A stretch of 51,080 bases of DNA from the IMG/VR virus record IMGVR_UViG_3300028844_002676, positions 1 through 51,080 of that record; one strand, written 5' to 3'. This DNA comes from a virus. Position numbers and translations under genes: made by a program. Under the pieces are notes generated by a model, which worked only from the letters and a program-made list of their open reading frames with translations, did no database searches and was not told the DNA's origin. Shown here in pieces: positions 1 through 51,080 of this stretch (position 1 is its first letter; every line of letters starts with the position of its first letter).

Positions 1-839
1 GTGACACTGATGCGTCTAATGTGCCCTGTGCAGGATCAACTGCTGAGTCTGAAATAATCTGTAGTTGATTACCAATTAAAATTGTTTGATAACCAAATGG
101 TGTAATCTTTTGTCTAGTGCCTAGTAATAAATCATCATTGGTCAATGCCGCTTGTGCATCACCATTGGCATCAAATGCTGATGATATAACTTTGTGTATC
201 ACTCCCATCTTTGTGACTTTGGCCGGAGGTGATATAAAAATTGGAATGTCAAAAGTCAACGATGATATATCAATAGCAGATTCTGTGCCTTGTGGTATAG
301 ATCTTGATGACCATTGATTTGAAGTGAGTTCAAGCACTGACAATGATGTCCAATCAATATAGTTGTCCGTGCTCTGTATTTCCAATGATGGATTAAACAA
401 TGTTAATATTTGTTCCAGTATTTGTAATTTCTGTGTGGTATTAGTAGTCCATATATCTAATTGTATTTTTAGTAAATACGGCACAGGCATCAAACGTTCT
501 ACAGTGAACGCAGTACCTTGTGTTTTTTCAAATGTCTGAGAAGACTCGTCCCATGCACGTTGTCTAAATGTTTTCTTGTCTACAAAGTTTGGTTCTTGCA
601 TTCTAGGTCTATCATAGTCTAATGCAGTGATATGAAAAGTCATCATTGGAGAGTGAGTTCTCAGACATAATTGCCGCCGCTTGTCTGGATGCATCTCCAT
701 AACGCACAGGCACTCTAACTAGTGTTGCGGCACCAGTATCTGATCTACCGTATTCAACTTGAAAGTTAGAAAAGATTCTTGTGAACTGCAATAAGAAACG
801 TCTAATTTGATCGTCATAAAAAAATTCTTGTAGTGCCAT
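1..839 (-). CDS. gp15: Tail completion / sheath stabiliser gp15-like, 3'-partial and frame-disrupted
   Basis: T4 gp15 caps the tail tube and sheath and joins the tail to the head neck. The N-terminal block (FFYDDQIRRF, then IFSNFQVEYG, then VRVPVRYGD) lines up with the start of T4 gp15, which has the same order of an RRY/F block, FSNIQ and RVPI.Y. Further on, a PYLLKIQLDIW block, an ILEQILTLFNPS block and an SLTFDIPIFISPPAKV block also match the gp15 layout. The first frame stops at 612 after 75 codons. The homologous reading continues in the +1 frame from about 646 and stays open to base 1, so roughly 290 residues are visible and the C-terminus lies outside the window. The start ATG at 839 shares its A with the stop of the gp14-like gene. 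The break near 643-660 lies in a segment where I expect a few more residues, so a small deletion or an assembly error is likely. Family call from pattern recall, fairly sure. Confidence 0.68.
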
Positions 840-2005
840 TAGTTGTCCTTCTTAGGTCTGAGTAAATCAGACAGTGATTGTTTAGATGGAACAGTGCCTC
901 TGTCTTTGGTAGTAACTGTGGCACTATTATTAGCAAAACTAGATCTCAATGTCTTGTTGTCTGAACCAGGTGTTAGTGTGGTTCTTACATTGTCTTCTAA
1001 TTTGGCCCAACGTGTACCATCATACCTAAACAGTCTGTTTGGATAATAATCTAATCTCAACACATAATCACCTTTGGCAGGAGATCCTGGAAATGAAGTG
1101 CCTGTGGTCACCGGCGCACCATTTGGTGGTACATCATTGCCTGTTAGATATCCAACTACATATCCATCTGCTTTAGGCGAAGTACCTGCAACTGTGGTAC
1201 CATCGTTGGTACCTGAATCAGATGCTTTAGGAACATCATTGTCTGTGGGCAGTACATAAAAACCTGAATTGTCATAACCTGACTTAGGAACTTCTGCTTC
1301 TGCTTGTTGTAATATTTGATCATTGATTTCTAAATTCTTTTTCTTTTGTGATACGAAGTCTTCAATGGTGCCTGCTGTAGGATTATCTGGATCCAACGGC
1401 TTGTTTAATATATCATTGTATTCTTGTGATGCACTCAATGGCGTCATCTTTACTCGCCATAGATGAGGCAACCAAGTTTGTGAAAAACCTTCAGATGCAA
1501 AAGAGGCATCCTGTATCACATAATATCTTGGCAATGCTTTTGGTCCAGACGTGTCTAAAGGATGATAATCTTTTAAGTTTGGAAACTCCACAACATCACC
1601 TGACATTAACTTTCTGCCTATAGCATCAACCATGTCGTTGTAATGAAAAGTCACAAACACAGTATCACCATTCATGAATAATCCAAACTGTGTTAGATCA
1701 AAATCAATATCAGCGGCATTGTACACACCACGCAGTGTGTAAATAGAATCATCATATTCACGATCTCTGTTTTCTAAAAACAATACATCTTCAATAAACA
1801 ACGGATTGGATTCATCATATGTGGGTTGTGTGGCATCGCCACCTTCTGAACCTTCTCGTGTGGCAGAGTCGCCTACTGTTTTTGGTCCAAGATACTTGTG
1901 AATGTGTAAATCTAATCCACCTACAGTGTACATTTCTCTGATAGTTCTATCCAGAAACTTGTAATCATTGGTCTTATTGGGTCTGTATAAACTGAGTTTA
2001 GGCAT
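839..2005 (-). CDS. gp14: Neck protein gp14-like virion protein
   Basis: 388 residues. Probable neck protein that, with gp13, closes the filled head and forms the tail docking site. The N-terminal part (YKFLDRTIREM, then LHIHKYLGP, then NPLFIEDVLF, then FDLTQFGLFMNGDTVFV, then MSGDVVEFPNL) follows the order of blocks in T4 gp14: an AESIQ-like helix, a YYVPRE-like strand, the D.IFGED motif, an FGM...DEV block and a GDLIYFP block. Residues 170-190 carry a PHLWRVKMTPL motif typical of the marine T4-like versions. The C-terminal 180 residues are low-complexity, with Gly/Thr/Asp-rich linkers and a YRYDGTRW-like element, and exceed T4 gp14 (256 residues). It is directly upstream of the gp15-like gene with a TAATG overlap. 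A late box at 2025-2032 and AAGGA precede the ATG. The specific gp14 assignment is inference from layout; a virion role is more certain. Confidence 0.6.
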   Translation of the reverse strand: MPKLSLYRPNKTNDYKFLDRTIREMYTVGGLDLHIHKYLGPKTVGDSATREGSEGGDATQPTYDESNPLFIEDVLFLENRDREYDDSIYTLRGVYNAADIDFDLTQFGLFMNGDTVFVTFHYNDMVDAIGRKLMSGDVVEFPNLKDYHPLDTSGPKALPRYYVIQDASFASEGFSQTWLPHLWRVKMTPLSASQEYNDILNKPLDPDNPTAGTIEDFVSQKKKNLEINDQILQQAEAEVPKSGYDNSGFYVLPTDNDVPKASDSGTNDGTTVAGTSPKADGYVVGYLTGNDVPPNGAPVTTGTSFPGSPAKGDYVLRLDYYPNRLFRYDGTRWAKLEDNVRTTLTPGSDNKTLRSSFANNSATVTTKDRGTVPSKQSLSDLLRPKKDN

Positions 2006-2024
2006 TTGTATTCCTTGTTTGTAT

Positions 2025-2032
2025 TATTTATC
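2025..2032 (-). promoter_or_regulatory. T4-type late promoter box for gp14-gp15
   Basis: GATAAATA on the minus strand, 19 bases before the gp14 start, followed by an AAGGA Shine-Dalgarno. It fits the NATAAATA late boxes found before structural genes throughout the window. Confidence 0.6.
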
Positions 2033-2111
2033 TGGTTTTAAATTACCAAAAGATATTATTTTGATAGTCTTTTTACTAGTAATTTTTAAAATTGTTATAT
2101 ATACTAAAACT

Positions 2112-3131
2112 ATGTTGAAAAAAGTAGAAAAAAATGACAGAGACTATTTGGTTCTTTGGTTGATTAAAAACTTCTCAGAAGGACTGTCCAAAGAAATGCA
2201 ACTCATTGACAGCAAGTTACTGCCAAAGAAAGCCTGTGCTTTGGCCAAACAAGCAATAGACGGAAAGGATATTGATGACAAACAACGACAACAAATTATC
2301 AAAGAAGCCGACAGTGCTTACCGTAAAAAAGAAGCCAAACAAATTCTTGAAGAAAAACTTACAGCCTCTTCAGACACTAAAGCAAAGGCAAAGCCTAAAA
2401 AGAATATCCAAGAAATAATGAGACAAAAGGCTTTTGACTGTGAAGCAGAGTTAGAAGAGCAATGGGACGACTATCTCAATACAGAAATCAAAGCCACTCA
2501 AAAATTTCCTAAGTTTAGAGAGTATATGAAATTGCATTCAGTGTTGCCACAACATGTACCATTGATCAAAGCCAGTTGGGTAGATCTCAGAGATGAATTG
2601 AATGGTGCTATAAACGAAGAATGCGAACAACTAGTAGAAGGTTATTCCATATACACCAAGAACCAACTAAAGAACATGACCAAGTACTGTGAGGCGTTAT
2701 TAGCAGACTGTGATGCATATATTGAATGGAAGAAAGCATCTAAGGCTCCAAGAAAGAAAAAATTAAAAACACCTGCAGAAATGGTTAAGAAGTTACAGTA
2801 CTGTGAATCACATGATGAACTAAAATTAAAATCTGTGGATCCTGCAGATATTATTAGAGCCACACAAGTTTGGGTATACAACATTAAAAATCGTAAATTA
2901 CAATATTACGTAGCAGATGATGGAGGGTTTGTGGTTAAAGGCACAACATTATCTGGATTTAACACAGTACAAAGTCAGCAAAAAACTCTACGTAAACCAG
3001 CAGATACTTTGAAAAAGATCAAAGTAGCATCCAAAGACAATGCTAAAATGGCATTTGACTTATTAAAGACCACTGGAATAGCATGTAATGGAAGATTTAA
3101 TAACAATCTAGTTATTATAAAAGCATCATAA
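2112..3131 (+). CDS. Conserved marine T4-like protein of unknown function
   Basis: 339 residues from ATG 2112. An upstream in-frame ATG at 1968 would overlap the divergent gp14 gene and add an implausible hydrophobic stretch, so 2112 is preferred. The protein is strongly charged and mostly helical. It contains a Lys/Glu-rich central linker near residues 85-110, a QKAFDCEAELEEQWDDY block, and a C-terminal half with the paired motifs WVYNIKNRKLQYY and GTTLSGFN that look like a small beta domain. I recognise the type from marine T4-like phages but know no function for it. It stands alone, transcribed divergently from gp14/gp15, ahead of two exported small proteins. There is no clear Shine-Dalgarno; AT-rich TATATACT-like sequence lies just upstream. 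Confidence 0.65.
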   Translation: MLKKVEKNDRDYLVLWLIKNFSEGLSKEMQLIDSKLLPKKACALAKQAIDGKDIDDKQRQQIIKEADSAYRKKEAKQILEEKLTASSDTKAKAKPKKNIQEIMRQKAFDCEAELEEQWDDYLNTEIKATQKFPKFREYMKLHSVLPQHVPLIKASWVDLRDELNGAINEECEQLVEGYSIYTKNQLKNMTKYCEALLADCDAYIEWKKASKAPRKKKLKTPAEMVKKLQYCESHDELKLKSVDPADIIRATQVWVYNIKNRKLQYYVADDGGFVVKGTTLSGFNTVQSQQKTLRKPADTLKKIKVASKDNAKMAFDLLKTTGIACNGRFNNNLVIIKAS

Positions 3132-3146
3132 TACTACAGACTTTAC

Positions 3147-3173
3147 AAGTTTACATTATAAACATGTAAACTT
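3147..3173. repeat. 10-bp perfect inverted repeat in the 3132-3283 intergenic region
   Basis: AAGTTTACAT and ATGTAAACTT flank a 7-base spacer just after the stop of the unknown protein. There is no U-tract, so it may be a weak terminator or an operator for the promoter at 3220-3248. The rest of this 152-base gap shows only AT-rich promoter-like sequence. Confidence 0.5.
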
Positions 3174-3219
3174 ACTTACACCTTTTACACTATTACGATA
3201 CGATTTGGACTGATTTAGA

Positions 3220-3248
3220 TTGATTTTGTAAACAAATTGTCATATATA
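3220..3248 (+). promoter_or_regulatory. Sigma70-type promoter for the small exported proteins
   Basis: TTGATT, 17 bases, TATATA. It lies about 36 bases before the first of two tandem genes for small exported proteins. Confidence 0.4.
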
Positions 3249-3283
3249 TTAGTATATAAGCAATTATATTTTAAAGGGAAATC

Positions 3284-3469
3284 ATGAAACTATTAATCAC
3301 AACTATTGTATTCATTTGCATGTTCAGTCTAGCATTGGCACAATTACCTAATCCAGGTAGCAACACAGAGTCAACTCGCACTATAATAACTGCTGAAGAT
3401 GGTCTAAGAGTATCTATCTTAGAACGTGGCAAAGCCATGAGGTCATGGGACAAAAAGAAGGATTATTAG
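3284..3469 (+). CDS. Small exported protein
   Basis: 61 residues. A classical signal peptide is visible: MKLL, a hydrophobic core over residues 4-17 and an ALA-Q cleavage context around residues 18-20. The mature part is only about 40 residues, begins QLPNPGS and is otherwise unremarkable, with a charged C-terminal end. The gene is preceded by AAAGGGAAATC, very like the leader of the next gene, and the first bases of both genes are also alike, so the pair looks like a duplication that diverged after the signal peptide. Probably delivered to the host envelope or periplasm. A role in lysis control or superinfection exclusion is possible, but nothing in the sequence shows it. Confidence 0.6.
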   Translation: MKLLITTIVFICMFSLALAQLPNPGSNTESTRTIITAEDGLRVSILERGKAMRSWDKKKDY

Positions 3470-3495
3470 TTTTTAATTAAATCATAAAGGAAATC

Positions 3496-3738
3496 ATGAA
3501 ACTAATACTAACAACTATCGTATCTTTCTTATTCATATCTGCATCCATAGGGTGCGAACTTCCAAAGCCAACCAAAGCATGGTTAGGCAATTCAAAATTC
3601 TCCAGAAATGTTGAACAAGGAAAATGTGCATTGGACTTTGCACTACAAGATCTTTCAATCAATGAAAGAAAAGTTATTGCTAATTTAATAGCAAACTCAT
3701 ACAAATTTGAAACCAATACAGCAATACCAAGTTTCTAA
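3496..3738 (+). CDS. Small exported protein, possible lipoprotein
   Basis: 80 residues. The N-terminal MKLILTTIVSFLFISASIGC is a signal peptide ending in a lipobox-like S-I-G-C, so Cys20 could be lipidated. The mature part carries one further cysteine and a charged helical region (DFALQDLSINERKVIANLI) near residues 50-70. An AAAGGAAATC leader matches the neighbouring exported gene, pointing to a tandem duplication of the 5' half. It stands just upstream of gp13 but has its own translation signal. Function unknown; an envelope location is a fair inference. Confidence 0.6.
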   Translation: MKLILTTIVSFLFISASIGCELPKPTKAWLGNSKFSRNVEQGKCALDFALQDLSINERKVIANLIANSYKFETNTAIPSF

Positions 3739-3760
3739 ATTTATATCTGTTCCTGATGTT

Positions 3761-3768
3761 GATAAATA
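3761..3768 (+). promoter_or_regulatory. T4-type late promoter box for gp13
   Basis: GATAAATA, 21 bases before the gp13 start. A GGAG-containing Shine-Dalgarno lies between box and ATG. Confidence 0.6.
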
Positions 3769-3789
3769 CTTGCAACATCGGAGACAGGT

Positions 3790-4545
3790 ATGGCTACATT
3801 AGTAGAACTTAAACAAGATTTATTCACATACGTTGAAAAACGATTAGGCGGTGGCATCATTGATGTTGAACTAGATCCTGATCATTATGAAGTGGCGTAT
3901 GACAGAGCAGTAGGAGTTTATAGACAACGAGCACAAAATGCCTATGAAGAATCTTATGCAGTAATAGAACTTCAGGAAAATGTAAACACATATACCTTGC
4001 CCACAGAAGTAGATTCAGTGAGACAAGTGTTTAGAAGAACCATGGGTGATGCCACAGGCCCTCACTCTTCATCTTTTGATCCGTTTTCATCTGCATCATT
4101 GAATGTGTATTTGTTGAACTATTCATACGCAGGTGGATTAGCCACATATGAAATGTTCACACAATATGTTGAAATGGCCGGACGTATGTTTGGTGCATTT
4201 ATGAACTATACATTTAATCCTGTGAGCAAAGTAATATCCTTGGTGCGTGATCCAAAATCATCAGGAGAACAAGTGTTGTTATGGACATACAATCAAAAAC
4301 CAGAAGTTTCGTTGTTGTCACACAATCCAATTAAACAATGGATTAGAGATTATACCTATGCAGGATCCAAAATGATCATTGGTGAAGCCAGAGAAAAGTT
4401 TGCCAGTATTGCTGGACCACAAGGTGGTACTGCATTAAACGGTTCAAGTTTAAAACAAGAAGCACAAGCAGAAATGGACAGGCTCATAGATGAACTGGCC
4501 ACATACACTGATCATTCACAACCACTTACTTGGGTTATTGGTTAA
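3790..4545 (+). CDS. gp13: Neck protein gp13-like
   Basis: 251 residues, close to the family length of about 300. Gp13 assembles with gp14 on the portal after packaging and closes the head. The N-terminal block (YVEKRLGGGIIDVELDPDHY) followed by a helix (AYDRAVGVYRQRAQ) and a YTLPTEVDSVRQVFR segment matches the marine gp13 pattern of a KR.LG..I..VEL.DDH. motif and then a YELP..v..V.. strand. A long central region is rich in aromatic residues (SYAGGLATYEMF) and the C-terminus has a YTYAGSKMIIGEAREKF helix. It has its own late box and a good Shine-Dalgarno. The stop overlaps the next start (TAATG). Gp14 and gp15 sit divergently 1.8 kb away rather than downstream as in T4. Confidence 0.65.
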   Translation: MATLVELKQDLFTYVEKRLGGGIIDVELDPDHYEVAYDRAVGVYRQRAQNAYEESYAVIELQENVNTYTLPTEVDSVRQVFRRTMGDATGPHSSSFDPFSSASLNVYLLNYSYAGGLATYEMFTQYVEMAGRMFGAFMNYTFNPVSKVISLVRDPKSSGEQVLLWTYNQKPEVSLLSHNPIKQWIRDYTYAGSKMIIGEAREKFASIAGPQGGTALNGSSLKQEAQAEMDRLIDELATYTDHSQPLTWVIG

Positions 4546-4925
4546 TGAAAATATCTGAAATCACAGAAGGCACAGTGTTTGCTCGTTCTGGTAAAGGCAA
4601 TGTTACCATGAAGTATCGTTGCGATACAGGACCAAGAAAAGGCAGAGTAGTTGCCAAACCAGCAGATTGTGGTGCGGCAGTAGATGTTGCCAAACGTGCT
4701 CAGATGAAAAAGACCAGAGCAAGAACCAAAGTTAGAGCGGCACGTAAAGCCAAAAAAACTAAAAAGGTCAATGTAGCATCAAGAATAATGAAAGCACTAA
4801 ACTCTTTTAGAAGATCTGATTTAGCCAAAAGATCATCAGCAACTAGACGTAAGCCAACACAAGCAATGCCTAAACGAGCACAATATCCTACTCGTCCAAA
4901 ATACAAGAAAAAATCATTCAAATAA
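4545..4925 (+). CDS. Small very basic protein with capsid-leader-like N-terminus
   Basis: 126 residues starting at the ATG that overlaps the gp13 stop. The N-terminus MKISEITEGTVFARSG resembles the short leaders of other proteins in this window, which end in an E that could be a prohead-protease cut site. Next comes a compact MKYRCDTGPRKGRVVAKP element with two cysteines. The remaining 80 residues are Lys/Arg-rich with repeated KAR/KKT patterns. The composition suits nucleic-acid binding. A packaged internal head protein is my best inference, from the leader, the basic tail and the late-gene setting. Translation is probably coupled to gp13. Confidence 0.6.
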   Translation: MKISEITEGTVFARSGKGNVTMKYRCDTGPRKGRVVAKPADCGAAVDVAKRAQMKKTRARTKVRAARKAKKTKKVNVASRIMKALNSFRRSDLAKRSSATRRKPTQAMPKRAQYPTRPKYKKKSFK

Positions 4926-4926
4926 T

Positions 4927-4955
4927 TTGACATCTTCAACTGTACTTGCTATATT
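4927..4955 (+). promoter_or_regulatory. Sigma70-type promoter, dexA-like gene
   Basis: A consensus TTGACA, 17 bases, TATATT. The -10 box ends six bases before the ATG at 4962, so the transcript may be leaderless. No Shine-Dalgarno is visible. Confidence 0.65.
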
Positions 4956-4961
4956 AAGAGC

Positions 4962-5489
4962 ATGGACATAATGATTGACATAGAGTGCCTGGGGGTAGAT
5001 CCAAGTGCAACCATATTAACTATTGCGGCCCAACAGTTTAATCCGTTTGGTCGAGGTTGTGATAATGAGAGATCCTTATACAAGAGACTCACCGTAGAAA
5101 GTCAATCAAACCGATCAATAGACGAAGGCACTATAAAATGGTGGAGTCAACAACCTGCAAAAGCCAGAGAAGAAGCATTAGGGGAAGGTTCTTGGCGGGT
5201 TGACATTAAAGACGCATTAGAAGATCTAGCAAAAATGATCTTCCATGCGGATCGTCTTTGGGCCAATGGTCCTGCCTATGATATGACCATACTCGAACAC
5301 GCCTACAAACAGTCTGCTATGACCTTGCCTTGGCGTTTTTACAGAGTTAGAGATTGCAGGACAGTATATAGCCTTTGGCCCGACCTTCCCCAACCACCCA
5401 CTACACATCATGCACTGGAAGACTGTGCAAGACAGATCAACATGTTACAAGACACACTCAGACATCTAAACGTAAGGAAACTTAAATGA
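4962..5489 (+). CDS. dexA: DexA-like 3'-5' exonuclease (RNase H-fold, DEDD type)
   Basis: 175 residues. DEDD-family exonuclease, probably removing nucleotides from 3' ends of DNA or RNA during host nucleic-acid breakdown. Visible motifs: MIDIECLG at the N-terminus (Asp6 and Glu8 as first metal ligands), WANGPAYDMTIL in the middle (Asp of motif II) and HHALEDC near residue 150 (His and Asp of motif III). An IDEGTIKWWSQQ block is typical of the T4 DexA and Rv2179c-like branch. Transcribed from its own strong promoter, and ATGA-coupled to the dNMP kinase gene. Together the pair would degrade host DNA and recycle monophosphates. RNA specificity cannot be excluded. Confidence 0.85.
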   Translation: MDIMIDIECLGVDPSATILTIAAQQFNPFGRGCDNERSLYKRLTVESQSNRSIDEGTIKWWSQQPAKAREEALGEGSWRVDIKDALEDLAKMIFHADRLWANGPAYDMTILEHAYKQSAMTLPWRFYRVRDCRTVYSLWPDLPQPPTTHHALEDCARQINMLQDTLRHLNVRKLK

Positions 5490-6121
5490 TTATAGGACTA
5501 TCAGGCACTATCAGTTGCGGTAAAGACACAGTAGCAGATTACTTGGTTAACATCCACGGATTCAAAAGAGAATCATTTGCTAACTCTTTAAAAGAAGCCG
5601 TAGGTGTGATATTTGGTTGGGAATATGCATTATTAGAAGGCCGTTCTAAAGAATCCAGAGTTTGGCGTGAGCAAGTAGACCCATGGTGGTCCAAAAGATT
5701 AAACATGCCTGAACTAACACCAAGATGGGTGTTACAGTACATGGGCACAGAAGTTATTAGACAAGGGTTTCATGATGATATGTGGATAGCATCACTGGAA
5801 AACAGACTGCGCCAAAGAACAGATGATGTAGTGATATCCGATGTAAGATTTGTAAATGAAATAAAAATGCTGAGATCATTGGGTGCAGAATGTATTGAAG
5901 TTAAACGAGGTCAACAACCTGACTATTATGAAATAGCACGTTTGGCCAATGCAGGTGATGATCATGCAAAACAAAAACTTGCAGACATGAACATACATAA
6001 ATCAGAAACTAATTGGATTGGTTCTGACTTTGATCATGTGTTGGAAAACAACGGATCATTTGATGATCTATATGCTAACATTGACCAAACTTTTCAACTA
6101 GAATCTGATTCAGTTGTCTAG
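5486..6121 (+). CDS. gp1: Deoxynucleoside monophosphate kinase (T4 gp1-like)
   Basis: 211 residues. Phosphorylates dNMPs to dNDPs for phage DNA synthesis. The P-loop is GLSGTISCGKDTV at residues 4-16. A lid/substrate region follows (WREQVDPWW, then RWVLQYMGTEVIR) and the DVRFVNEI motif sits near residue 120, all characteristic of phage dNMP kinases. The length is close to T4 gp1 (241). The start overlaps the upstream stop as ATGA. The last 47 bases overlap the convergent minus-strand gene ending at 6075. It forms an early nucleotide-salvage operon with the exonuclease. Confidence 0.85.
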   Translation: MIIGLSGTISCGKDTVADYLVNIHGFKRESFANSLKEAVGVIFGWEYALLEGRSKESRVWREQVDPWWSKRLNMPELTPRWVLQYMGTEVIRQGFHDDMWIASLENRLRQRTDDVVISDVRFVNEIKMLRSLGAECIEVKRGQQPDYYEIARLANAGDDHAKQKLADMNIHKSETNWIGSDFDHVLENNGSFDDLYANIDQTFQLESDSVV

Positions 6122-7190
6122 TAGATAGTTGAGAAAAGTTGTTACTTAAAAAATTTTGATAGTTTTTTAAAGCATAGTCTTTAGTATCAATATTATTGAT
6201 GTTTTTTGACAACCAATCAATAGCAATTACCATATGATCTAATCTTTCTACATGATTGCCTATTGTGTCAAACACTTTAAGATCATTGGGCAACAAATTC
6301 CAAGCAGTATAAAATCCAAGTTTGTTGTACAATTTATTAGTGTTACGTCCTGCTATTGGAAAAGGTATAGTATAATACAAAAAACATTTTATAATTTTTT
6401 CATTAACTGATATTTCATCATTACACCAAGTTGTTTCAGGAAATATTAAAACTTTTTTGTTTTTAATAGCATCATGCATATGGTGTATAATAAAATTACT
6501 TCCAAATTTTTTCTGATTTCCTAATGACACAACTATTGCTTCTGCGTAACAAGAAGGCTTGCAATCATACATATTATTCACCGTGTCACGGAATTGTTGA
6601 TCTTCTGCTGATTCTATACTAGCATCATTAAGTTTAAATACTGGTTGTCCATCAAATAACTTACTATTATTCACTGGTATGTGTGGACATTTTTCTTCAA
6701 TTAATGATTTGATATATTGTCTGTTTGCACGATTTTGCCCATTAAGAAATGCAATGCCTTGTACATTAGTAGATCTCTCGTCATAATATTGAGGATAAAA
6801 TGGTCTTAGAAAAAAATCTCTCATATATTGCATACATTTTTTAAAAGGAATAATTTTATTAGCATGTGGATAATTAGCATGTACTACAGAATTTGCTACG
6901 TAATACACACGCGGGTCATTGACATACTTTAATTCTGCAGGTGTTAATACTTGACTGATTGGTTCAGATTGGTTATCAAATAAAACTAACTGAAAACGGT
7001 CACTAACTGGTATTTGACTGTTATAAGAAATTAGTACGTTATTTGCTCCTGGAATAGCCTCTTTGGTTACAACCCATTCAATATCAGACTGATATTGATT
7101 GTGTGCATTAACATGCTGTCGATAGGCGTATAGGTAATCTAAATAATCAGGAAATTCACGTAGATTTTGTAACACAATATTAAGTTTCAT
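6075..7190 (-). CDS. Glycosyltransferase-like protein (phage glycan cluster type)
   Basis: 371 residues from the ATG at 7190; an earlier in-frame start would run into the HNH-like gene. The region near residues 145-160 (IAFLNGQNRANRQYI) and the C-terminal part (FPETTWCNDEISVNEKIIK, then IPFPIAG, then LGFYTAW, then FD) follow the same plan as the protein at 49005-50033: an FLNxxxR block, an E...TEK..K signature, a G.PF turn and an LGF...FD end. That layout recalls GT10/fucosyltransferase-like C-terminal domains, so sugar-nucleotide use is a reasonable inference. It is on the minus strand with an HNH-like gene, forming a two-gene island between plus-strand genes. A TAAATA lies one base before the start, too close to be a normal late box. 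Substrate unknown. Confidence 0.5.
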   Translation of the reverse strand: MKLNIVLQNLREFPDYLDYLYAYRQHVNAHNQYQSDIEWVVTKEAIPGANNVLISYNSQIPVSDRFQLVLFDNQSEPISQVLTPAELKYVNDPRVYYVANSVVHANYPHANKIIPFKKCMQYMRDFFLRPFYPQYYDERSTNVQGIAFLNGQNRANRQYIKSLIEEKCPHIPVNNSKLFDGQPVFKLNDASIESAEDQQFRDTVNNMYDCKPSCYAEAIVVSLGNQKKFGSNFIIHHMHDAIKNKKVLIFPETTWCNDEISVNEKIIKCFLYYTIPFPIAGRNTNKLYNKLGFYTAWNLLPNDLKVFDTIGNHVERLDHMVIAIDWLSKNINNIDTKDYALKNYQNFLSNNFSQLSTRQLNQILVEKFGQC

Positions 7191-7194
7191 ATAT

Positions 7195-7536
7195 TTAATT
7201 ATCCGGTGCAATAGTGGTCCATGTAGAATCTTGTTTTTGTAAAGTAACACCGCAATTCAAACACACTGACCTTAAGTTATTTAATTCACAGTTATTTAAA
7301 TTACCATCTCTATGATACACTTGCATTTGTGCAGGATATTTGGCTCTAAATTTGCATACATCACACACTAATTTTTTAACATACCCTACTCTGGCCCATT
7401 TGGGCACAGGTGGCTTGATGTTTCTATTTTTGTTAATGCATGATTGACATCTTGTACGATAATGTATGCGATTACCTTTTCTATAATTAATAGCGACAGG
7501 ATTATGGTTACAAGCAGGGCAAATAGGGCGGTTCAT
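7195..7536 (-). CDS. HNH-like zinc-binding protein
   Basis: 113 residues. Four CxxC pairs are visible: CPAC near the start, CQSC, CDVC and CLNC. Between the last two lies VYHRDGNLNNCELNNLRSVC, the pattern of an HNH nuclease core (H-x-D-G-N...NN...N.). This suggests a small HNH endonuclease or a catalytically reduced zinc protein. Such proteins act as homing-type nucleases or packaging helpers in phages; nothing here decides which. The start at 7536 is chosen because a late core TAAATA lies exactly five bases upstream, giving a predicted leaderless mRNA. The stop is four bases before the start of the glycosyltransferase-like gene on the same strand. Confidence 0.65.
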   Translation of the reverse strand: MNRPICPACNHNPVAINYRKGNRIHYRTRCQSCINKNRNIKPPVPKWARVGYVKKLVCDVCKFRAKYPAQMQVYHRDGNLNNCELNNLRSVCLNCGVTLQKQDSTWTTIAPDN

Positions 7537-7541
7537 ACGTA

Positions 7542-7549
7542 TATTTATG
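7542..7549 (-). promoter_or_regulatory. Late box with 5-base spacing to ATG (leaderless type), HNH-like gene
   Basis: CATAAATA on the minus strand, then TACGT, then the ATG at 7536. No Shine-Dalgarno. Confidence 0.6.
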
Positions 7550-7601
7550 GTTGCGAACCTTTGCAAAGGCTCTCAAAACATGCCAATTTCTGTCTAATCG
7601 A

Positions 7602-7609
7602 ATAAATAT
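7602..7609 (+). promoter_or_regulatory. T4-type late promoter box for gp18
   Basis: ATAAATAT, 50 bases before the sheath start. An AGAGGAAA Shine-Dalgarno lies about 10 bases before the ATG. Confidence 0.55.
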
Positions 7610-7659
7610 TGCTAACAGTAAATTAACATACTGACAAGAAATTTAGAGGAAAAAATATT

Positions 7660-10600
7660 ATGGCATTAGTATCACCCGGAGTAGAGGTTTCAGTAGTTGA
7701 TCAAAGTCAATACTTACCTGCCGCTTCAAATTCAGTTCCTTTTGTTTTGATTGCAACTGCACAGAACAAAGTATCAGGAACAAGCACTGGCGTAGCAACG
7801 GCAACCACAGCCGCCAACGCAAACAAAGTGCAATTAGTAACAAGTCAAAGAGAACTTGTTGGCTTATATGGTAACCCATTCTTTTACAATTCATCAGCAG
7901 GTACTCCGTTAAACGGATATGAACTCAATGAATACGGTTTATTAGCCGCATATTCAGTGTTAGGTATATCCAACAGAGCATACATTCAAAGAGTTGATGT
8001 TGATTTAGCCGCACTAACAGCCAAAGCCGCAAGACCAGTAGGCGATGCCGCTGATAATTCATATTGGTTAGACACAGCAGAATCACTTTGGGGTATATTT
8101 GAGTTTTCAGCAACCACTGGTAAATTTACAAATAAAGTTCCAACAGTAATTACTGCAACAACAGATTTAGACACAGGTATTCCAAAAGCATCCATAGGTG
8201 CAGTTGGTGATTATGCCATTGTTGCAACTAACAAATCAAATCCAGCATACTACAAAAATAGATCAAATGCTTGGGTGTTGTTAGGATCAGATGCATGGCA
8301 GAATGCATGGCCAGCCGTAACATCAGGCACAACTAATCCAACATTGACAGCAGGTAACACTGTGGTCATTAACGGACAGACTGTAACACTATCAGGAACA
8401 ACTGTAACAACGTTGGCTTCAGATATTGTGTCTGCATCTATTACAGGTATTACTGCCGCGGCAGTGAGCGGTAAATTAGAAATTTATGTTGATTCAGATG
8501 TAACACCAGAAGGTTCAGCCGCAGATGGTTCATTCCAAATTACTGCAGGCTCAGGATCAGTGTTAACAGACTTATCAATCACAGCAGGTCAATATTACGC
8601 ACCTGACTTTGTACAACAGAAGCACACAAATCTTCCACGTTGGAAAAGCACTGATACTGCTTCAAGACCAACTGGTTCAGTTTGGCAAAAGACTTCTGCA
8701 GTAAACACAGGCGCAGATTTAAAAATCAAACAATATGATGCCGCAACAGACACATGGGCAACAAAAACAGTTGTTTTATATGCAGACGATGCCACTGCAA
8801 ATAAAGAACTAGACCCAGCAGGTGGTGGTAGAAATATCACAGCCGCTTCATGTTATGGACATTTAGATTGGAATAACAATTACTCATCTACTATTAGATT
8901 GATGACTAGAAGTGCTACAGGTGATACAGTACTAACATCAACATCTACTAGTCCGGTGATTACAACTGCTGAAACATTTACAATTTCAGCAAGTGTTAAA
9001 AACTCAACTACAATGTCAACTGCCGTAACTGCAACTATATCTGGTACAGATATTAGTGCATACGCAGAGGCGTTCAATGCCGCTGGCGTGGCAAACACCA
9101 TTGCGTCAGTGACTAATGGTATATTATCAATCAAACACACACAAGGTGGCGTGATTGAAATCAAAGACACATCAGGAACACCAACATTTGATGCATTAGG
9201 TATTACTGCATATGCAGACTTATATGGTAACTCCAAGGCAAATTCAGCAGGCGATGGTATATTAGTTTCAAATTGGATTGAACTAACATACACTGCTAAA
9301 GCATCAGAACCCACACAGGATCCAGCAAACTCAACATATTGGTATCACTCAGCAACTGACGAAGTTGATATTTTAATACATGATGGCAGTGCATGGAAAG
9401 GTTATCAGAATGTCACTAACGATGTTAGAGGCATGAACTTATCCAACGCATCACCAAATGGTCCTATTGTTTCAGCAACTGCACCAACACTACAGTCTGA
9501 TTTATCAGCATTGGTATATGGTGATCTTTGGATTGACACATCAAACTTAGAAAACTATCCATTAGTGAAAAGATGGCAGTCAGTTGATTCTGTAGATCAG
9601 TGGGTAACTATTGATAACACAGATCAAACCACAGAAAATGGTATTGTGTTTGCAGATGCAAGATGGTCAACTACTGCTTCAGTAGATGTGAACACTATTG
9701 TTCAACACAAGACGTTCAGGTTACACAGTGAAGCAATACAAAACAGACTATTTCAATGCTACAGATTTTCCATTAGAAACATTACCAGGTGCGGCTTACA
9801 GAGATGCATGGGTAAATGTTTCAGGAAACAAAGCAGATGGTTCACCTTACATGGGCAGAAAAGCACAAAGAAGAATTGTAGTGAACGCAATGAAATCAGG
9901 CTTAGATGCTAACACAGACATTAGAGAAGAACAAAAAGTGTATAACTTGTTAGCGGCTCCGGGTTTTCCAGAGTTAATTCCAAACTTGAGCACATTAAAC
10001 AATGATAGAAACAACACAGGTTTTATTATTGGTGACACACCATTTAGATTAGATGATTCATCCAACTCATTGACAAACTGGGCCACAGACGCAGGTGGAT
10101 CAGGTGTTGATTCAGAAGATGGATTGGTAACTACAGATCCTTATTGTGCTGTGTTTTATCCATCAGCAAGAACTAACGACTTGTCAGGCAACACAGTGGT
10201 AGTACCACCATCACATGCAGTACTGAGAACAATGATCAGAAATGACGATGTTGGTTTTCCATGGTTAGCACCAGCAGGTAACAGACGTGGTGCATTGGAC
10301 AATGTTTCAGCATTGGGTTATGTGGTTGCAACCACAGGTGACTTTGAACAAATTTCAAACAGAGAAGCATCAAGAGATACACTGTATCAAAATAATGTTA
10401 ATCCGTTGACATTTATTCCAGGCACAGGGTTAGTAAACTATGGTAACAAAACTGTAGCAGGTTCATCATCAGCATTAGATAGAATCAACGTTGCAAGATT
10501 GGTAGCATACTTACGTGACAAACTTGAAGAAGTTGGTAAGACATTTATGTTTGAACCAAATGACAAGATCACAAGAGATGAAGTCAAAGGTGCTGTAGAG

Positions 10601-10801
10601 CAATTATTAAATGATGTAACAGCAAAACGTGGTGTATACGATTATCTAGTAGTGTGTGACGAAACTAACAACACATCAGCAAGAATAGATAGAAACGAAC
10701 TATACATTGATGTTGCTATTGAACCAACTAAAGCAGTTGAATTCATTTATATTCCTGTAAGAATTAAAAATACAGGTGATATTGCGGCAGGCAATCTATA
10801 A
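7660..10801 (+). CDS. gp18: Contractile tail sheath protein gp18, interrupted by a frameshift
   Basis: The N-terminal part, MALVSPGVEVSVVDQSQYLP, is the classic start of T4-like sheath proteins. The C-terminal part carries the conserved LLFNTRRSGYTVKQY block, a GFPWLAPAGNRRG motif and a LVAYLRDKLEEVGKTFMFEPND handle. The first frame runs 7660-9912, but only its reading to about 9690 is sheath. The second frame gives sheath from about 9692 to 10801. Near 9691-9705 the frame-1 reading ADARWSTTASVDVNT passes straight to the frame-2 reading TLLFNTRRSG. Other marine sheaths, as I recall them, carry a further 20-30 residues here, so this looks like a deletion plus shift. The total is about 1,045 residues, longer than T4 gp18 (659), because of Ig-like repeats between residues 150 and 620. 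A strong terminator follows. Confidence 0.88.
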
Positions 10802-10825
10802 AACAAACAAACCATAATATACGTA

Positions 10826-10851
10826 TAAAAAGGCACTCCGGTGCCTTTTTT
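10826..10851 (+). terminator. Rho-independent terminator after gp18
   Basis: An A-run, stem GGCAC / GTGCC with loop TCCG, and a T-run. Nearly the same hairpin recurs at 41571-41597. Confidence 0.85.
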
Positions 10852-10865
10852 CGTGAGTGCCACCA

Positions 10866-10873
10866 GATAAATA
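10866..10873 (+). promoter_or_regulatory. T4-type late promoter box for gp19
   Basis: GATAAATA, 33 bases before the tube start. An AAAGGAG Shine-Dalgarno lies between them. Confidence 0.65.
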
Positions 10874-10906
10874 TATAAGTAAACAAATACAAAGGAGTAT
10901 TAACAC

Positions 10907-11524
10907 ATGGCAGTTTCAAGTTTAACAAGAATGTCTGTTCCACTATCGAGTGACCAAAGTGCGTCAGCACAAGGTCTGTTAATGCCCAAATTAAAATATC
11001 GTTTTAGAACGGTATTTGAAAATTTAGGTGTTTCAACTCCAAGAACAGAATTAACAAAACAAGTAATGGATTTCACAAGACCTTCAGTGAGTTTTGATGA
11101 CATCACAATTGATATTTACAATTCCAAAGTAAGAATGGCTGGTAAGCACACATGGGATGATGTGACAGTGAACTTCAGAGACGATGCAGGCGGAAACGTT
11201 GCAAAGTTAATGGGTGAGCAATTACAAAAGCAATTTGACTTTATGGAACAATCATCAGCATCATCAGGTATTGATTACAAATTCATCACACGTTGTGAAG
11301 TATTAGATGGTGGTAATGGTACCAATGAACCCACAGTGTTAGAGACTTGGGAATTATACGGTTGTTATATCACAACAGTAAATTACAATGATTTAACATA
11401 CGCAACATCAGAGCCAGCAACTGTAACAGCAACAATTAGATTTGACAATGCTGTACAAACACCAATTGGTTCAGGTATAGGTTCAGAAGTTGGTAGAACA
11501 CTAGGAACAGTAATCACAGGTTAA
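10907..11524 (+). CDS. gp19: Tail tube protein gp19
   Basis: 205 residues, near the T4 gp19 length of 163 plus a marine-type extension. Forms the rigid inner tube through which DNA passes. Recognisable blocks are PKLKYRFRTVFENLGV near residue 27, TKQVMDFTRPSVSFDDITIDIYNSKVRMAGKHTW (residues 50-85, read here in parts) and a DAGGNVAKLMGEQLQKQFDF helix. The C-terminal half has the ETWELYGCYIT strand common to tube proteins. It sits between sheath and a second tube-fold protein with its own late box and strong Shine-Dalgarno, consistent with the high copy number needed. Confidence 0.9.
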   Translation: MAVSSLTRMSVPLSSDQSASAQGLLMPKLKYRFRTVFENLGVSTPRTELTKQVMDFTRPSVSFDDITIDIYNSKVRMAGKHTWDDVTVNFRDDAGGNVAKLMGEQLQKQFDFMEQSSASSGIDYKFITRCEVLDGGNGTNEPTVLETWELYGCYITTVNYNDLTYATSEPATVTATIRFDNAVQTPIGSGIGSEVGRTLGTVITG

Positions 11525-11528
11525 TATC

Positions 11529-12854
11529 ATGGCAGGAATTTTCCAGGACGTCTTAAAGGGGTTCTTAGGAAGTGATTATCTTAAAGATTATCGCCATGCA
11601 AGTAAGACATTTACGTCTGCCGGGTATGCAAACTCTCCTAGGCTCAAATATCTCTTTCATGTGTATTTTAATGTCAACACCGTTGAAATACCACAATTGA
11701 GCACACTGTTTGGTGCGAGAGATCTAGGAAAAGTTTCAGTGTTAACTAAATCAGTAGAACTGCCAAAGTACTCCTTTGAAGTTGAAACACTGAACCAGTA
11801 TAACCGCAAACGTAACGTACAACAAAAAATTAATTATGAACCAATTGTGATTGACTTTCACGATGACGCCGCAGATGTCACAAGATCATTGTGGTACTCA
11901 TATTATGATTATTATTATTCAGATCCATCACAACCTTATACCAACAATCAGGCATTAAGAAATACCACCAACAGAACACCCCAACAACTATCATTTTTAA
12001 GAAACACATATGGTCCACAACAGCCTCAAAATAACACACGTGGTAATCAAGGCAGTCAAACAACTAGAGACATATATGCTCCTGATTCAGAAAAAATAGG
12101 CAATGATTGGGGATATTCGGCAGAAAGTGCTCAAGGACCAACAGGCACTGCCATGCAAAAACCTTTGTTTTTTAGAGATATCACTATATACGGATTCAAT
12201 CAAAAATCATTTGTGTCATACACATTGATCAATCCTATGATCACAGACTTTCAACATGATCGTTATGATTATTCAGAAAGTGCAGGCATAATGGCAAACT
12301 CCATGACATTGAAATATGAATCAGTGAAGTATGGACAAGGTGCTATTGGAACAGACGGAGTTCCAGGATTTGCTCAGCCAGAACATTATGACACAGAACC
12401 ATCTAGACTTTCTAGACCAGGCTCTACTAATTCAATGTTAGGACAAGGTGGTGTATTAGATGCAGGTGTAGGTGTGTTTGAAGACTTGTCGTCAGGCAAC
12501 ATATTAGGAGCCGCAACTAAGGCAGGCAGATTGTTTATGAACAAAGATAATATTTCATTGAAAGGGATTAAAGAAGAAGTACTCAACGAAACCAGAAGAG
12601 CCATAGCCTCTGGTGCGGCTGTAAATGCTGTGAACAAACTTGGTACGTTTATTCCTACTAGAAAATCATTAACAAAACCAGTGACAATATCTAAAACCAA
12701 TCAACCTGTGATTGAAACAGGTAGTTTTAAAAACAGACAAAGTTTAATTAAAGCCAAACGAGATATTAATACTTCAGCAGAAAACACAAATGCCACAGTA
12801 AGACTTGCTGGATTGGCTCCAGGCCAAAGTCCTTTTGTGAATCCGGATGCATAG
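11529..12854 (+). CDS. Second tail-tube-fold protein (gp54/gp48-like baseplate-tube cap or initiator)
   Basis: 441 residues. The first half repeats the tube-protein pattern: PRLKYLFHVYFNVN near residue 37, VELPKYSFEVETLNQYNRKR, an IVIDFHDDAADVTRSLWYSY block, then after a Gln/Asn-rich loop FRDITIYGF, TLINPMITDFQHDRYDY and a MTLKYESVKYGQG strand. T4 gp54 and gp48 carry the same fold and initiate or cap the tube on the baseplate, and a two-part arrangement of the fold fits them. The last 150 residues are Gly/Ala/Ser-rich and probably flexible. It is four bases downstream of gp19. Whether it corresponds to gp54, gp48 or a marine-specific protein I cannot tell. Confidence 0.6.
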   Translation: MAGIFQDVLKGFLGSDYLKDYRHASKTFTSAGYANSPRLKYLFHVYFNVNTVEIPQLSTLFGARDLGKVSVLTKSVELPKYSFEVETLNQYNRKRNVQQKINYEPIVIDFHDDAADVTRSLWYSYYDYYYSDPSQPYTNNQALRNTTNRTPQQLSFLRNTYGPQQPQNNTRGNQGSQTTRDIYAPDSEKIGNDWGYSAESAQGPTGTAMQKPLFFRDITIYGFNQKSFVSYTLINPMITDFQHDRYDYSESAGIMANSMTLKYESVKYGQGAIGTDGVPGFAQPEHYDTEPSRLSRPGSTNSMLGQGGVLDAGVGVFEDLSSGNILGAATKAGRLFMNKDNISLKGIKEEVLNETRRAIASGAAVNAVNKLGTFIPTRKSLTKPVTISKTNQPVIETGSFKNRQSLIKAKRDINTSAENTNATVRLAGLAPGQSPFVNPDA

Positions 12855-12863
12855 GAAAAATCA

Positions 12864-13223
12864 ATGAGCACTATTAATGTAACAAAATCCAGCACAGATT
12901 CTACTATAACTATATTTGATAATTATTATCAAAGAGAAATCAAAATCAATGCCGCAGAGTATGATCAAGTCAACGCATATTTTAGATCTCAATTTAGTAA
13001 TGATGCTATTGCCAACGATTTCACTGCTGTGATATTTGAAATTGCTCAAGGATATGCACAGCCTGTGTTAGAATTATTAGAATCAATCAAAGGCACAGCA
13101 GGTGTTGAGTTATCTGCTACATTGGCATACTATTTAAATGGACTACGATCCAAAGCCACACTGTTAGGAGTGAGTGCTGTACAACGACCCAACGTTTACG
13201 CCGCCAGAAACATATTGGTGTAA
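12864..13223 (+). CDS. Conserved marine T4-like protein, unknown
   Basis: 119 residues. I recognise the blocks FDNYYQREIKINAAEYDQVN, YFRSQF and FEIAQGYAQPVLELLES as recurring in marine T4-like phages but know no assigned function. It is acidic and mainly helical, without membrane segments or cysteines. It sits between the tube-fold protein and gp4, so a virion or assembly role is the natural inference. A late accessory role in head completion, given the neighbour gp4, is possible but not shown. Confidence 0.55.
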   Translation: MSTINVTKSSTDSTITIFDNYYQREIKINAAEYDQVNAYFRSQFSNDAIANDFTAVIFEIAQGYAQPVLELLESIKGTAGVELSATLAYYLNGLRSKATLLGVSAVQRPNVYAARNILV

Positions 13224-13226
13224 CTG

Positions 13227-13664
13227 ATGCGTAGAAGATTTCATCAGGGTAAATTCACTGTAAAAAATCCAGCCAAATTTGTAGGCAACACGTCACCCAC
13301 ATTTAGATCATCATGGGAACAAGCATTTATGATGTTCTGTGACACACATCAATCAGTGGTTAAATGGGCATCTGAGTGTGTGAAAATACCTTATATCAAT
13401 CCACTCACAGGCAAACGTTCTAACTATGTGCCTGACTTTTTAGTGCAGTACCAAGACAAACGGGGTAAATTAATAACAGAACTGGTGGAAATTAAACCCA
13501 AGAATCAATCTATCATTGAATCTAAGAACCAGAACAGAAAACTAGCGGCCACAGTGGCAGTAAATCATGCTAAATGGGAAATGGCACAACGTTGGTGCAA
13601 ACAAAATGGGTTAAAATTTAGAATCGTCACTGAAGACGATATATTTAGATCAGGTGCAAGATGA
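13227..13664 (+). CDS. gp4: Head completion protein gp4-like
   Basis: 145 residues, matching T4 gp4 (150). Gp4 is needed to make filled heads competent for tail joining and belongs to a restriction-endonuclease-like fold. Visible family blocks: MRRRFHQGKFTVKNPAKFVG, then PTFRSSWEQAFMMFCDTH (T4 has YRSSWE.RFM.WCD), IPYINPLTGK, then YVPDFLV and LVEIKPK. The E of SSWE, the D of PDF and the E.K of VEIKPK form the expected nuclease-like triad. ATGA overlap with gp16. In T4 gene 4 lies elsewhere; its place beside gp16 is a marine arrangement. Confidence 0.78.
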   Translation: MRRRFHQGKFTVKNPAKFVGNTSPTFRSSWEQAFMMFCDTHQSVVKWASECVKIPYINPLTGKRSNYVPDFLVQYQDKRGKLITELVEIKPKNQSIIESKNQNRKLAATVAVNHAKWEMAQRWCKQNGLKFRIVTEDDIFRSGAR

Positions 13665-14158
13665 CAAAAAAACTAGAAGAAATATTTAATTTAGATCCCA
13701 AAGACACTGAAGACACAAAGATAGATGTCACAGAGCCACTGCCAGTGAAAGCAGACATACCTGAAGAAACATTATCCAACATACAAAAAATTGAAAATGC
13801 ATTGCCCAGAGTCAAAGGACTTGAAGCAGGTGATGGCGAGATGGACGAACTGGCAGAAATTGCACAAAAGTCATACAAAGATTTAATGGACTTAGGCATG
13901 AATGTAGACAGTCGTTTTTCATCAGAAATATTTTCAGTGGCGGCAAATTTATTGAATCACGCCATATCAGCCAAGACTGCTAAGATTAACAAAAAGTTAA
14001 AAATGGTAGACTTACAACTCAAACAAGCACAACTAGAGCAGAAAGAACGTGCATTACAAGATAAAAAAGATGACAACGTGGAAGAAGGCGAAGGCATTGT
14101 ATTGGACCGTAATGAATTGTTACAAGAATTACTCAAAGATAAAGGCACGAAAGAGTAA
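13661..14158 (+). CDS. gp16: Terminase small subunit gp16-like
   Basis: 165 residues, the same length as T4 gp16 (164). Gp16 forms an oligomeric ring that recognises DNA and stimulates gp17. The layout fits: an acidic N-terminal tail, a central helical pair (MDELAEIAQKSYKDLMDLG and SEIFSVAANLLNHAISAK) and a long Lys/Gln-rich coiled coil (KKLKMVDLQLKQAQLEQKER) near residues 105-130. The acidic C-terminal end (DRNELLQELLKD) could contact gp17. Its order after gp4 and before the packaged-protein genes, with gp17 10.6 kb downstream, departs from T4, where the two are adjacent. Assigned from layout rather than sharp motifs. Confidence 0.65.
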   Translation: MTKKLEEIFNLDPKDTEDTKIDVTEPLPVKADIPEETLSNIQKIENALPRVKGLEAGDGEMDELAEIAQKSYKDLMDLGMNVDSRFSSEIFSVAANLLNHAISAKTAKINKKLKMVDLQLKQAQLEQKERALQDKKDDNVEEGEGIVLDRNELLQELLKDKGTKE

Positions 14159-14164
14159 TAGTTG

Positions 14165-14172
14165 TATAAATA
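14165..14172 (+). promoter_or_regulatory. Perfect T4 late promoter box
   Basis: TATAAATA, the exact T4 consensus, 22 bases before the ATG at 14195. An AGGGGAA Shine-Dalgarno follows. Confidence 0.75.
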
Positions 14173-14194
14173 CTGCATAGGGGAATTATTAGAT

Positions 14195-14785
14195 ATGAAA
14201 ACATTTAAACAGTACTTAACAGAGTCAGAGCAAACATATTCCTACAAAATAAAAATTGCAGGCGGTTGCTCTAATGACTGTATCAAAGAAATTGAAGACA
14301 AATTGGGCAAATATGATATCATTAAGATGTCAGATCCTAAAACCACACCAGTAGTAGAAGATCCATTAGACTTTCCAGGTGTTAAAAACATGGAAGTATG
14401 TATATTTGAAGTGGAACTAAACTATCCTGCTAGTCAAGTAGAATTAGTACAAATGATTGAATTCTGTACTAGACAGCCAGCAAGTAACATTAAAATTACT
14501 TCCAAAGCATTTGCAGACAGTTGGGAAAACAACGAAGGTGCAGAAGGTGAAGAAGGTCCATTGTTAGAAAAGGATTATCCAGCAGAAACATCAGATCAAA
14601 AAGATGCCAAAGACAAGTATGCTAATCCAGAAAAACATATTGAAAACCCAGGAGATGCAAGATTTGAAGTAGCAGGAGGCACAACCCCTAAAGCCAAAAC
14701 TACCAATGATGCACCCATGGGAGACAAATCACCTGTAGGCAGTACTGCAAACAAAAAACCAGACGTTAAGTCGTCAGCGAGGTAA
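14195..14785 (+). CDS. Probable packaged head protein with capsid-targeting leader
   Basis: 196 residues from the ATG behind the late box; an upstream in-frame ATG at 14162 precedes the promoter and is rejected. The first residues, MKTFKQYLTES, closely resemble the T4 capsid-targeting sequence MKTYQEFIAEA of internal proteins, which the prohead protease cuts after I/L-x-E. Here the cut would follow LTE. A compact region with paired cysteines (GGCSNDC) and an alpha/beta pattern (CIFEVELNYPASQVELVQMIEFC) spans residues 20-110. The rest is a Lys/Asp/Asn-rich tail. An internal head protein injected with the DNA is the inference. Confidence 0.6.
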   Translation: MKTFKQYLTESEQTYSYKIKIAGGCSNDCIKEIEDKLGKYDIIKMSDPKTTPVVEDPLDFPGVKNMEVCIFEVELNYPASQVELVQMIEFCTRQPASNIKITSKAFADSWENNEGAEGEEGPLLEKDYPAETSDQKDAKDKYANPEKHIENPGDARFEVAGGTTPKAKTTNDAPMGDKSPVGSTANKKPDVKSSAR

Positions 14786-14790
14786 CTGAA

Positions 14791-16410
14791 ATGGATTTAT
14801 ACAACGTCCTGGATAAACTCAGACAAATTGAAAACCCTACAGATGATCAGGCACAAGCAATTAAATCTGCAGAAGCAATGACCAAAGAAGCCGCAGTACA
14901 AGGCAAAACAGCAACCAATGCCACAGGCACACAAACATACAAAGAATATGGCGCAGACACTACTCCACAAGATGTAGGTGCGTTAGCAGGTATTAAACCT
15001 ATTGCTACAATCAAAGAAAGCAAACAATTAGTGTTAGAAGATAAAGACACTGCTAGAGACTTTGCACTGAACATCACAGATCATATATTGAATCAATATG
15101 ACGAAGGTGGATTAGGTGACATAGTTGTAGCAGGCACTGTGTTGAAAGGCATTGATGACACCATTGACAACGCAGACTTTGATATGCATAAAAATGAGAA
15201 AAAAGAAATGGCTCTTGCTATTACCAAAGTAATAAGAGATGAATTTGGCGATGGTAAAGGTGCATTTGATATTCCCAAAGATGGAGAAGGATATTCATTT
15301 GAATTACAAGATGCGATTGCAGACTACATTATGAAAGCAGGTAAAATGGAAGAACTGCCAGCAGAAAGTGTTGAAGTTGATGAAGGCGGTGTAAAGTCAG
15401 CCATAATGGGTGCTGAAGATAAAATTGGTGAGTACATGGACGATGATGGACAACCTACTATGTCAGATGCAGAAATTATTGCAGACTTAGAAAGTAAAAA
15501 AGCGGCCGCAACAGGCACAGATGCTATTGAATTTGGTTATGCTATTGACATGATCAAAAAAGGTGAACACAAGAACATGGGCGAAGCACATTGTAACAGT
15601 AAAAAGAAAAAAACAGAAGATGCTGATCCTGTAGATGATAAAGATCCAGCATATGCTGATGATATGAATCTTGACAATTCAATGAGCAAACAAGAAAAAG
15701 GTGATCAGGATTATGTTGACAACTATGATAAAAACAAGAAGTTAGCAGATCTAAATGATGAACTAGGTGAGATTGAAGCCATGATTGCTGGTACCAGTGA
15801 CAAAGGTGAACAAAGAACTTACAACTACATTGCTCAAGACATCAGAGATATGATTGCAAGATTAGAAGCAGGCAAAGAAATCACAGATGATGGCGGTGAA
15901 GACTTCATCAAAAAAATTAAACCACAAGAGGGGAAAGACATGAAAGAATTAAAAATTATGGATGACTTAACTGCAAAATTTGAAGCAGAATTAAAGTCAG
16001 AGCCAAAAGAAACAGTAGCAGAAAGCACTGAAACTAAAAAAGAAACAATCAAAGAAGGTTATGCAGTGACCATGGATGTCAATGACGAAGGTAACAGAAG
16101 TGTACAAGTCAGTGCCGCTAATGAATCAGCAGATGAGTTATTAGACTTATTGAACTTGTCAGGTTTGAAATCCAAAGGTTATGAAGAAGTCACAGCAGAA
16201 GATCTTGCTAACTCACCAGATGAAAAGATTCAAACAGATGTAGACACACAATGGAATGGTGGTGCAGGTGGACTTGCAAAACCAAATCATATATCTGCAA
16301 TGAAATCAAATTCAAATGCATTGCATCAGGCATTAGCCGCAGTAGACAGATCAGTCACTGAAGAAAAACTAATGGATGCATACAAAGAATACAAGCCAGA
16401 AGACAAATAA
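14791..16410 (+). CDS. Large acidic protein, probable prohead core or internal head protein
   Basis: 539 residues, strongly acidic and helical, rich in Asp/Glu/Lys/Ala, with low-complexity stretches. It has several repeated helical modules (for example DFALNITDHILNQYDEGG and MALAITKVIRDEFGDGKG) and a C-terminal NESADELLDLLNLSGLKSKG block. There are no enzymatic motifs. Many L/I-x-E tripeptides occur and could be prohead-protease sites. Composition and place between leader-bearing head proteins suit a scaffold-like or internal core protein. It has no typical leader itself. Five bases separate it from the previous gene, so it is probably cotranscribed from the late promoter at 14165. Confidence 0.5.
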   Translation: MDLYNVLDKLRQIENPTDDQAQAIKSAEAMTKEAAVQGKTATNATGTQTYKEYGADTTPQDVGALAGIKPIATIKESKQLVLEDKDTARDFALNITDHILNQYDEGGLGDIVVAGTVLKGIDDTIDNADFDMHKNEKKEMALAITKVIRDEFGDGKGAFDIPKDGEGYSFELQDAIADYIMKAGKMEELPAESVEVDEGGVKSAIMGAEDKIGEYMDDDGQPTMSDAEIIADLESKKAAATGTDAIEFGYAIDMIKKGEHKNMGEAHCNSKKKKTEDADPVDDKDPAYADDMNLDNSMSKQEKGDQDYVDNYDKNKKLADLNDELGEIEAMIAGTSDKGEQRTYNYIAQDIRDMIARLEAGKEITDDGGEDFIKKIKPQEGKDMKELKIMDDLTAKFEAELKSEPKETVAESTETKKETIKEGYAVTMDVNDEGNRSVQVSAANESADELLDLLNLSGLKSKGYEEVTAEDLANSPDEKIQTDVDTQWNGGAGGLAKPNHISAMKSNSNALHQALAAVDRSVTEEKLMDAYKEYKPEDK

Positions 16411-16411
16411 C

Positions 16412-16750
16412 ATGAACTCTTTTCAGGATCATTTAGCACTGGTAGAAAGTCAATATTCCCCTATTGAAGAAGCCGAGTACAAAGGACGTAAAGTTAAACT
16501 GAATGATCCTATACGTACATCTGAAAATCCTAAAAAGAAATTCAAAGTGTATGTCAAAGACAAAAAGACAGGCAATGTCAAAATTATTCGTTTTGGCGAT
16601 CCAAAACTGTCAATCAAAAGAGATGATCCTAAAAGACGTAAGTCATTTAGAGCCAGACATGGTTGTGATACTCCAGCAGGCAAAGACAAAAGCACTGCCA
16701 AGTATTGGTCATGCTATCAATGGCGAGCAGGGTCTAAGGTTGACAACTAA
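16412..16750 (+). CDS. Small basic protein with FRARHGCD motif, head-associated
   Basis: 112 residues. The start at 16412 is chosen because the longer reading begins inside the preceding gene. The N-terminus MNSFQDHLALVESQ again suggests a short leader with a V/L-x-E-type cut site. The conserved core is FKVYVKDKKTGNVKIIRFGDP, then KRDDPKRRKSFRARHGCD and YWSCYQWRAG, with two cysteines. This core is common in phages of marine bacteria and often sits in a DUF5872-like context. It is basic and small, so DNA-binding or an internal head component is plausible. The stop overlaps the start of the next gene (TAATG). Confidence 0.6.
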   Translation: MNSFQDHLALVESQYSPIEEAEYKGRKVKLNDPIRTSENPKKKFKVYVKDKKTGNVKIIRFGDPKLSIKRDDPKRRKSFRARHGCDTPAGKDKSTAKYWSCYQWRAGSKVDN

Positions 16751-17106
16751 TGAAAGCCAAAGACTTTATCACAGAAAAGAAACCCAGTCAAGGTAAAACT
16801 GTAAACACACAACATGCGGCTTCTCCAGGTGCTATGAGTGCCAAAGGAGATCGTTTTTATGGGTTATACAGAGCATCTATGATGATGGGCAGATATCCTG
16901 AAGATATGGGCGACATTGACACAGAATCAGCCATGGGCAACAAATTATATGTGGGTGCATATACTCCTGAAGAAAAAGACATGTTCATGAAAGCATGTAA
17001 GGCATTAGGTTTACCCACAGAAGAAATGATAGAAGGTCCTTCCAAAGAATTAGACGACACCAACAAACAATCACCTATGAATGCATTCAAGGGATATAAG
17101 AGGTAA
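16750..17106 (+). CDS. Leader-bearing conserved marine phage protein
   Basis: 118 residues. The leader MKAKDFITEKK matches the T4 capsid-targeting pattern M-K-x-x-x-F-I-x-E. The body contains the well-conserved string RFYGLYRASMMMGRYPED, then MGNKLYVGAYTPEEKDMF and a PTEEMIEGPSKE segment. I recognise this from other marine T4-like phages, without known function. Methionine-rich and helical, no cysteines. Coupled to its neighbours by a TAATG overlap and a two-base gap. A packaged head protein is the inference from the leader. Confidence 0.6.
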   Translation: MKAKDFITEKKPSQGKTVNTQHAASPGAMSAKGDRFYGLYRASMMMGRYPEDMGDIDTESAMGNKLYVGAYTPEEKDMFMKACKALGLPTEEMIEGPSKELDDTNKQSPMNAFKGYKR

Positions 17107-17108
17107 TC

Positions 17109-17519
17109 ATGTACGAGTACAAAGCAACAGTAATAAAAATCATTGATGGTGATACAGTGGACGTAGATTTAGATCTAGGTTTTGATGTCATGTTGAAAAA
17201 AGAAAGAGTTAGAATCATGGGCATAGACACGCCAGAGTCTAGAACACGTGACAAAGTAGAAAAGAAATTTGGACTAGCATCTAAGGCCAGACTCAAAGAA
17301 ATACTAGGTAAAACTACCACATTGGTTTGTCAGAAGTATGATGCCAAAGGTAAGTTTGGTCGTATACTAGGAGATTTCAAAGTAGAGCATGGACTAGCAG
17401 GACAACAGTTGATTGAAGAAGGTCATGCAGTACCATATCATGGACAAAGCAAAGAAGATGTAGACGAACTACATATGGCTAATAGAGAAAGATTAATTTC
17501 AGAGGGCAAAGTAAAATGA
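17109..17519 (+). CDS. Staphylococcal nuclease-like (thermonuclease) protein
   Basis: 136 residues, the size of mature SNase. Hydrolyses DNA or RNA with Ca2+. All signature elements are visible: IDGDTVDVDLDLGF (metal-binding Asp), RVRIMGIDTPESR (catalytic Arg and Glu, equivalents of Arg35 and Glu43), GKFGRILGDF (equivalent of Arg87), and a C-terminal LIEEGHAVPYHG segment. There is no signal peptide and no leader, although both flanking genes have leaders. It lies in an uninterrupted late operon, with ATGA overlap to the next gene. It could act in host DNA breakdown, in packaging, or be carried in the head; the sequence does not say which. Confidence 0.88.
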   Translation: MYEYKATVIKIIDGDTVDVDLDLGFDVMLKKERVRIMGIDTPESRTRDKVEKKFGLASKARLKEILGKTTTLVCQKYDAKGKFGRILGDFKVEHGLAGQQLIEEGHAVPYHGQSKEDVDELHMANRERLISEGKVK

Positions 17520-18223
17520 GAGCAAAAGACTTTATAGTGGAAAAAGTTATTACAGAAAAGAATGTACCAACTAATCCATCTAAATGGAACTACTATAAGA
17601 ATCAAGCCAAAAAGAAATTTGATGTATATCCATCAGCATATGCCAACGGTTGGGCGGCCAAAAAGTACAAAGCGGCCGGTGGTAAATGGAAAACAGAAAG
17701 TGTGGTACGTGAAAGTGTAATGGACATACTTAAAAAACATCCTCAAGCAACTGCAAAAATGAAAGCAGATGGTGATGTTGATACTGGATCAGATCTGTAT
17801 CAAGACTTGTATGCATACTATCAACAAGACATGGATTACGGCACACAGAAAGCAAGAGATGGAGATCCTGCAGAATTTATTATGAATGCACTAGATGATT
17901 TAGGTATATTTGAATCAGTGATCACTGAACTATCAGTGTCAGGTGAATCAACCAACAAGTTATTGATGTATTACACTAAATTTAAAAACGCAGTCACTGC
18001 CAATGAAAAACGTGTGTTAGATGCAATTTCAAAAGAACTTGAAAAAAGAAAAGTTAATTACAAACAACCATTGGCGGCAGATCAGTATACCACTGAAGCA
18101 GAACAATCACCTTATGCAATAGGCATGGCCAAGGCTATGAAAATGTACAAGGACAAACCACCACTGGCAAAGAAGACAATTAAAAAAGCACACGAGATTG
18201 CTAAAGCAATTCAGAAAGACTAA
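17516..18223 (+). CDS. Leader-bearing protein with KVYPSAYANGWAAK-type domain
   Basis: 235 residues. The leader MRAKDFIVEKVITEK fits the capsid-targeting pattern, with possible cuts after IVE or ITE. Residues 20-60 hold WNYYKNQAKKKFDVYPSAYA followed by NGWAAKKYKAAGGKW, a small conserved domain widespread in marine phage genomes (DUF5872-like). A helical middle (YQDLYAYYQQDMDYG, then EFIMNALDDLGIF) and a Lys-rich C-terminus follow. The N-terminal element recurs in phage head proteins, so I infer an internal, DNA-associated protein. Start and stop both overlap neighbours by four bases or one base, so expression is tightly coupled to the nuclease-like gene. Confidence 0.6.
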   Translation: MRAKDFIVEKVITEKNVPTNPSKWNYYKNQAKKKFDVYPSAYANGWAAKKYKAAGGKWKTESVVRESVMDILKKHPQATAKMKADGDVDTGSDLYQDLYAYYQQDMDYGTQKARDGDPAEFIMNALDDLGIFESVITELSVSGESTNKLLMYYTKFKNAVTANEKRVLDAISKELEKRKVNYKQPLAADQYTTEAEQSPYAIGMAKAMKMYKDKPPLAKKTIKKAHEIAKAIQKD

Positions 18224-18909
18224 TGAGAGCCATAGAGTTCACAGAAGCAAAAAAGTCTTGTCCAACGGCTACCCAAGATTTAGCAGTAAACACAGAAAAT
18301 AGAGATAGAACTATCAAGCAGTTTAACTATGGTCCTCTCAATGTAGATGTACCTGGTGATTATTGGGATAAAATTGCTGAGTTTTGGAAAACCACTGTAG
18401 AAGCGGCCAAGGCTGCCAATTGCTCAAACTGCATAGCATTTGATATATCACCTAACATGAAAGACTGTATGCCTGGCGATACATTTGATGATGACGGTGA
18501 ATTAGGGTATTGTTGGATGCATCATTTCAAATGTCATTCAGCAAGAACATGTCACACATGGGCCAAAGGTGGACCTATCAAAGACAATGATGAATCAGCA
18601 GAATGGCAAGGCAAAGCATTTGGAGTCATGGAAGATTTACGTGACTGGTTTGGCACTGGTAAAAAAGGTGGAGCCGGTGGCGGTGGTTGGGATAGATACA
18701 ACACCAAAGGTGAACGTATAGGCAAGTGTGGTGATTCCAAAGAATCTGAAGGCAAACCTAAATGTTTATCAAAATCCAAAGCGGCCAAGTTAAGAGCCAA
18801 AGGCGGTAAGAAAGCCATTGCACAAGCAGTGAACAGAAAACGTAGAAATGACCCTGACAAAGATCGTAAGGGCAAAGCCAAAAACGTATCCAACAAATAC
18901 AAAAAGTAA
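18223..18909 (+). CDS. Leader-bearing cysteine-cluster protein, possibly HiPIP-like, with basic tail
   Basis: 228 residues. The short leader MRAIEFTEAKK is related to its neighbours. Residues 65-110 contain seven cysteines: CSNC, DC, GYC, then KCHSARTC ahead of a GGP turn. The C-x2-C ... C ... C pattern with surrounding aromatic residues (AFDISPN, WMHHF) recalls high-potential iron-sulfur proteins. After a Gly-rich linker comes a conserved basic tail (GWDRYNTKGERIGKCGDS and AVNRKRRNDPDKDRKGKA) shared by many marine phage proteins. A redox or metal-binding protein carried in the head is an attractive but unproven reading. Last gene of the leader-bearing run. Confidence 0.55.
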   Translation: MRAIEFTEAKKSCPTATQDLAVNTENRDRTIKQFNYGPLNVDVPGDYWDKIAEFWKTTVEAAKAANCSNCIAFDISPNMKDCMPGDTFDDDGELGYCWMHHFKCHSARTCHTWAKGGPIKDNDESAEWQGKAFGVMEDLRDWFGTGKKGGAGGGGWDRYNTKGERIGKCGDSKESEGKPKCLSKSKAAKLRAKGGKKAIAQAVNRKRRNDPDKDRKGKAKNVSNKYKK

Positions 18910-18946
18910 CCACTTTACATTATATTATTAACTGACAATACCAACT

Positions 18947-18954
18947 GGTAAATA
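18947..18954 (+). promoter_or_regulatory. Late box with 5-base spacing to ATG (leaderless type), radical SAM gene
   Basis: GGTAAATA, then TCATT, then the ATG at 18960. No Shine-Dalgarno. The first T of the NATAAATA consensus is replaced. Confidence 0.45.
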
Positions 18955-18959
18955 TCATT

Positions 18960-20468
18960 ATGTTAGATTTACTATTGCTGAATGTTCCACGTATTAGTTT
19001 GGTATACCCTCCAGCCGGTACTAGTTTACTAAAAGGTGTGGTAGAACAACAAGGCTTCACATGTAAAGTAAAAGATGCAAACTTTGAACTACTAGACAGT
19101 ATCAAAGACCAAGAAGATAACTTTGAAACTATCACAAACTATTTCACTATACCTAATGCAAAACTCAACAATCAATGTCAACAAATCATTGATGATTGGT
19201 ACCTTAATCTAGTAAATTATATATTAGATATTAATCCTGCTCATGTAGGTATTAGTGTGTTTACATTTGAGTGTCAGGTTGCCACACGAGATTTATGTAC
19301 TTTACTAAAAAAAGCATCATTCAAAGGCAAAGTAATTGTTGGCGGAGCAGGTTTAAGCACCACAGGTATAGCAACGCAAATCAATGACTTTGGTAATATG
19401 TTATTAGAAACCAAACTTGTTGATTACTATGTTAGAGGTGAAGGTGAAAATGCACTAGTAGATATTCTAAAAGAAAATAAAACAGGTGATGGCATAAACA
19501 ATGACAACTATGTGCAAATTGAAGATTTAGATGCTTTGGCATATCCTAACTATGATGATGTGATTGAATATGGATACCACTACACCATAGATAAAATACA
19601 ACTGCCTATTACTACCAGTAGAGGATGTGTTAGACGTTGTTCATTTTGTGACATACATGCTTTTTGGAAGAAATACACTTACAGGTCAGGAGATTCAGTG
19701 GCCAAAGAAATGATCACACATTATGAAAAATATGGAGTACGTGATTTTTATTTCACTGACAGTTTAATAAATGGCAACCTAAAATGTTTTAGACGACTGT
19801 GTGAGTGTTTGGTCAAATATTATGAAGACAACAAACTTCCTGATAAATTCTTTAGTTGGGGAGGACAATGGATTGTAAGAACAGAAAAACAACTGTCACC
19901 GGATGATTATAAACAAGCGGCAAGAAGTGGATTAAATGGATTGCCCATGGGTATAGAAAGTTTAAGTTATCAAATAAGAAAAGACATGAACAAAGGTTTT
20001 AGACCTGAAGACTTGGATTATACTCTTGAGCAATTTAGACTACATGGAATTAATTGTTACTTTTTAATGATAGTAGGGTACCCAACAGAACGAGATGAAC
20101 ATCATATGGAGACTTTGGAACAGTTTATGAAGTATCAAGGTTATGCCATAGACGGTACTATTTTTGGTGTTAATTTAGGAGGAACTTTGAGTATAGACGA
20201 AGGTTCTCCATTACACAAAGGACATTTAACTCATGGCTTAGAACCCACAGCAGATAACAACGAGTTATTTGGATTGGACTGGGTCAGTAAAGATAATCCT
20301 GAATTAACATTATTGGAAAGAATTAACAGAAGAATAGACATACAAGAACTGCTAATGGAACTAGGGTATAATGTATGGAATGGCAATCATCAATTAACAA
20401 GACTGAAAGCAAGTTATGAACGTATTAAACAAAATACCTATCACTTTAAAAATAAATTACAAGCATAG
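18960..20468 (+). CDS. B12-binding-domain radical SAM enzyme
   Basis: 502 residues. Residues 1-180 are a cobalamin-binding-type Rossmann domain (YPPAGTSLLKGVVEQQG, then VGISVFTFE, then KVIVGGAGLS and VRGEGENALVDIL). The radical SAM core follows with the iron-sulfur motif RGCVRRCSFCDIHAFWKKY, the three cysteines at about 223, 227 and 230, then SWGGQW, MGIESLSYQIRKDMNKG and a YFLMIVGYPTERDE strand. The family carries out methylations, ring contractions and other difficult chemistry on sugars, lipids and peptides; the substrate here is unknown. The gene opens a seven- to eight-gene enzyme cluster placed inside the late structural region. The end overlaps the next gene by 53 bases. Full length and apparently intact. 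Confidence 0.88.
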   Translation: MLDLLLLNVPRISLVYPPAGTSLLKGVVEQQGFTCKVKDANFELLDSIKDQEDNFETITNYFTIPNAKLNNQCQQIIDDWYLNLVNYILDINPAHVGISVFTFECQVATRDLCTLLKKASFKGKVIVGGAGLSTTGIATQINDFGNMLLETKLVDYYVRGEGENALVDILKENKTGDGINNDNYVQIEDLDALAYPNYDDVIEYGYHYTIDKIQLPITTSRGCVRRCSFCDIHAFWKKYTYRSGDSVAKEMITHYEKYGVRDFYFTDSLINGNLKCFRRLCECLVKYYEDNKLPDKFFSWGGQWIVRTEKQLSPDDYKQAARSGLNGLPMGIESLSYQIRKDMNKGFRPEDLDYTLEQFRLHGINCYFLMIVGYPTERDEHHMETLEQFMKYQGYAIDGTIFGVNLGGTLSIDEGSPLHKGHLTHGLEPTADNNELFGLDWVSKDNPELTLLERINRRIDIQELLMELGYNVWNGNHQLTRLKASYERIKQNTYHFKNKLQA

Positions 20469-20928
20469 CGAAAACGCCAATGGCTGGCCACTATGTAGAA
20501 TATTATGGAACAATCAACAAGTAGCCAACTTTGAAGCCAGTGGGTCCGAAATTGAAATTCCTATAAGTCCTAAAGCCAACGGATACAGCACATTAATTGT
20601 GGAACACTACGGAAAAAATGCATACACTGAACATGACAAGTTTATAGAAGTTGTAGATATGCGAATCAATAACATTACGTTGAAACATATTTTATGGGAA
20701 TGCACACAATATCCTATAGTAGCACCATGGGATGAACCATTCCAGCAAGACGGTAATCTATACCTTGGCCATAATGGACACATTGTATGGAAGTTCAAAA
20801 ATCCTTTGTTGTTAGACATACAAAAAAGATTAAAAGTGTGGACTCGTACACAAGAAGGACAGGAAAGTACCAAAGAAGTACTAGACGAAATCAAAGAGTA
20901 TTTTAGGAAAGAAAGAGATGGACAATAG
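20416..20928 (+). CDS. Unknown protein of the radical SAM cluster
   Basis: 170 residues from ATG 20416, the only ATG before residue 80, giving a 53-base overlap with the radical SAM gene. The first 80 residues alternate short strands (GWPLCRILWNNQQVANFEAS, then IEIPISP, then STLIVEHYGKNA), suggesting a beta-sandwich of carbohydrate-binding type. The second half has aromatic and proline-rich loops and a charged C-terminal helix. I know similar proteins in marine phage glycan clusters without assigned activity. Overlap with the next radical SAM gene is 11 bases. Possibly a substrate-holding partner of the two radical SAM enzymes; this is inference from position only. Confidence 0.5.
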   Translation: MNVLNKIPITLKINYKHSENANGWPLCRILWNNQQVANFEASGSEIEIPISPKANGYSTLIVEHYGKNAYTEHDKFIEVVDMRINNITLKHILWECTQYPIVAPWDEPFQQDGNLYLGHNGHIVWKFKNPLLLDIQKRLKVWTRTQEGQESTKEVLDEIKEYFRKERDGQ

Positions 20929-21964
20929 ACCATTTATTAATCAAGGACATTTTCATATTACCAATGTGTGTAACTACAACTGTGTTGGATGTAATAAATT
21001 TAATAATTTTAATTTTACAGGTTTTCAGAAGTGGAGTGACTACAAAGATGTCTACACTGATTGGTCCAAGCGAATACGAATCAGATCTGTTCTGAGTTTG
21101 ATTGGAGGAGAGCCTACACTGAATCCCACAATGTTAGAATGGATGGATGGTATAGGTGAACTATGGCCAGAAACTAAAAAACAAATTACCACAAACAGTA
21201 CCACATTTGATAGAATACTCACAGATGAGTTTTACGAACTAATGATTCGACACAACTGGGTCATACAATCCAGCATACATAATATGAATAGAAAAAATAT
21301 TATATTAGAACAAATCAACAACTTTCTTCGACCGCCAATAACAGTAAAAAGAAAAAGATTAGAATCACATTATAATGCTGATAATGACTTTGTGAAATCA
21401 TATAACAAAATCAAAGATCCAAATTGGCCTGTTATTACCAGAATACAAGATTGGAATACATTGCCCACACGCATACAAACAGAATGTGAAACAGTGCATG
21501 GATTCTCTCCAAGTATTTTAATGGATTCAGATGCTGACTTTTACTTTATAGATGTCAATGGAGCAAAATTCCATGTAAGAAAAGAAGATCAGTTTTCAAC
21601 TCCATCATTGATCATGAACAGTAATAATATAACATTACACAACAGTGATCGTGAACAAGCACATCAAACCTGTGATAACAAATACTGTCATAACTTTGTG
21701 CGTGGCAAATTATATAAATGTGCTCCTGTGGCATTATGGACTGAGTTTGATCAGCAGTTTGGACTTACACTAGATGATCTTGATAGACATTTAATGCAGT
21801 CATACAATCCAGCAACGGTAGATATGTCGCAAGAAGCACTAGAAGAATTCACAGGCAATCTGCGTAAATCAATACCACAATGCAAATTCTGTCCAGAAAA
21901 ATTTGTGCAACACAAGATATTTCCTGAAATAGGCAAAAAGCATATCTTACCAAAAATAACATGA
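20918..21964 (+). CDS. Radical SAM enzyme with C-terminal cysteine cluster (SPASM-like)
   Basis: 348 residues. The iron-sulfur motif is NVCNYNCVGCNKF with Cys18, Cys22 and Cys25, followed by SLIGGEPTLNP (the GGE motif that binds SAM) and TTNSTTF. The C-terminal third has further cysteines (QTCDNKYCHNF, then LYKCAPVALW, then PQCKFCPEK), consistent with an auxiliary cluster of SPASM or twitch type. Such enzymes modify peptides or act in sugar and cofactor synthesis. Position downstream of the B12-type radical SAM and upstream of an oxygenase-like gene and a sulfotransferase points to one pathway. The insertion between the GGE motif and the cysteine cluster is unusually long. Confidence 0.85.
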   Translation: MDNRPFINQGHFHITNVCNYNCVGCNKFNNFNFTGFQKWSDYKDVYTDWSKRIRIRSVLSLIGGEPTLNPTMLEWMDGIGELWPETKKQITTNSTTFDRILTDEFYELMIRHNWVIQSSIHNMNRKNIILEQINNFLRPPITVKRKRLESHYNADNDFVKSYNKIKDPNWPVITRIQDWNTLPTRIQTECETVHGFSPSILMDSDADFYFIDVNGAKFHVRKEDQFSTPSLIMNSNNITLHNSDREQAHQTCDNKYCHNFVRGKLYKCAPVALWTEFDQQFGLTLDDLDRHLMQSYNPATVDMSQEALEEFTGNLRKSIPQCKFCPEKFVQHKIFPEIGKKHILPKIT

Positions 21965-22017
21965 ATAGTAATATGAGAGCAAAAGAGTTTTTTAAATGTT
22001 TAACTATAAATTCATAG
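21961..22017 (+). other. Tiny reading frame with orphan capsid-leader-like sequence
   Basis: An 18-codon frame (MNSN then MRAKEFFKC, stop at 22017) overlaps the stop of the radical SAM gene and the start of the oxygenase-like gene. From the ATG at 21973 its first six codons are almost identical in DNA to the leader of the gene at 17516. It may be a decapitated remnant of a leader-bearing gene, or a translation-coupling device. Low certainty. Confidence 0.3.
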
Positions 22018-22532
22018 AGTTACCCAAACTTGATATTATTCAACAACATGTGTGGAATGATTGGTTCCATATGGATATTGATGATGATAGATTCTGGCCA
22101 CAGGATAAACGAGATTGGGAGCATTATTCTGAACTAGTTGAAGCAGTGGAAACTGTGATGGACTGGGGTAAAGTATGGTATGTGGCATTGGTCACTGTGA
22201 ATCCTAATTCAAGATTGCCCATACACACAGACGGAGGCGAGAATGATAAACGCAACCCATATGCATTAAACATTCCCATACATAATTGTAAAGACACATA
22301 TACTCCATTTTACAGAGTATTAGATCCAGATTACAAACCTGTGCCCACAACTACATTTGGTAAAACTGATTTGTATTTGGATTATCCTGAAGATCAAGTG
22401 GAAGAAGTAGACAGAATGTATCTAACACAACCAGCATACTTTAGACATCAAATGATACACTCTGTGATTAATCCTACTAATTCATTAAGAGTAGCATTGT
22501 CTATTAGATTTACGGAGAATATCAATGTATGA
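21996..22532 (+). CDS. Fe(II)/2-oxoglutarate-type oxygenase-like protein
   Basis: 178 residues. A double-stranded beta-helix dioxygenase is suggested by PIHTDGG (His77 and Asp79 as the H-x-D iron ligands), a distal MIHSVIN (His155) and Arg165 in NSLRVALSIRF, the spacing expected for the 2-oxoglutarate-binding arginine. Length fits the aspartyl-hydroxylase-like or phage P4H-like branch. There is no clear Shine-Dalgarno before the ATG at 21996; translation may be coupled to the tiny frame at 21961. The stop overlaps the sulfotransferase start by 8 bases. Probably hydroxylates a small molecule, peptide or sugar made by the neighbouring enzymes. Confidence 0.68.
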   Translation: MFNYKFIELPKLDIIQQHVWNDWFHMDIDDDRFWPQDKRDWEHYSELVEAVETVMDWGKVWYVALVTVNPNSRLPIHTDGGENDKRNPYALNIPIHNCKDTYTPFYRVLDPDYKPVPTTTFGKTDLYLDYPEDQVEEVDRMYLTQPAYFRHQMIHSVINPTNSLRVALSIRFTENINV

Positions 22533-23202
22533 ACAACTAGGCCAACACATGGCGGAACGTTTTTCCATTGGTGGAGGAATGTTATCTCCAGACAAATCAT
22601 ATGTGATGATAAACATACCAAAAAATGCTTCATCATATGTCAGCACTTGGCTTAATGAAAATGGGTGGTCATTTATTGATTATACACATCATGATGATTT
22701 AATCAGTCGAGTAAAAACAGTGGGAGTTATACTAAGAGATCCAATTAATAGATTTTGTACAGGGTTCACACAATATTTTAAATCAAACATTGTATCTCCT
22801 CCCTGGCAAGTAAAAAGTCAAGCATTTACTATTGAAGATATCACAAACATGTGGCCTGCTATAGAAAGAATCATGTGTGACGTGGGCATATTGTTTGACG
22901 ATCATACCATGCCACAGTATTATTTTTATGAGTCTTTTTTGCCTAATGTTGCAAGAGAATACTTTTATTGTAACGGCAGTCTGGAATCAACACTACAAAA
23001 ACATTTTAACCTTAACACAGCCGGTGATAAAGCAGAACAAGATGCCAATGTCACAGCAATCAAGATTGAACAATTACCTAAACAAATCATGCAACTGGTT
23101 AAATCAAGTGTGGAAAAGCCTGAGATTAAAGCAAGACTGATGCAAATGCTACAACGAGATTATCAGAAAATAATGTCCACACAGTTTATCAGATATAAGT
23201 AA
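22525..23202 (+). CDS. Sulfotransferase-like protein
   Basis: 225 residues. Transfers sulfate from PAPS to a hydroxyl or amine, typically on carbohydrates. The 5'-phosphosulfate-binding loop is NIPKNASSYVSTWL (residues 30-43; the family has PK.GS/AS). The 3'-phosphate-binding region is VILRDPINRFCTGFTQY (residues 68-84; the family has RDP..R..S..). A later DDHTMPQYYF resembles the H-x-x-P-Q-x segment of carbohydrate sulfotransferases. Coupled to the oxygenase-like gene, and preceded by GGAG. In a phage this suggests a sulfated sugar or modified tail glycan, or modification of a host surface polymer. Assignment is good, substrate unknown. Confidence 0.78.
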   Translation: MYEQLGQHMAERFSIGGGMLSPDKSYVMINIPKNASSYVSTWLNENGWSFIDYTHHDDLISRVKTVGVILRDPINRFCTGFTQYFKSNIVSPPWQVKSQAFTIEDITNMWPAIERIMCDVGILFDDHTMPQYYFYESFLPNVAREYFYCNGSLESTLQKHFNLNTAGDKAEQDANVTAIKIEQLPKQIMQLVKSSVEKPEIKARLMQMLQRDYQKIMSTQFIRYK

Positions 23203-23223
23203 TTACACACAAAAGGAACAATT

Positions 23224-23874
23224 ATGATTGATATAAAGAAAATGAAAGCATATTATAATCACGTATTAGATCAAGTGTATGCTGAAACAGAATCACCATT
23301 TCACAAGCAACTGACTGCGGAAGTATATGAAAAAATCATACAACCACTGAACATAGATAAGAATGCTCAAATACTGGATGTAGGATGCGGACCTGGATAT
23401 TTTTTAGAGCATTGTAAACAAGATGGGTATAAAAATGCATCAGGCACAGTAGGAACCAAAGATGAACTCAAAGCCTTGAAAGCAAAAAAACTCAAAGCCA
23501 GTATTCAAGACATTTCATTTTTGTCTAATAAAGATGATTCCATAGATTTTATATTCTGTAGACAAGTGTTGGAACATTCACCTTGGCCATATATCACACT
23601 GATGGAATACAACAGAGTGTTGAAGATGGGTGCAAAAATGTACATTGAAATGCCTGAACCTAATTCAGATGATAGAATGCATGAAAACAATGTGAATCAT
23701 TATTCAGTGATGGGTAATAGAATGGTACACTGTTTGATTGCTAGAGCAGGTTTTAAAATTGATGGCGCCTTTAATTTAGATTTGCCTATAGTCAATCATG
23801 AAACAGGTAAAAAGATGCGTGAAACAGGGTTTGGAGTAATAGCAATTAAAGAAGCACACTGCCCTACTAAATAG
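23224..23874 (+). CDS. SAM-dependent methyltransferase (class I)
   Basis: 216 residues. Motif I is ILDVGCGPGYFLEHC (residues 50-64). An acidic loop typical of motif II is not sharp, but SIDFIFCRQVLEHSPWP (motif IV and post-IV) and LKMGAKMYIEMPEPNSDD follow in the order of class I methyltransferases of the Methyltransf_11/23 type. A strong AAAGGA Shine-Dalgarno precedes the ATG. Target unknown; small-molecule or sugar O-methylation fits its place after the sulfotransferase. The stop overlaps a leaderless-type late box for the next small gene. Confidence 0.85.
   Translation: MIDIKKMKAYYNHVLDQVYAETESPFHKQLTAEVYEKIIQPLNIDKNAQILDVGCGPGYFLEHCKQDGYKNASGTVGTKDELKALKAKKLKASIQDISFLSNKDDSIDFIFCRQVLEHSPWPYITLMEYNRVLKMGAKMYIEMPEPNSDDRMHENNVNHYSVMGNRMVHCLIARAGFKIDGAFNLDLPIVNHETGKKMRETGFGVIAIKEAHCPTK
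23866..23873 (+). promoter_or_regulatory. Late box with 5-base spacing to ATG (leaderless type)
   Basis: ACTAAATA, then GTAGT, then the ATG at 23879. The core overlaps the end of the methyltransferase gene. No Shine-Dalgarno. Confidence 0.45.
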
Positions 23875-23878
23875 TAGT

Positions 23879-24076
23879 ATGGATATCAATGATTTAAAAA
23901 AATTAGCAGGCACGGACAAAGTGCAATCATCCATGGGTGAAAACATTTCTAATGTAGCATCTGAAAAGTCTGCATATCAACGCAAACACAATATTAAAGC
24001 AGGAACCAAAGAATGGTTTAAACTATGGTTTGCACAACCTGGATTAACAGGCGAAAATCCAATGCCAAAAAAATAA
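23879..24076 (+). CDS. Small conserved marine phage protein
   Basis: 65 residues. Sequence MDINDLKKLAG at the start, a polar middle (SSMGENISNVAS) and WFKLWFAQPGLTGENPMPKK at the end, with three aromatic residues in a short amphipathic helix. I recognise the type in marine T4-like phages, often near virion genes, but no function is known. The predicted leaderless late start suggests late expression. Two bases separate it from the SGNH-like gene, which starts with TTG and probably depends on translation coupling to it. Confidence 0.55.
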   Translation: MDINDLKKLAGTDKVQSSMGENISNVASEKSAYQRKHNIKAGTKEWFKLWFAQPGLTGENPMPKK

Positions 24077-24077
24077 T

Positions 24078-24746
24078 TTGTTGCAACATACTAATGTAAA
24101 ATTTGCCAACCAAGTAGTTTACTGGAATGGCACAGACACATATGAGTTGTGGGAAAAAAATTTAAAAGATTCAGAAAAATACCAATATCTTAGTAATCAA
24201 AATTGGTTATACGAACATGCCATTGAATACAGATTCAACAGTGCAGGATTTCGTTGTGTGCATGAGTTTAACAATGATCCATGCAATATTGCATTAGGTT
24301 GTAGTCACACACAGGGCATTGGAGTTTCATTGGGACAAACATGGTCAGCACACATACCTAACTGTTTGAATTTAGGTGTAGGTGGAGCCAGTTTAGATAC
24401 ATGCTTTAGAGTGTTAGAGTTTGCTATTGATAATCTCAATATTGATACAGTGTATGTACTAGAACCACAACCACAAAGAGTAGAGTTATATCTTGATGAG
24501 TGGAAAGTGATCACACATCATAAACCCAATGAGTTTTACAAACAGTGGATCAATGCTGATGAAAACTGGCAGATGCAACTTAAAAAGAATAGACTCAGTA
24601 TGCAACATTTATGCACAACCAATGACATTGAGTTGAAAATGTTAGAACTCACAGATATTAAAGCACCATCTGATCGTGGCAGAGACTTTGCACACTCAGG
24701 GCCAAAATGGCATAAATCTGTAGCACACCACTTCCTGAATCAATAA
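24078..24746 (+). CDS. SGNH/GDSL hydrolase-like protein
   Basis: 222 residues starting at TTG 24078 (no ATG is available in frame before the conserved region). The catalytic serine block is IALGCSHTQGIGV (Ser76 in the G-x-S-x-T context). The Gly block is NLGVGGASLDTCF, and a C-terminal GRDFAHSGPKWHKSV provides the D-x-x-H pair. This order fits SGNH hydrolases acting as esterases on acylated sugars. Many tail-associated or glycan-modifying phage enzymes belong here. Last gene of the enzyme cluster; the stop is embedded in the late box of gp17. De-acetylation or other tailoring of a glycan is the inference. Confidence 0.68.
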   Translation: MLQHTNVKFANQVVYWNGTDTYELWEKNLKDSEKYQYLSNQNWLYEHAIEYRFNSAGFRCVHEFNNDPCNIALGCSHTQGIGVSLGQTWSAHIPNCLNLGVGGASLDTCFRVLEFAIDNLNIDTVYVLEPQPQRVELYLDEWKVITHHKPNEFYKQWINADENWQMQLKKNRLSMQHLCTTNDIELKMLELTDIKAPSDRGRDFAHSGPKWHKSVAHHFLNQ

Positions 24747-24749
24747 ATA
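24742..24749 (+). promoter_or_regulatory. Late box with 5-base spacing to ATG (leaderless type), gp17
   Basis: AATAAATA, then ATATT, then the ATG at 24755. The TAA of the upstream stop lies inside the box. No Shine-Dalgarno. Confidence 0.6.
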
Positions 24750-24754
24750 ATATT

Positions 24755-26320
24755 ATGTCAAAATCATTAGACGGCGTATTAATTAAAAAAGCACACAAGA
24801 AACAGAACTTTACTAAAAAGCATCTGCAAGAATTCAAAGCATGTGCTAATTCTGAATCAGGATGCATACATTTTTTAGATAACTTTTTTTACATACAACA
24901 TCCTACACAAGGCAAAATACAGTATCATCCATTTGAATATCAGTTGCGATTGTTGAACACATACCACGACTATAGATATTCTATATCTATGATGCCCAGA
25001 CAAACAGGCAAGTCCACAACTGCCGCAGGGTATTTGTTATGGTTTGCTATGTTTGTGCCAGACAGTACAATATTAATTGCGGCTCACAAGTATGCTGGTG
25101 CACAAGAAATCATGCAACGTGTGAGATATGCATATGAACTGTGTCCTGATCATATCAGAGCAGGAGCAGTGAGTTACAACAAAGGTTCCATAGAGTTTGA
25201 TAACGGATCACGTATAGTAGCACAAACCACTACAGAAAACACAGGAAGAGGTATGTCCATATCTTTGCTGTACTGTGATGAGTTTGCATTTGTGAGACCC
25301 ACCATTGCCAGAGAATTCTGGACTTCTATATCTCCTACATTGGCCACAGGTGGTAAAGCAATCATTACATCCACACCAAACTCAGATGAAGATCAATTTG
25401 CACTGTTATGGAAAGGTGCCAACAAGTGCGAAGATGCACACGGCAATCAAACTCCGTTGGGTATTAACGGATTCAAAGCATACAGATCATATTGGAAAGA
25501 ACATCCAGACAGAGATGACAAATGGGCAGATGAAGAACGTGGTAAGTTAGGTGACGAAAGATTCAGGCGAGAAATGGATTGTGAATTCATCATCAATGAT
25601 GAAACATTGATCAATCCTACCACACTGATTGATTTAGAAGGACACGATCCTATTAGACAACAAGGTCAAGTACGTTGGTACAAAGAACCCAAACGTGGAC
25701 ACATATACACAGTGTCATGGGATCCTTCATTGGGCACAGGTGGAGATTATGCCGCCATGCAAGTGATAGATGCCACCAGCACAGAACAAGTGGCAGAATG
25801 GAAACACAACAAAACCACTATACCTGCACAGGTCAGAGTGTTTGCAGACATTATTGATACCATAAACAAACAAATAGAAGATCCCACATCCATATATTAT
25901 TCTGTAGAAAACAACACCATTGGTGAGGCGGCTCTGATATCTTTAGCAGAATATGGAGAACAACGCATACCAGGTGCATTTTTATCTGAAGTTAAATCAG
26001 TGGGCAAAGGCAGACGTTATCGTAAAGGATTCAACACCACCAACAAATCAAAGTTGAGTGCATGTGCTAAACTTAAAAATTTAATAGAATCAAAAAAACT
26101 GCACATACGTTCTAAACCATTGATATCTGAACTCAAATGTTTTGTGGCGGCAGGTACTTCATATGCGGCCAAACCTGGCGAACATGATGATTTAGTGATG
26201 GCCACAGTGCTGTCGGTACGCATGATGCAACAGTTACAAGAGTATCACAAGGACATAGGCGACAAGTTACGTGATTATGATGACCAGGAAATTGAGCCAA
26301 TGCCATTTATAATGATATAA
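24755..26320 (+). CDS. gp17: Terminase large subunit gp17
   Basis: 521 residues, slightly shorter than T4 gp17 (610). Packages DNA into proheads and cuts concatemers. The ATPase domain has the Walker A variant MMPRQTGKSTTAA (residues 79-91), Walker B SLLYCDEFAFV (Asp175, Glu176) and the coupling motif ITSTPNSDEDQ. The nuclease domain begins VSWDPSLGTGGDYAAMQVID with its metal-binding Asp, has VENNTIG in the middle and GEHDDLVMA near the C-terminus. A SNYHPFEYQLRLL-like adenine-binding region (HPFEYQLRLL, residues 58-67) lies upstream of Walker A. It is transcribed from a leaderless-type late box. It is separated from gp16 by the leader-protein run and the enzyme cluster. Confidence 0.95.
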   Translation: MSKSLDGVLIKKAHKKQNFTKKHLQEFKACANSESGCIHFLDNFFYIQHPTQGKIQYHPFEYQLRLLNTYHDYRYSISMMPRQTGKSTTAAGYLLWFAMFVPDSTILIAAHKYAGAQEIMQRVRYAYELCPDHIRAGAVSYNKGSIEFDNGSRIVAQTTTENTGRGMSISLLYCDEFAFVRPTIAREFWTSISPTLATGGKAIITSTPNSDEDQFALLWKGANKCEDAHGNQTPLGINGFKAYRSYWKEHPDRDDKWADEERGKLGDERFRREMDCEFIINDETLINPTTLIDLEGHDPIRQQGQVRWYKEPKRGHIYTVSWDPSLGTGGDYAAMQVIDATSTEQVAEWKHNKTTIPAQVRVFADIIDTINKQIEDPTSIYYSVENNTIGEAALISLAEYGEQRIPGAFLSEVKSVGKGRRYRKGFNTTNKSKLSACAKLKNLIESKKLHIRSKPLISELKCFVAAGTSYAAKPGEHDDLVMATVLSVRMMQQLQEYHKDIGDKLRDYDDQEIEPMPFIMI

Positions 26321-26329
26321 TGCTAAACG

Positions 26330-26337
26330 CATAAATA
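26330..26337 (+). promoter_or_regulatory. Late box with 5-base spacing to ATG (leaderless type)
   Basis: CATAAATA, then ACGTT, then the ATG at 26343. No Shine-Dalgarno. Confidence 0.6.
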
Positions 26338-26342
26338 ACGTT

Positions 26343-28856
26343 ATGATATCATTAGAAACCACAAGATCCAAACTATTTGACTTGCTTACTAGCAAGAACT
26401 TCACTATTACCACACGTGATGCACAGGGCAAAGAAACCACAGACCCTAAAACTGCTGATATGTATTCATTTGAGTATGAAGCAGATGGTAAAAAATATGG
26501 CAACGTAGTTATTACTGTGGGTGCCAAAGGTGAAATGGAGGTGTTCTTTGGAGATATGTTAGGCAAAGGCATGGAAACAGAACACAAAGGTGATTGGTAT
26601 GATTTCTTATATCAACTAAGACATTTTGCTAAACGTAACATGCTGGACTTTACATTGAAAAACATTAACAAATTAAAGTATGCTATGCAGAGCATGGCTA
26701 ACTTGGAAGAGTCTAAAAACTATTATGGTTTTAAAAAGACTTCATACACTAAACCCAACAAACAAGCCAAACTGAAAATCATACACACCAAACCTATTGA
26801 TGAAGAAGCAGGTGATCAACGTTATAGAAACATACAAGCATTGTATGTGGAAAACGCAGATGGTGAAAGATTTAAACTGCCATTCACACAACTATATGGT
26901 GGCAGAGCAATGGCACGTCATGTATCAGAAGGCGGTAATCCATATGATGCTTTTGGTGAATATATTGCAGAAATATGTGCAGACATCAGAACATTGAGTG
27001 CATTCACAAGATTTGCCAAAGGACGTACATTTGCAGACACAAACACAGCACAGTTGGCAGAACGTGGTATCAGACACTTTGGTAATATCAAACGCAAAGT
27101 AAAATCCATGATTAACAAACGTGGATATCACAAAGCATTAGAAACATTTAACACACAAGAGCCAATACAAAACGAAGTAGTGGACAAAGTAAGAAATTTA
27201 TTTACAGAACAAATGCTAGACACCAGAGTAGAATCAGCACTACCTATACTAGCAAAATTGGAACTAGAGGGCAAATCCATGGAAGAAGTACAACAATTTG
27301 AAAGATGGGCAGACGTCATGTCAGAGTCTGAAGCATCAGACAGAGCAGGCGAAATAGCCGCTGATACAGTGAGAGGATCAATGTTTACAAACAAAGATGA
27401 ACTTGAATCAGCATTGTCAGACGCATTACCAGACTTTCCAGACAAAGAATATGACAGAAGCAAAGCAGTAGAAAGATCCATGGAAGTATTGTATGATGAA
27501 CTTGCAGACATGATTGAAAAAGATGATGTAGAAGAAGGTAAAGCACCAGGCAAGTACATGATTGGTATTGCTAAATCTGGAGATGAAATTGAATATTTTT
27601 ATGCTGATAATTTTACAGATATTCAAGACAGAGCACAAAAGGCCAGAGACAATGGACTTAAAGTAGGCAAAATGGGTCTTGCCCAAGACTTGAAAGACTT
27701 ACCAAAAGTTATGGAAGGCAAACAAGAATCTCTTGATAAACTCAAACAAGCATATGAGCCATTGAGAGGACAAAGAATATCTCCTAACTCAGCAGTAAAA
27801 TTACATGCCTTAATGGACAAACTTGAACTTGATGTGGACATGTTAAAAGATTTATATATTGCAGACATTCCGTTTGTATCACAATCAGCAGTGACTAGAT
27901 TAATTTCAAAACACGGTATGAAAGCAGATGAAATACTGGCATTAAGAGAAGGTACAGTAAATGAACAGTATGAGTATGCTGTGATTGATGCAGACACACA
28001 CAAAATAATAGGTATGCACAAGGGCACAAAAGCCAAAGAAAATGCTGAACTTTCAGCAAAGTCTTTTGACCAGCCAACAAAGATTGTGCCTACATTTCCA
28101 GGCAAGAAAATTGGTGACACTATGATGGCACTAGGCGAAGGCAAAGACAATGTAGATGTAATAGCAGGACTTGGAAATCTAATAGCAGATGATGACATGG
28201 ACAGTGTAGACTATAGAATAGCATTAGATTTATATAAGAAAGGTGATATGTTAGCATTAAGAGATTTCATATACGATTTAGATACTGTGCCTAGAGAAGC
28301 AATAATGAGCATGATTGGTAAATCTGATAGAAAAACATTTGATGACATGTATCCACAAGCCAGATCTGGCGACTACATGGGTTCAATATCATTTGATCAT
28401 GGACACAGTAGAAATAAAGGCAAAGACGACAAGTATGCCACATACATTGAGCCAGGTACTGTGGTGTCAGAAGATGATGTTGAAGAAGGCAATGCTTTTT
28501 CAGATGCATTAAGAAAAGCCAAAGAATCAGGTCAGTCAGAGTTTGAAGTAGATGGCAAGAAGTACAAAGTAGAAGAAGATGAACTTGACACAATCAAAAA
28601 ACTTGCACAAGTTGATGAAGCAGATCTCAAAGAGTACAAAAAAGTAGAAATACAACTTCACCCAGAAAACCAAGATCAGGTAATGCAAAAAATCAAAAAG
28701 CACATAGACATACAAAACAAAGGCATGGGTGTAAACATCAAAATAACACCGGGCGATGACTCAGTGACACTGGATGGTGGTGATTATGATATCAATAGAG
28801 AAGTTGGTGATATTTTAAACTTCATAGGTGCCAAGAGTGCAAAGGTCGTAGACTAA
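26343..28856 (+). CDS. Large conserved protein downstream of gp17, probable virion or core protein
   Basis: 837 residues. The N-terminal region (MISLETTRSKLFDLLTSKNF, then YGNVVITVGAKGEMEVFFGD, then WYDFLYQLRHFAKRN) is highly characteristic of marine T4-like phages, but no function is assigned to it as far as I know. A basic middle (GYHKALETFNTQEPIQNEV) is followed by long acidic helical repeats, including two copies of a DDVEEGKAP/DDVEEGNAF-like element near residues 395 and 717, and a small alpha/beta C-terminal domain (YKKVEIQLHPENQDQVMQKI). The element DVEEG recurs before segment boundaries and could mark processing sites. No enzymatic motif is recognised. Late and abundant expression is expected; a packaged or core role is inference. 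Confidence 0.55.
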   Translation: MISLETTRSKLFDLLTSKNFTITTRDAQGKETTDPKTADMYSFEYEADGKKYGNVVITVGAKGEMEVFFGDMLGKGMETEHKGDWYDFLYQLRHFAKRNMLDFTLKNINKLKYAMQSMANLEESKNYYGFKKTSYTKPNKQAKLKIIHTKPIDEEAGDQRYRNIQALYVENADGERFKLPFTQLYGGRAMARHVSEGGNPYDAFGEYIAEICADIRTLSAFTRFAKGRTFADTNTAQLAERGIRHFGNIKRKVKSMINKRGYHKALETFNTQEPIQNEVVDKVRNLFTEQMLDTRVESALPILAKLELEGKSMEEVQQFERWADVMSESEASDRAGEIAADTVRGSMFTNKDELESALSDALPDFPDKEYDRSKAVERSMEVLYDELADMIEKDDVEEGKAPGKYMIGIAKSGDEIEYFYADNFTDIQDRAQKARDNGLKVGKMGLAQDLKDLPKVMEGKQESLDKLKQAYEPLRGQRISPNSAVKLHALMDKLELDVDMLKDLYIADIPFVSQSAVTRLISKHGMKADEILALREGTVNEQYEYAVIDADTHKIIGMHKGTKAKENAELSAKSFDQPTKIVPTFPGKKIGDTMMALGEGKDNVDVIAGLGNLIADDDMDSVDYRIALDLYKKGDMLALRDFIYDLDTVPREAIMSMIGKSDRKTFDDMYPQARSGDYMGSISFDHGHSRNKGKDDKYATYIEPGTVVSEDDVEEGNAFSDALRKAKESGQSEFEVDGKKYKVEEDELDTIKKLAQVDEADLKEYKKVEIQLHPENQDQVMQKIKKHIDIQNKGMGVNIKITPGDDSVTLDGGDYDINREVGDILNFIGAKSAKVVD

Positions 28857-28859
28857 TTA

Positions 28860-28988
28860 ATGGAACACATGGCTGGATTTTGGGAGTGGTATCTATTCAC
28901 TCTAGTATTTGGAAACACAGTGTATTGGCTAGGAGTCAGACGAGGTTATAAAGCATGTCAGATTCAATCGAAAAACCAAAACCAATAA
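28860..28988 (+). CDS. Very small membrane-type peptide
   Basis: 42 residues, too short for usual gene finding but flanked by real genes with tight spacing. MEHMAGFWEWYLFTLVFG gives a hydrophobic, aromatic-rich segment followed by TVYWLGVRRGYKACQ, a single possible membrane helix with positive residues after it. It begins three bases after the previous stop, and its end overlaps the zinc-ribbon gene by 34 bases in another frame. The pairing of a small membrane peptide with the zinc ribbon gene is familiar from marine T4-like genomes. Function unknown. Confidence 0.5.
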   Translation: MEHMAGFWEWYLFTLVFGNTVYWLGVRRGYKACQIQSKNQNQ

Positions 28989-29119
28989 AAATTAATTGGG
29001 ACAAAGTATCCTGCGATGGTGATAAAACACATCCTAAAGTGTATTATTCCTTGCGTATAGGTGAGACCAAGGAATGCCTGTATTGTGGACTTACATGGAC
29101 CAGAGTCCAAGACTTCTAA
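28955..29119 (+). CDS. Small CHCC-type zinc-finger protein
   Basis: 54 residues. The motif VSCDGDKTHPKVYYSL ... CLYCGLTW gives Cys, His, Cys and Cys ligands in the order of the zf-CHCC family (C-x-G...HP.V.......C.YCG), which is best known from the NDUFS6 subunit of complex I and small bacterial homologues. In phages its role is unknown. The start overlaps the membrane peptide gene, and a late core follows the stop. No obvious Shine-Dalgarno, so translation coupling to the upstream gene is likely. The conserved ligand pattern makes this a confident gene despite its size. Confidence 0.72.
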   Translation: MSDSIEKPKPIKINWDKVSCDGDKTHPKVYYSLRIGETKECLYCGLTWTRVQDF

Positions 29120-29126
29120 ATAAATA
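29119..29126 (+). promoter_or_regulatory. Late box with 5-base spacing to ATG (leaderless type)
   Basis: AATAAATA, then TATGC, then the ATG at 29132. No Shine-Dalgarno. Confidence 0.55.
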
Positions 29127-29131
29127 TATGC

Positions 29132-29305
29132 ATGAAGGAGCGAAGATACTGTGATAATACACGGCATCGTATTTACCCTGCGAAAGAATCAGCCGTGGTA
29201 ATGTGGGGACCTACCCATTGGGTCTCTGACGAAATTGCTAATCCCAACAATCCCAAAGAACGCATTTGGTCTAAAAGATTAGTGCATGGACACAAACCCA
29301 AATAA
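29132..29305 (+). CDS. Small basic protein, unknown
   Basis: 57 residues, starting five bases after a late core. The sequence is rich in charged and aromatic residues: MKERRYCDNTRHRIYPAKES, then VVMWGPTHWVSDEIANP, and a basic C-terminal end (KRLVHGHKPK). One cysteine and three His are present, without a clear metal site. The NPNNPKERIWSKRL block gives it a helical end. I do not recognise a family. Support comes from the late box, compact placement between two real genes and typical codon use. No function assigned. Confidence 0.5.
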   Translation: MKERRYCDNTRHRIYPAKESAVVMWGPTHWVSDEIANPNNPKERIWSKRLVHGHKPK

Positions 29306-29313
29306 CTAATATA

Positions 29314-29517
29314 ATGCCACAACGTAAACGACATCTAGCCAAAGCAGTGACATGGCGTATAGTAGGTTCTATTGCTACTGCCTTGATTGCATGGGCCTTT
29401 GGATTACCACCTAAGGTGATTGGTTTTGTGTTTGTGGTTGACCTTGTAGTTAAATTTGTGTTATACTATGCACATGAAAGAGCATGGTACAAATACATCA
29501 AATATGGAGTTAAGTAA
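29314..29517 (+). CDS. DUF2061 small membrane protein
   Basis: 67 residues with two predicted membrane helices. The sequence KRHLAKAVTWRIVGSIATAL, then a helix to VVDLVVKFVLYYAHERAWYK, matches the DUF2061 pattern (RHL.KA.TWR..g....f.....lg......i...e...K...YY.HER.W). These proteins are found next to sulfate and sulfur genes in bacteria and in phages; biochemical role unknown. Spacing is eight bases from the previous gene, and its stop overlaps the next start (TAATG). Inner-membrane location is expected. Confidence 0.8.
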   Translation: MPQRKRHLAKAVTWRIVGSIATALIAWAFGLPPKVIGFVFVVDLVVKFVLYYAHERAWYKYIKYGVK

Positions 29518-29945
29518 TGGCGTTTGATTGGAAAAGACCCACAACAGAAATGTTGGGCAGATGGCAACCCTGGCATGATGGACACACTGCATTGTTCAAA
29601 AGAGCATACGCAGAAACAGGACAAGTTGCTATAATGATCAGAGATGTTGGCGGTATTATGGGCAAGGATGCAGGAGGTGGACGTACAGACCAAGTACAAG
29701 ATGACAATCCATTTGAAGCAGATGCAGTTAAAAATAATATTATCGAAGGACTGGCCAAAGCAGACTTTCATATTGATGAAGATTACATTATCATGATTGT
29801 ACCAAATATTGTAGACATATCATATGGACGTGGAGTAGGATACTCATTCACAGAACATGATTTAGGTGATACAGTTACAGACATATCAGCAACCAAAATC
29901 AGAGCGAAACTACGTGAAGAAGGTAAACTACCTCCCAAAGAGTAA
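29517..29945 (+). CDS. Cytidylyltransferase-like nucleotidyltransferase
   Basis: 142 residues. The H-x-G-H signature is in GRWQPWHDGHTALFKRA (residues 14-30) and the second motif is DISATKIRAKLREEG near the C-terminus (family S-x-T-x-I-R). This is the minimal catalytic domain of the cytidylyltransferase and NMN-adenylyltransferase superfamily, moving a nucleotide onto a small phosphorylated substrate. In a phage with many glycan genes, making an activated sugar or alcohol (or NAD-related salvage) is plausible. A TAATG overlap joins it to the DUF2061 gene, and a three-base gap to the cupin gene. Substrate not predictable. Confidence 0.78.
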   Translation: MAFDWKRPTTEMLGRWQPWHDGHTALFKRAYAETGQVAIMIRDVGGIMGKDAGGGRTDQVQDDNPFEADAVKNNIIEGLAKADFHIDEDYIIMIVPNIVDISYGRGVGYSFTEHDLGDTVTDISATKIRAKLREEGKLPPKE

Positions 29946-29948
29946 CAC

Positions 29949-30275
29949 GTGAAAATACAAATCAATGACATTGGTGGTACTATTGCCAAACAAGATGATA
30001 GGTACATAGTCAAAGACAACACCACTTTAAAAAATTTAGTAGTAAGTTCTACAGATTTAAAACCACGCAAAAGCACATCTGGACACAAGCACAGAGGCCA
30101 AGAAGAAATTTATTTTTTTGTTAAAGGCAACGGCACCATGGAAATAGATGACAACAAGTTCAAAGTTAGCAAAGGAGATACTGTGTTGATTGAGGACGGA
30201 GCATTCCATAGAGTGTATGCAGGCAACAAAGGTTGTTACTTTGTTTGTGTGTTTGATGGTAAAAGAAAAAAGTGA
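29949..30275 (+). CDS. Cupin-domain protein
   Basis: 108 residues, GTG start. Single cupin: GHKHRGQEEIYFFVKGNGTMEID carries the H-x-H...E...G motif 1 with metal ligands, and GDTVLIEDGAFHRVYAGNKG carries motif 2 with its His. Small cupins of this type act as sugar-nucleotide isomerases, mannose-6-phosphate-like enzymes or dioxygenases. The link to the neighbouring nucleotidyltransferase suggests sugar-nucleotide metabolism. The end overlaps the next GTG start (GTGA). A late box is not visible for this block, so it is probably transcribed through from 29119. Confidence 0.8.
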   Translation: MKIQINDIGGTIAKQDDRYIVKDNTTLKNLVVSSTDLKPRKSTSGHKHRGQEEIYFFVKGNGTMEIDDNKFKVSKGDTVLIEDGAFHRVYAGNKGCYFVCVFDGKRKK

Positions 30276-30517
30276 AAATACGTTTCTATAAAAATTTAAC
30301 TGAATTAAGATGGATTGGTTTTGCATTGGCCATGGTATCTGCTTTTTTACTGTCAGGCGGAAATCCTAACATACAATGGATAGGCTGGGGCATTGCATGT
30401 TTCTCATGTTCCATATGGTTATACATGGGTTACAAAGATGGAGACATACCCAGAGCACTTATGGAATTGATGTATCTGCTTCTAGCAATTAGAGGCGTGA
30501 TCATGTGGATGGAATGA
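30272..30517 (+). CDS. Small membrane protein
   Basis: 81 residues with a GTG start overlapping the cupin stop. Three hydrophobic segments are visible: WIGFALAMVSAFLLSGG, WIGWGIACFSCSIWLYMGY and LMELMYLLLAIRGVIMWM. No charged or catalytic residues stand out inside. The type is common in marine phages, with a weak resemblance to PQ-loop or transporter fragments, too short to say more. It ends with TGA overlapping the Smr-like gene. Inner-membrane protein of unknown role. Confidence 0.55.
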   Translation: MKIRFYKNLTELRWIGFALAMVSAFLLSGGNPNIQWIGWGIACFSCSIWLYMGYKDGDIPRALMELMYLLLAIRGVIMWME

Positions 30518-30723
30518 AACTGGACTTACATGGTATCAGACATCATGCAGTTGATCGACTGGTAGAAAACTTTATATTGCTTAACCAAGAACACACACCA
30601 TTGACCATTATGTGTGGTAACTCACAAACCATGATTGACCTAGTGTATGCAGTGATTAACAGAATCAAATGCGAACAGGTAATTATGGACAGATACGGTA
30701 TAATCATAATCAGTAAATTGTGA
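30514..30723 (+). CDS. Smr-domain-like protein
   Basis: 69 residues starting at the ATG of an ATGA overlap; a start three codons earlier is also possible. It begins KLDLHGIRHHAVDRLVENF and continues with TIMCGNSQTMIDLVYAV, the LDLHG...A and G.G/G.S blocks of small MutS-related (Smr) domains, which bind or nick branched DNA or stalled mRNA-ribosome complexes. Only the core is present, and the usual GKG is GNS. The gene ends directly at the late box that drives the riboswitch transcript. Function in the phage unknown. Confidence 0.62.
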   Translation: MKLDLHGIRHHAVDRLVENFILLNQEHTPLTIMCGNSQTMIDLVYAVINRIKCEQVIMDRYGIIIISKL

Positions 30724-30729
30724 TAAATA
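30722..30729 (+). promoter_or_regulatory. T4-type late promoter box of the riboswitch transcript
   Basis: GATAAATA. With normal late spacing the transcript would begin near 30735, directly at the 5' edge of the first glutamine aptamer. Confidence 0.6.
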
Positions 30730-30733
30730 CTTG

Positions 30734-30788
30734 TACGTTCATCCCGCAGGGACGGAAGTAAGATTAAGTTATATCTGAAGGAACGCAT
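30734..30788 (+). ncRNA. Glutamine riboswitch-like aptamer 1 (glnA / Downstream-peptide type)
   Basis: The outer stem CGTTC (30736-30740) pairs with GAACG (30781-30785). Inside lie a CCC/GGG hairpin, the conserved GACGGAAGTA strand, a second small AGAT/ATCT stem, and GAAGGAACGC at the 3' side. This is the consensus of the glnA and Downstream-peptide RNAs, which bind L-glutamine and are known from cyanobacteria and marine metagenomes. It is the first of two tandem copies, before a short peptide gene. Confidence 0.82.
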
Positions 30789-30792
30789 TGCA

Positions 30793-30846
30793 GACGTTCA
30801 TCTTGAAAGAGACGGAAGTAGGTAATGATACCGAAGGAACGCACCC
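30793..30846 (+). ncRNA. Glutamine riboswitch-like aptamer 2 (tandem copy)
   Basis: The outer stem CGTTC (30795-30799) pairs with GAACG (30837-30841), with a TCTT/AAGA hairpin, GACGGAAGTAGG and a perfect GGTA/TACC stem, then GAAGGAACGC. CACCC at 30842-30846 can pair with GGGTG at 30858-30862, overlapping the Shine-Dalgarno of the downstream peptide, which suggests translational control. Confidence 0.82.
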
Positions 30847-30865
30847 AACTTTACAGGAGGGTGTT

Positions 30866-30967
30866 ATGGATATGAATAGTCACACTTTGTTTCTATACTT
30901 GAAAGCAATCAAGGAAAAGAAACGCAAGGCTAAGATTCAGCAAGTTTTCAAAAATTTTTACAAATAA
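30866..30967 (+). CDS. Short basic peptide downstream of the tandem glutamine riboswitch
   Basis: 33 residues: MDMNSHTLFLYLKAIKEKKR and a further basic helix ending NFYK. The Shine-Dalgarno AGGAGG (30855-30860) is strong and is partly enclosed by a possible CACCC/GGGTG stem with the aptamer's 3' edge. The Downstream-peptide RNA class is named after just such short frames in marine cyanobacteria and one of their phages. The peptide is an amphipathic, Lys-rich helix of a size that could inhibit glutamine synthetase, as known small inhibitory factors do, but that is a guess. A hairpin and promoter-like sequence follow. Confidence 0.62.
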   Translation: MDMNSHTLFLYLKAIKEKKRKAKIQQVFKNFYK

Positions 30968-30982
30968 ACTTGACCGAATACT

Positions 30983-31011
30983 TTGACTTTTTAATGAGAT
31001 GCATGTATATT
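30983..31011 (+). promoter_or_regulatory. Possible sigma70-type promoter upstream of gp32
   Basis: TTGACT, 17 bases, TATATT. It overlaps the left arm of the hairpin at 30997-31028, so the two signals may be alternatives. Confidence 0.4.
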
Positions 31012-31033
31012 AATTTATATGTGCATCTTTTTC
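30997..31033 (+). terminator. Hairpin with T-run after the riboswitch peptide
   Basis: A 13-base-pair stem (including G-U pairs) AGATG... / ...CATCT around a TTAATT loop, followed by TTTTT. It separates the peptide transcript from the gp32 leader. Confidence 0.65.
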
Positions 31034-31053
31034 TACATATATAATAGCAAAGA

Positions 31054-31061
31054 GATAAATA
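31054..31061 (+). promoter_or_regulatory. Late box in the gp32 leader
   Basis: GATAAATA, 79 bases before the gp32 ATG. The leader contains two ATGGCAT copies (31115 and 31141) and an AAGGAG Shine-Dalgarno between them. Confidence 0.5.
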
Positions 31062-31140
31062 ATATTAGCATATTTTAATAGTATGTTAATTAGGCACATT
31101 TTAAGGCATAACATTATGGCATATAAGGAGAAACAATATT

Positions 31141-32160
31141 ATGGCATCATTAGCAGAAATAAGAGCAAAGTTACAGGCGGCAGAATCTAACAGCCAAGGT
31201 AACTCAAATAGACAAGGCGACAACGCCATTTACGCACATTGGAATATTAAAGAAGGCGAATCAGCCACAGTAAGATTCCTACCAGACGAAGATCCTAACA
31301 ACACATTCTTTTGGCAAGAAAGAAACATGATTAGATTACCATTCAATGGTATCAAAGGTGAAATGGATTCCAAGAACGTGTTAGTACAAGTTCCTTGTGT
31401 TGAAATGTGGGGAGACTCATGTCCAATACTTGCAGAAGTTAGAACATGGTTTAAGGATTCATCTTTAGAAGAAATGGGCAGAAAGTATTGGAAGAAAAGA
31501 TCATATGTGTTCCAAGGCTTTGTAAGAAACAATCCAATAGAAGATGACACCACACCTGCTAACCCAGTTAGAAGGTTTATCATGTCACCACAGATCTTTA
31601 CTATCATTAAATCATCATTGATGGATCCAGACATGGAAGAACTGCCAACAGACGCAGTGAGAGGTTTAGACTTTAGAATTACTAAAACTCAAAAAGGCGG
31701 ATATGCAGACTATACCACATCACAGTGGGCAAGAAAAGAGACAGCATTAACTGAGGCAGAAAATGCGGCCGTTAAAGAACATGGGTTGCATAATCTAGCA
31801 GACTTCTTACCAAAGAAGCCATCAGAGCAAGATCTAAAAGTCATGAAGGAAATGTTTGAAGCATCAGTAGACGGAAGACCGTATGATGCAGAACGTTGGT
31901 CAGCATATTACAGACCAGCAGGTATGCAGGCACCCAAAGGCGATGCTCCAGCACCTACCACAGTAGCACCAACAACTGCTCCTGTGAGTGCACCAGCACC
32001 TGAGGCGGCTCCTGTAGCACCTACTCCAGTTGCAGAAACTACTGCTCCAGCACCTACTCCAGCACCGGCTCCTACGCCAACTGCTAGTGCAGATGCTCCT
32101 AAGACAGGTTCAAAAGCAGAAGACATTCTTGCAATGATTAGATCAAGACAAACTTCATAA
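31141..32160 (+). CDS. gp32: Single-stranded DNA-binding protein gp32
   Basis: 339 residues, near T4 gp32 (301). Coats single-stranded DNA in replication, recombination and repair. The N-terminal self-association region (MASLAEIRAKLQAAES) and the conserved core AIYAHWNIKEGESATVRFLPD, then FFWQERNMIRLPFNG, then VPCVEMWGDSCPI are plain, and YWKKRSYVFQGFV is the aromatic DNA-binding block. The zinc ligands of T4 are not fully conserved; two Cys remain around residue 82-91. The C-terminal 70 residues are a Pro/Ala/Thr-rich spacer ending in an acidic GSKAEDILAMIRSRQ tip that would contact partners. Strong Shine-Dalgarno; T4 gp32 regulates its own translation by leader binding, which may apply here. 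Confidence 0.92.
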   Translation: MASLAEIRAKLQAAESNSQGNSNRQGDNAIYAHWNIKEGESATVRFLPDEDPNNTFFWQERNMIRLPFNGIKGEMDSKNVLVQVPCVEMWGDSCPILAEVRTWFKDSSLEEMGRKYWKKRSYVFQGFVRNNPIEDDTTPANPVRRFIMSPQIFTIIKSSLMDPDMEELPTDAVRGLDFRITKTQKGGYADYTTSQWARKETALTEAENAAVKEHGLHNLADFLPKKPSEQDLKVMKEMFEASVDGRPYDAERWSAYYRPAGMQAPKGDAPAPTTVAPTTAPVSAPAPEAAPVAPTPVAETTAPAPTPAPAPTPTASADAPKTGSKAEDILAMIRSRQTS

Positions 32161-32166
32161 AATATC

Positions 32167-32187
32167 AGGGGGTCTCAATGGCCCCCA
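32167..32187 (+). promoter_or_regulatory. GC-rich hairpin between gp32 and uvsX
   Basis: GGGGG / CCCCC stem with a short loop and no T-run, in an otherwise AT-rich gap. Probably an attenuator or mRNA-stability element. Confidence 0.5.
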
Positions 32188-32215
32188 TAAATCATATTAT
32201 ATAGGAAAGAAGGAT

Positions 32216-33328
32216 ATGGCAAAACCATTTGACGTAAGTAAATTTAGAAAGACCATTACCAAGTCTATTGCTGGATTGAGTATTGGCTTCCATGATCCTA
32301 CAGATTGGGTCAGCACAGGTAACTATGCACTAAACTATTTAATATCTGGAGACTTCACTAAAGGTGTTCCGTTAGGTAAAGTTACTGTGTTTGCAGGTGA
32401 ATCAGGAGCAGGTAAATCTTATATCTGTGCAGGTAACATTGTAAAGGCCGCACAAGATCAAGGCATATTTGTAGTGTTAATTGATTCAGAAAACGCATTA
32501 GACGAACCTTGGTTAAAAGCATTAGAAGTAGATACTAGTCCAGAGAAACTGTTGAAGTTAAACATGGCCATGATTGATGATGTAGCAAAAACAATCAACG
32601 ACTTTATGGCAGATTATCGTACAATGGAAGGTGAAGAAAACAAACCCAAAGTGATGTTTGTAATTGATTCATTGGGCATGTTGTTGACGCCAACAGATGT
32701 TGCACAGTTTGAAAAAGGTGATTTAAAAGGTGACTTAGGTAGAAAGCCAAAGGCATTGACAGCATTGGTTAGAAACTGCGTGAACATGTTTGGGTCACAT
32801 AACGTGGGTTTAGTGTGTACTAATCACACTTATGCTTCACAGGATATGTTTGATCCTGATGATAAAATATCAGGCGGACAAGGCTTTATATACGCATCTA
32901 GCATAGTGGTTGCAATGAGAAAGTTAAAGTTAAAAGAAGATGAAGCAGGTAACAAAATATCAGAAGTCAAAGGTATTAGAGCGGCTTGTAAAGTCATGAA
33001 GACCAGATTCAACAAACCATTTGAATCTGTGCAAGTCAAGATACCATATGAAACAGGTATGTCACCTTATTCAGGATTAGTAGACATGGCAGAGAAAGCC
33101 AACATACTGGTCAAAGATGGCAACAGATTGAGATTTGGTGAAGGTGCTAATGAAATCAAGCAATTCAGAAAAGCATGGGAACTAAACACAGATGGTTGTT
33201 TGGACAAAGTAATGGCCAACATTGCATCAGTTAAAGATGCTATGCCTGAAGAAACTGATGCTGAAATTGATATGGCAGTAGAAATAGAGGAGCCTGTAGT
33301 TGACAAAAAAGTTCAACCCAAAAAATAA
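32216..33328 (+). CDS. uvsX: RecA-like recombinase UvsX
   Basis: 370 residues (T4 UvsX 391). Catalyses strand invasion for recombination-dependent replication. Walker A GESGAGKSY (residues 61-69) lies after GDFTKGVPLGKVTVFA, Walker B is VMFVIDSLGML (Asp151), and loop regions follow with CTNHTYASQDMFDPDDKISGG (read in two parts) that resemble the L1/L2 and QN regions of the phage branch. The acidic C-terminus (EETDAEIDMAVEIEEP) would bind gp32 or UvsY. The start has a GGAAAGAAGGA Shine-Dalgarno. The end overlaps an SDR gene by 29 bases. Confidence 0.95.
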   Translation: MAKPFDVSKFRKTITKSIAGLSIGFHDPTDWVSTGNYALNYLISGDFTKGVPLGKVTVFAGESGAGKSYICAGNIVKAAQDQGIFVVLIDSENALDEPWLKALEVDTSPEKLLKLNMAMIDDVAKTINDFMADYRTMEGEENKPKVMFVIDSLGMLLTPTDVAQFEKGDLKGDLGRKPKALTALVRNCVNMFGSHNVGLVCTNHTYASQDMFDPDDKISGGQGFIYASSIVVAMRKLKLKEDEAGNKISEVKGIRAACKVMKTRFNKPFESVQVKIPYETGMSPYSGLVDMAEKANILVKDGNRLRFGEGANEIKQFRKAWELNTDGCLDKVMANIASVKDAMPEETDAEIDMAVEIEEPVVDKKVQPKK

Positions 33329-34100
33329 AACTTGTGTAGTCACAGGCGGATCAGCAGGCATAGGTCAAGCATTGTGTGTAGAACTTGCTAATAGAGGAGC
33401 CAGTAATGTCATTAACATTGATATCAATCCTTCAACTATTGATAGTGATTATTACAATGTTGACGTAGGCAATCAGACAGAACTAATTAAAGCAATCAAT
33501 GATATTAAATCCAAGTACGGTGCTATTGATTTGTACTGTTCAAATGCTGGTGTGGCTTCCATGGACAATCATGAAGATGATTTATCCTTGTGGAAACATA
33601 TTATGGATGTTAATTTTTATCCTAGTGTGATAGCCATGCAGACATGTTTACCTGATATGATTAAAGCCAAACAGGGAAATTTTTTAATAACTAGTTCGGC
33701 CGCAGGATTGTTAACTATGCCTGGATCAGCCACATACACAGTGACCAAACATGCCGTTCGTGCTCTAGCAGAATGGATGGCCATGACATATACCACACAA
33801 GGAATTGGCACGCATGTATTGTGTCCACAAAAAGTTGATTCTCAAATGACTAATAACGATCATCCTTACCATATGAAACTAAACGAAGGTAATATACATG
33901 GCGAAAGCATGTCAGCCAGCGAAGTATCAACTATTGCTTTAGACACCATGGCACAAGGCAAATTTATGATTTCCACACACAAAGTACTACAAGAATATGT
34001 AGAGCACAAAGCCACAAATATTGAAGAGTGGATGCGAATCAATATTGGAGTGTATGATACTTATATTCATGAACTTTTTACCTCCAAAAAAGTTGACTAA
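33300..34100 (+). CDS. Short-chain dehydrogenase/reductase
   Basis: 266 residues with a TTG start inside the uvsX end (no ATG nearby). The NAD(P)-binding motif is VVTGGSAGIGQAL (T-G-x3-G-x-G), followed by DINPS after strand 2 (Asp suggesting NAD preference), CSNAGVAS, ITSSAAGLLTMPGSATYTVTKHAV with the catalytic Ser-Tyr-Lys, and LCPQKVDSQMT. Classical SDR length and architecture; substrate unknown. Its place between uvsX and the uvsY-like gene interrupts a recombination block, so it looks like a later insertion expressed by read-through. Could act in sugar or cofactor metabolism along with the adjacent glycan genes. Confidence 0.88.
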   Translation: MTKKFNPKNKTCVVTGGSAGIGQALCVELANRGASNVINIDINPSTIDSDYYNVDVGNQTELIKAINDIKSKYGAIDLYCSNAGVASMDNHEDDLSLWKHIMDVNFYPSVIAMQTCLPDMIKAKQGNFLITSSAAGLLTMPGSATYTVTKHAVRALAEWMAMTYTTQGIGTHVLCPQKVDSQMTNNDHPYHMKLNEGNIHGESMSASEVSTIALDTMAQGKFMISTHKVLQEYVEHKATNIEEWMRINIGVYDTYIHELFTSKKVD

Positions 34101-34122
34101 CTGCTAATTATACATATATAGT
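34093..34122 (+). promoter_or_regulatory. Possible sigma70-type promoter before 34146
   Basis: TTGACT, 18 bases, TATAGT. It starts in the last codons of the SDR gene and precedes a gene with an AAAGGA Shine-Dalgarno. Confidence 0.4.
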
Positions 34123-34145
34123 ATAGTAAAACATAAAGGATACAT

Positions 34146-34430
34146 ATGACAGAAGATTCTTATCAAATATATTTAATTGCTAAAGAACATCTGAATCCTA
34201 GTGACTATGAATCACTAGCACATCAGACCATAGACTATCTAATAGATCAAGGTGGATACGATTTAGCAGAAATCAAAGAGTCTCCTTTTTGGCAGGACGA
34301 AACATTTCAGTCAGTGTTGATTGAATACTCAGATGGCGAACTTGAAGATGATGATGACGGATTAGATCCATGGGGTGATGAAATTGATCCTTATGCTGAT
34401 CCAGATGATGAAGAACCAGAGGACTACTGA
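34146..34430 (+). CDS. Small acidic protein, conserved type, unknown
   Basis: 94 residues. A helical N-terminal half (SYQIYLIAKEHLNPSDYESL, then IDYLIDQGGYDLAEI) and a strongly acidic C-terminal half (DGELEDDDDGLDPWGDE and more), giving a net charge far below zero. Such acidic tails mimic DNA or bind basic partners. It is ahead of and overlapping the uvsY-like gene (TGATG), so a role in recombination control or in protecting gp32/UvsX partners is imaginable, though not shown. Own Shine-Dalgarno and promoter. I know related small proteins from marine T4-like phages but not their function. Confidence 0.55.
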   Translation: MTEDSYQIYLIAKEHLNPSDYESLAHQTIDYLIDQGGYDLAEIKESPFWQDETFQSVLIEYSDGELEDDDDGLDPWGDEIDPYADPDDEEPEDY

Positions 34431-34882
34431 TGTGGTATTCCAAAGTCACTAAAAACATTGCTGAAATACCCAACATGTTGTTGTATTATGAGAATGAGTT
34501 GATCACTGCTAAAAAAGAATGCACAGTGTTTGGCAACGTAGAAAAAAACATACGTGATCTTCCTGGTATCACAGAACATAGATTCAATCAATTACAAGAA
34601 GTAGAAGCCATACTAAATTATTTGAATCTACAACTAAGAAAAACTAGACGCAAACACTTTCAAAAGTATTTAGAAGCATATCAAAGAGCATTAACATCAC
34701 GTGATGCTGAAAAGTATGTGGACGGCGAAGATGAAGTCATTGACATGGAAACATTGATCAATGATGTAGCATTATTGCGTAACAAATGGTTGGGCATATT
34801 AAAAGGATTTGAATCCAAAAACTTCATGCTTGGACACATTGTGAGATTGCGTACATCAGGCATGGAAGACATCAGTGTATAA
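34430..34882 (+). CDS. uvsY: UvsY-like recombination mediator
   Basis: 150 residues, near T4 UvsY (137). UvsY loads UvsX onto gp32-covered DNA. The assignment rests on size, position beside uvsX and gp32, and layout: a helical N-terminal half with a basic block LRKTRRKHFQKYLEAYQRAL (T4-like K.RRE.Y..Y) and a C-terminal helix ending NKWLGILKGFESKNFMLGHI, then RLRTSGMEDISV, recalling the SRGFAIKHIQDMRAFE end of UvsY. No other recombination mediator is seen here. The stop overlaps the GTG start of the next gene by eight bases. Confidence 0.6.
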   Translation: MWYSKVTKNIAEIPNMLLYYENELITAKKECTVFGNVEKNIRDLPGITEHRFNQLQEVEAILNYLNLQLRKTRRKHFQKYLEAYQRALTSRDAEKYVDGEDEVIDMETLINDVALLRNKWLGILKGFESKNFMLGHIVRLRTSGMEDISV

Positions 34883-35642
34883 AAGATTTGCTACAGACCA
34901 AGAATCACACGCACATTCGTTGCAGTGTTTGACATACTTAGAACAATTTGGATCATTTATGGAATCTGTTGAAACTGTATTAGACATAGGGTGTAACACA
35001 GGCATGGATGCACATTGGTGGGCCACACGTACCATGCTGGATGATAGTGACAATAACATTCCGTTAAACATTCGTTGCACTGCCATAGATATTCAGAACA
35101 AATTTGATCGTAAACACAAACATGTGAACATTGAATTCAAAGAAATGGACTTTGAAAAACTTAAATTTAAAAATAATTCATTTGATGTGATATGGGCACA
35201 TGATGTATTACAGTATGCAATCAATCCATTAAGGACTATACGTGAATGGTGCAAGATAGCCAGAGACAATGCCATGTTATGTATAGCAGTACCTGAAACC
35301 ACAGATCTTGTACACAATAGAATACAAGCAGATCAATATCATAATGAATATTATCATTACACCTTGGTTAATCTAATACACATGCTGTCTGTGAACGGAT
35401 GGGATTGTAATGATGCATCATTCTATAAACGCAGAGGAGATCCTTGGTTATGGGCAGTGGTGTACAAAGCACCTAAATTTAAAAAATTAGATCATAGAAC
35501 AGCCACTTGGTTTGACATAGCAGAGCAAAATTTGTTGCCAAAATCTGTGATTGATTCTATGAATAACTATGGGTACGTGAGATTCCAAGATCTCAAACTG
35601 ATGTGGTTAGATAAAAATTGGCAGGACTTTAGTCACTACTAA
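34875..35642 (+). CDS. SAM-dependent methyltransferase (class I), second type
   Basis: 255 residues with a GTG start overlapping the uvsY-like end. Motif I is VLDIGCNTGMDAHWW (residues 37-51), motif II DIQNKFD, motif IV WAHDVLQYAINPLRT, and post-motif VPETTDL. The C-terminal half is longer than in minimal enzymes (YHYTLVNLIHMLSVNGWD and a WLWAVVYKA strand). This resembles methyltransferases of polysaccharide and glycan operons, and it heads the glycosyltransferase block. The stop TAA lies in the late core of the next gene. Target unknown. Confidence 0.85.
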   Translation: MYKRFATDQESHAHSLQCLTYLEQFGSFMESVETVLDIGCNTGMDAHWWATRTMLDDSDNNIPLNIRCTAIDIQNKFDRKHKHVNIEFKEMDFEKLKFKNNSFDVIWAHDVLQYAINPLRTIREWCKIARDNAMLCIAVPETTDLVHNRIQADQYHNEYYHYTLVNLIHMLSVNGWDCNDASFYKRRGDPWLWAVVYKAPKFKKLDHRTATWFDIAEQNLLPKSVIDSMNNYGYVRFQDLKLMWLDKNWQDFSHY

Positions 35643-35645
35643 ATA
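35638..35645 (+). promoter_or_regulatory. Late box with 5-base spacing to ATG (leaderless type), glycosyltransferase gene
   Basis: ACTAAATA, then CCTAC, then the ATG at 35651. No Shine-Dalgarno. Confidence 0.5.
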
Positions 35646-35650
35646 CCTAC

Positions 35651-37387
35651 ATGGGTATTCAACAAGTCATAGACGTATTCATTGGATACGATTCCAGAGA
35701 AGATATAGCCGCACAAGTTTGCAAGTACTCTTTGCAAAAACATGCTTCTATACCAGTGCGAGTGCATATGCTACGTCTACAACATTTAGAAGACGAAGGC
35801 ATACTGTGGCGTGAACGTGAAAAGAATGCCTCCACTCAATTTACATATTCAAGATTTTTAGTTCCTTCGTTAATGAACTTTCAGGGGTGGGCCGTATTTT
35901 GTGATTGTGATTTTTTATGGACTGGAGATATTGCAGATTTGTTGGCATTGCGTGATCGTACCAAAGGTGTGTTTGTAGTACCACATGAACGTTATGGATA
36001 CAAACCCAAAACTAATACAAAGATGGATGGCAAAGCACAAACTTTTTATCCTAAGAAAAATTGGTCATCATTGATGATGTTTAATTGCTCACACCCCAGA
36101 GTAAGAACCAATTTAACTAGAAAACATGTCAATCAAGAATCCATGCAGTATCTACATAGACTTAATTGGCTTAGAGATGATGATGTAGGATTTCTTACAC
36201 CCGAGTGGAACTGGTTGTCTGGATACTACGACGAAATAGACATGAAACCCAAAGCCATACATTACACAGATGGTGGTCCTTGGTTTGACGACAAAGACAT
36301 ACCCAAAGAAATGGGCATTGAATCTTGGCGTGATGTAGACTACGGCGATCTATGGATTGAGTATAGAAAAAATTATCAACAAGCAGACAAAGATCAAAAA
36401 CGTGAAATTAGAAATGTTGAACTGGGATCTTTGACATATTCAGATACATGGAACAAACATTACACTGATTTACAAAATGTACTGTTGGATCCATATAATG
36501 TATACAATGTAGGATCAAATATCAATAAGTTGATAAAAAGAATCAAAGATCATCAAAAGAACGCAACAGTAATAGGAGTATCAGATATGACAGAACTCAC
36601 AGAGTCAATGAAAAAGAAAGGATTCAAATGGGATAGGTTAGTAGATGCATTCGTCAAAGGTGCCAATGGTATTATATGCGACTGGGAAACTGTATTGAAA
36701 AATACCAAAGATACTAGACCTATTGCATTCAGAGGCATATCCAAAAGACACATACATGAATATTGTGTGGACAACAAAAGAGATTATTACTTTGTGGACA
36801 CAGGATACTTTGGCAATCAAGGTAAGAATAAACTATGGCACAGGATCACACTAAACGATCTACAATACTGTGGTAAGTTACGCAGTGTGTCATCAGACAG
36901 ATTTGACAAAGCATTTGGGTATACCAATAGATTTAAAACAGGTTCTAAAATATTGTTGTGCCCACCTTCAGACAAAGCCATGAAGTTTTACAAAGAAGAT
37001 TTAGACACATGGATGAAAAAAACATTGAGTGAAATTGCTGAACACACAGACAGAGAAGTTGTGGTGAGATTAAAAGCACCCAGAAAGCAAAGAGTGTATG
37101 TGAATACCATACAAGAAGCACTGAACGATGATATACATTGTTTGGTCACATACAATTCTATTGCGGCAGTTGAAGCATTAATGGAAGGCGTACCTGCTAT
37201 TGTGTTAGGACAAAATGCGGCTTCGTCATTGTGCTCAAACACATTGGACAAAATTGAGCATCCAAAAAAACCTTCTGAAGACGAAGTGTATTATTTGTTA
37301 TGTAATCTTGCATACTGTATGTACACACAACACGAAATATTAGACGGCAGAGCATGGCGTATGTTAGAGGAGTGGTATGCACAGTGA
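35651..37387 (+). CDS. Fused glycosyltransferase: GT8-like domain plus capsule-synthesis-like domain
   Basis: 578 residues in two parts. Residues 1-235 form a GT-A/GT8-like domain: FIGYDSREDIAAQVCKYSL at the start, YSRFLVPSLMNFQGWAVFCD, the FCDCDFLW DxD motif (Asp85, Asp87) and IHYTDGGPWF near the end. Residues 300-578 form a second domain with PIAFRGISKRHIHEY, KILLCPPSDK, EVVVRLKAPRK, LVTYNSIAAVEALMEGVPAIV and GRAWRMLEEW, the same pattern as the separate proteins at 37384 and 39161. That pattern recalls GT-B or capsule-type glycerophosphotransferase C-terminal lobes. It probably elongates a phage glycan. Overlaps the next gene by four bases. Confidence 0.72.
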   Translation: MGIQQVIDVFIGYDSREDIAAQVCKYSLQKHASIPVRVHMLRLQHLEDEGILWREREKNASTQFTYSRFLVPSLMNFQGWAVFCDCDFLWTGDIADLLALRDRTKGVFVVPHERYGYKPKTNTKMDGKAQTFYPKKNWSSLMMFNCSHPRVRTNLTRKHVNQESMQYLHRLNWLRDDDVGFLTPEWNWLSGYYDEIDMKPKAIHYTDGGPWFDDKDIPKEMGIESWRDVDYGDLWIEYRKNYQQADKDQKREIRNVELGSLTYSDTWNKHYTDLQNVLLDPYNVYNVGSNINKLIKRIKDHQKNATVIGVSDMTELTESMKKKGFKWDRLVDAFVKGANGIICDWETVLKNTKDTRPIAFRGISKRHIHEYCVDNKRDYYFVDTGYFGNQGKNKLWHRITLNDLQYCGKLRSVSSDRFDKAFGYTNRFKTGSKILLCPPSDKAMKFYKEDLDTWMKKTLSEIAEHTDREVVVRLKAPRKQRVYVNTIQEALNDDIHCLVTYNSIAAVEALMEGVPAIVLGQNAASSLCSNTLDKIEHPKKPSEDEVYYLLCNLAYCMYTQHEILDGRAWRMLEEWYAQ

Positions 37388-38316
37388 AGGTAGCAGTATA
37401 CCTATCTGGACTGCCTAAAAAGTCCAAAAACGAATTTAAGAAAATGATTCTAAATGCGTGGTGCACAGGTGTGCAACAATGTGGGGATCAAGTGATACAA
37501 GTAGAAGATAACCGCATTGTAGCCTGCGATTTAGCAGTTATACAAGGCTATGTACACGAGCACGGTAAACAAGCACCACACTTGCAAATTAGACGTAATG
37601 CTATTGTACATCAAAAGACTCAAGGCAAACATGCATTAATTATTGATTCTAATTTATATCAATTTTTAGATATCACAGACATCAACAAATATTTAAGATA
37701 TTCTATTAATGGTATATTTCCAAATGATGCTTGGTACTTTGAAAAAAATATGGATATGGGCAGATGGCATGTCATTAAAAAAGATTATGGATTTGAAGAA
37801 CGCAATTATTCCAACAAAGAAGATGGCCCAATATTGATATGTTTACAACGTAATGGCGGATGGTCTATGGGCGGTATACCTGCACAACAATGGATTACCA
37901 AAACCATTGCACACATACGTAGAACAACCACAAGACCAATTGTGGTTAGAGGACACCCTGGAGATAAGAAAACATTAGATCTATTACAAGTTAATATGTT
38001 TGCTCAAGTAACTAAACAAACCCCTGATGAAATACCATTGCGTAAACAACTAGCACGTTCATGGTGCACCGTCACATATAATTCATCACCAGGTGTGGCA
38101 TCTTTGTTGTACGGTACTCCGGTGTTTGTCACTGATCCTGTGCCTGCACATTCACAATGTTTTCCAATATGCAACACTGACTTGAACAAAATTGAATCAC
38201 CCAACGCATATGATCGTACAGATTGGTATCACAAATTAGCACAGTTTCATTGGACCACAGAAGAAGTGAGATCAGGACAAGCATGGAGATTCATGCGAGA
38301 TAGACTGCCTACTTAA
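37384..38316 (+). CDS. Glycan-synthesis-like protein (paralogous C-terminal lobe, copy 2)
   Basis: 310 residues from the GTG at 37384 in a GTGA overlap; a Shine-Dalgarno-like GAGGAG lies ten bases upstream, whereas the ATG at 37354 would read into the previous domain. Contains the repeated block set: ILICLQRNGGWSM, RPIVVRGHPGDKK, CTVTYNSSPGVASLLYGTPVFV and WTTEEVRSGQAWRFM. It corresponds to the second domain of the upstream fused protein and to the protein at 39161. Likely a nucleotide-sugar- or polymer-handling GT-B-type enzyme. Short convergent overlap with the minus-strand glycosyltransferase. Confidence 0.62.
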   Translation: MKVAVYLSGLPKKSKNEFKKMILNAWCTGVQQCGDQVIQVEDNRIVACDLAVIQGYVHEHGKQAPHLQIRRNAIVHQKTQGKHALIIDSNLYQFLDITDINKYLRYSINGIFPNDAWYFEKNMDMGRWHVIKKDYGFEERNYSNKEDGPILICLQRNGGWSMGGIPAQQWITKTIAHIRRTTTRPIVVRGHPGDKKTLDLLQVNMFAQVTKQTPDEIPLRKQLARSWCTVTYNSSPGVASLLYGTPVFVTDPVPAHSQCFPICNTDLNKIESPNAYDRTDWYHKLAQFHWTTEEVRSGQAWRFMRDRLPT

Positions 38317-39142
38317 CTATTCTTTTCCAATATTTGATATTTGAATTTAAATTTTGATTGCGTATGGTAACATCATCAGGCAATGAATGCCCTAAATCTT
38401 TGCGTCTAGTTCCTTTCATATGATCCATCACAGTGCCTAACTCAGAAGCAATAAATGGATGGCCTGGACCTTTGCCGGGTAAGTCTGGTGATAGGTTGTA
38501 AAACTTCACACCTTTGTCTTGATATTGTTTGCGTAACACATCAAACACAAATGAATCATGAAACTCTTTTAAAGTAAACACACCTTCATTCATATACAAG
38601 TCACGCCAATCACGCATGAAGTATTTGCATTGTGGATCACGTATATTGTATCCAACCCAGCCGCACTCTGAATGATACTTTACACGTCTGCCCAAGTAAC
38701 TGACAAAATTATCTTTAGGGCACACTGTGGCCAAAAACTCTTTGGTAACAGGAGCAAAAGTTTTAACATCAGCATCTAACCATATGACCCAATCTGCATC
38801 GATGGTTTCACAGGCATGTATGACAGCAAACACTTTGTTAGAAAAACGTACGGCATCCCATTTAAAGTTGTTAGCATCAAAGTTTAATCCTGTGTCTTTC
38901 ATTTGCATACCATTGGCCCAAGGTACATTACGAAACTTGTTTTTAAACTGCACAAGGTCCGTGCAACATTCGTGCAAATTTTTTATTATGATATTATTTT
39001 TTGTGGCTTTTGGAGAACAATCTTCTGCATAACAATGTAGTTCAACCTCATCAGGCCAGAACTGTTCAAATGTATCAATCATGTTTTGAGCATACTTGTC
39101 TAGGCCAGGCTTGTGAAATGTTGTTACCACTGCATATTTCAT
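38309..39142 (-). CDS. GT-A-fold glycosyltransferase-like protein on the minus strand
   Basis: 277 residues. MKYAVVTTFHKPGLDKYAQNM at the N-terminus and the DxD-bearing block ADWVIWLDADVKTFAPVT (residues 118-135) indicate a GT-A-fold transferase; SYLGRRVKYHSECGWVGY and VFDVLRKQYQDKG are conserved in marine phage members of this type. It lies opposite to its glycan neighbours, whose ends it overlaps by only eight bases, forming a one-gene inversion in the cluster. A short gap to the divergent gene at 39161 holds AT-rich promoter-like sequence. Sugar donor unknown. Confidence 0.7.
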   Translation of the reverse strand: MKYAVVTTFHKPGLDKYAQNMIDTFEQFWPDEVELHCYAEDCSPKATKNNIIIKNLHECCTDLVQFKNKFRNVPWANGMQMKDTGLNFDANNFKWDAVRFSNKVFAVIHACETIDADWVIWLDADVKTFAPVTKEFLATVCPKDNFVSYLGRRVKYHSECGWVGYNIRDPQCKYFMRDWRDLYMNEGVFTLKEFHDSFVFDVLRKQYQDKGVKFYNLSPDLPGKGPGHPFIASELGTVMDHMKGTRRKDLGHSLPDDVTIRNQNLNSNIKYWKRIVK

Positions 39143-39160
39143 ATAAGTAATTATGATAAA

Positions 39161-40078
39161 ATGACAACACTTGCATATTTCCCACGTTACACCGCATTGA
39201 ATTCCAAACCCGTACTGTCTGCATTTTTAGACTCTGCCAAACACAAATACACTGTCAAAGAAAACAACATGGATTGTGATGCGGCAGTGATATGGTCATG
39301 TTTATGGAAAGGTGCAATGGCACCCAATCAAGACATTTACAATCATTATAGATCACTGAACAAACCAGTGTTCATCATTGAAGTGGGTGCATTGAAACGC
39401 AACATCACATGGAAGATTGCTGTCAATCATATCACTGCTGACGGCATATATGGACACAAACAGAATGTAGATGCAGACAGGCCAAAAAAATTACAGTTGC
39501 CTGAACTACAATCCATGCAATCACATCACGATGCTAAAAAGATATTGATATGTATGCAACACACAGATTCAGAACAGATGTCCAAATTAAACTATGATCA
39601 AATGTCTTGGTTGAATGATACCATAGCAAACATACGCAAACATGAGCCTGAAAGAGATATTGTGATTAGGTCACATCCAAGATCAGCATTTCAAGGTTTA
39701 TCAGGGCAAGGTATTATCACAGAGAAGCCAAGATTTGTTGCAGGTACATATGATGATTTTGATCTGGACTTTCATGATACCAAAAAACTTAATTCATATT
39801 ATTCTGGATCAGCACATTCAGGTGAAGGTCCATGGTGGTGCATGATCAATTACAATTCAGCAGGGCCGGCCTTTTCAGCATTGATTGCCGGAGTACCTAT
39901 CATAGTTGATTCTACTTCATTGGCCCATGAACACTCAGCCACATTTGATAGATTATACAATCCATGGTTAGGTATTAGAGATACATGGTATCAACAAATA
40001 GCACACACAGAATACACAGTGGATGAAATACAACAAGGACGTTGGCTGGAGAGGTTACAATGGGCAATAAAACCATAG
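39161..40078 (+). CDS. Glycan-synthesis-like protein (paralogous lobe, copy 3)
   Basis: 305 residues from ATG 39161; an upstream ATG at 39113 would overlap the divergent gene and is rejected. Shows the same order of blocks as the proteins at 35651 (second half) and 37384: KKILICMQHTDSEQM, PERDIVIRSHPRSAF, WWCMINYNSAGPAFSALIAGVPIIVD and a terminal YTVDEIQQGRWLERLQW. No DxD motif, in keeping with a GT-B-type lobe. Overlaps the split glycosyltransferase start by 19 bases. The third copy in 5 kb points to local gene duplication. Confidence 0.62.
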   Translation: MTTLAYFPRYTALNSKPVLSAFLDSAKHKYTVKENNMDCDAAVIWSCLWKGAMAPNQDIYNHYRSLNKPVFIIEVGALKRNITWKIAVNHITADGIYGHKQNVDADRPKKLQLPELQSMQSHHDAKKILICMQHTDSEQMSKLNYDQMSWLNDTIANIRKHEPERDIVIRSHPRSAFQGLSGQGIITEKPRFVAGTYDDFDLDFHDTKKLNSYYSGSAHSGEGPWWCMINYNSAGPAFSALIAGVPIIVDSTSLAHEHSATFDRLYNPWLGIRDTWYQQIAHTEYTVDEIQQGRWLERLQWAIKP

Positions 40079-40793
40079 ATGTAGGATGTCTGATTCATGG
40101 TAATTATTATTCATGGGACTATGTAGACATACTGCACCAAAATATTCGCAATAATTTATCATGTGATATACGTTTCCATGTATGGACTGAACGAGATCGT
40201 GCAGTTCCACCACACATGATCAAACATGCGTTGATAGAACAATATCACGATGGTCCTAAAAAAGCATGGTGGTATAAAACACAGTTATTCAATGTCAATG
40301 AATATGCAGGGCCAATGTTGTATTTTGATTTAGATCTAATGATCATTGGTGATCTGAACTGGATGCGTAAATGATGCGTAAATTAGATCTAAAGCACTTT
40401 CATGCAGTCAAAGACTTCAAATGTTTATGGCGTAAACACAGACAAGCCATTAACTCATCTATTATGGCATTTGACAACAGACTGTATGAACATTTATGGG
40501 TTAAATTCAGAGACAACAAAGATCGCATCATGCATCAGTATCATGGAGATCAAGATTATTTGAATGATGAGATACAAGAAACCAGACGATATCTAGCAGA
40601 AAACAAAATAGAATCATATAGATGGCAGGTGTTACATGGCGGCATGGATTTTCGCACACGCACATACCCAAAACAACATGAATGTGATGTCAAAATAGGA
40701 GACGATACTGCTATTATAGTATTTCATGGAGAACCAAATCCACATGAGATCAGTAATAATAAACTAAAACCCTATTGGCGTTTGCATAAATAA
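40060..40793 (+). CDS. GT-A glycosyltransferase split in two frames by an 11-bp duplication
   Basis: The first part, 40060-40374 (104 residues), holds the N-terminal GT-A half with CLIHGNYYSWDYVDILHQN and the DxD motif YFDLDLMIIGDLNW (Asp90, Asp92). The second part, 40371-40793 (140 residues), continues the same fold with DLKHFHAVKDFKCLWRKHRQ, INSSIMAFDNRLY, HGDQDYLNDEI and IIVFHGEPNPHEI. Removing one copy of the tandem GATGCGTAAAT at 40362-40383 restores one frame, reading NWMRKLDLKHF. As it stands the two parts overlap by ATGA, so translation coupling could still yield two polypeptides. It is the last gene of the glycan block. Biological mutation or assembly error not decidable here. Confidence 0.72.
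40362..40383 (+). repeat. Perfect 11-bp tandem duplication inside a glycosyltransferase gene
   Basis: GATGCGTAAAT at 40362-40372 is repeated exactly at 40373-40383. The extra 11 bases shift the frame by two and create a TGA stop. Confidence 0.9.
40785..40792 (+). promoter_or_regulatory. T4-type late promoter box before 40842
   Basis: CATAAATA, 49 bases before the ATG. The leader contains the 12-base perfect palindrome AAATCGCGATTT (40808-40819) and an ACGGAG Shine-Dalgarno. Confidence 0.6.
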
Positions 40794-40841
40794 TGCTGTC
40801 GTAAGACAAATCGCGATTTAAATTACGGAGAAAATAACGAA

Positions 40842-41549
40842 ATGGCAAATAGAACTTTTAAAGTATATGGAGCAGGATATGATAGTGCAAGTTCAATAAA
40901 CTTAGTACTAACCATAGGCGGCTCTGAGGTGTTCAATGGTGCTGTCACAGTGGGTTCAACTAATGTATATGGTGCAGATATGACAGATTCTGAGTTGTGT
41001 ACATTTGATTTAGACGAATCAGTAACTGGAGATGTTGCATGGCAATCATCTATAACAGGTACTAGTGATGATTCAAAGATATGGATCAGTAAATTAGAAT
41101 GTAATCTAGTAGAACCAAACATGACCATAGCAAGATCATGGTTCCAAAGTATTAATGCTACACATTTAGCAAACGGCGGCGGAGATTTTACAGGTCTTAA
41201 GAACACAGCAGAAGAACAGACAAAAATGGCCACAGACATTGGCCAAACAAGACTTGATGCACAATCTTCAGGACTATATGATAGATTGGTGGCAGGCAAT
41301 GCTTTGATTCAAGGTGGTGACGGTTATTATGTTGTTAAAGCCAACGAATCAGGTGGCACATCTACAACTGCTTATCATGAATGTGCTCACGTATGGAGCA
41401 ATGGCGTTAAAGATGGGGAGGCATATGCTACACCTACAGGAGGATGGCCAAGACTGTCATCTGGCTCAACGTTGAATGCAACATTAACATTAGGTATTCC
41501 AACTTATGTGTATGAGAATCCAGCAGTAGTACATCCAGACGACGAATAA
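40842..41549 (+). CDS. Probable virion structural protein (beta-rich)
   Basis: 235 residues. RTFKVYGAGYDSASSINLVL and GSEVFNGAVTVG at the N-terminus suggest a jelly-roll or beta-sandwich domain, with a run of Thr/Ser/Gly beyond residue 20; WISKLECNLVEPN and FTGLKNTAEEQTKMATDIG form a middle linker; the C-terminal half, YDRLVAGNALIQGGDGYYVV, may be a second beta domain. No enzymatic motifs. A late box and a strong terminator make it a one-gene late unit, as expected for an abundant decoration, fibre or head protein. Specific identity unknown. Confidence 0.55.
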   Translation: MANRTFKVYGAGYDSASSINLVLTIGGSEVFNGAVTVGSTNVYGADMTDSELCTFDLDESVTGDVAWQSSITGTSDDSKIWISKLECNLVEPNMTIARSWFQSINATHLANGGGDFTGLKNTAEEQTKMATDIGQTRLDAQSSGLYDRLVAGNALIQGGDGYYVVKANESGGTSTTAYHECAHVWSNGVKDGEAYATPTGGWPRLSSGSTLNATLTLGIPTYVYENPAVVHPDDE

Positions 41550-41570
41550 GACTTCTTTTCAGATCTTACT

Positions 41571-41597
41571 AAAAAAGGCACTACGGTGCCTTTTTTT
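41571..41597 (+). terminator. Rho-independent terminator after 41549
   Basis: A-run, GGCAC / GTGCC stem with loop TACG, T-run. The same stem as the terminator after gp18, differing only in the loop. Confidence 0.85.
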
Positions 41598-41604
41598 ATG
41601 ACCT

Positions 41605-41620
41605 GTTGCAAAAATACAAC
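41605..41620 (+). repeat. 16-bp regulatory-looking repeat, copy 1
   Basis: GTTGCAAAAATACAAC, followed by AC, identical to the copy at 42382-42397. Its ends (GTTG / CAAC) are inverted repeats. It precedes a promoter by 46 bases. The 182 bases between 41550 and 41731 hold only this box, the terminator and the promoter. Confidence 0.7.
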
Positions 41621-41666
41621 ACTGAAAAATTAATTTAAAAAAGATTGAAAATAATGGTTTTTTTGG

Positions 41667-41695
41667 TTGACCTATGGATGCAATACCTATATACT
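41667..41695 (+). promoter_or_regulatory. Sigma70-type promoter for the gene at 41732
   Basis: TTGACC, 17 bases, TATACT. The leader (ATGTTAAGCAATAA, AAAGGAG) is nearly the same as that of the promoter at 42425-42453. Confidence 0.6.
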
Positions 41696-41731
41696 CATAG
41701 TATGTTAAGCAATAAAAATAAAGGAGCAAAC

Positions 41732-41992
41732 ATGCAAAACAAAATTGATTTCATTTCAGCATACAACGGTAAGTTAGAACTACACGCAAAGTCACAAGTA
41801 GTTGTTAAATCATCAGACATTAAAACATTGATACAAACAGTATTAAAGCACAAGTTGGCTCATACTGTATTAAAGTCTTCATCTATAGACTTTGCCAGTG
41901 AGTATGGTTTTAACACTAATAGAGATGCTATGGATATGTGGTTAGACATAGTAAGAGAGTATAATGCAATTGAAAACAAAGTGTTTGGGTAA
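41732..41992 (+). CDS. Small early protein, unknown
   Basis: 86 residues from the ATG behind AAAGGAG; a longer reading would start upstream of the promoter. Sequence MQNKIDFISAYNGKLELHAK, then VVVKSSDIKTLIQTVLKHKL and a helical tail DAMDMWLDIVREYNA. Alpha/beta, without known motifs. The N-terminal MQN and the promoter-leader cassette are shared with the AAA ATPase gene at 42499, so both may be co-regulated early genes. No function assigned. Confidence 0.6.
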   Translation: MQNKIDFISAYNGKLELHAKSQVVVKSSDIKTLIQTVLKHKLAHTVLKSSSIDFASEYGFNTNRDAMDMWLDIVREYNAIENKVFG

Positions 41993-42019
41993 TTCAATAA
42001 AATAATAATAGGAGTGATT

Positions 42020-42382
42020 ATGATAAAAGATATTAAAGTAAATTCAGAAAAGATGTTACAAGCAATATTTGATAAAGCACATTATGAGGCTGAAAAAGCA
42101 ATGGACTATGCTTTAAAAAAGTGGAGAATAGAAAATCCTGATAATGTAGGTGGTGGATATCACGAGCCAATGTATTGTGGATTTGCCTGGGTAAACATTG
42201 AAGTAAATGGTGCTACTAAATTAGGTAGATTAATGAAGAAGATGGGTATTGATCGAAGAGTTGGTAATCCAGGTGGATACAGAGGTCAAAGCATGGATAT
42301 CAGAGAAGTTGGTGCAGAAAAATTTGTAGAAGTTATGAGAGCAAACAACTTTCATGCACATGCATATAGCAGAGCAGACTAG
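42020..42382 (+). CDS. Conserved phage protein with SMDIRE..A...F..V motif
   Basis: 120 residues from ATG 42020, with TAGGAG just upstream. The region NVGGGYHEPMYCGFAWVNI and the end GQSMDIREVGAEKFVEVMRA with HAHAYSRAD match a small conserved phage family (pattern CGFAWV ... SMD.kEaGA.aF..vLr..g....y.SR.D). Two cysteine/His-rich spots are present, but no enzymatic assignment is known to me. It follows the early gene at 41732 with a 27-base gap and so is probably in the same early transcript. It ends just before the second copy of the 16-bp box. Confidence 0.65.
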   Translation: MIKDIKVNSEKMLQAIFDKAHYEAEKAMDYALKKWRIENPDNVGGGYHEPMYCGFAWVNIEVNGATKLGRLMKKMGIDRRVGNPGGYRGQSMDIREVGAEKFVEVMRANNFHAHAYSRAD

Positions 42383-42397
42383 TTGCAAAAATACAAC
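42382..42397 (+). repeat. 16-bp regulatory-looking repeat, copy 2
   Basis: Identical to 41605-41620. It abuts a hairpin and lies 27 bases before a strong promoter. Confidence 0.7.
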
Positions 42398-42425
42398 ACC
42401 CCTAAAAATAATTTATTTTAGGGGT
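42398..42425 (+). terminator. Hairpin overlapping the next promoter
   Basis: ACCCCTAAAA / TTTTAGGGGT, a perfect 10-bp stem with an eight-base AT loop. It probably ends the transcript from 41667. Its right arm touches the -35 box at 42425, so DNA-level regulation is possible. Confidence 0.6.
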
Positions 42426-42453
42426 TGACCATTAGACTGTACTACTATATAAT
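42425..42453 (+). promoter_or_regulatory. Strong sigma70-type promoter for the AAA ATPase gene
   Basis: TTGACC, 17 bases, consensus TATAAT. The leader repeats the ATGTTAGGCAATAA / AAAAGGAG elements of the 41667 promoter. Confidence 0.72.
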
Positions 42454-42498
42454 CATATTATGTTAGGCAATAAGTTAGGAAACAAAAAAGGAGCGATT

Positions 42499-43326
42499 AT
42501 GCAAAACACACAAAAAACAATAAAATTTCAAAAAGAAACTGATGATCAAGTCATAGAAAGAATCTCAAAAAGATTTAAGATTTTAGACGACATGACTAAT
42601 GCTACAATCAGAGGCGATATCAAAGCCATGATAGTAGTTGGCCCTCCAGGTGTTGGTAAGTCATATGGCGTAGAAACACAATTAGAAAAAGCATCATTGA
42701 TGCATGATTTGTCAGGTCATAGAAGACCATACGAAGTAGTCAAGGGTGCAATGAGTGCCATTGGTTTATACTGTAAGTTACATGAGTATAAGAAGTCAGA
42801 CAACGTATTGGTGTTTGATGATTGTGATTCAGTGTTACAAGACGAATTATCACTGAACATACTAAAGGCCGCATTGGATTCTAAGAAAGATAGAAGAATT
42901 TGTTGGAACACTGATTCGTACAAGTTAAGAAACGAAGGTGTGCCTGATTCATTTACTTTCAGGGGATCTGCAATTTTCATAACTAATATTAACTTTGAAA
43001 ATGTAAAGTCTAAGAAGTTACAAGATCATTTAAGTGCAGTGCATTCAAGATGCCATTACTTAGATCTAACATTAGACACTGCAAGAGATAAGTTATTGAG
43101 AATTAAACAGATTGCAGGCACAGGTGCTCTTTATCAGGATTATGACTTTTCCAAAGAGCAAGTTCAAGAACAACTAGACTATCTTGAGTCCAACAAAGAT
43201 AGACTAAACGAGTTAAGCCTGAGGATGGCACTGAAGATCGCAGATCTAAGAAAAGTGTCAAACACAGGTTGGAAGGAATTGGCGGACGTCACTTGTATGA
43301 GAAGACGTGTCAATACTGCCGGATAG
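42499..43326 (+). CDS. AAA-type ATPase
   Basis: 275 residues starting at the ATG behind AAAAGGAG. Walker A VGPPGVGKSYGVE (residues 47-59), Walker B NVLVFDDCDSVL (residues 102-113), sensor-like IFITNINFEN and a helical C-terminal lid with RDKLLRIKQIAG. This is a single-domain AAA+ ATPase related to phage proteins with predicted roles in DNA replication or RecA-like regulation; it does not match gp44 clamp loader (no RFC box) or gp41. Early promoter. The end TCMRRRVNTAG is near a long hairpin region before uvsW. Function unassigned beyond ATP hydrolysis. Confidence 0.75.
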   Translation: MQNTQKTIKFQKETDDQVIERISKRFKILDDMTNATIRGDIKAMIVVGPPGVGKSYGVETQLEKASLMHDLSGHRRPYEVVKGAMSAIGLYCKLHEYKKSDNVLVFDDCDSVLQDELSLNILKAALDSKKDRRICWNTDSYKLRNEGVPDSFTFRGSAIFITNINFENVKSKKLQDHLSAVHSRCHYLDLTLDTARDKLLRIKQIAGTGALYQDYDFSKEQVQEQLDYLESNKDRLNELSLRMALKIADLRKVSNTGWKELADVTCMRRRVNTAG

Positions 43327-43357
43327 TTTTCGCTCCTAACATTTTCTATTCGGTTAG

Positions 43358-43395
43358 AAAAGGTATACTTTCACTCCAATTTTAGTATACCTTTT
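43358..43395 (+). terminator. 12-bp perfect inverted repeat with T-run
   Basis: AAAAGGTATACT and AGTATACCTTTT around a 14-base loop. It fits a terminator in both directions and lies just before the uvsW promoter. Confidence 0.65.
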
Positions 43396-43406
43396 CACTA
43401 CGACAT

Positions 43407-43414
43407 GCTATAAT
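43407..43414 (+). promoter_or_regulatory. Extended -10 promoter of uvsW
   Basis: TGC followed by TATAAT (43409-43414), then six bases to the ATG. No Shine-Dalgarno, so a leaderless mRNA is likely. The -35 region is weak and lies inside the upstream hairpin. Confidence 0.5.
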
Positions 43415-43420
43415 TAAACA

Positions 43421-44881
43421 ATGAAACAATGTAATATCATAGTCAAAGACGAAGTAAACATCAAGATAGACGGTCTTGATCTGGACACCCGTAAGACTTT
43501 GACCAACATGTTCAAATATGAAGTGCCAGGTGCTAGGTATATGCCAGCAGTGAGATTGGGCAGATGGGATGGCAAAGTAGGATTCTTTCAATTGGGAGGA
43601 TCATCATATGTGAATTTGTTATCAGAAATTATTCCTGTGTTAGAAAAAGATCATTATGACATTGATGTCACAGACACAAGAACGTACTCAACCACATATG
43701 CATTTGAATCAGTCAACGAACAATCATATGCTCATTATCAATGGCCACCCAAACATCCTTCAGCAGGCGAACCTATTGTGTTGAGAGATTATCAAGTGGA
43801 AGTGATCAACAAGTTTATGGAAAATCCACAATGCATACAAGAAGTGGCCACAGGTGCAGGTAAAACTTTGATCACGGCAGTGTTATCACATAGATGTGAA
43901 GCACATGGTCGTACCATTGTGATTGTGCCCAACAAATCATTGGTCACACAAACAGAAGCAGACTACATCAACATGGGATTAGATGTAGGTGTGTTCTTTG
44001 GTGATCGCAAAGAGTTTGGCAAAACACACACCATATGCACATGGCAATCATTGAACGTGCTAATGAAACGTACCAGAGCCAAAGACATTGATATCACCAT
44101 AGATGAGTTTTTACATGATGTGGTATGTGTGATGGTAGATGAAGTACACATGGCCAAAGCAGATGCACTCAGAACATTGCTCACAGGACCCATGAGTCAC
44201 ATACCCATACGTTGGGGACTCACAGGCACAGTGCCTAAGGAACAATACGAGTTTATGAGTTTACGTTGTTCGTTAGGAGATGTCATAGGCAGACTGTCAG
44301 CATCTGAACTACAACAAGAAGGTGTGTTAGCAAACTGTCATGTCAACGTGGTGCAATTACAGGACCACAAAGAATATAGATCATATCAAGACGAACTCAG
44401 GTATTTGTTGGCCACAGAAGACCGTATGTCATACATTGCCAAACTCATAGATTCAATCAAAGATTCCGGCAACACATTGATTCTAGTAGATCGTATTGCG
44501 GCCGGACAATTAATAAATAGCAAGATAAAAGGATCCACCTTTATTTCGGGAGGTACGAAAAATGTTGATCGTAAAGAAAATTATGAACGTGTTAGTGACG
44601 GGGATGGACTGGTGCTTATTGCGACCTATGGTGTTGCTAGTGTTGGTATCAATATTCCTCGTGTGTTTAATCTTGTCCTTATTGAACCCGGCAAATCATT
44701 TGTTAGGGTTATACAAAGTATTGGCAGGGGCATACGGAAGGCTCAAGACAAAGATTTTGTTCAAATCTGGGATATAACATCCACTTGTAAGTTTGCCAAA
44801 AGGCATTTAACTAAACGCAAGGCTTTTTATAGAGAAGCCAATTATCCGTTCACTGTGGAGAAAACAGAATGGCAGGAATAA
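43421..44881 (+). CDS. uvsW: UvsW helicase
   Basis: 486 residues (T4 UvsW 503). Superfamily 2 helicase that branch-migrates recombination intermediates and unwinds R-loops at the switch to recombination-dependent replication. N-terminal region RLGRWDGKVGFFQLGG is typical; helicase motifs follow: LRDYQVEVINKF (Q-like), VATGAGKTLITA (I, residues 143-154), VPNKSLV (Ia), MVDEVHMAKA (II, residues 239-248), WGLTGTVPKEQ (III), LVDRIAAG, FISGG, ATYGVASVGINIPR (V) and IQSIGRGIRK (VI). Intact. The predicted leaderless start makes it unusual. It overlaps the next gene by 13 bases. Confidence 0.93.
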   Translation: MKQCNIIVKDEVNIKIDGLDLDTRKTLTNMFKYEVPGARYMPAVRLGRWDGKVGFFQLGGSSYVNLLSEIIPVLEKDHYDIDVTDTRTYSTTYAFESVNEQSYAHYQWPPKHPSAGEPIVLRDYQVEVINKFMENPQCIQEVATGAGKTLITAVLSHRCEAHGRTIVIVPNKSLVTQTEADYINMGLDVGVFFGDRKEFGKTHTICTWQSLNVLMKRTRAKDIDITIDEFLHDVVCVMVDEVHMAKADALRTLLTGPMSHIPIRWGLTGTVPKEQYEFMSLRCSLGDVIGRLSASELQQEGVLANCHVNVVQLQDHKEYRSYQDELRYLLATEDRMSYIAKLIDSIKDSGNTLILVDRIAAGQLINSKIKGSTFISGGTKNVDRKENYERVSDGDGLVLIATYGVASVGINIPRVFNLVLIEPGKSFVRVIQSIGRGIRKAQDKDFVQIWDITSTCKFAKRHLTKRKAFYREANYPFTVEKTEWQE

Positions 44882-45525
44882 CATATCTAAACTTGCCTAT
44901 TATTGAACCAGGCTTAACGCAAAAACTCATTGAAGAAGGATTAAAAATTCCTAACTATACTATGCCTGGCAATTTTGAGGCTCAGTTGCATGGTCGTCCA
45001 GGCATAACTAATTCCAATACAGACAACTGGGGTGCTTCATTGAAGCAAAATTACAGAGGTGAAGTAGCAGATGGTAGTATATATAAGTTACCACAACAAT
45101 GTGTGGATGACTTAATTGAACAGTTTCAGCCATATTTCAAACATGATATTTTCCCCACACTGGTTAAATTTCATAACAATACAGGCGAACCCATGGGAGA
45201 CTGTGGTCCGCATTGCGATGCTTGGAGAACTGTTGGTATCAATTACCATTTACAATTAGGTGGAGAAAATGTTATAACTTGTTCGTATGCTCAAACTAGA
45301 AAAGATTGGAGTAATTTGTTAACAGATGGCGAAAACGCAAAATATAATGATGTTGATTTGTTGTGTGAGCATCATGTACCTGCTAACACGTGGCATGTGT
45401 TAGATGTACAGAGATATCATGCAGTACACAATGTTGAACATGATAGAATTTTTGTATCATTAGCATATGCAGAACAAATACCTTATCGTGACTTTTTAAA
45501 ACAATACAGTGATTTAATTATATGA
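44869..45525 (+). CDS. 2OG-Fe(II)-oxygenase-like protein, paralogue 1
   Basis: 218 residues. CGPHCDAWRTVGINYHLQ supplies H-x-D (His115, Asp117), and RYHAVHNVEHDRIFVSLAY supplies the distal His (184 or 187) and Arg193, the arrangement of Fe(II)/2-oxoglutarate dioxygenases of the cupin fold. The next gene encodes a relative with the same plan. Overlap of 13 bases with uvsW and four bases (ATGA) with the next gene. Likely hydroxylates a small molecule or a nucleobase/sugar; target unknown. The N-terminal MAGITYLNLPIIEPGL is also shared with the second copy. Confidence 0.62.
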   Translation: MAGITYLNLPIIEPGLTQKLIEEGLKIPNYTMPGNFEAQLHGRPGITNSNTDNWGASLKQNYRGEVADGSIYKLPQQCVDDLIEQFQPYFKHDIFPTLVKFHNNTGEPMGDCGPHCDAWRTVGINYHLQLGGENVITCSYAQTRKDWSNLLTDGENAKYNDVDLLCEHHVPANTWHVLDVQRYHAVHNVEHDRIFVSLAYAEQIPYRDFLKQYSDLII

Positions 45526-46175
45526 ACTCAGGAATAACATATTTAGATTTACCTAAACTGGATCAATCATTGCATGATCGTTTGGTTCAAGTAGCAGACA
45601 ACATGCCCACGCAACCTGCTGAAACAGACTGGGTGTCTAACTATCATGGATACAGAAACTTAGACTTTTCGTACACTGATAATTTTGGCAAAGGCAAACA
45701 ACGTGATGGAGAAACAGGCACAATACCTTGGGACATCATTGAAGAATTACGTGAGCAGTTTCGACCTTACTTTGGTACAGTGTATCCATCTATCATACAA
45801 TTTGTAAACTCTGAACCTACACAAGGCCCCACACATGCTGGGCCACATTGTGATATGTTTAGACCTGTAGGGTTAAACTATCAATTACGTGCTGGTGGAT
45901 CTGATGTAGTTACTAGATTTTTTACAGAAACCAGAAGAGAACCAGATAAAACATTGATACAATCAGAACACGAAAGAGAAGAGAATTTACAAGTACACAA
46001 AGAATATTCTGTGCCCATAGCCACATGGCATGTGGTAGAAACACAGAGATTTCATATGGTAGCCAATGTAGAAACTAAAAGATCAGTGTTGGCATTGGTA
46101 CTAGAAGATTTACAACTAACTTATCAAACATTCTGCGATAGGTACAAACATTTAATAATTAAGGATCCTACATGA
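45522..46175 (+). CDS. 2OG-Fe(II)-oxygenase-like protein, paralogue 2
   Basis: 217 residues, the same length and plan as its upstream neighbour: GITYLDLPKLDQSL at the N-terminus, a FRPYFGTVYPSIIQF middle, GPHCDMFRPVGLNYQL (His109, Asp111) and QRFHMVANVETKRSVLAL (His178, Arg187). Sequence identity with the neighbour is moderate and confined to these blocks, so the duplication is old. Overlaps the glutathione S-transferase-like gene by four bases. The pair could act on related substrates or as a heterodimer; this is speculation. Confidence 0.62.
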   Translation: MNSGITYLDLPKLDQSLHDRLVQVADNMPTQPAETDWVSNYHGYRNLDFSYTDNFGKGKQRDGETGTIPWDIIEELREQFRPYFGTVYPSIIQFVNSEPTQGPTHAGPHCDMFRPVGLNYQLRAGGSDVVTRFFTETRREPDKTLIQSEHEREENLQVHKEYSVPIATWHVVETQRFHMVANVETKRSVLALVLEDLQLTYQTFCDRYKHLIIKDPT

Positions 46176-46795
46176 TATTATATAACTTTGCGACAGCACC
46201 CAATGGACTGAGAGTCAATATTTTTGTCCGAGAAAAAGGATTGACTATTCCTACTAAGAATGTGAATTTATTGAAATTAGAAAATCACTCTGAAGAAATA
46301 CAAGCATTGAATCCAGCAGGCACTGTGCCTTTTTTAAAACTAGATAACATAGTGATCACAGAGTCTATGGCTATATGTAGATACTTAGAAGCCAGATATC
46401 CAGATGTTCCTATGTTTGGCATAGAACCTGAAGAGCAAGGTATCATTGAAGCCATAAGACGCAGAGTAGAGTTTGAAGGATTGCTAATGGTATCAGATCA
46501 ATTGAGAAACAGTTCCCCATTTTTCAAAGACAGAGCATTGCCTGGCAAAAAAGGTGTGCCACAAATTGCTGAATTGGCTGAAAGAGGTGCAAAACAAGTA
46601 AACAAGTTCTTAGAGTGGGTAGACGAGCATCTATCAAACAATGAGTACATGGCAGGGGATAAATTTTCTATTGCAGATATTGACACATATGTTACAATAG
46701 ATACAATGAAGATGATTAAGGTATATCCTGATCAACAAAATATAACACAATGGATGACAAGGATGCAACAAAGACCAGCATTCAATAAGGATTAA
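46172..46795 (+). CDS. Glutathione S-transferase
   Basis: 207 residues, the usual GST length. The thioredoxin-fold N-terminal domain reads MILYNFATAPNGLRVNIFVR, then NPAGTVPFLKLDN (the cis-Pro of the family in TVPFL) and ITESMAICRYLEARYP (the ES glutathione-binding pair). The all-helical C-terminal domain has a family-typical FSIADIDTYVTIDTM motif near residue 165. No frameshift. It forms one operon with two oxygenase-like genes and a conserved phage gene. GST genes are unusual in phages; it may conjugate glutathione to reactive products or act in redox defence. Catalytic Ser/Tyr near residue 4-10 is not certain (Tyr4 is the best candidate). Confidence 0.88.
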   Translation: MILYNFATAPNGLRVNIFVREKGLTIPTKNVNLLKLENHSEEIQALNPAGTVPFLKLDNIVITESMAICRYLEARYPDVPMFGIEPEEQGIIEAIRRRVEFEGLLMVSDQLRNSSPFFKDRALPGKKGVPQIAELAERGAKQVNKFLEWVDEHLSNNEYMAGDKFSIADIDTYVTIDTMKMIKVYPDQQNITQWMTRMQQRPAFNKD

Positions 46796-46799
46796 ACAC

Positions 46800-47300
46800 A
46801 TGAGAATATTGACGTTAGATAATATCAAATACGAATTAGATGTATTACCAGAACAAGTAGATGACATGAGGTTTTCAGTGATGGATAATTCAGATCCTGC
46901 TAATCCAGATCATCTTTGGATTCCATTGATATTTTTGGAATCATTTAATTCGCCAGCATTGGTATTAAACATTGGAAAACACACTATCAAAATGCCCATG
47001 GATTGGCAAATACTCATAGGTGAACCTGAAGTAGGCAACCTTGAAGTATTACCTTTAACTGCTATCAATGACAGAGGATTCAAAGCATATAACTTTAATC
47101 CGTTAACAGGCTTTCGACCAGACTTCCTTGACATTGAAATAGTTGATGTGTATAATGATGTTAACTGGTACTGTCCTAAACTAAAAAACGGACAACTGTT
47201 GACAGTGCCATTACAAGACAAGGAAAAACCAGACTGTGTGTATTTTGTCAAGGAAATATCCAGAAACTGTGAAGTAGTACAATATGATAAAATATTTTAA
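46800..47300 (+). CDS. Conserved marine T4-like protein, unknown
   Basis: 166 residues. The blocks DWQILIGEPEVGNLEVLPLT, INDRGFKAYNFNPLTGFRP and WYCPKLKNGQLLTVPL are very well conserved in marine T4-like phages in my recollection, with an end CVYFVKEISRNCEVVQY. No catalytic or metal motif is visible; predicted all-beta. It adjoins the gp62-like gene by a one-base overlap (TAATG), so a replication or transcription link is reasonable. Function unknown. Confidence 0.6.
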   Translation: MRILTLDNIKYELDVLPEQVDDMRFSVMDNSDPANPDHLWIPLIFLESFNSPALVLNIGKHTIKMPMDWQILIGEPEVGNLEVLPLTAINDRGFKAYNFNPLTGFRPDFLDIEIVDVYNDVNWYCPKLKNGQLLTVPLQDKEKPDCVYFVKEISRNCEVVQYDKIF

Positions 47301-47779
47301 TGCCACAAGATAAATCATCACCATTACACATCAGTAATGAGATGCGAGGATTAGATGCCAAAGATCGTGCATACTATGATAGATTCACTGATGAAGAAAA
47401 GAAACAGTTTTCCACATATCTGATGTTGAGATACGCGGCTTCTGTGGGTGGATCAGATGAACTACAAGCATACTATCTAATGGCATGTAACAAATACATG
47501 AACAAACACTTTTTTGATTTAAACAAACACCCAAAACTGCAATGGTTAATGGCCACCGCAGTGTCACCGGGTATGGGCAATCAGTTTCATTATTGGTTGG
47601 CCGCAAAAAAGAAAGAAGGTAAGTCAACCAACAAAGAACGCAAGGTCATACAAAATTTATTTCCAAACATGAAGTCAGATGAAATAGATTTGTTTTTACA
47701 ATACAACGATAAGAAAGCCATTAAGGCATTGGTCAAAGAATATGGATGGGACGACAAAAGAATCAAAGCAGACTTATAA
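47300..47779 (+). CDS. gp62: Clamp-loader small subunit gp62-like
   Basis: 159 residues (T4 gp62 187). With gp44 it loads the sliding clamp. Family-like blocks: YYDRFTDEEKKQFSTYLMLR, MACNKYMNKHFFDLNKHPKL, WLMATAVSPGMGNQFHYWLA and KERKVIQNLFPNM, ending EYGWDDKRIKADL. The KKEGKS...ER region and the WDDKRIK end are recurrent in marine gp62. No gp44 gene is in the window, so the usual 44-62 pair is separated or lies beyond. The zinc-finger gene overlaps its end by 38 bases in another frame. Confidence 0.6.
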   Translation: MPQDKSSPLHISNEMRGLDAKDRAYYDRFTDEEKKQFSTYLMLRYAASVGGSDELQAYYLMACNKYMNKHFFDLNKHPKLQWLMATAVSPGMGNQFHYWLAAKKKEGKSTNKERKVIQNLFPNMKSDEIDLFLQYNDKKAIKALVKEYGWDDKRIKADL

Positions 47780-48443
47780 GTGCAAGTACTGTGAACGAGA
47801 ATTCAGGCGAGAGTCTACTCTGGCAGTGCATGTCTGTGAACAGAAAAAGAGACATCAAAACAAAGGCACTCCTGCTTCACGTATTGCATACAAGAACTAC
47901 ATAAACTTTTATGAAATGACACAAGGATCTGCTAAGACCAAAACATTTGAAGACTTTGTGACATCAGCATATTACAAAGCATTCTTCAAGTTTGGCACAT
48001 ATTGTGTCAACGCCAGAGTAATTAATTCAGAACGTTTTGCTGAATGGTTGCTGAAGAACAACAAACGCATAGACTATTGGGGATCAGATAAACTGTATGA
48101 GGAATGGCTCAAAGACTACATATTCAGAGAGCCAGGTGGTGATGCCATGACCAGAGCATTAGAAACAGGTATTGCATATGCAGAACAAACCAATACACCA
48201 CAAGAACATTTTCTAAGACATGGCAACGCCAACAAGATATGTCATATGATTACCACAGGCAGAATCACTGGATGGACTATATTCTGTTGTGATTCAGGAC
48301 ATGAGTTTGTGCAATCGTTGAATGAAGAACAGTTACAAATTGTGTATGAGTTTATCAATCCAGATCGTTGGCAACAGATATTACGAGATTATCCAGGTGA
48401 CACAGAATACAATAGAGAAATGTTAAGTAAGGCAGGATGGTAA
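47742..48443 (+). CDS. C2H2-type zinc-finger protein between gp62-like and DnaE-like genes
   Basis: 233 residues. Residues 10-37 carry a zinc finger: CKYCEREFRRESTLAVHVCE with a following Lys/Arg/His-rich linker (KKRHQNK). The rest has conserved aromatic and helical blocks: FYEMTQGSAKTKTFEDFVTS, AYYKAFFKFGTYCVNARVI, FAEWLLKNNKRIDYWGSD and HMITTGRITGWTIF. I recognise this as a conserved marine T4-like gene of unknown role. Its position suggests a replication or late-transcription accessory. The start overlaps the previous gene and no alternative ATG is available. TAATG overlap to the DnaE-like gene. Confidence 0.62.
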   Translation: MDGTTKESKQTYKCKYCEREFRRESTLAVHVCEQKKRHQNKGTPASRIAYKNYINFYEMTQGSAKTKTFEDFVTSAYYKAFFKFGTYCVNARVINSERFAEWLLKNNKRIDYWGSDKLYEEWLKDYIFREPGGDAMTRALETGIAYAEQTNTPQEHFLRHGNANKICHMITTGRITGWTIFCCDSGHEFVQSLNEEQLQIVYEFINPDRWQQILRDYPGDTEYNREMLSKAGW

Positions 48444-49039
48444 TGGCTAAATTTGATGCAGACATAGACATAGACTTTGCAGACAGAACAGATATCTTAA
48501 AACATATCACACATTGTTCTGCAAGGCAAGAACGTGATGAAGGTGTACGTAAACACAACTCTGGTGTGTATGTCACTGAAGTGCCGTATGATCCTATCAA
48601 CGATTGTGCATCCATAGACTATGAATCAGCAGAACAACGTGGATATATCAAAATAGATTTTTTGAATGTTAACGTGTACAAGTTAATACGTGACCAAGCA
48701 CACTATGAAGAAATGTTAAACAAAGAACCACCTTGGTCAAGATTACAAGAGCCAGAATTTGTAGAAAAATTAATACATGTGGGCAATCATCATAAATTAA
48801 TATGCAACATGAATGTAAATTCAATTGCAAGAATGGCCATGTTTCTAGCATTGATACGTCCAGGTAAAAGACACTTGCTAGATCAAACATGGAATAAAAT
48901 TGGGCAAGACATTTGGACCATACCAGAAGATGGTTCTTATTATTTTAAAAAAGCACACGCAGTATCTTATGCAGTACTGGTGGCATTACATATGAATTTG
49001 ATTGATGAACAAGAAAATATATCTACACAAGAACAGTAA
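48443..49039 (+). CDS. Minimal DnaE-like protein (Pol III alpha palm/finger fragment)
   Basis: 198 residues, a fifth of DnaE. FDADIDIDFADR corresponds to the DnaE PDFDVDF catalytic block (Asp9 and Asp11 match Asp401 and Asp403). RKHNSGVYVTEVP corresponds to GKHAGGVVIAP. RGYIKIDFLNVNVY corresponds to AGLVKFDFLGLRT (Asp72 matches Asp555). SIARMAMFLALIRPGK corresponds to DMIALVALFRPGP. YYFKKAHAVSYAVLVAL corresponds to GYGFNKSHSAAYALVSY. All five blocks lie in the DnaE order with all three catalytic aspartates kept. The PHP, thumb and C-terminal parts are absent. It may be a tiny polymerase, a nucleotidyltransferase or an inactive partner. Alignment made by eye. Confidence 0.68.
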   Translation: MAKFDADIDIDFADRTDILKHITHCSARQERDEGVRKHNSGVYVTEVPYDPINDCASIDYESAEQRGYIKIDFLNVNVYKLIRDQAHYEEMLNKEPPWSRLQEPEFVEKLIHVGNHHKLICNMNVNSIARMAMFLALIRPGKRHLLDQTWNKIGQDIWTIPEDGSYYFKKAHAVSYAVLVALHMNLIDEQENISTQEQ

Positions 49040-50033
49040 ACTAATACCATTTATACCTGATCATAAAACGTATGACAGTCATTCGTTGAAATATCTCAAC
49101 ACTGATGGCATCATAATGATTGTACCTATTAGCACATACATAGAGTCTGAAGAACGCACTGCATTGATCAAGTATGCACAACAATCAGACCATCACATAT
49201 ACATAGAAGATTGTGTGGAAGGATCATCTACATTTATCAAACATCTTGACAAATATGGATTGCTGAAACGAGCATTGAACAAAGACATATCCATAATTGC
49301 ATCAGGAGAAATGCCTGAGCAAATGTCAGCAGTGGCCATCAATTACATGATGTACATGACAGGATTGGTGAACGAATCACACAGAAATATTAGCATTACT
49401 AAAAAGAACAAGCCTTATACATTTTTATATTTGAACAATAGAGTACGTTCACACAGAACTCATTTATTAATGGAAATAAAAAGATTAGGATTATTGGATC
49501 AATCATTATGGTGCAATGTACATAATGATGAATTAGGACACACATTGCCTAAAAACAAATTACCTGAAGCATATGATCCACAAACAGGCAAAGCATTAAC
49601 AGATTGGAACACATGGGCCGCTGGACCAGTGATTAAAAAACAATATCAAGACACATCATTCTCATTGGTGTGTGAGTCAGCAGTCATGCATAGATACGCA
49701 TTTCCCACAGAAAAAACTTGGAAGCCAATCATTGCTGGGCACCCTTTTATGACATTGGCCAATGCCAGACATTATCCATACTTGAAAGAACTTGGTTTTA
49801 AAACATTTGATTCAGTGTTGTATGAAGCATGGGCAGGCATGACTCGTTGGCCTGATGCCATCAAGTGGCTGGGCAAACAAGTGGTTACTACTACAGAAAG
49901 TGATCTTGAAGACTTTGTGCAACAGTGCAAGAAGATTACTACACACAACAAAAAACAGTTCTGGTTACTGTATGACGATTATATTGCTAATACAGAGTCT
50001 AAACTCAATCAACTCTTCGAACAAGTTGAATAG
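49005..50033 (+). CDS. Glycosyltransferase-like protein with EKTWKPI...GFKTFD motif
   Basis: 342 residues from ATG 49005 (a TTG three bases earlier is the alternative), overlapping the DnaE-like gene by 35 bases. The middle has YTFLYLNNRVRSHRTHLL and the C-terminal half carries SLVCESAV, FPTEKTWKPIIAGHPFMTL, YLKELGFKTFDSVLYEAW, the E-S...TEK..KP...G.PF...LGF.TF layout also seen at 6075-7190. This recalls GT10/fucosyltransferase-like enzymes of viral glycan loci. The N-terminal third is unlike that protein. It is separated from the main glycan block by 8 kb. Activity not proven. Confidence 0.58.
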   Translation: MNKKIYLHKNSKLIPFIPDHKTYDSHSLKYLNTDGIIMIVPISTYIESEERTALIKYAQQSDHHIYIEDCVEGSSTFIKHLDKYGLLKRALNKDISIIASGEMPEQMSAVAINYMMYMTGLVNESHRNISITKKNKPYTFLYLNNRVRSHRTHLLMEIKRLGLLDQSLWCNVHNDELGHTLPKNKLPEAYDPQTGKALTDWNTWAAGPVIKKQYQDTSFSLVCESAVMHRYAFPTEKTWKPIIAGHPFMTLANARHYPYLKELGFKTFDSVLYEAWAGMTRWPDAIKWLGKQVVTTTESDLEDFVQQCKKITTHNKKQFWLLYDDYIANTESKLNQLFEQVE

Positions 50034-50382
50034 ATCTTTTCTTGGTACGTTTTTTATTTAACTCTGCTAAAGAAGTTGCAGGGCCATACATGATATCAAA
50101 GTCTTTGTTAATGAATGTTTGCAGATAAGGTTTAAACACTGCCCATTCATCACGTAAGAATATGTTGATTGGTATAGAACGATTAGATTCCCACCACCAA
50201 ACTTCAGCAAATTCTAAAAACTTCTTTTTTAATTCAATGTCAGTGATACGACCAAAGTCATACATGGTAGTGACCAACTTGTCTCTATTTTGTATAATAC
50301 CCACATATTCTGTGTTGCCGTACATCACTACTGTGATGAAAGGATACTTTTCTGACAGTTGTTTAAAGAAGTCGTTTGACAT
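50005..50382 (-). CDS. Conserved marine T4-like protein, unknown
   Basis: 125 residues from the ATG at 50382, with a two-codon longer alternative start (TTG 50388). Blocks YPFITVVMYGNTEYVGIIQN, TTMYDFGRITDIELKKKFLE, EVWWWESNRSIPINIFL and the basic end NKKRTKKRSIQLVRRV are highly conserved in marine T4-like phages in my recollection. Three Trp in a row and a conserved basic tail suggest nucleic-acid contact. It is transcribed convergently to the glycosyltransferase-like gene with a 29-base overlap, and divergently from the tail gene. Function unknown. Confidence 0.65.
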   Translation of the reverse strand: MSNDFFKQLSEKYPFITVVMYGNTEYVGIIQNRDKLVTTMYDFGRITDIELKKKFLEFAEVWWWESNRSIPINIFLRDEWAVFKPYLQTFINKDFDIMYGPATSLAELNKKRTKKRSIQLVRRVD

Positions 50383-50392
50383 TTTCAATCCT

Positions 50393-50400
50393 GATAAATA
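50393..50400 (+). promoter_or_regulatory. Late box with 5-base spacing to ATG (leaderless type)
   Basis: GATAAATA, then TTGCT, then the ATG at 50406. No Shine-Dalgarno. Confidence 0.6.
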
Positions 50401-50405
50401 TTGCT

Positions 50406-51080
50406 ATGTATAACACGCAAGTATATTTATATGACCAAGAGCAAACCATAATATTAAATGATTATGCAAACTCAGAACTTATTTCAGTGAGGTGGACGCC
50501 AGTGTACGCAAAGGACTTAAAACTACATAAAGGTACAGATAATGTGCTGACCTTTAGATTTCAAAATCAGGATCAAAAGCCTGTAAACTTAACAGATACC
50601 ACAGTGACGTTTAGACTGATCAGTCAAGATGGTACAGAAGTATTGTTGTCAGAAAACTTAGAAACAATATCAGCAGTCAAAGGCACTGCCAAAGTTACCA
50701 TATCAGAATCAGAACTTGATGCAGTCAGCATACAAAAAGCCACATACTCATTGGAAAGAAAACTCACTACACGTTCCACATACGATCCTGCGTTCATGGA
50801 CGATAATGCCACTGCAAGAGGATCTGTAGAAATTATGGATTCAGTGATGGCTACTCATACTGCATCACAAACAATTACAATTCCTGCACATGGTGACGAT
50901 ACCACATATTATTCCTCACAATGGTCAGGCAATGATGTAAACTTGCACACACTACAATACAAACCTTCTGCATTCACAGGTTCCATACAAGTACAAGGTG
51001 CAGTAGATTCCACAGAAGGATTATGGTACGACATTGGATCCAAGACAAATATTACAGCCTCTTCTGTGACAGGATACATA
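50406..51080 (+). CDS. Tail or baseplate structural protein, 3'-truncated by the window
   Basis: 225 codons are visible and open to the last base. After a short N-terminal tail (MYNTQVYLYDQEQTIIL) comes VRWTPVYAKDLKLHKGTDNV, then LTFRFQNQDQKPVNLTDTTV, then a strand-rich FRLISQDGTEVLL with VTISESELDAVSIQKATYSL. The layout (HKG.DN...F.F.NQD.KPV.L) resembles the N-terminal domain of BppU-like baseplate and fibre proteins. Marine T4-like phages carry several paralogues. The following Thr/Ser/Gly-rich beta repeats fit a fibre. It has the leaderless-type late box. Length and C-terminus unknown. Confidence 0.68.
   Translation, partial: MYNTQVYLYDQEQTIILNDYANSELISVRWTPVYAKDLKLHKGTDNVLTFRFQNQDQKPVNLTDTTVTFRLISQDGTEVLLSENLETISAVKGTAKVTISESELDAVSIQKATYSLERKLTTRSTYDPAFMDDNATARGSVEIMDSVMATHTASQTITIPAHGDDTTYYSSQWSGNDVNLHTLQYKPSAFTGSIQVQGAVDSTEGLWYDIGSKTNITASSVTGYI

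Follow-up and report, generated by a model that had tools for sequence, protein, structure and literature searches.

Two glutamine-I aptamers lie in tandem upstream of a short ORF

The window, by which we mean the whole stretch of DNA analyzed (a virus record of 51,080 bases, from a marine T4-like phage), carries genes for a tail sheath protein, TerL, gp32, UvsX, and a helicase. Its TerL is 53% identical to those of Pseudomonas jumbo phages such as PA5oct, and the psbA family was matched by only 2 of 40 related records, most of the records being fragments. Upstream of gene 32, two riboswitch aptamers lie in tandem before a short ORF. Directly 5′ of this cassette (29314-30720) are genes for a DUF2061 membrane protein, a protein matching a PHROG "kinase" family, a cupin, and two small unknown proteins. 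Among the loci fetched, most of these genes are common only to the window and one other contig (L119).

Scanning the entire window with Rfam models gave two matches above cut-off, both to RF01739 (glutamine-I, glnA leader; cut-off 35 bits), both on the + strand, and both spanning the full model. Aptamer 1 occupies 30734-30789 (53.0 bits, E 6.7e-9), with P1 formed by CGTTC at 30736-30740 and GAACG at 30781-30785. Aptamer 2 occupies 30793-30845 (55.3 bits, E 1.5e-9), with P1 strands at 30795-30799 (CGTTC) and 30837-30841 (GAACG) and a conserved C at 30842. The conserved core of RF01739 is kept in both, and, as in other members of this class, they sit in a 5′ leader with an expression platform, here an anti-Shine-Dalgarno (anti-SD) helix that covaries across phages.

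A first-pass annotation had described two copies of a "glnA/Downstream-peptide" consensus 6 bases apart and proposed a search with the Rfam glutamine models, in which RF01739 matched twice. The glnA part of that description therefore stands, and the Downstream-peptide part does not: RF01704 (glutamine-II), which is also a glutamine sensor before ORFs of 17-100 aa but has a different aptamer, is ruled out in the window at 10.8 bits against a cut-off of 33. The stated spacing was only roughly right: 3 nt separate the Rfam envelopes, and 9 nt the P1 helices.

Units with the same layout recur in many phages

We surveyed IMG/VR with near-exact consensus patterns, which miss divergent units and bias proportions. 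The pattern for two adjacent aptamers matched 111 stretches and the single-aptamer pattern at least 119; among the single-aptamer matches listed, about one-sixth were tandem, comprising 17 loci also matched by the two-aptamer pattern and two others. We ran the covariance model on 44 records underlying these loci, including four named phages; every record had a match, and in 42 it exceeded the cut-off. Units of this kind are present in phages whose TerL is 55-66% identical to that of the window. When the window unit was searched against named phages as DNA and as protein, no full match was found; matches to part of an aptamer pointed to Melnitz, S-CREM1, S-SM2, and DSL-LC02.

Nearly all units are followed by a short basic ORF. 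We recovered 152 distinct peptides of 13-78 aa (median 49 aa, median pI 10.1), and pN/pS was 0.29 over 186 close pairs, so that most of these ORFs, judged by substitution pattern, are real genes. As the ORF caller takes the first start preceded by an SD and favors short ORFs, coding support rests on selection and family structure. At a few loci the caller chose a GTG inside the SD helix, and the 13- and 26-aa calls, with pN/pS above 1, are probably wrong frames.

The peptides fall into several families. Helical peptides with WCY/WxxYCR motifs occur in the window, L111, L366, L406, Melnitz, and others; the remaining families are MTKYQ..NPFYP, YRG, RKEV..NGxGTSGY, and RDFE..DPRLQ. The YRG peptide of L099, the sole YRG member tested, matched DUF4278 at 29.4 bits (cut-off 25.3). 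The predicted layout is the same in over a hundred other phage contigs, where the short peptides differ, and what had been described as a distinct regulatory circuit of one phage is instead a widespread cassette.

Two of the families are linked by chimeric peptides in L193, L148, L087, and L093, which combine an MTKYQ N terminus, a YRG motif, and an NPFYP C terminus.

A late-type box precedes the first aptamer

A box, GATAAATA, of the T4/cyanophage NATAAATA late promoter type lies on the + strand at 30722-30729, with 6 nt between its end and CGTTC of aptamer 1. The late box claimed at 30722 is thus present at a suitable distance, and transcription would be expected to start at about 30735-30736. 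Late-type boxes are no more frequent in the window than expected by chance; of the 12 NATAAATA boxes on the + strand, 7 stand no more than 70 nt upstream of the start of a + strand ORF (P 1e-5), and the ORFs with such a box include those for sheath and TerL. Both the enrichment and the position of the box before aptamer 1 are as expected for T4-type late promoters, in which the box stands before genes at a fixed spacing from the start.

The other units show the same arrangement. A NNTAAATA box occurred within 40 nt of the first aptamer in 107/150 distinct viral units (71%), compared with 1.8% of random windows. Spacing between box and aptamer was 5-8 nt in 81 units, and a second group, with a small hairpin between the two, had spacings of 21-25 nt. 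Among the units lacking a box are some that immediately follow a two-piece tmRNA and some that come after a hairpin with a T-rich tail.

Just 5′ of aptamer 1, L130, L147, L193, L098, and others carry a small inverted repeat (e.g., GTAACGCAAGTTAC). It is frequent in MTKYQ-type units, where its stem sequence varies and pairing is kept. In some units the repeat also fits an NtcA-like GTA-N8-TAC pattern.

Predicted anti-SD pairing begins at the conserved C next to P1

The SD of the short ORF (AGGAGGG, 30855-30861, + strand) is part of the expression platform at 30842-30863, in which CACCC (30842-30846) pairs with GGGTG (30859-30863) in the MFE fold. The first base of CACCC is the conserved C that immediately follows P1 in aptamer 2. 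The first-pass annotation had noted that these motifs could pair beside the SD as a direct translational switch; both are present and paired in that fold, and at the sequence level an SD-sequestering layout is supported.

This position is a general feature of the units. In 82.6% of 132 distinct viral units, the SD region takes part in a helix of 5 bp or more whose first base is exactly the conserved C after P1. When partners were swapped, the mean was 39% and the maximum 47.7% in 500 trials, in a test that mixes partners across families and takes no account of phylogeny; the units share descent. The helix sequences vary, with CACCC/GGGTG, CACCT/GGGTG, CACTT/GAGTG, CATCT/GGATG, and CAATCTTC/GGAGATTG among them, and cyanobacterial leaders before ORFs for DUF4278 proteins and for proteins like the glutamine synthetase (GS) inactivating factors (IFs) have CGCCTC/GAGGCG at the same position.

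In the solved aptamer structure, ligand binding inserts G23 into P1, where it pairs with C60 as a linchpin (PMC11477058). Deduced from position only, the conserved C after P1 corresponds to C60. Because one base would then be needed both for ligand binding and for hiding the SD, the switch is predicted to be ON with glutamine. Cyanobacterial type 1 and type 2 glutamine switches both activate expression with glutamine (PMC6316151). In an energy model, blocking the conserved C weakened the fold by 2.9 kcal/mol, and blocking C plus A weakened it by 4.0 kcal/mol; with the C blocked, the SD was still mostly paired, and the model is only suggestive of ON switching.

The ORF encodes a peptide of a predicted helical family

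The short ORF (30866-30967, + strand, with a second in-frame ATG at 30872) encodes the small basic peptide of 33 residues that had been proposed, MDMNSHTLFLYLKAIKEKKRKAKIQQVFKNFYK, with a pI of 10.2 and a net charge of +6.6. It is predicted to form one helix (residues 5-32, mean pLDDT 88.5), and it fits a conserved family. Compared with a profile of the WCY peptides, a family that we defined in this analysis from peptides behind phage glutamine aptamers and profiled from its other members, the window peptide scored 15.7 bits (E 1.2e-4 among 193 peptides), a score equaled by none of 5000 shuffles. Among the loci examined, the family occurs only behind such aptamers. Since the only second copy of the window peptide, in L119, is 99.3% identical, selection on it is argued from its family.

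The peptide had no match in Pfam, PHROGs, or NCBIfam, and only weak matches (E 0.02 or worse), to fluorescent proteins, among solved structures. DUF4278 (PF14105) is absent, at the Pfam cut-off, from both the peptide and the rest of the window. We rejected homology to the inactivating factors IF7/IF17, as there was no NCBIfam match (NF052599) and hhalign gave a probability of 1.6% for the window's family; for the MTKYQ family against the IF profile, the probability was 0.1%. We also dropped the idea that DUF4278 is connected with the PII-binding protein PirA, since the PirA paper makes no mention of this domain. As profile comparison found no homology of the phage peptides to cyanobacterial GS inhibitors, an action of the peptide on host nitrogen assimilation is a guess made by analogy only.

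A terminator-like hairpin follows the ORF

Downstream of the ORF is a terminator-like hairpin on the + strand (30996-31034), with a 14-bp stem at 30996-31029, a T-rich tail, and a fold z-score of −3.2; a simple consensus terminator scan did not list it. Similar hairpins lie 3′ of 24% of peptide ORFs, compared with 2% of random windows. A further late-type box, at 31054, precedes gene 32. We read the parts of the cassette as a complete, putatively monocistronic unit. At the gene 32 loci of the nearest relatives of the window (L003-L010), the aptamer is absent upstream, so the cassette is mobile or readily lost.

Related glutamine riboswitches

Tandem glutamine riboswitches are already known (PMC2864571), and PMC9481103 gives 157 doublets; these resemble the window in having two aptamers of the same class in series. 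In its passages on glutamine, the tandem review makes no mention of phages.

A close bacterial counterpart is the cyanobacterial type 1 switch before gifB and DUF4278 genes (RF01739; Klahn et al. 2018, reviewed in PMC6316151), which in cyanobacteria controls small basic inhibitors of GS (PMC6316151). It shares with the window the aptamer class, an SD-sequestering helix that starts at the C after P1 (CGCCTC/GAGGCG, compared with CACCC/GGGTG), and a small basic protein as its target. It differs in that the window's switch is phage-borne, tandem, and behind a late box, and in that no homology connects the window peptide with IFs or DUF4278.

Glutamine riboswitches are also known in a few phages (PMC9004378, PMC9964418). 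In Methylophilales phage Melnitz, an RF01739 aptamer (52.8 bits) precedes an SD hairpin and then a 32-aa ORF whose product belongs to the window's peptide family; unlike the window, Melnitz has a single aptamer directly behind a two-piece tmRNA, without a late box. The riboswitch was published as controlling ssrA, and the 32-aa ORF was not annotated (PMC9004378). The final 39 bases of the predicted tmRNA are shared with the aptamer. Our data suggest that the Melnitz switch serves the peptide ORF rather than the tmRNA. The hairpin (CACTT/GAGTG) and ORF are visible in Melnitz at 1502-1668 of our locus L415 (MZ577097.1), and the order tmRNA, aptamer, peptide also occurs in L335, L337, L359, L368, L378, and L384.

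The glnA element of cyanophage S-CREM1 (PMC9964418) is likewise a phage aptamer before a short ORF with an initial YRG motif. It is divergent, with a long insert, and scored 33.5 bits here, compared with 44.0 bits in PMC9964418, which does not discuss the target peptide. At this S-CREM1 locus (L416, 1510-1785), the ORF after the element starts with MSQATYRGAKYD, and its YRG product resembles those of the DUF4278-type ORFs that follow other aptamers. In the cyanophages S-SM2 (L417, 1510-1740) and DSL-LC02 (L418, 1500-1715), the aptamer halves appear to flank a short ORF, as if it lay in the P3 loop.

A model for the cassette

We think it probable that the locus is a self-contained late cassette, consisting of a late promoter, two glutamine-I aptamers, a translational platform, a 33-aa helical peptide, and a terminator, that is ON with glutamine. 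Transcription by the late RNA polymerase would begin at aptamer 1. When glutamine is scarce, the C conserved immediately after P1 in aptamer 2 would close the CACCC/GGGTG helix and hide the SD. With glutamine bound, this C would be drawn into the aptamer through the G23-C60 linchpin, and the anti-SD helix would lose its closing pair. The weakened helix would open the ribosome site, and the peptide would be made late in infection. The two aptamers in series could make the response steeper or shift it. What the sequences show directly is the anatomy, the RF01739 membership of the aptamers, the covarying platform, and coding selection on the peptides of related units; the late start, the binding of glutamine, and the ON direction are inferred.

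We considered other readings of the locus. It is hardly credible that the aptamers survive only as decayed or non-functional relics of a host leader, with a spurious ORF behind them: the phage copy is known from sequence only, but the core is conserved with high scores in both copies, the platform covaries across phages, the spacing to the late box is narrow, and related ORFs have a pN/pS of 0.29. It is very improbable, if slightly less so, that the switch mainly controls gene 32 and uvsX, with the short ORF a mere leader. Both genes are downstream on the same strand, yet the terminator-like hairpin and the box at 31054 intervene, close relatives of gene 32 (L003-L010) have no upstream aptamer, and in other phages the unit adjoins different genes, with purifying selection acting on its ORF; control of gene 32 is therefore disfavored.

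The direction of switching could also be the reverse, with glutamine stabilizing P1, the adjacent anti-SD helix stacking on it, and the peptide made only at low glutamine. Nested folding allows P1 and the SD hairpin together, with the SD mostly paired when P1 is formed. We nevertheless regard an OFF switch as unlikely, since the cyanobacterial type 1 switches, which share the platform position, activate with glutamine (PMC6316151), and since the base that closes the anti-SD helix should be captured by the linchpin pair. A more specific version of the ON cassette holds that the phage peptides are counterparts of the cyanobacterial GS inactivating factors and inhibit host GS directly. The same aptamer class and platform precede IF-like genes, the peptides are small and basic like the IFs, which bind GS electrostatically (PMC6316151), and some phage units encode the DUF4278 domain, which is the N-terminal part of IF17. 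Against this, hhalign comparisons of IFs with the window's family and with the MTKYQ family were not significant; we hold this version as a tentative one.

For the late cassette that we favor, the proposed switching step rests on a single C used by both the ligand-bound aptamer and the SD helix. Across about two hundred viral contigs, this pairing of a metabolite sensor with a microprotein recurs, mostly behind a late-type box and with several unrelated peptide families. In phages, riboswitches are regarded as rare, with unclear targets. The phage-wide late-box cassette, its platform, and its exchangeable peptide families appear to be new, being undescribed in the mostly open-access literature searched, and so does the likely service of the Melnitz switch to an unannotated 32-aa ORF. 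A link between a small late effector and host nitrogen status is probable in many ocean phages. We speculate, with low confidence, that marine T4-like phages of very different hosts share the late cassette, keeping the switch and exchanging the peptide, and that these peptides, non-homologous to IFs, act on host GS or its regulators when glutamine is plentiful. The peptides form a concrete, testable set of candidates for effects on nitrogen metabolism in abundant ocean bacteria.

Outside phages, the consensus pattern for glutamine-I aptamers matched before GlnII-like glutamine synthetase ORFs of SAR86 and other Gammaproteobacteria (L272, L282, L293) and before an ammonium-transporter-like ORF of SAR116 (L199). 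These marine proteobacterial loci are pattern matches only, and may be compared with a review that calls the glutamine-I switch restricted to cyanobacteria.
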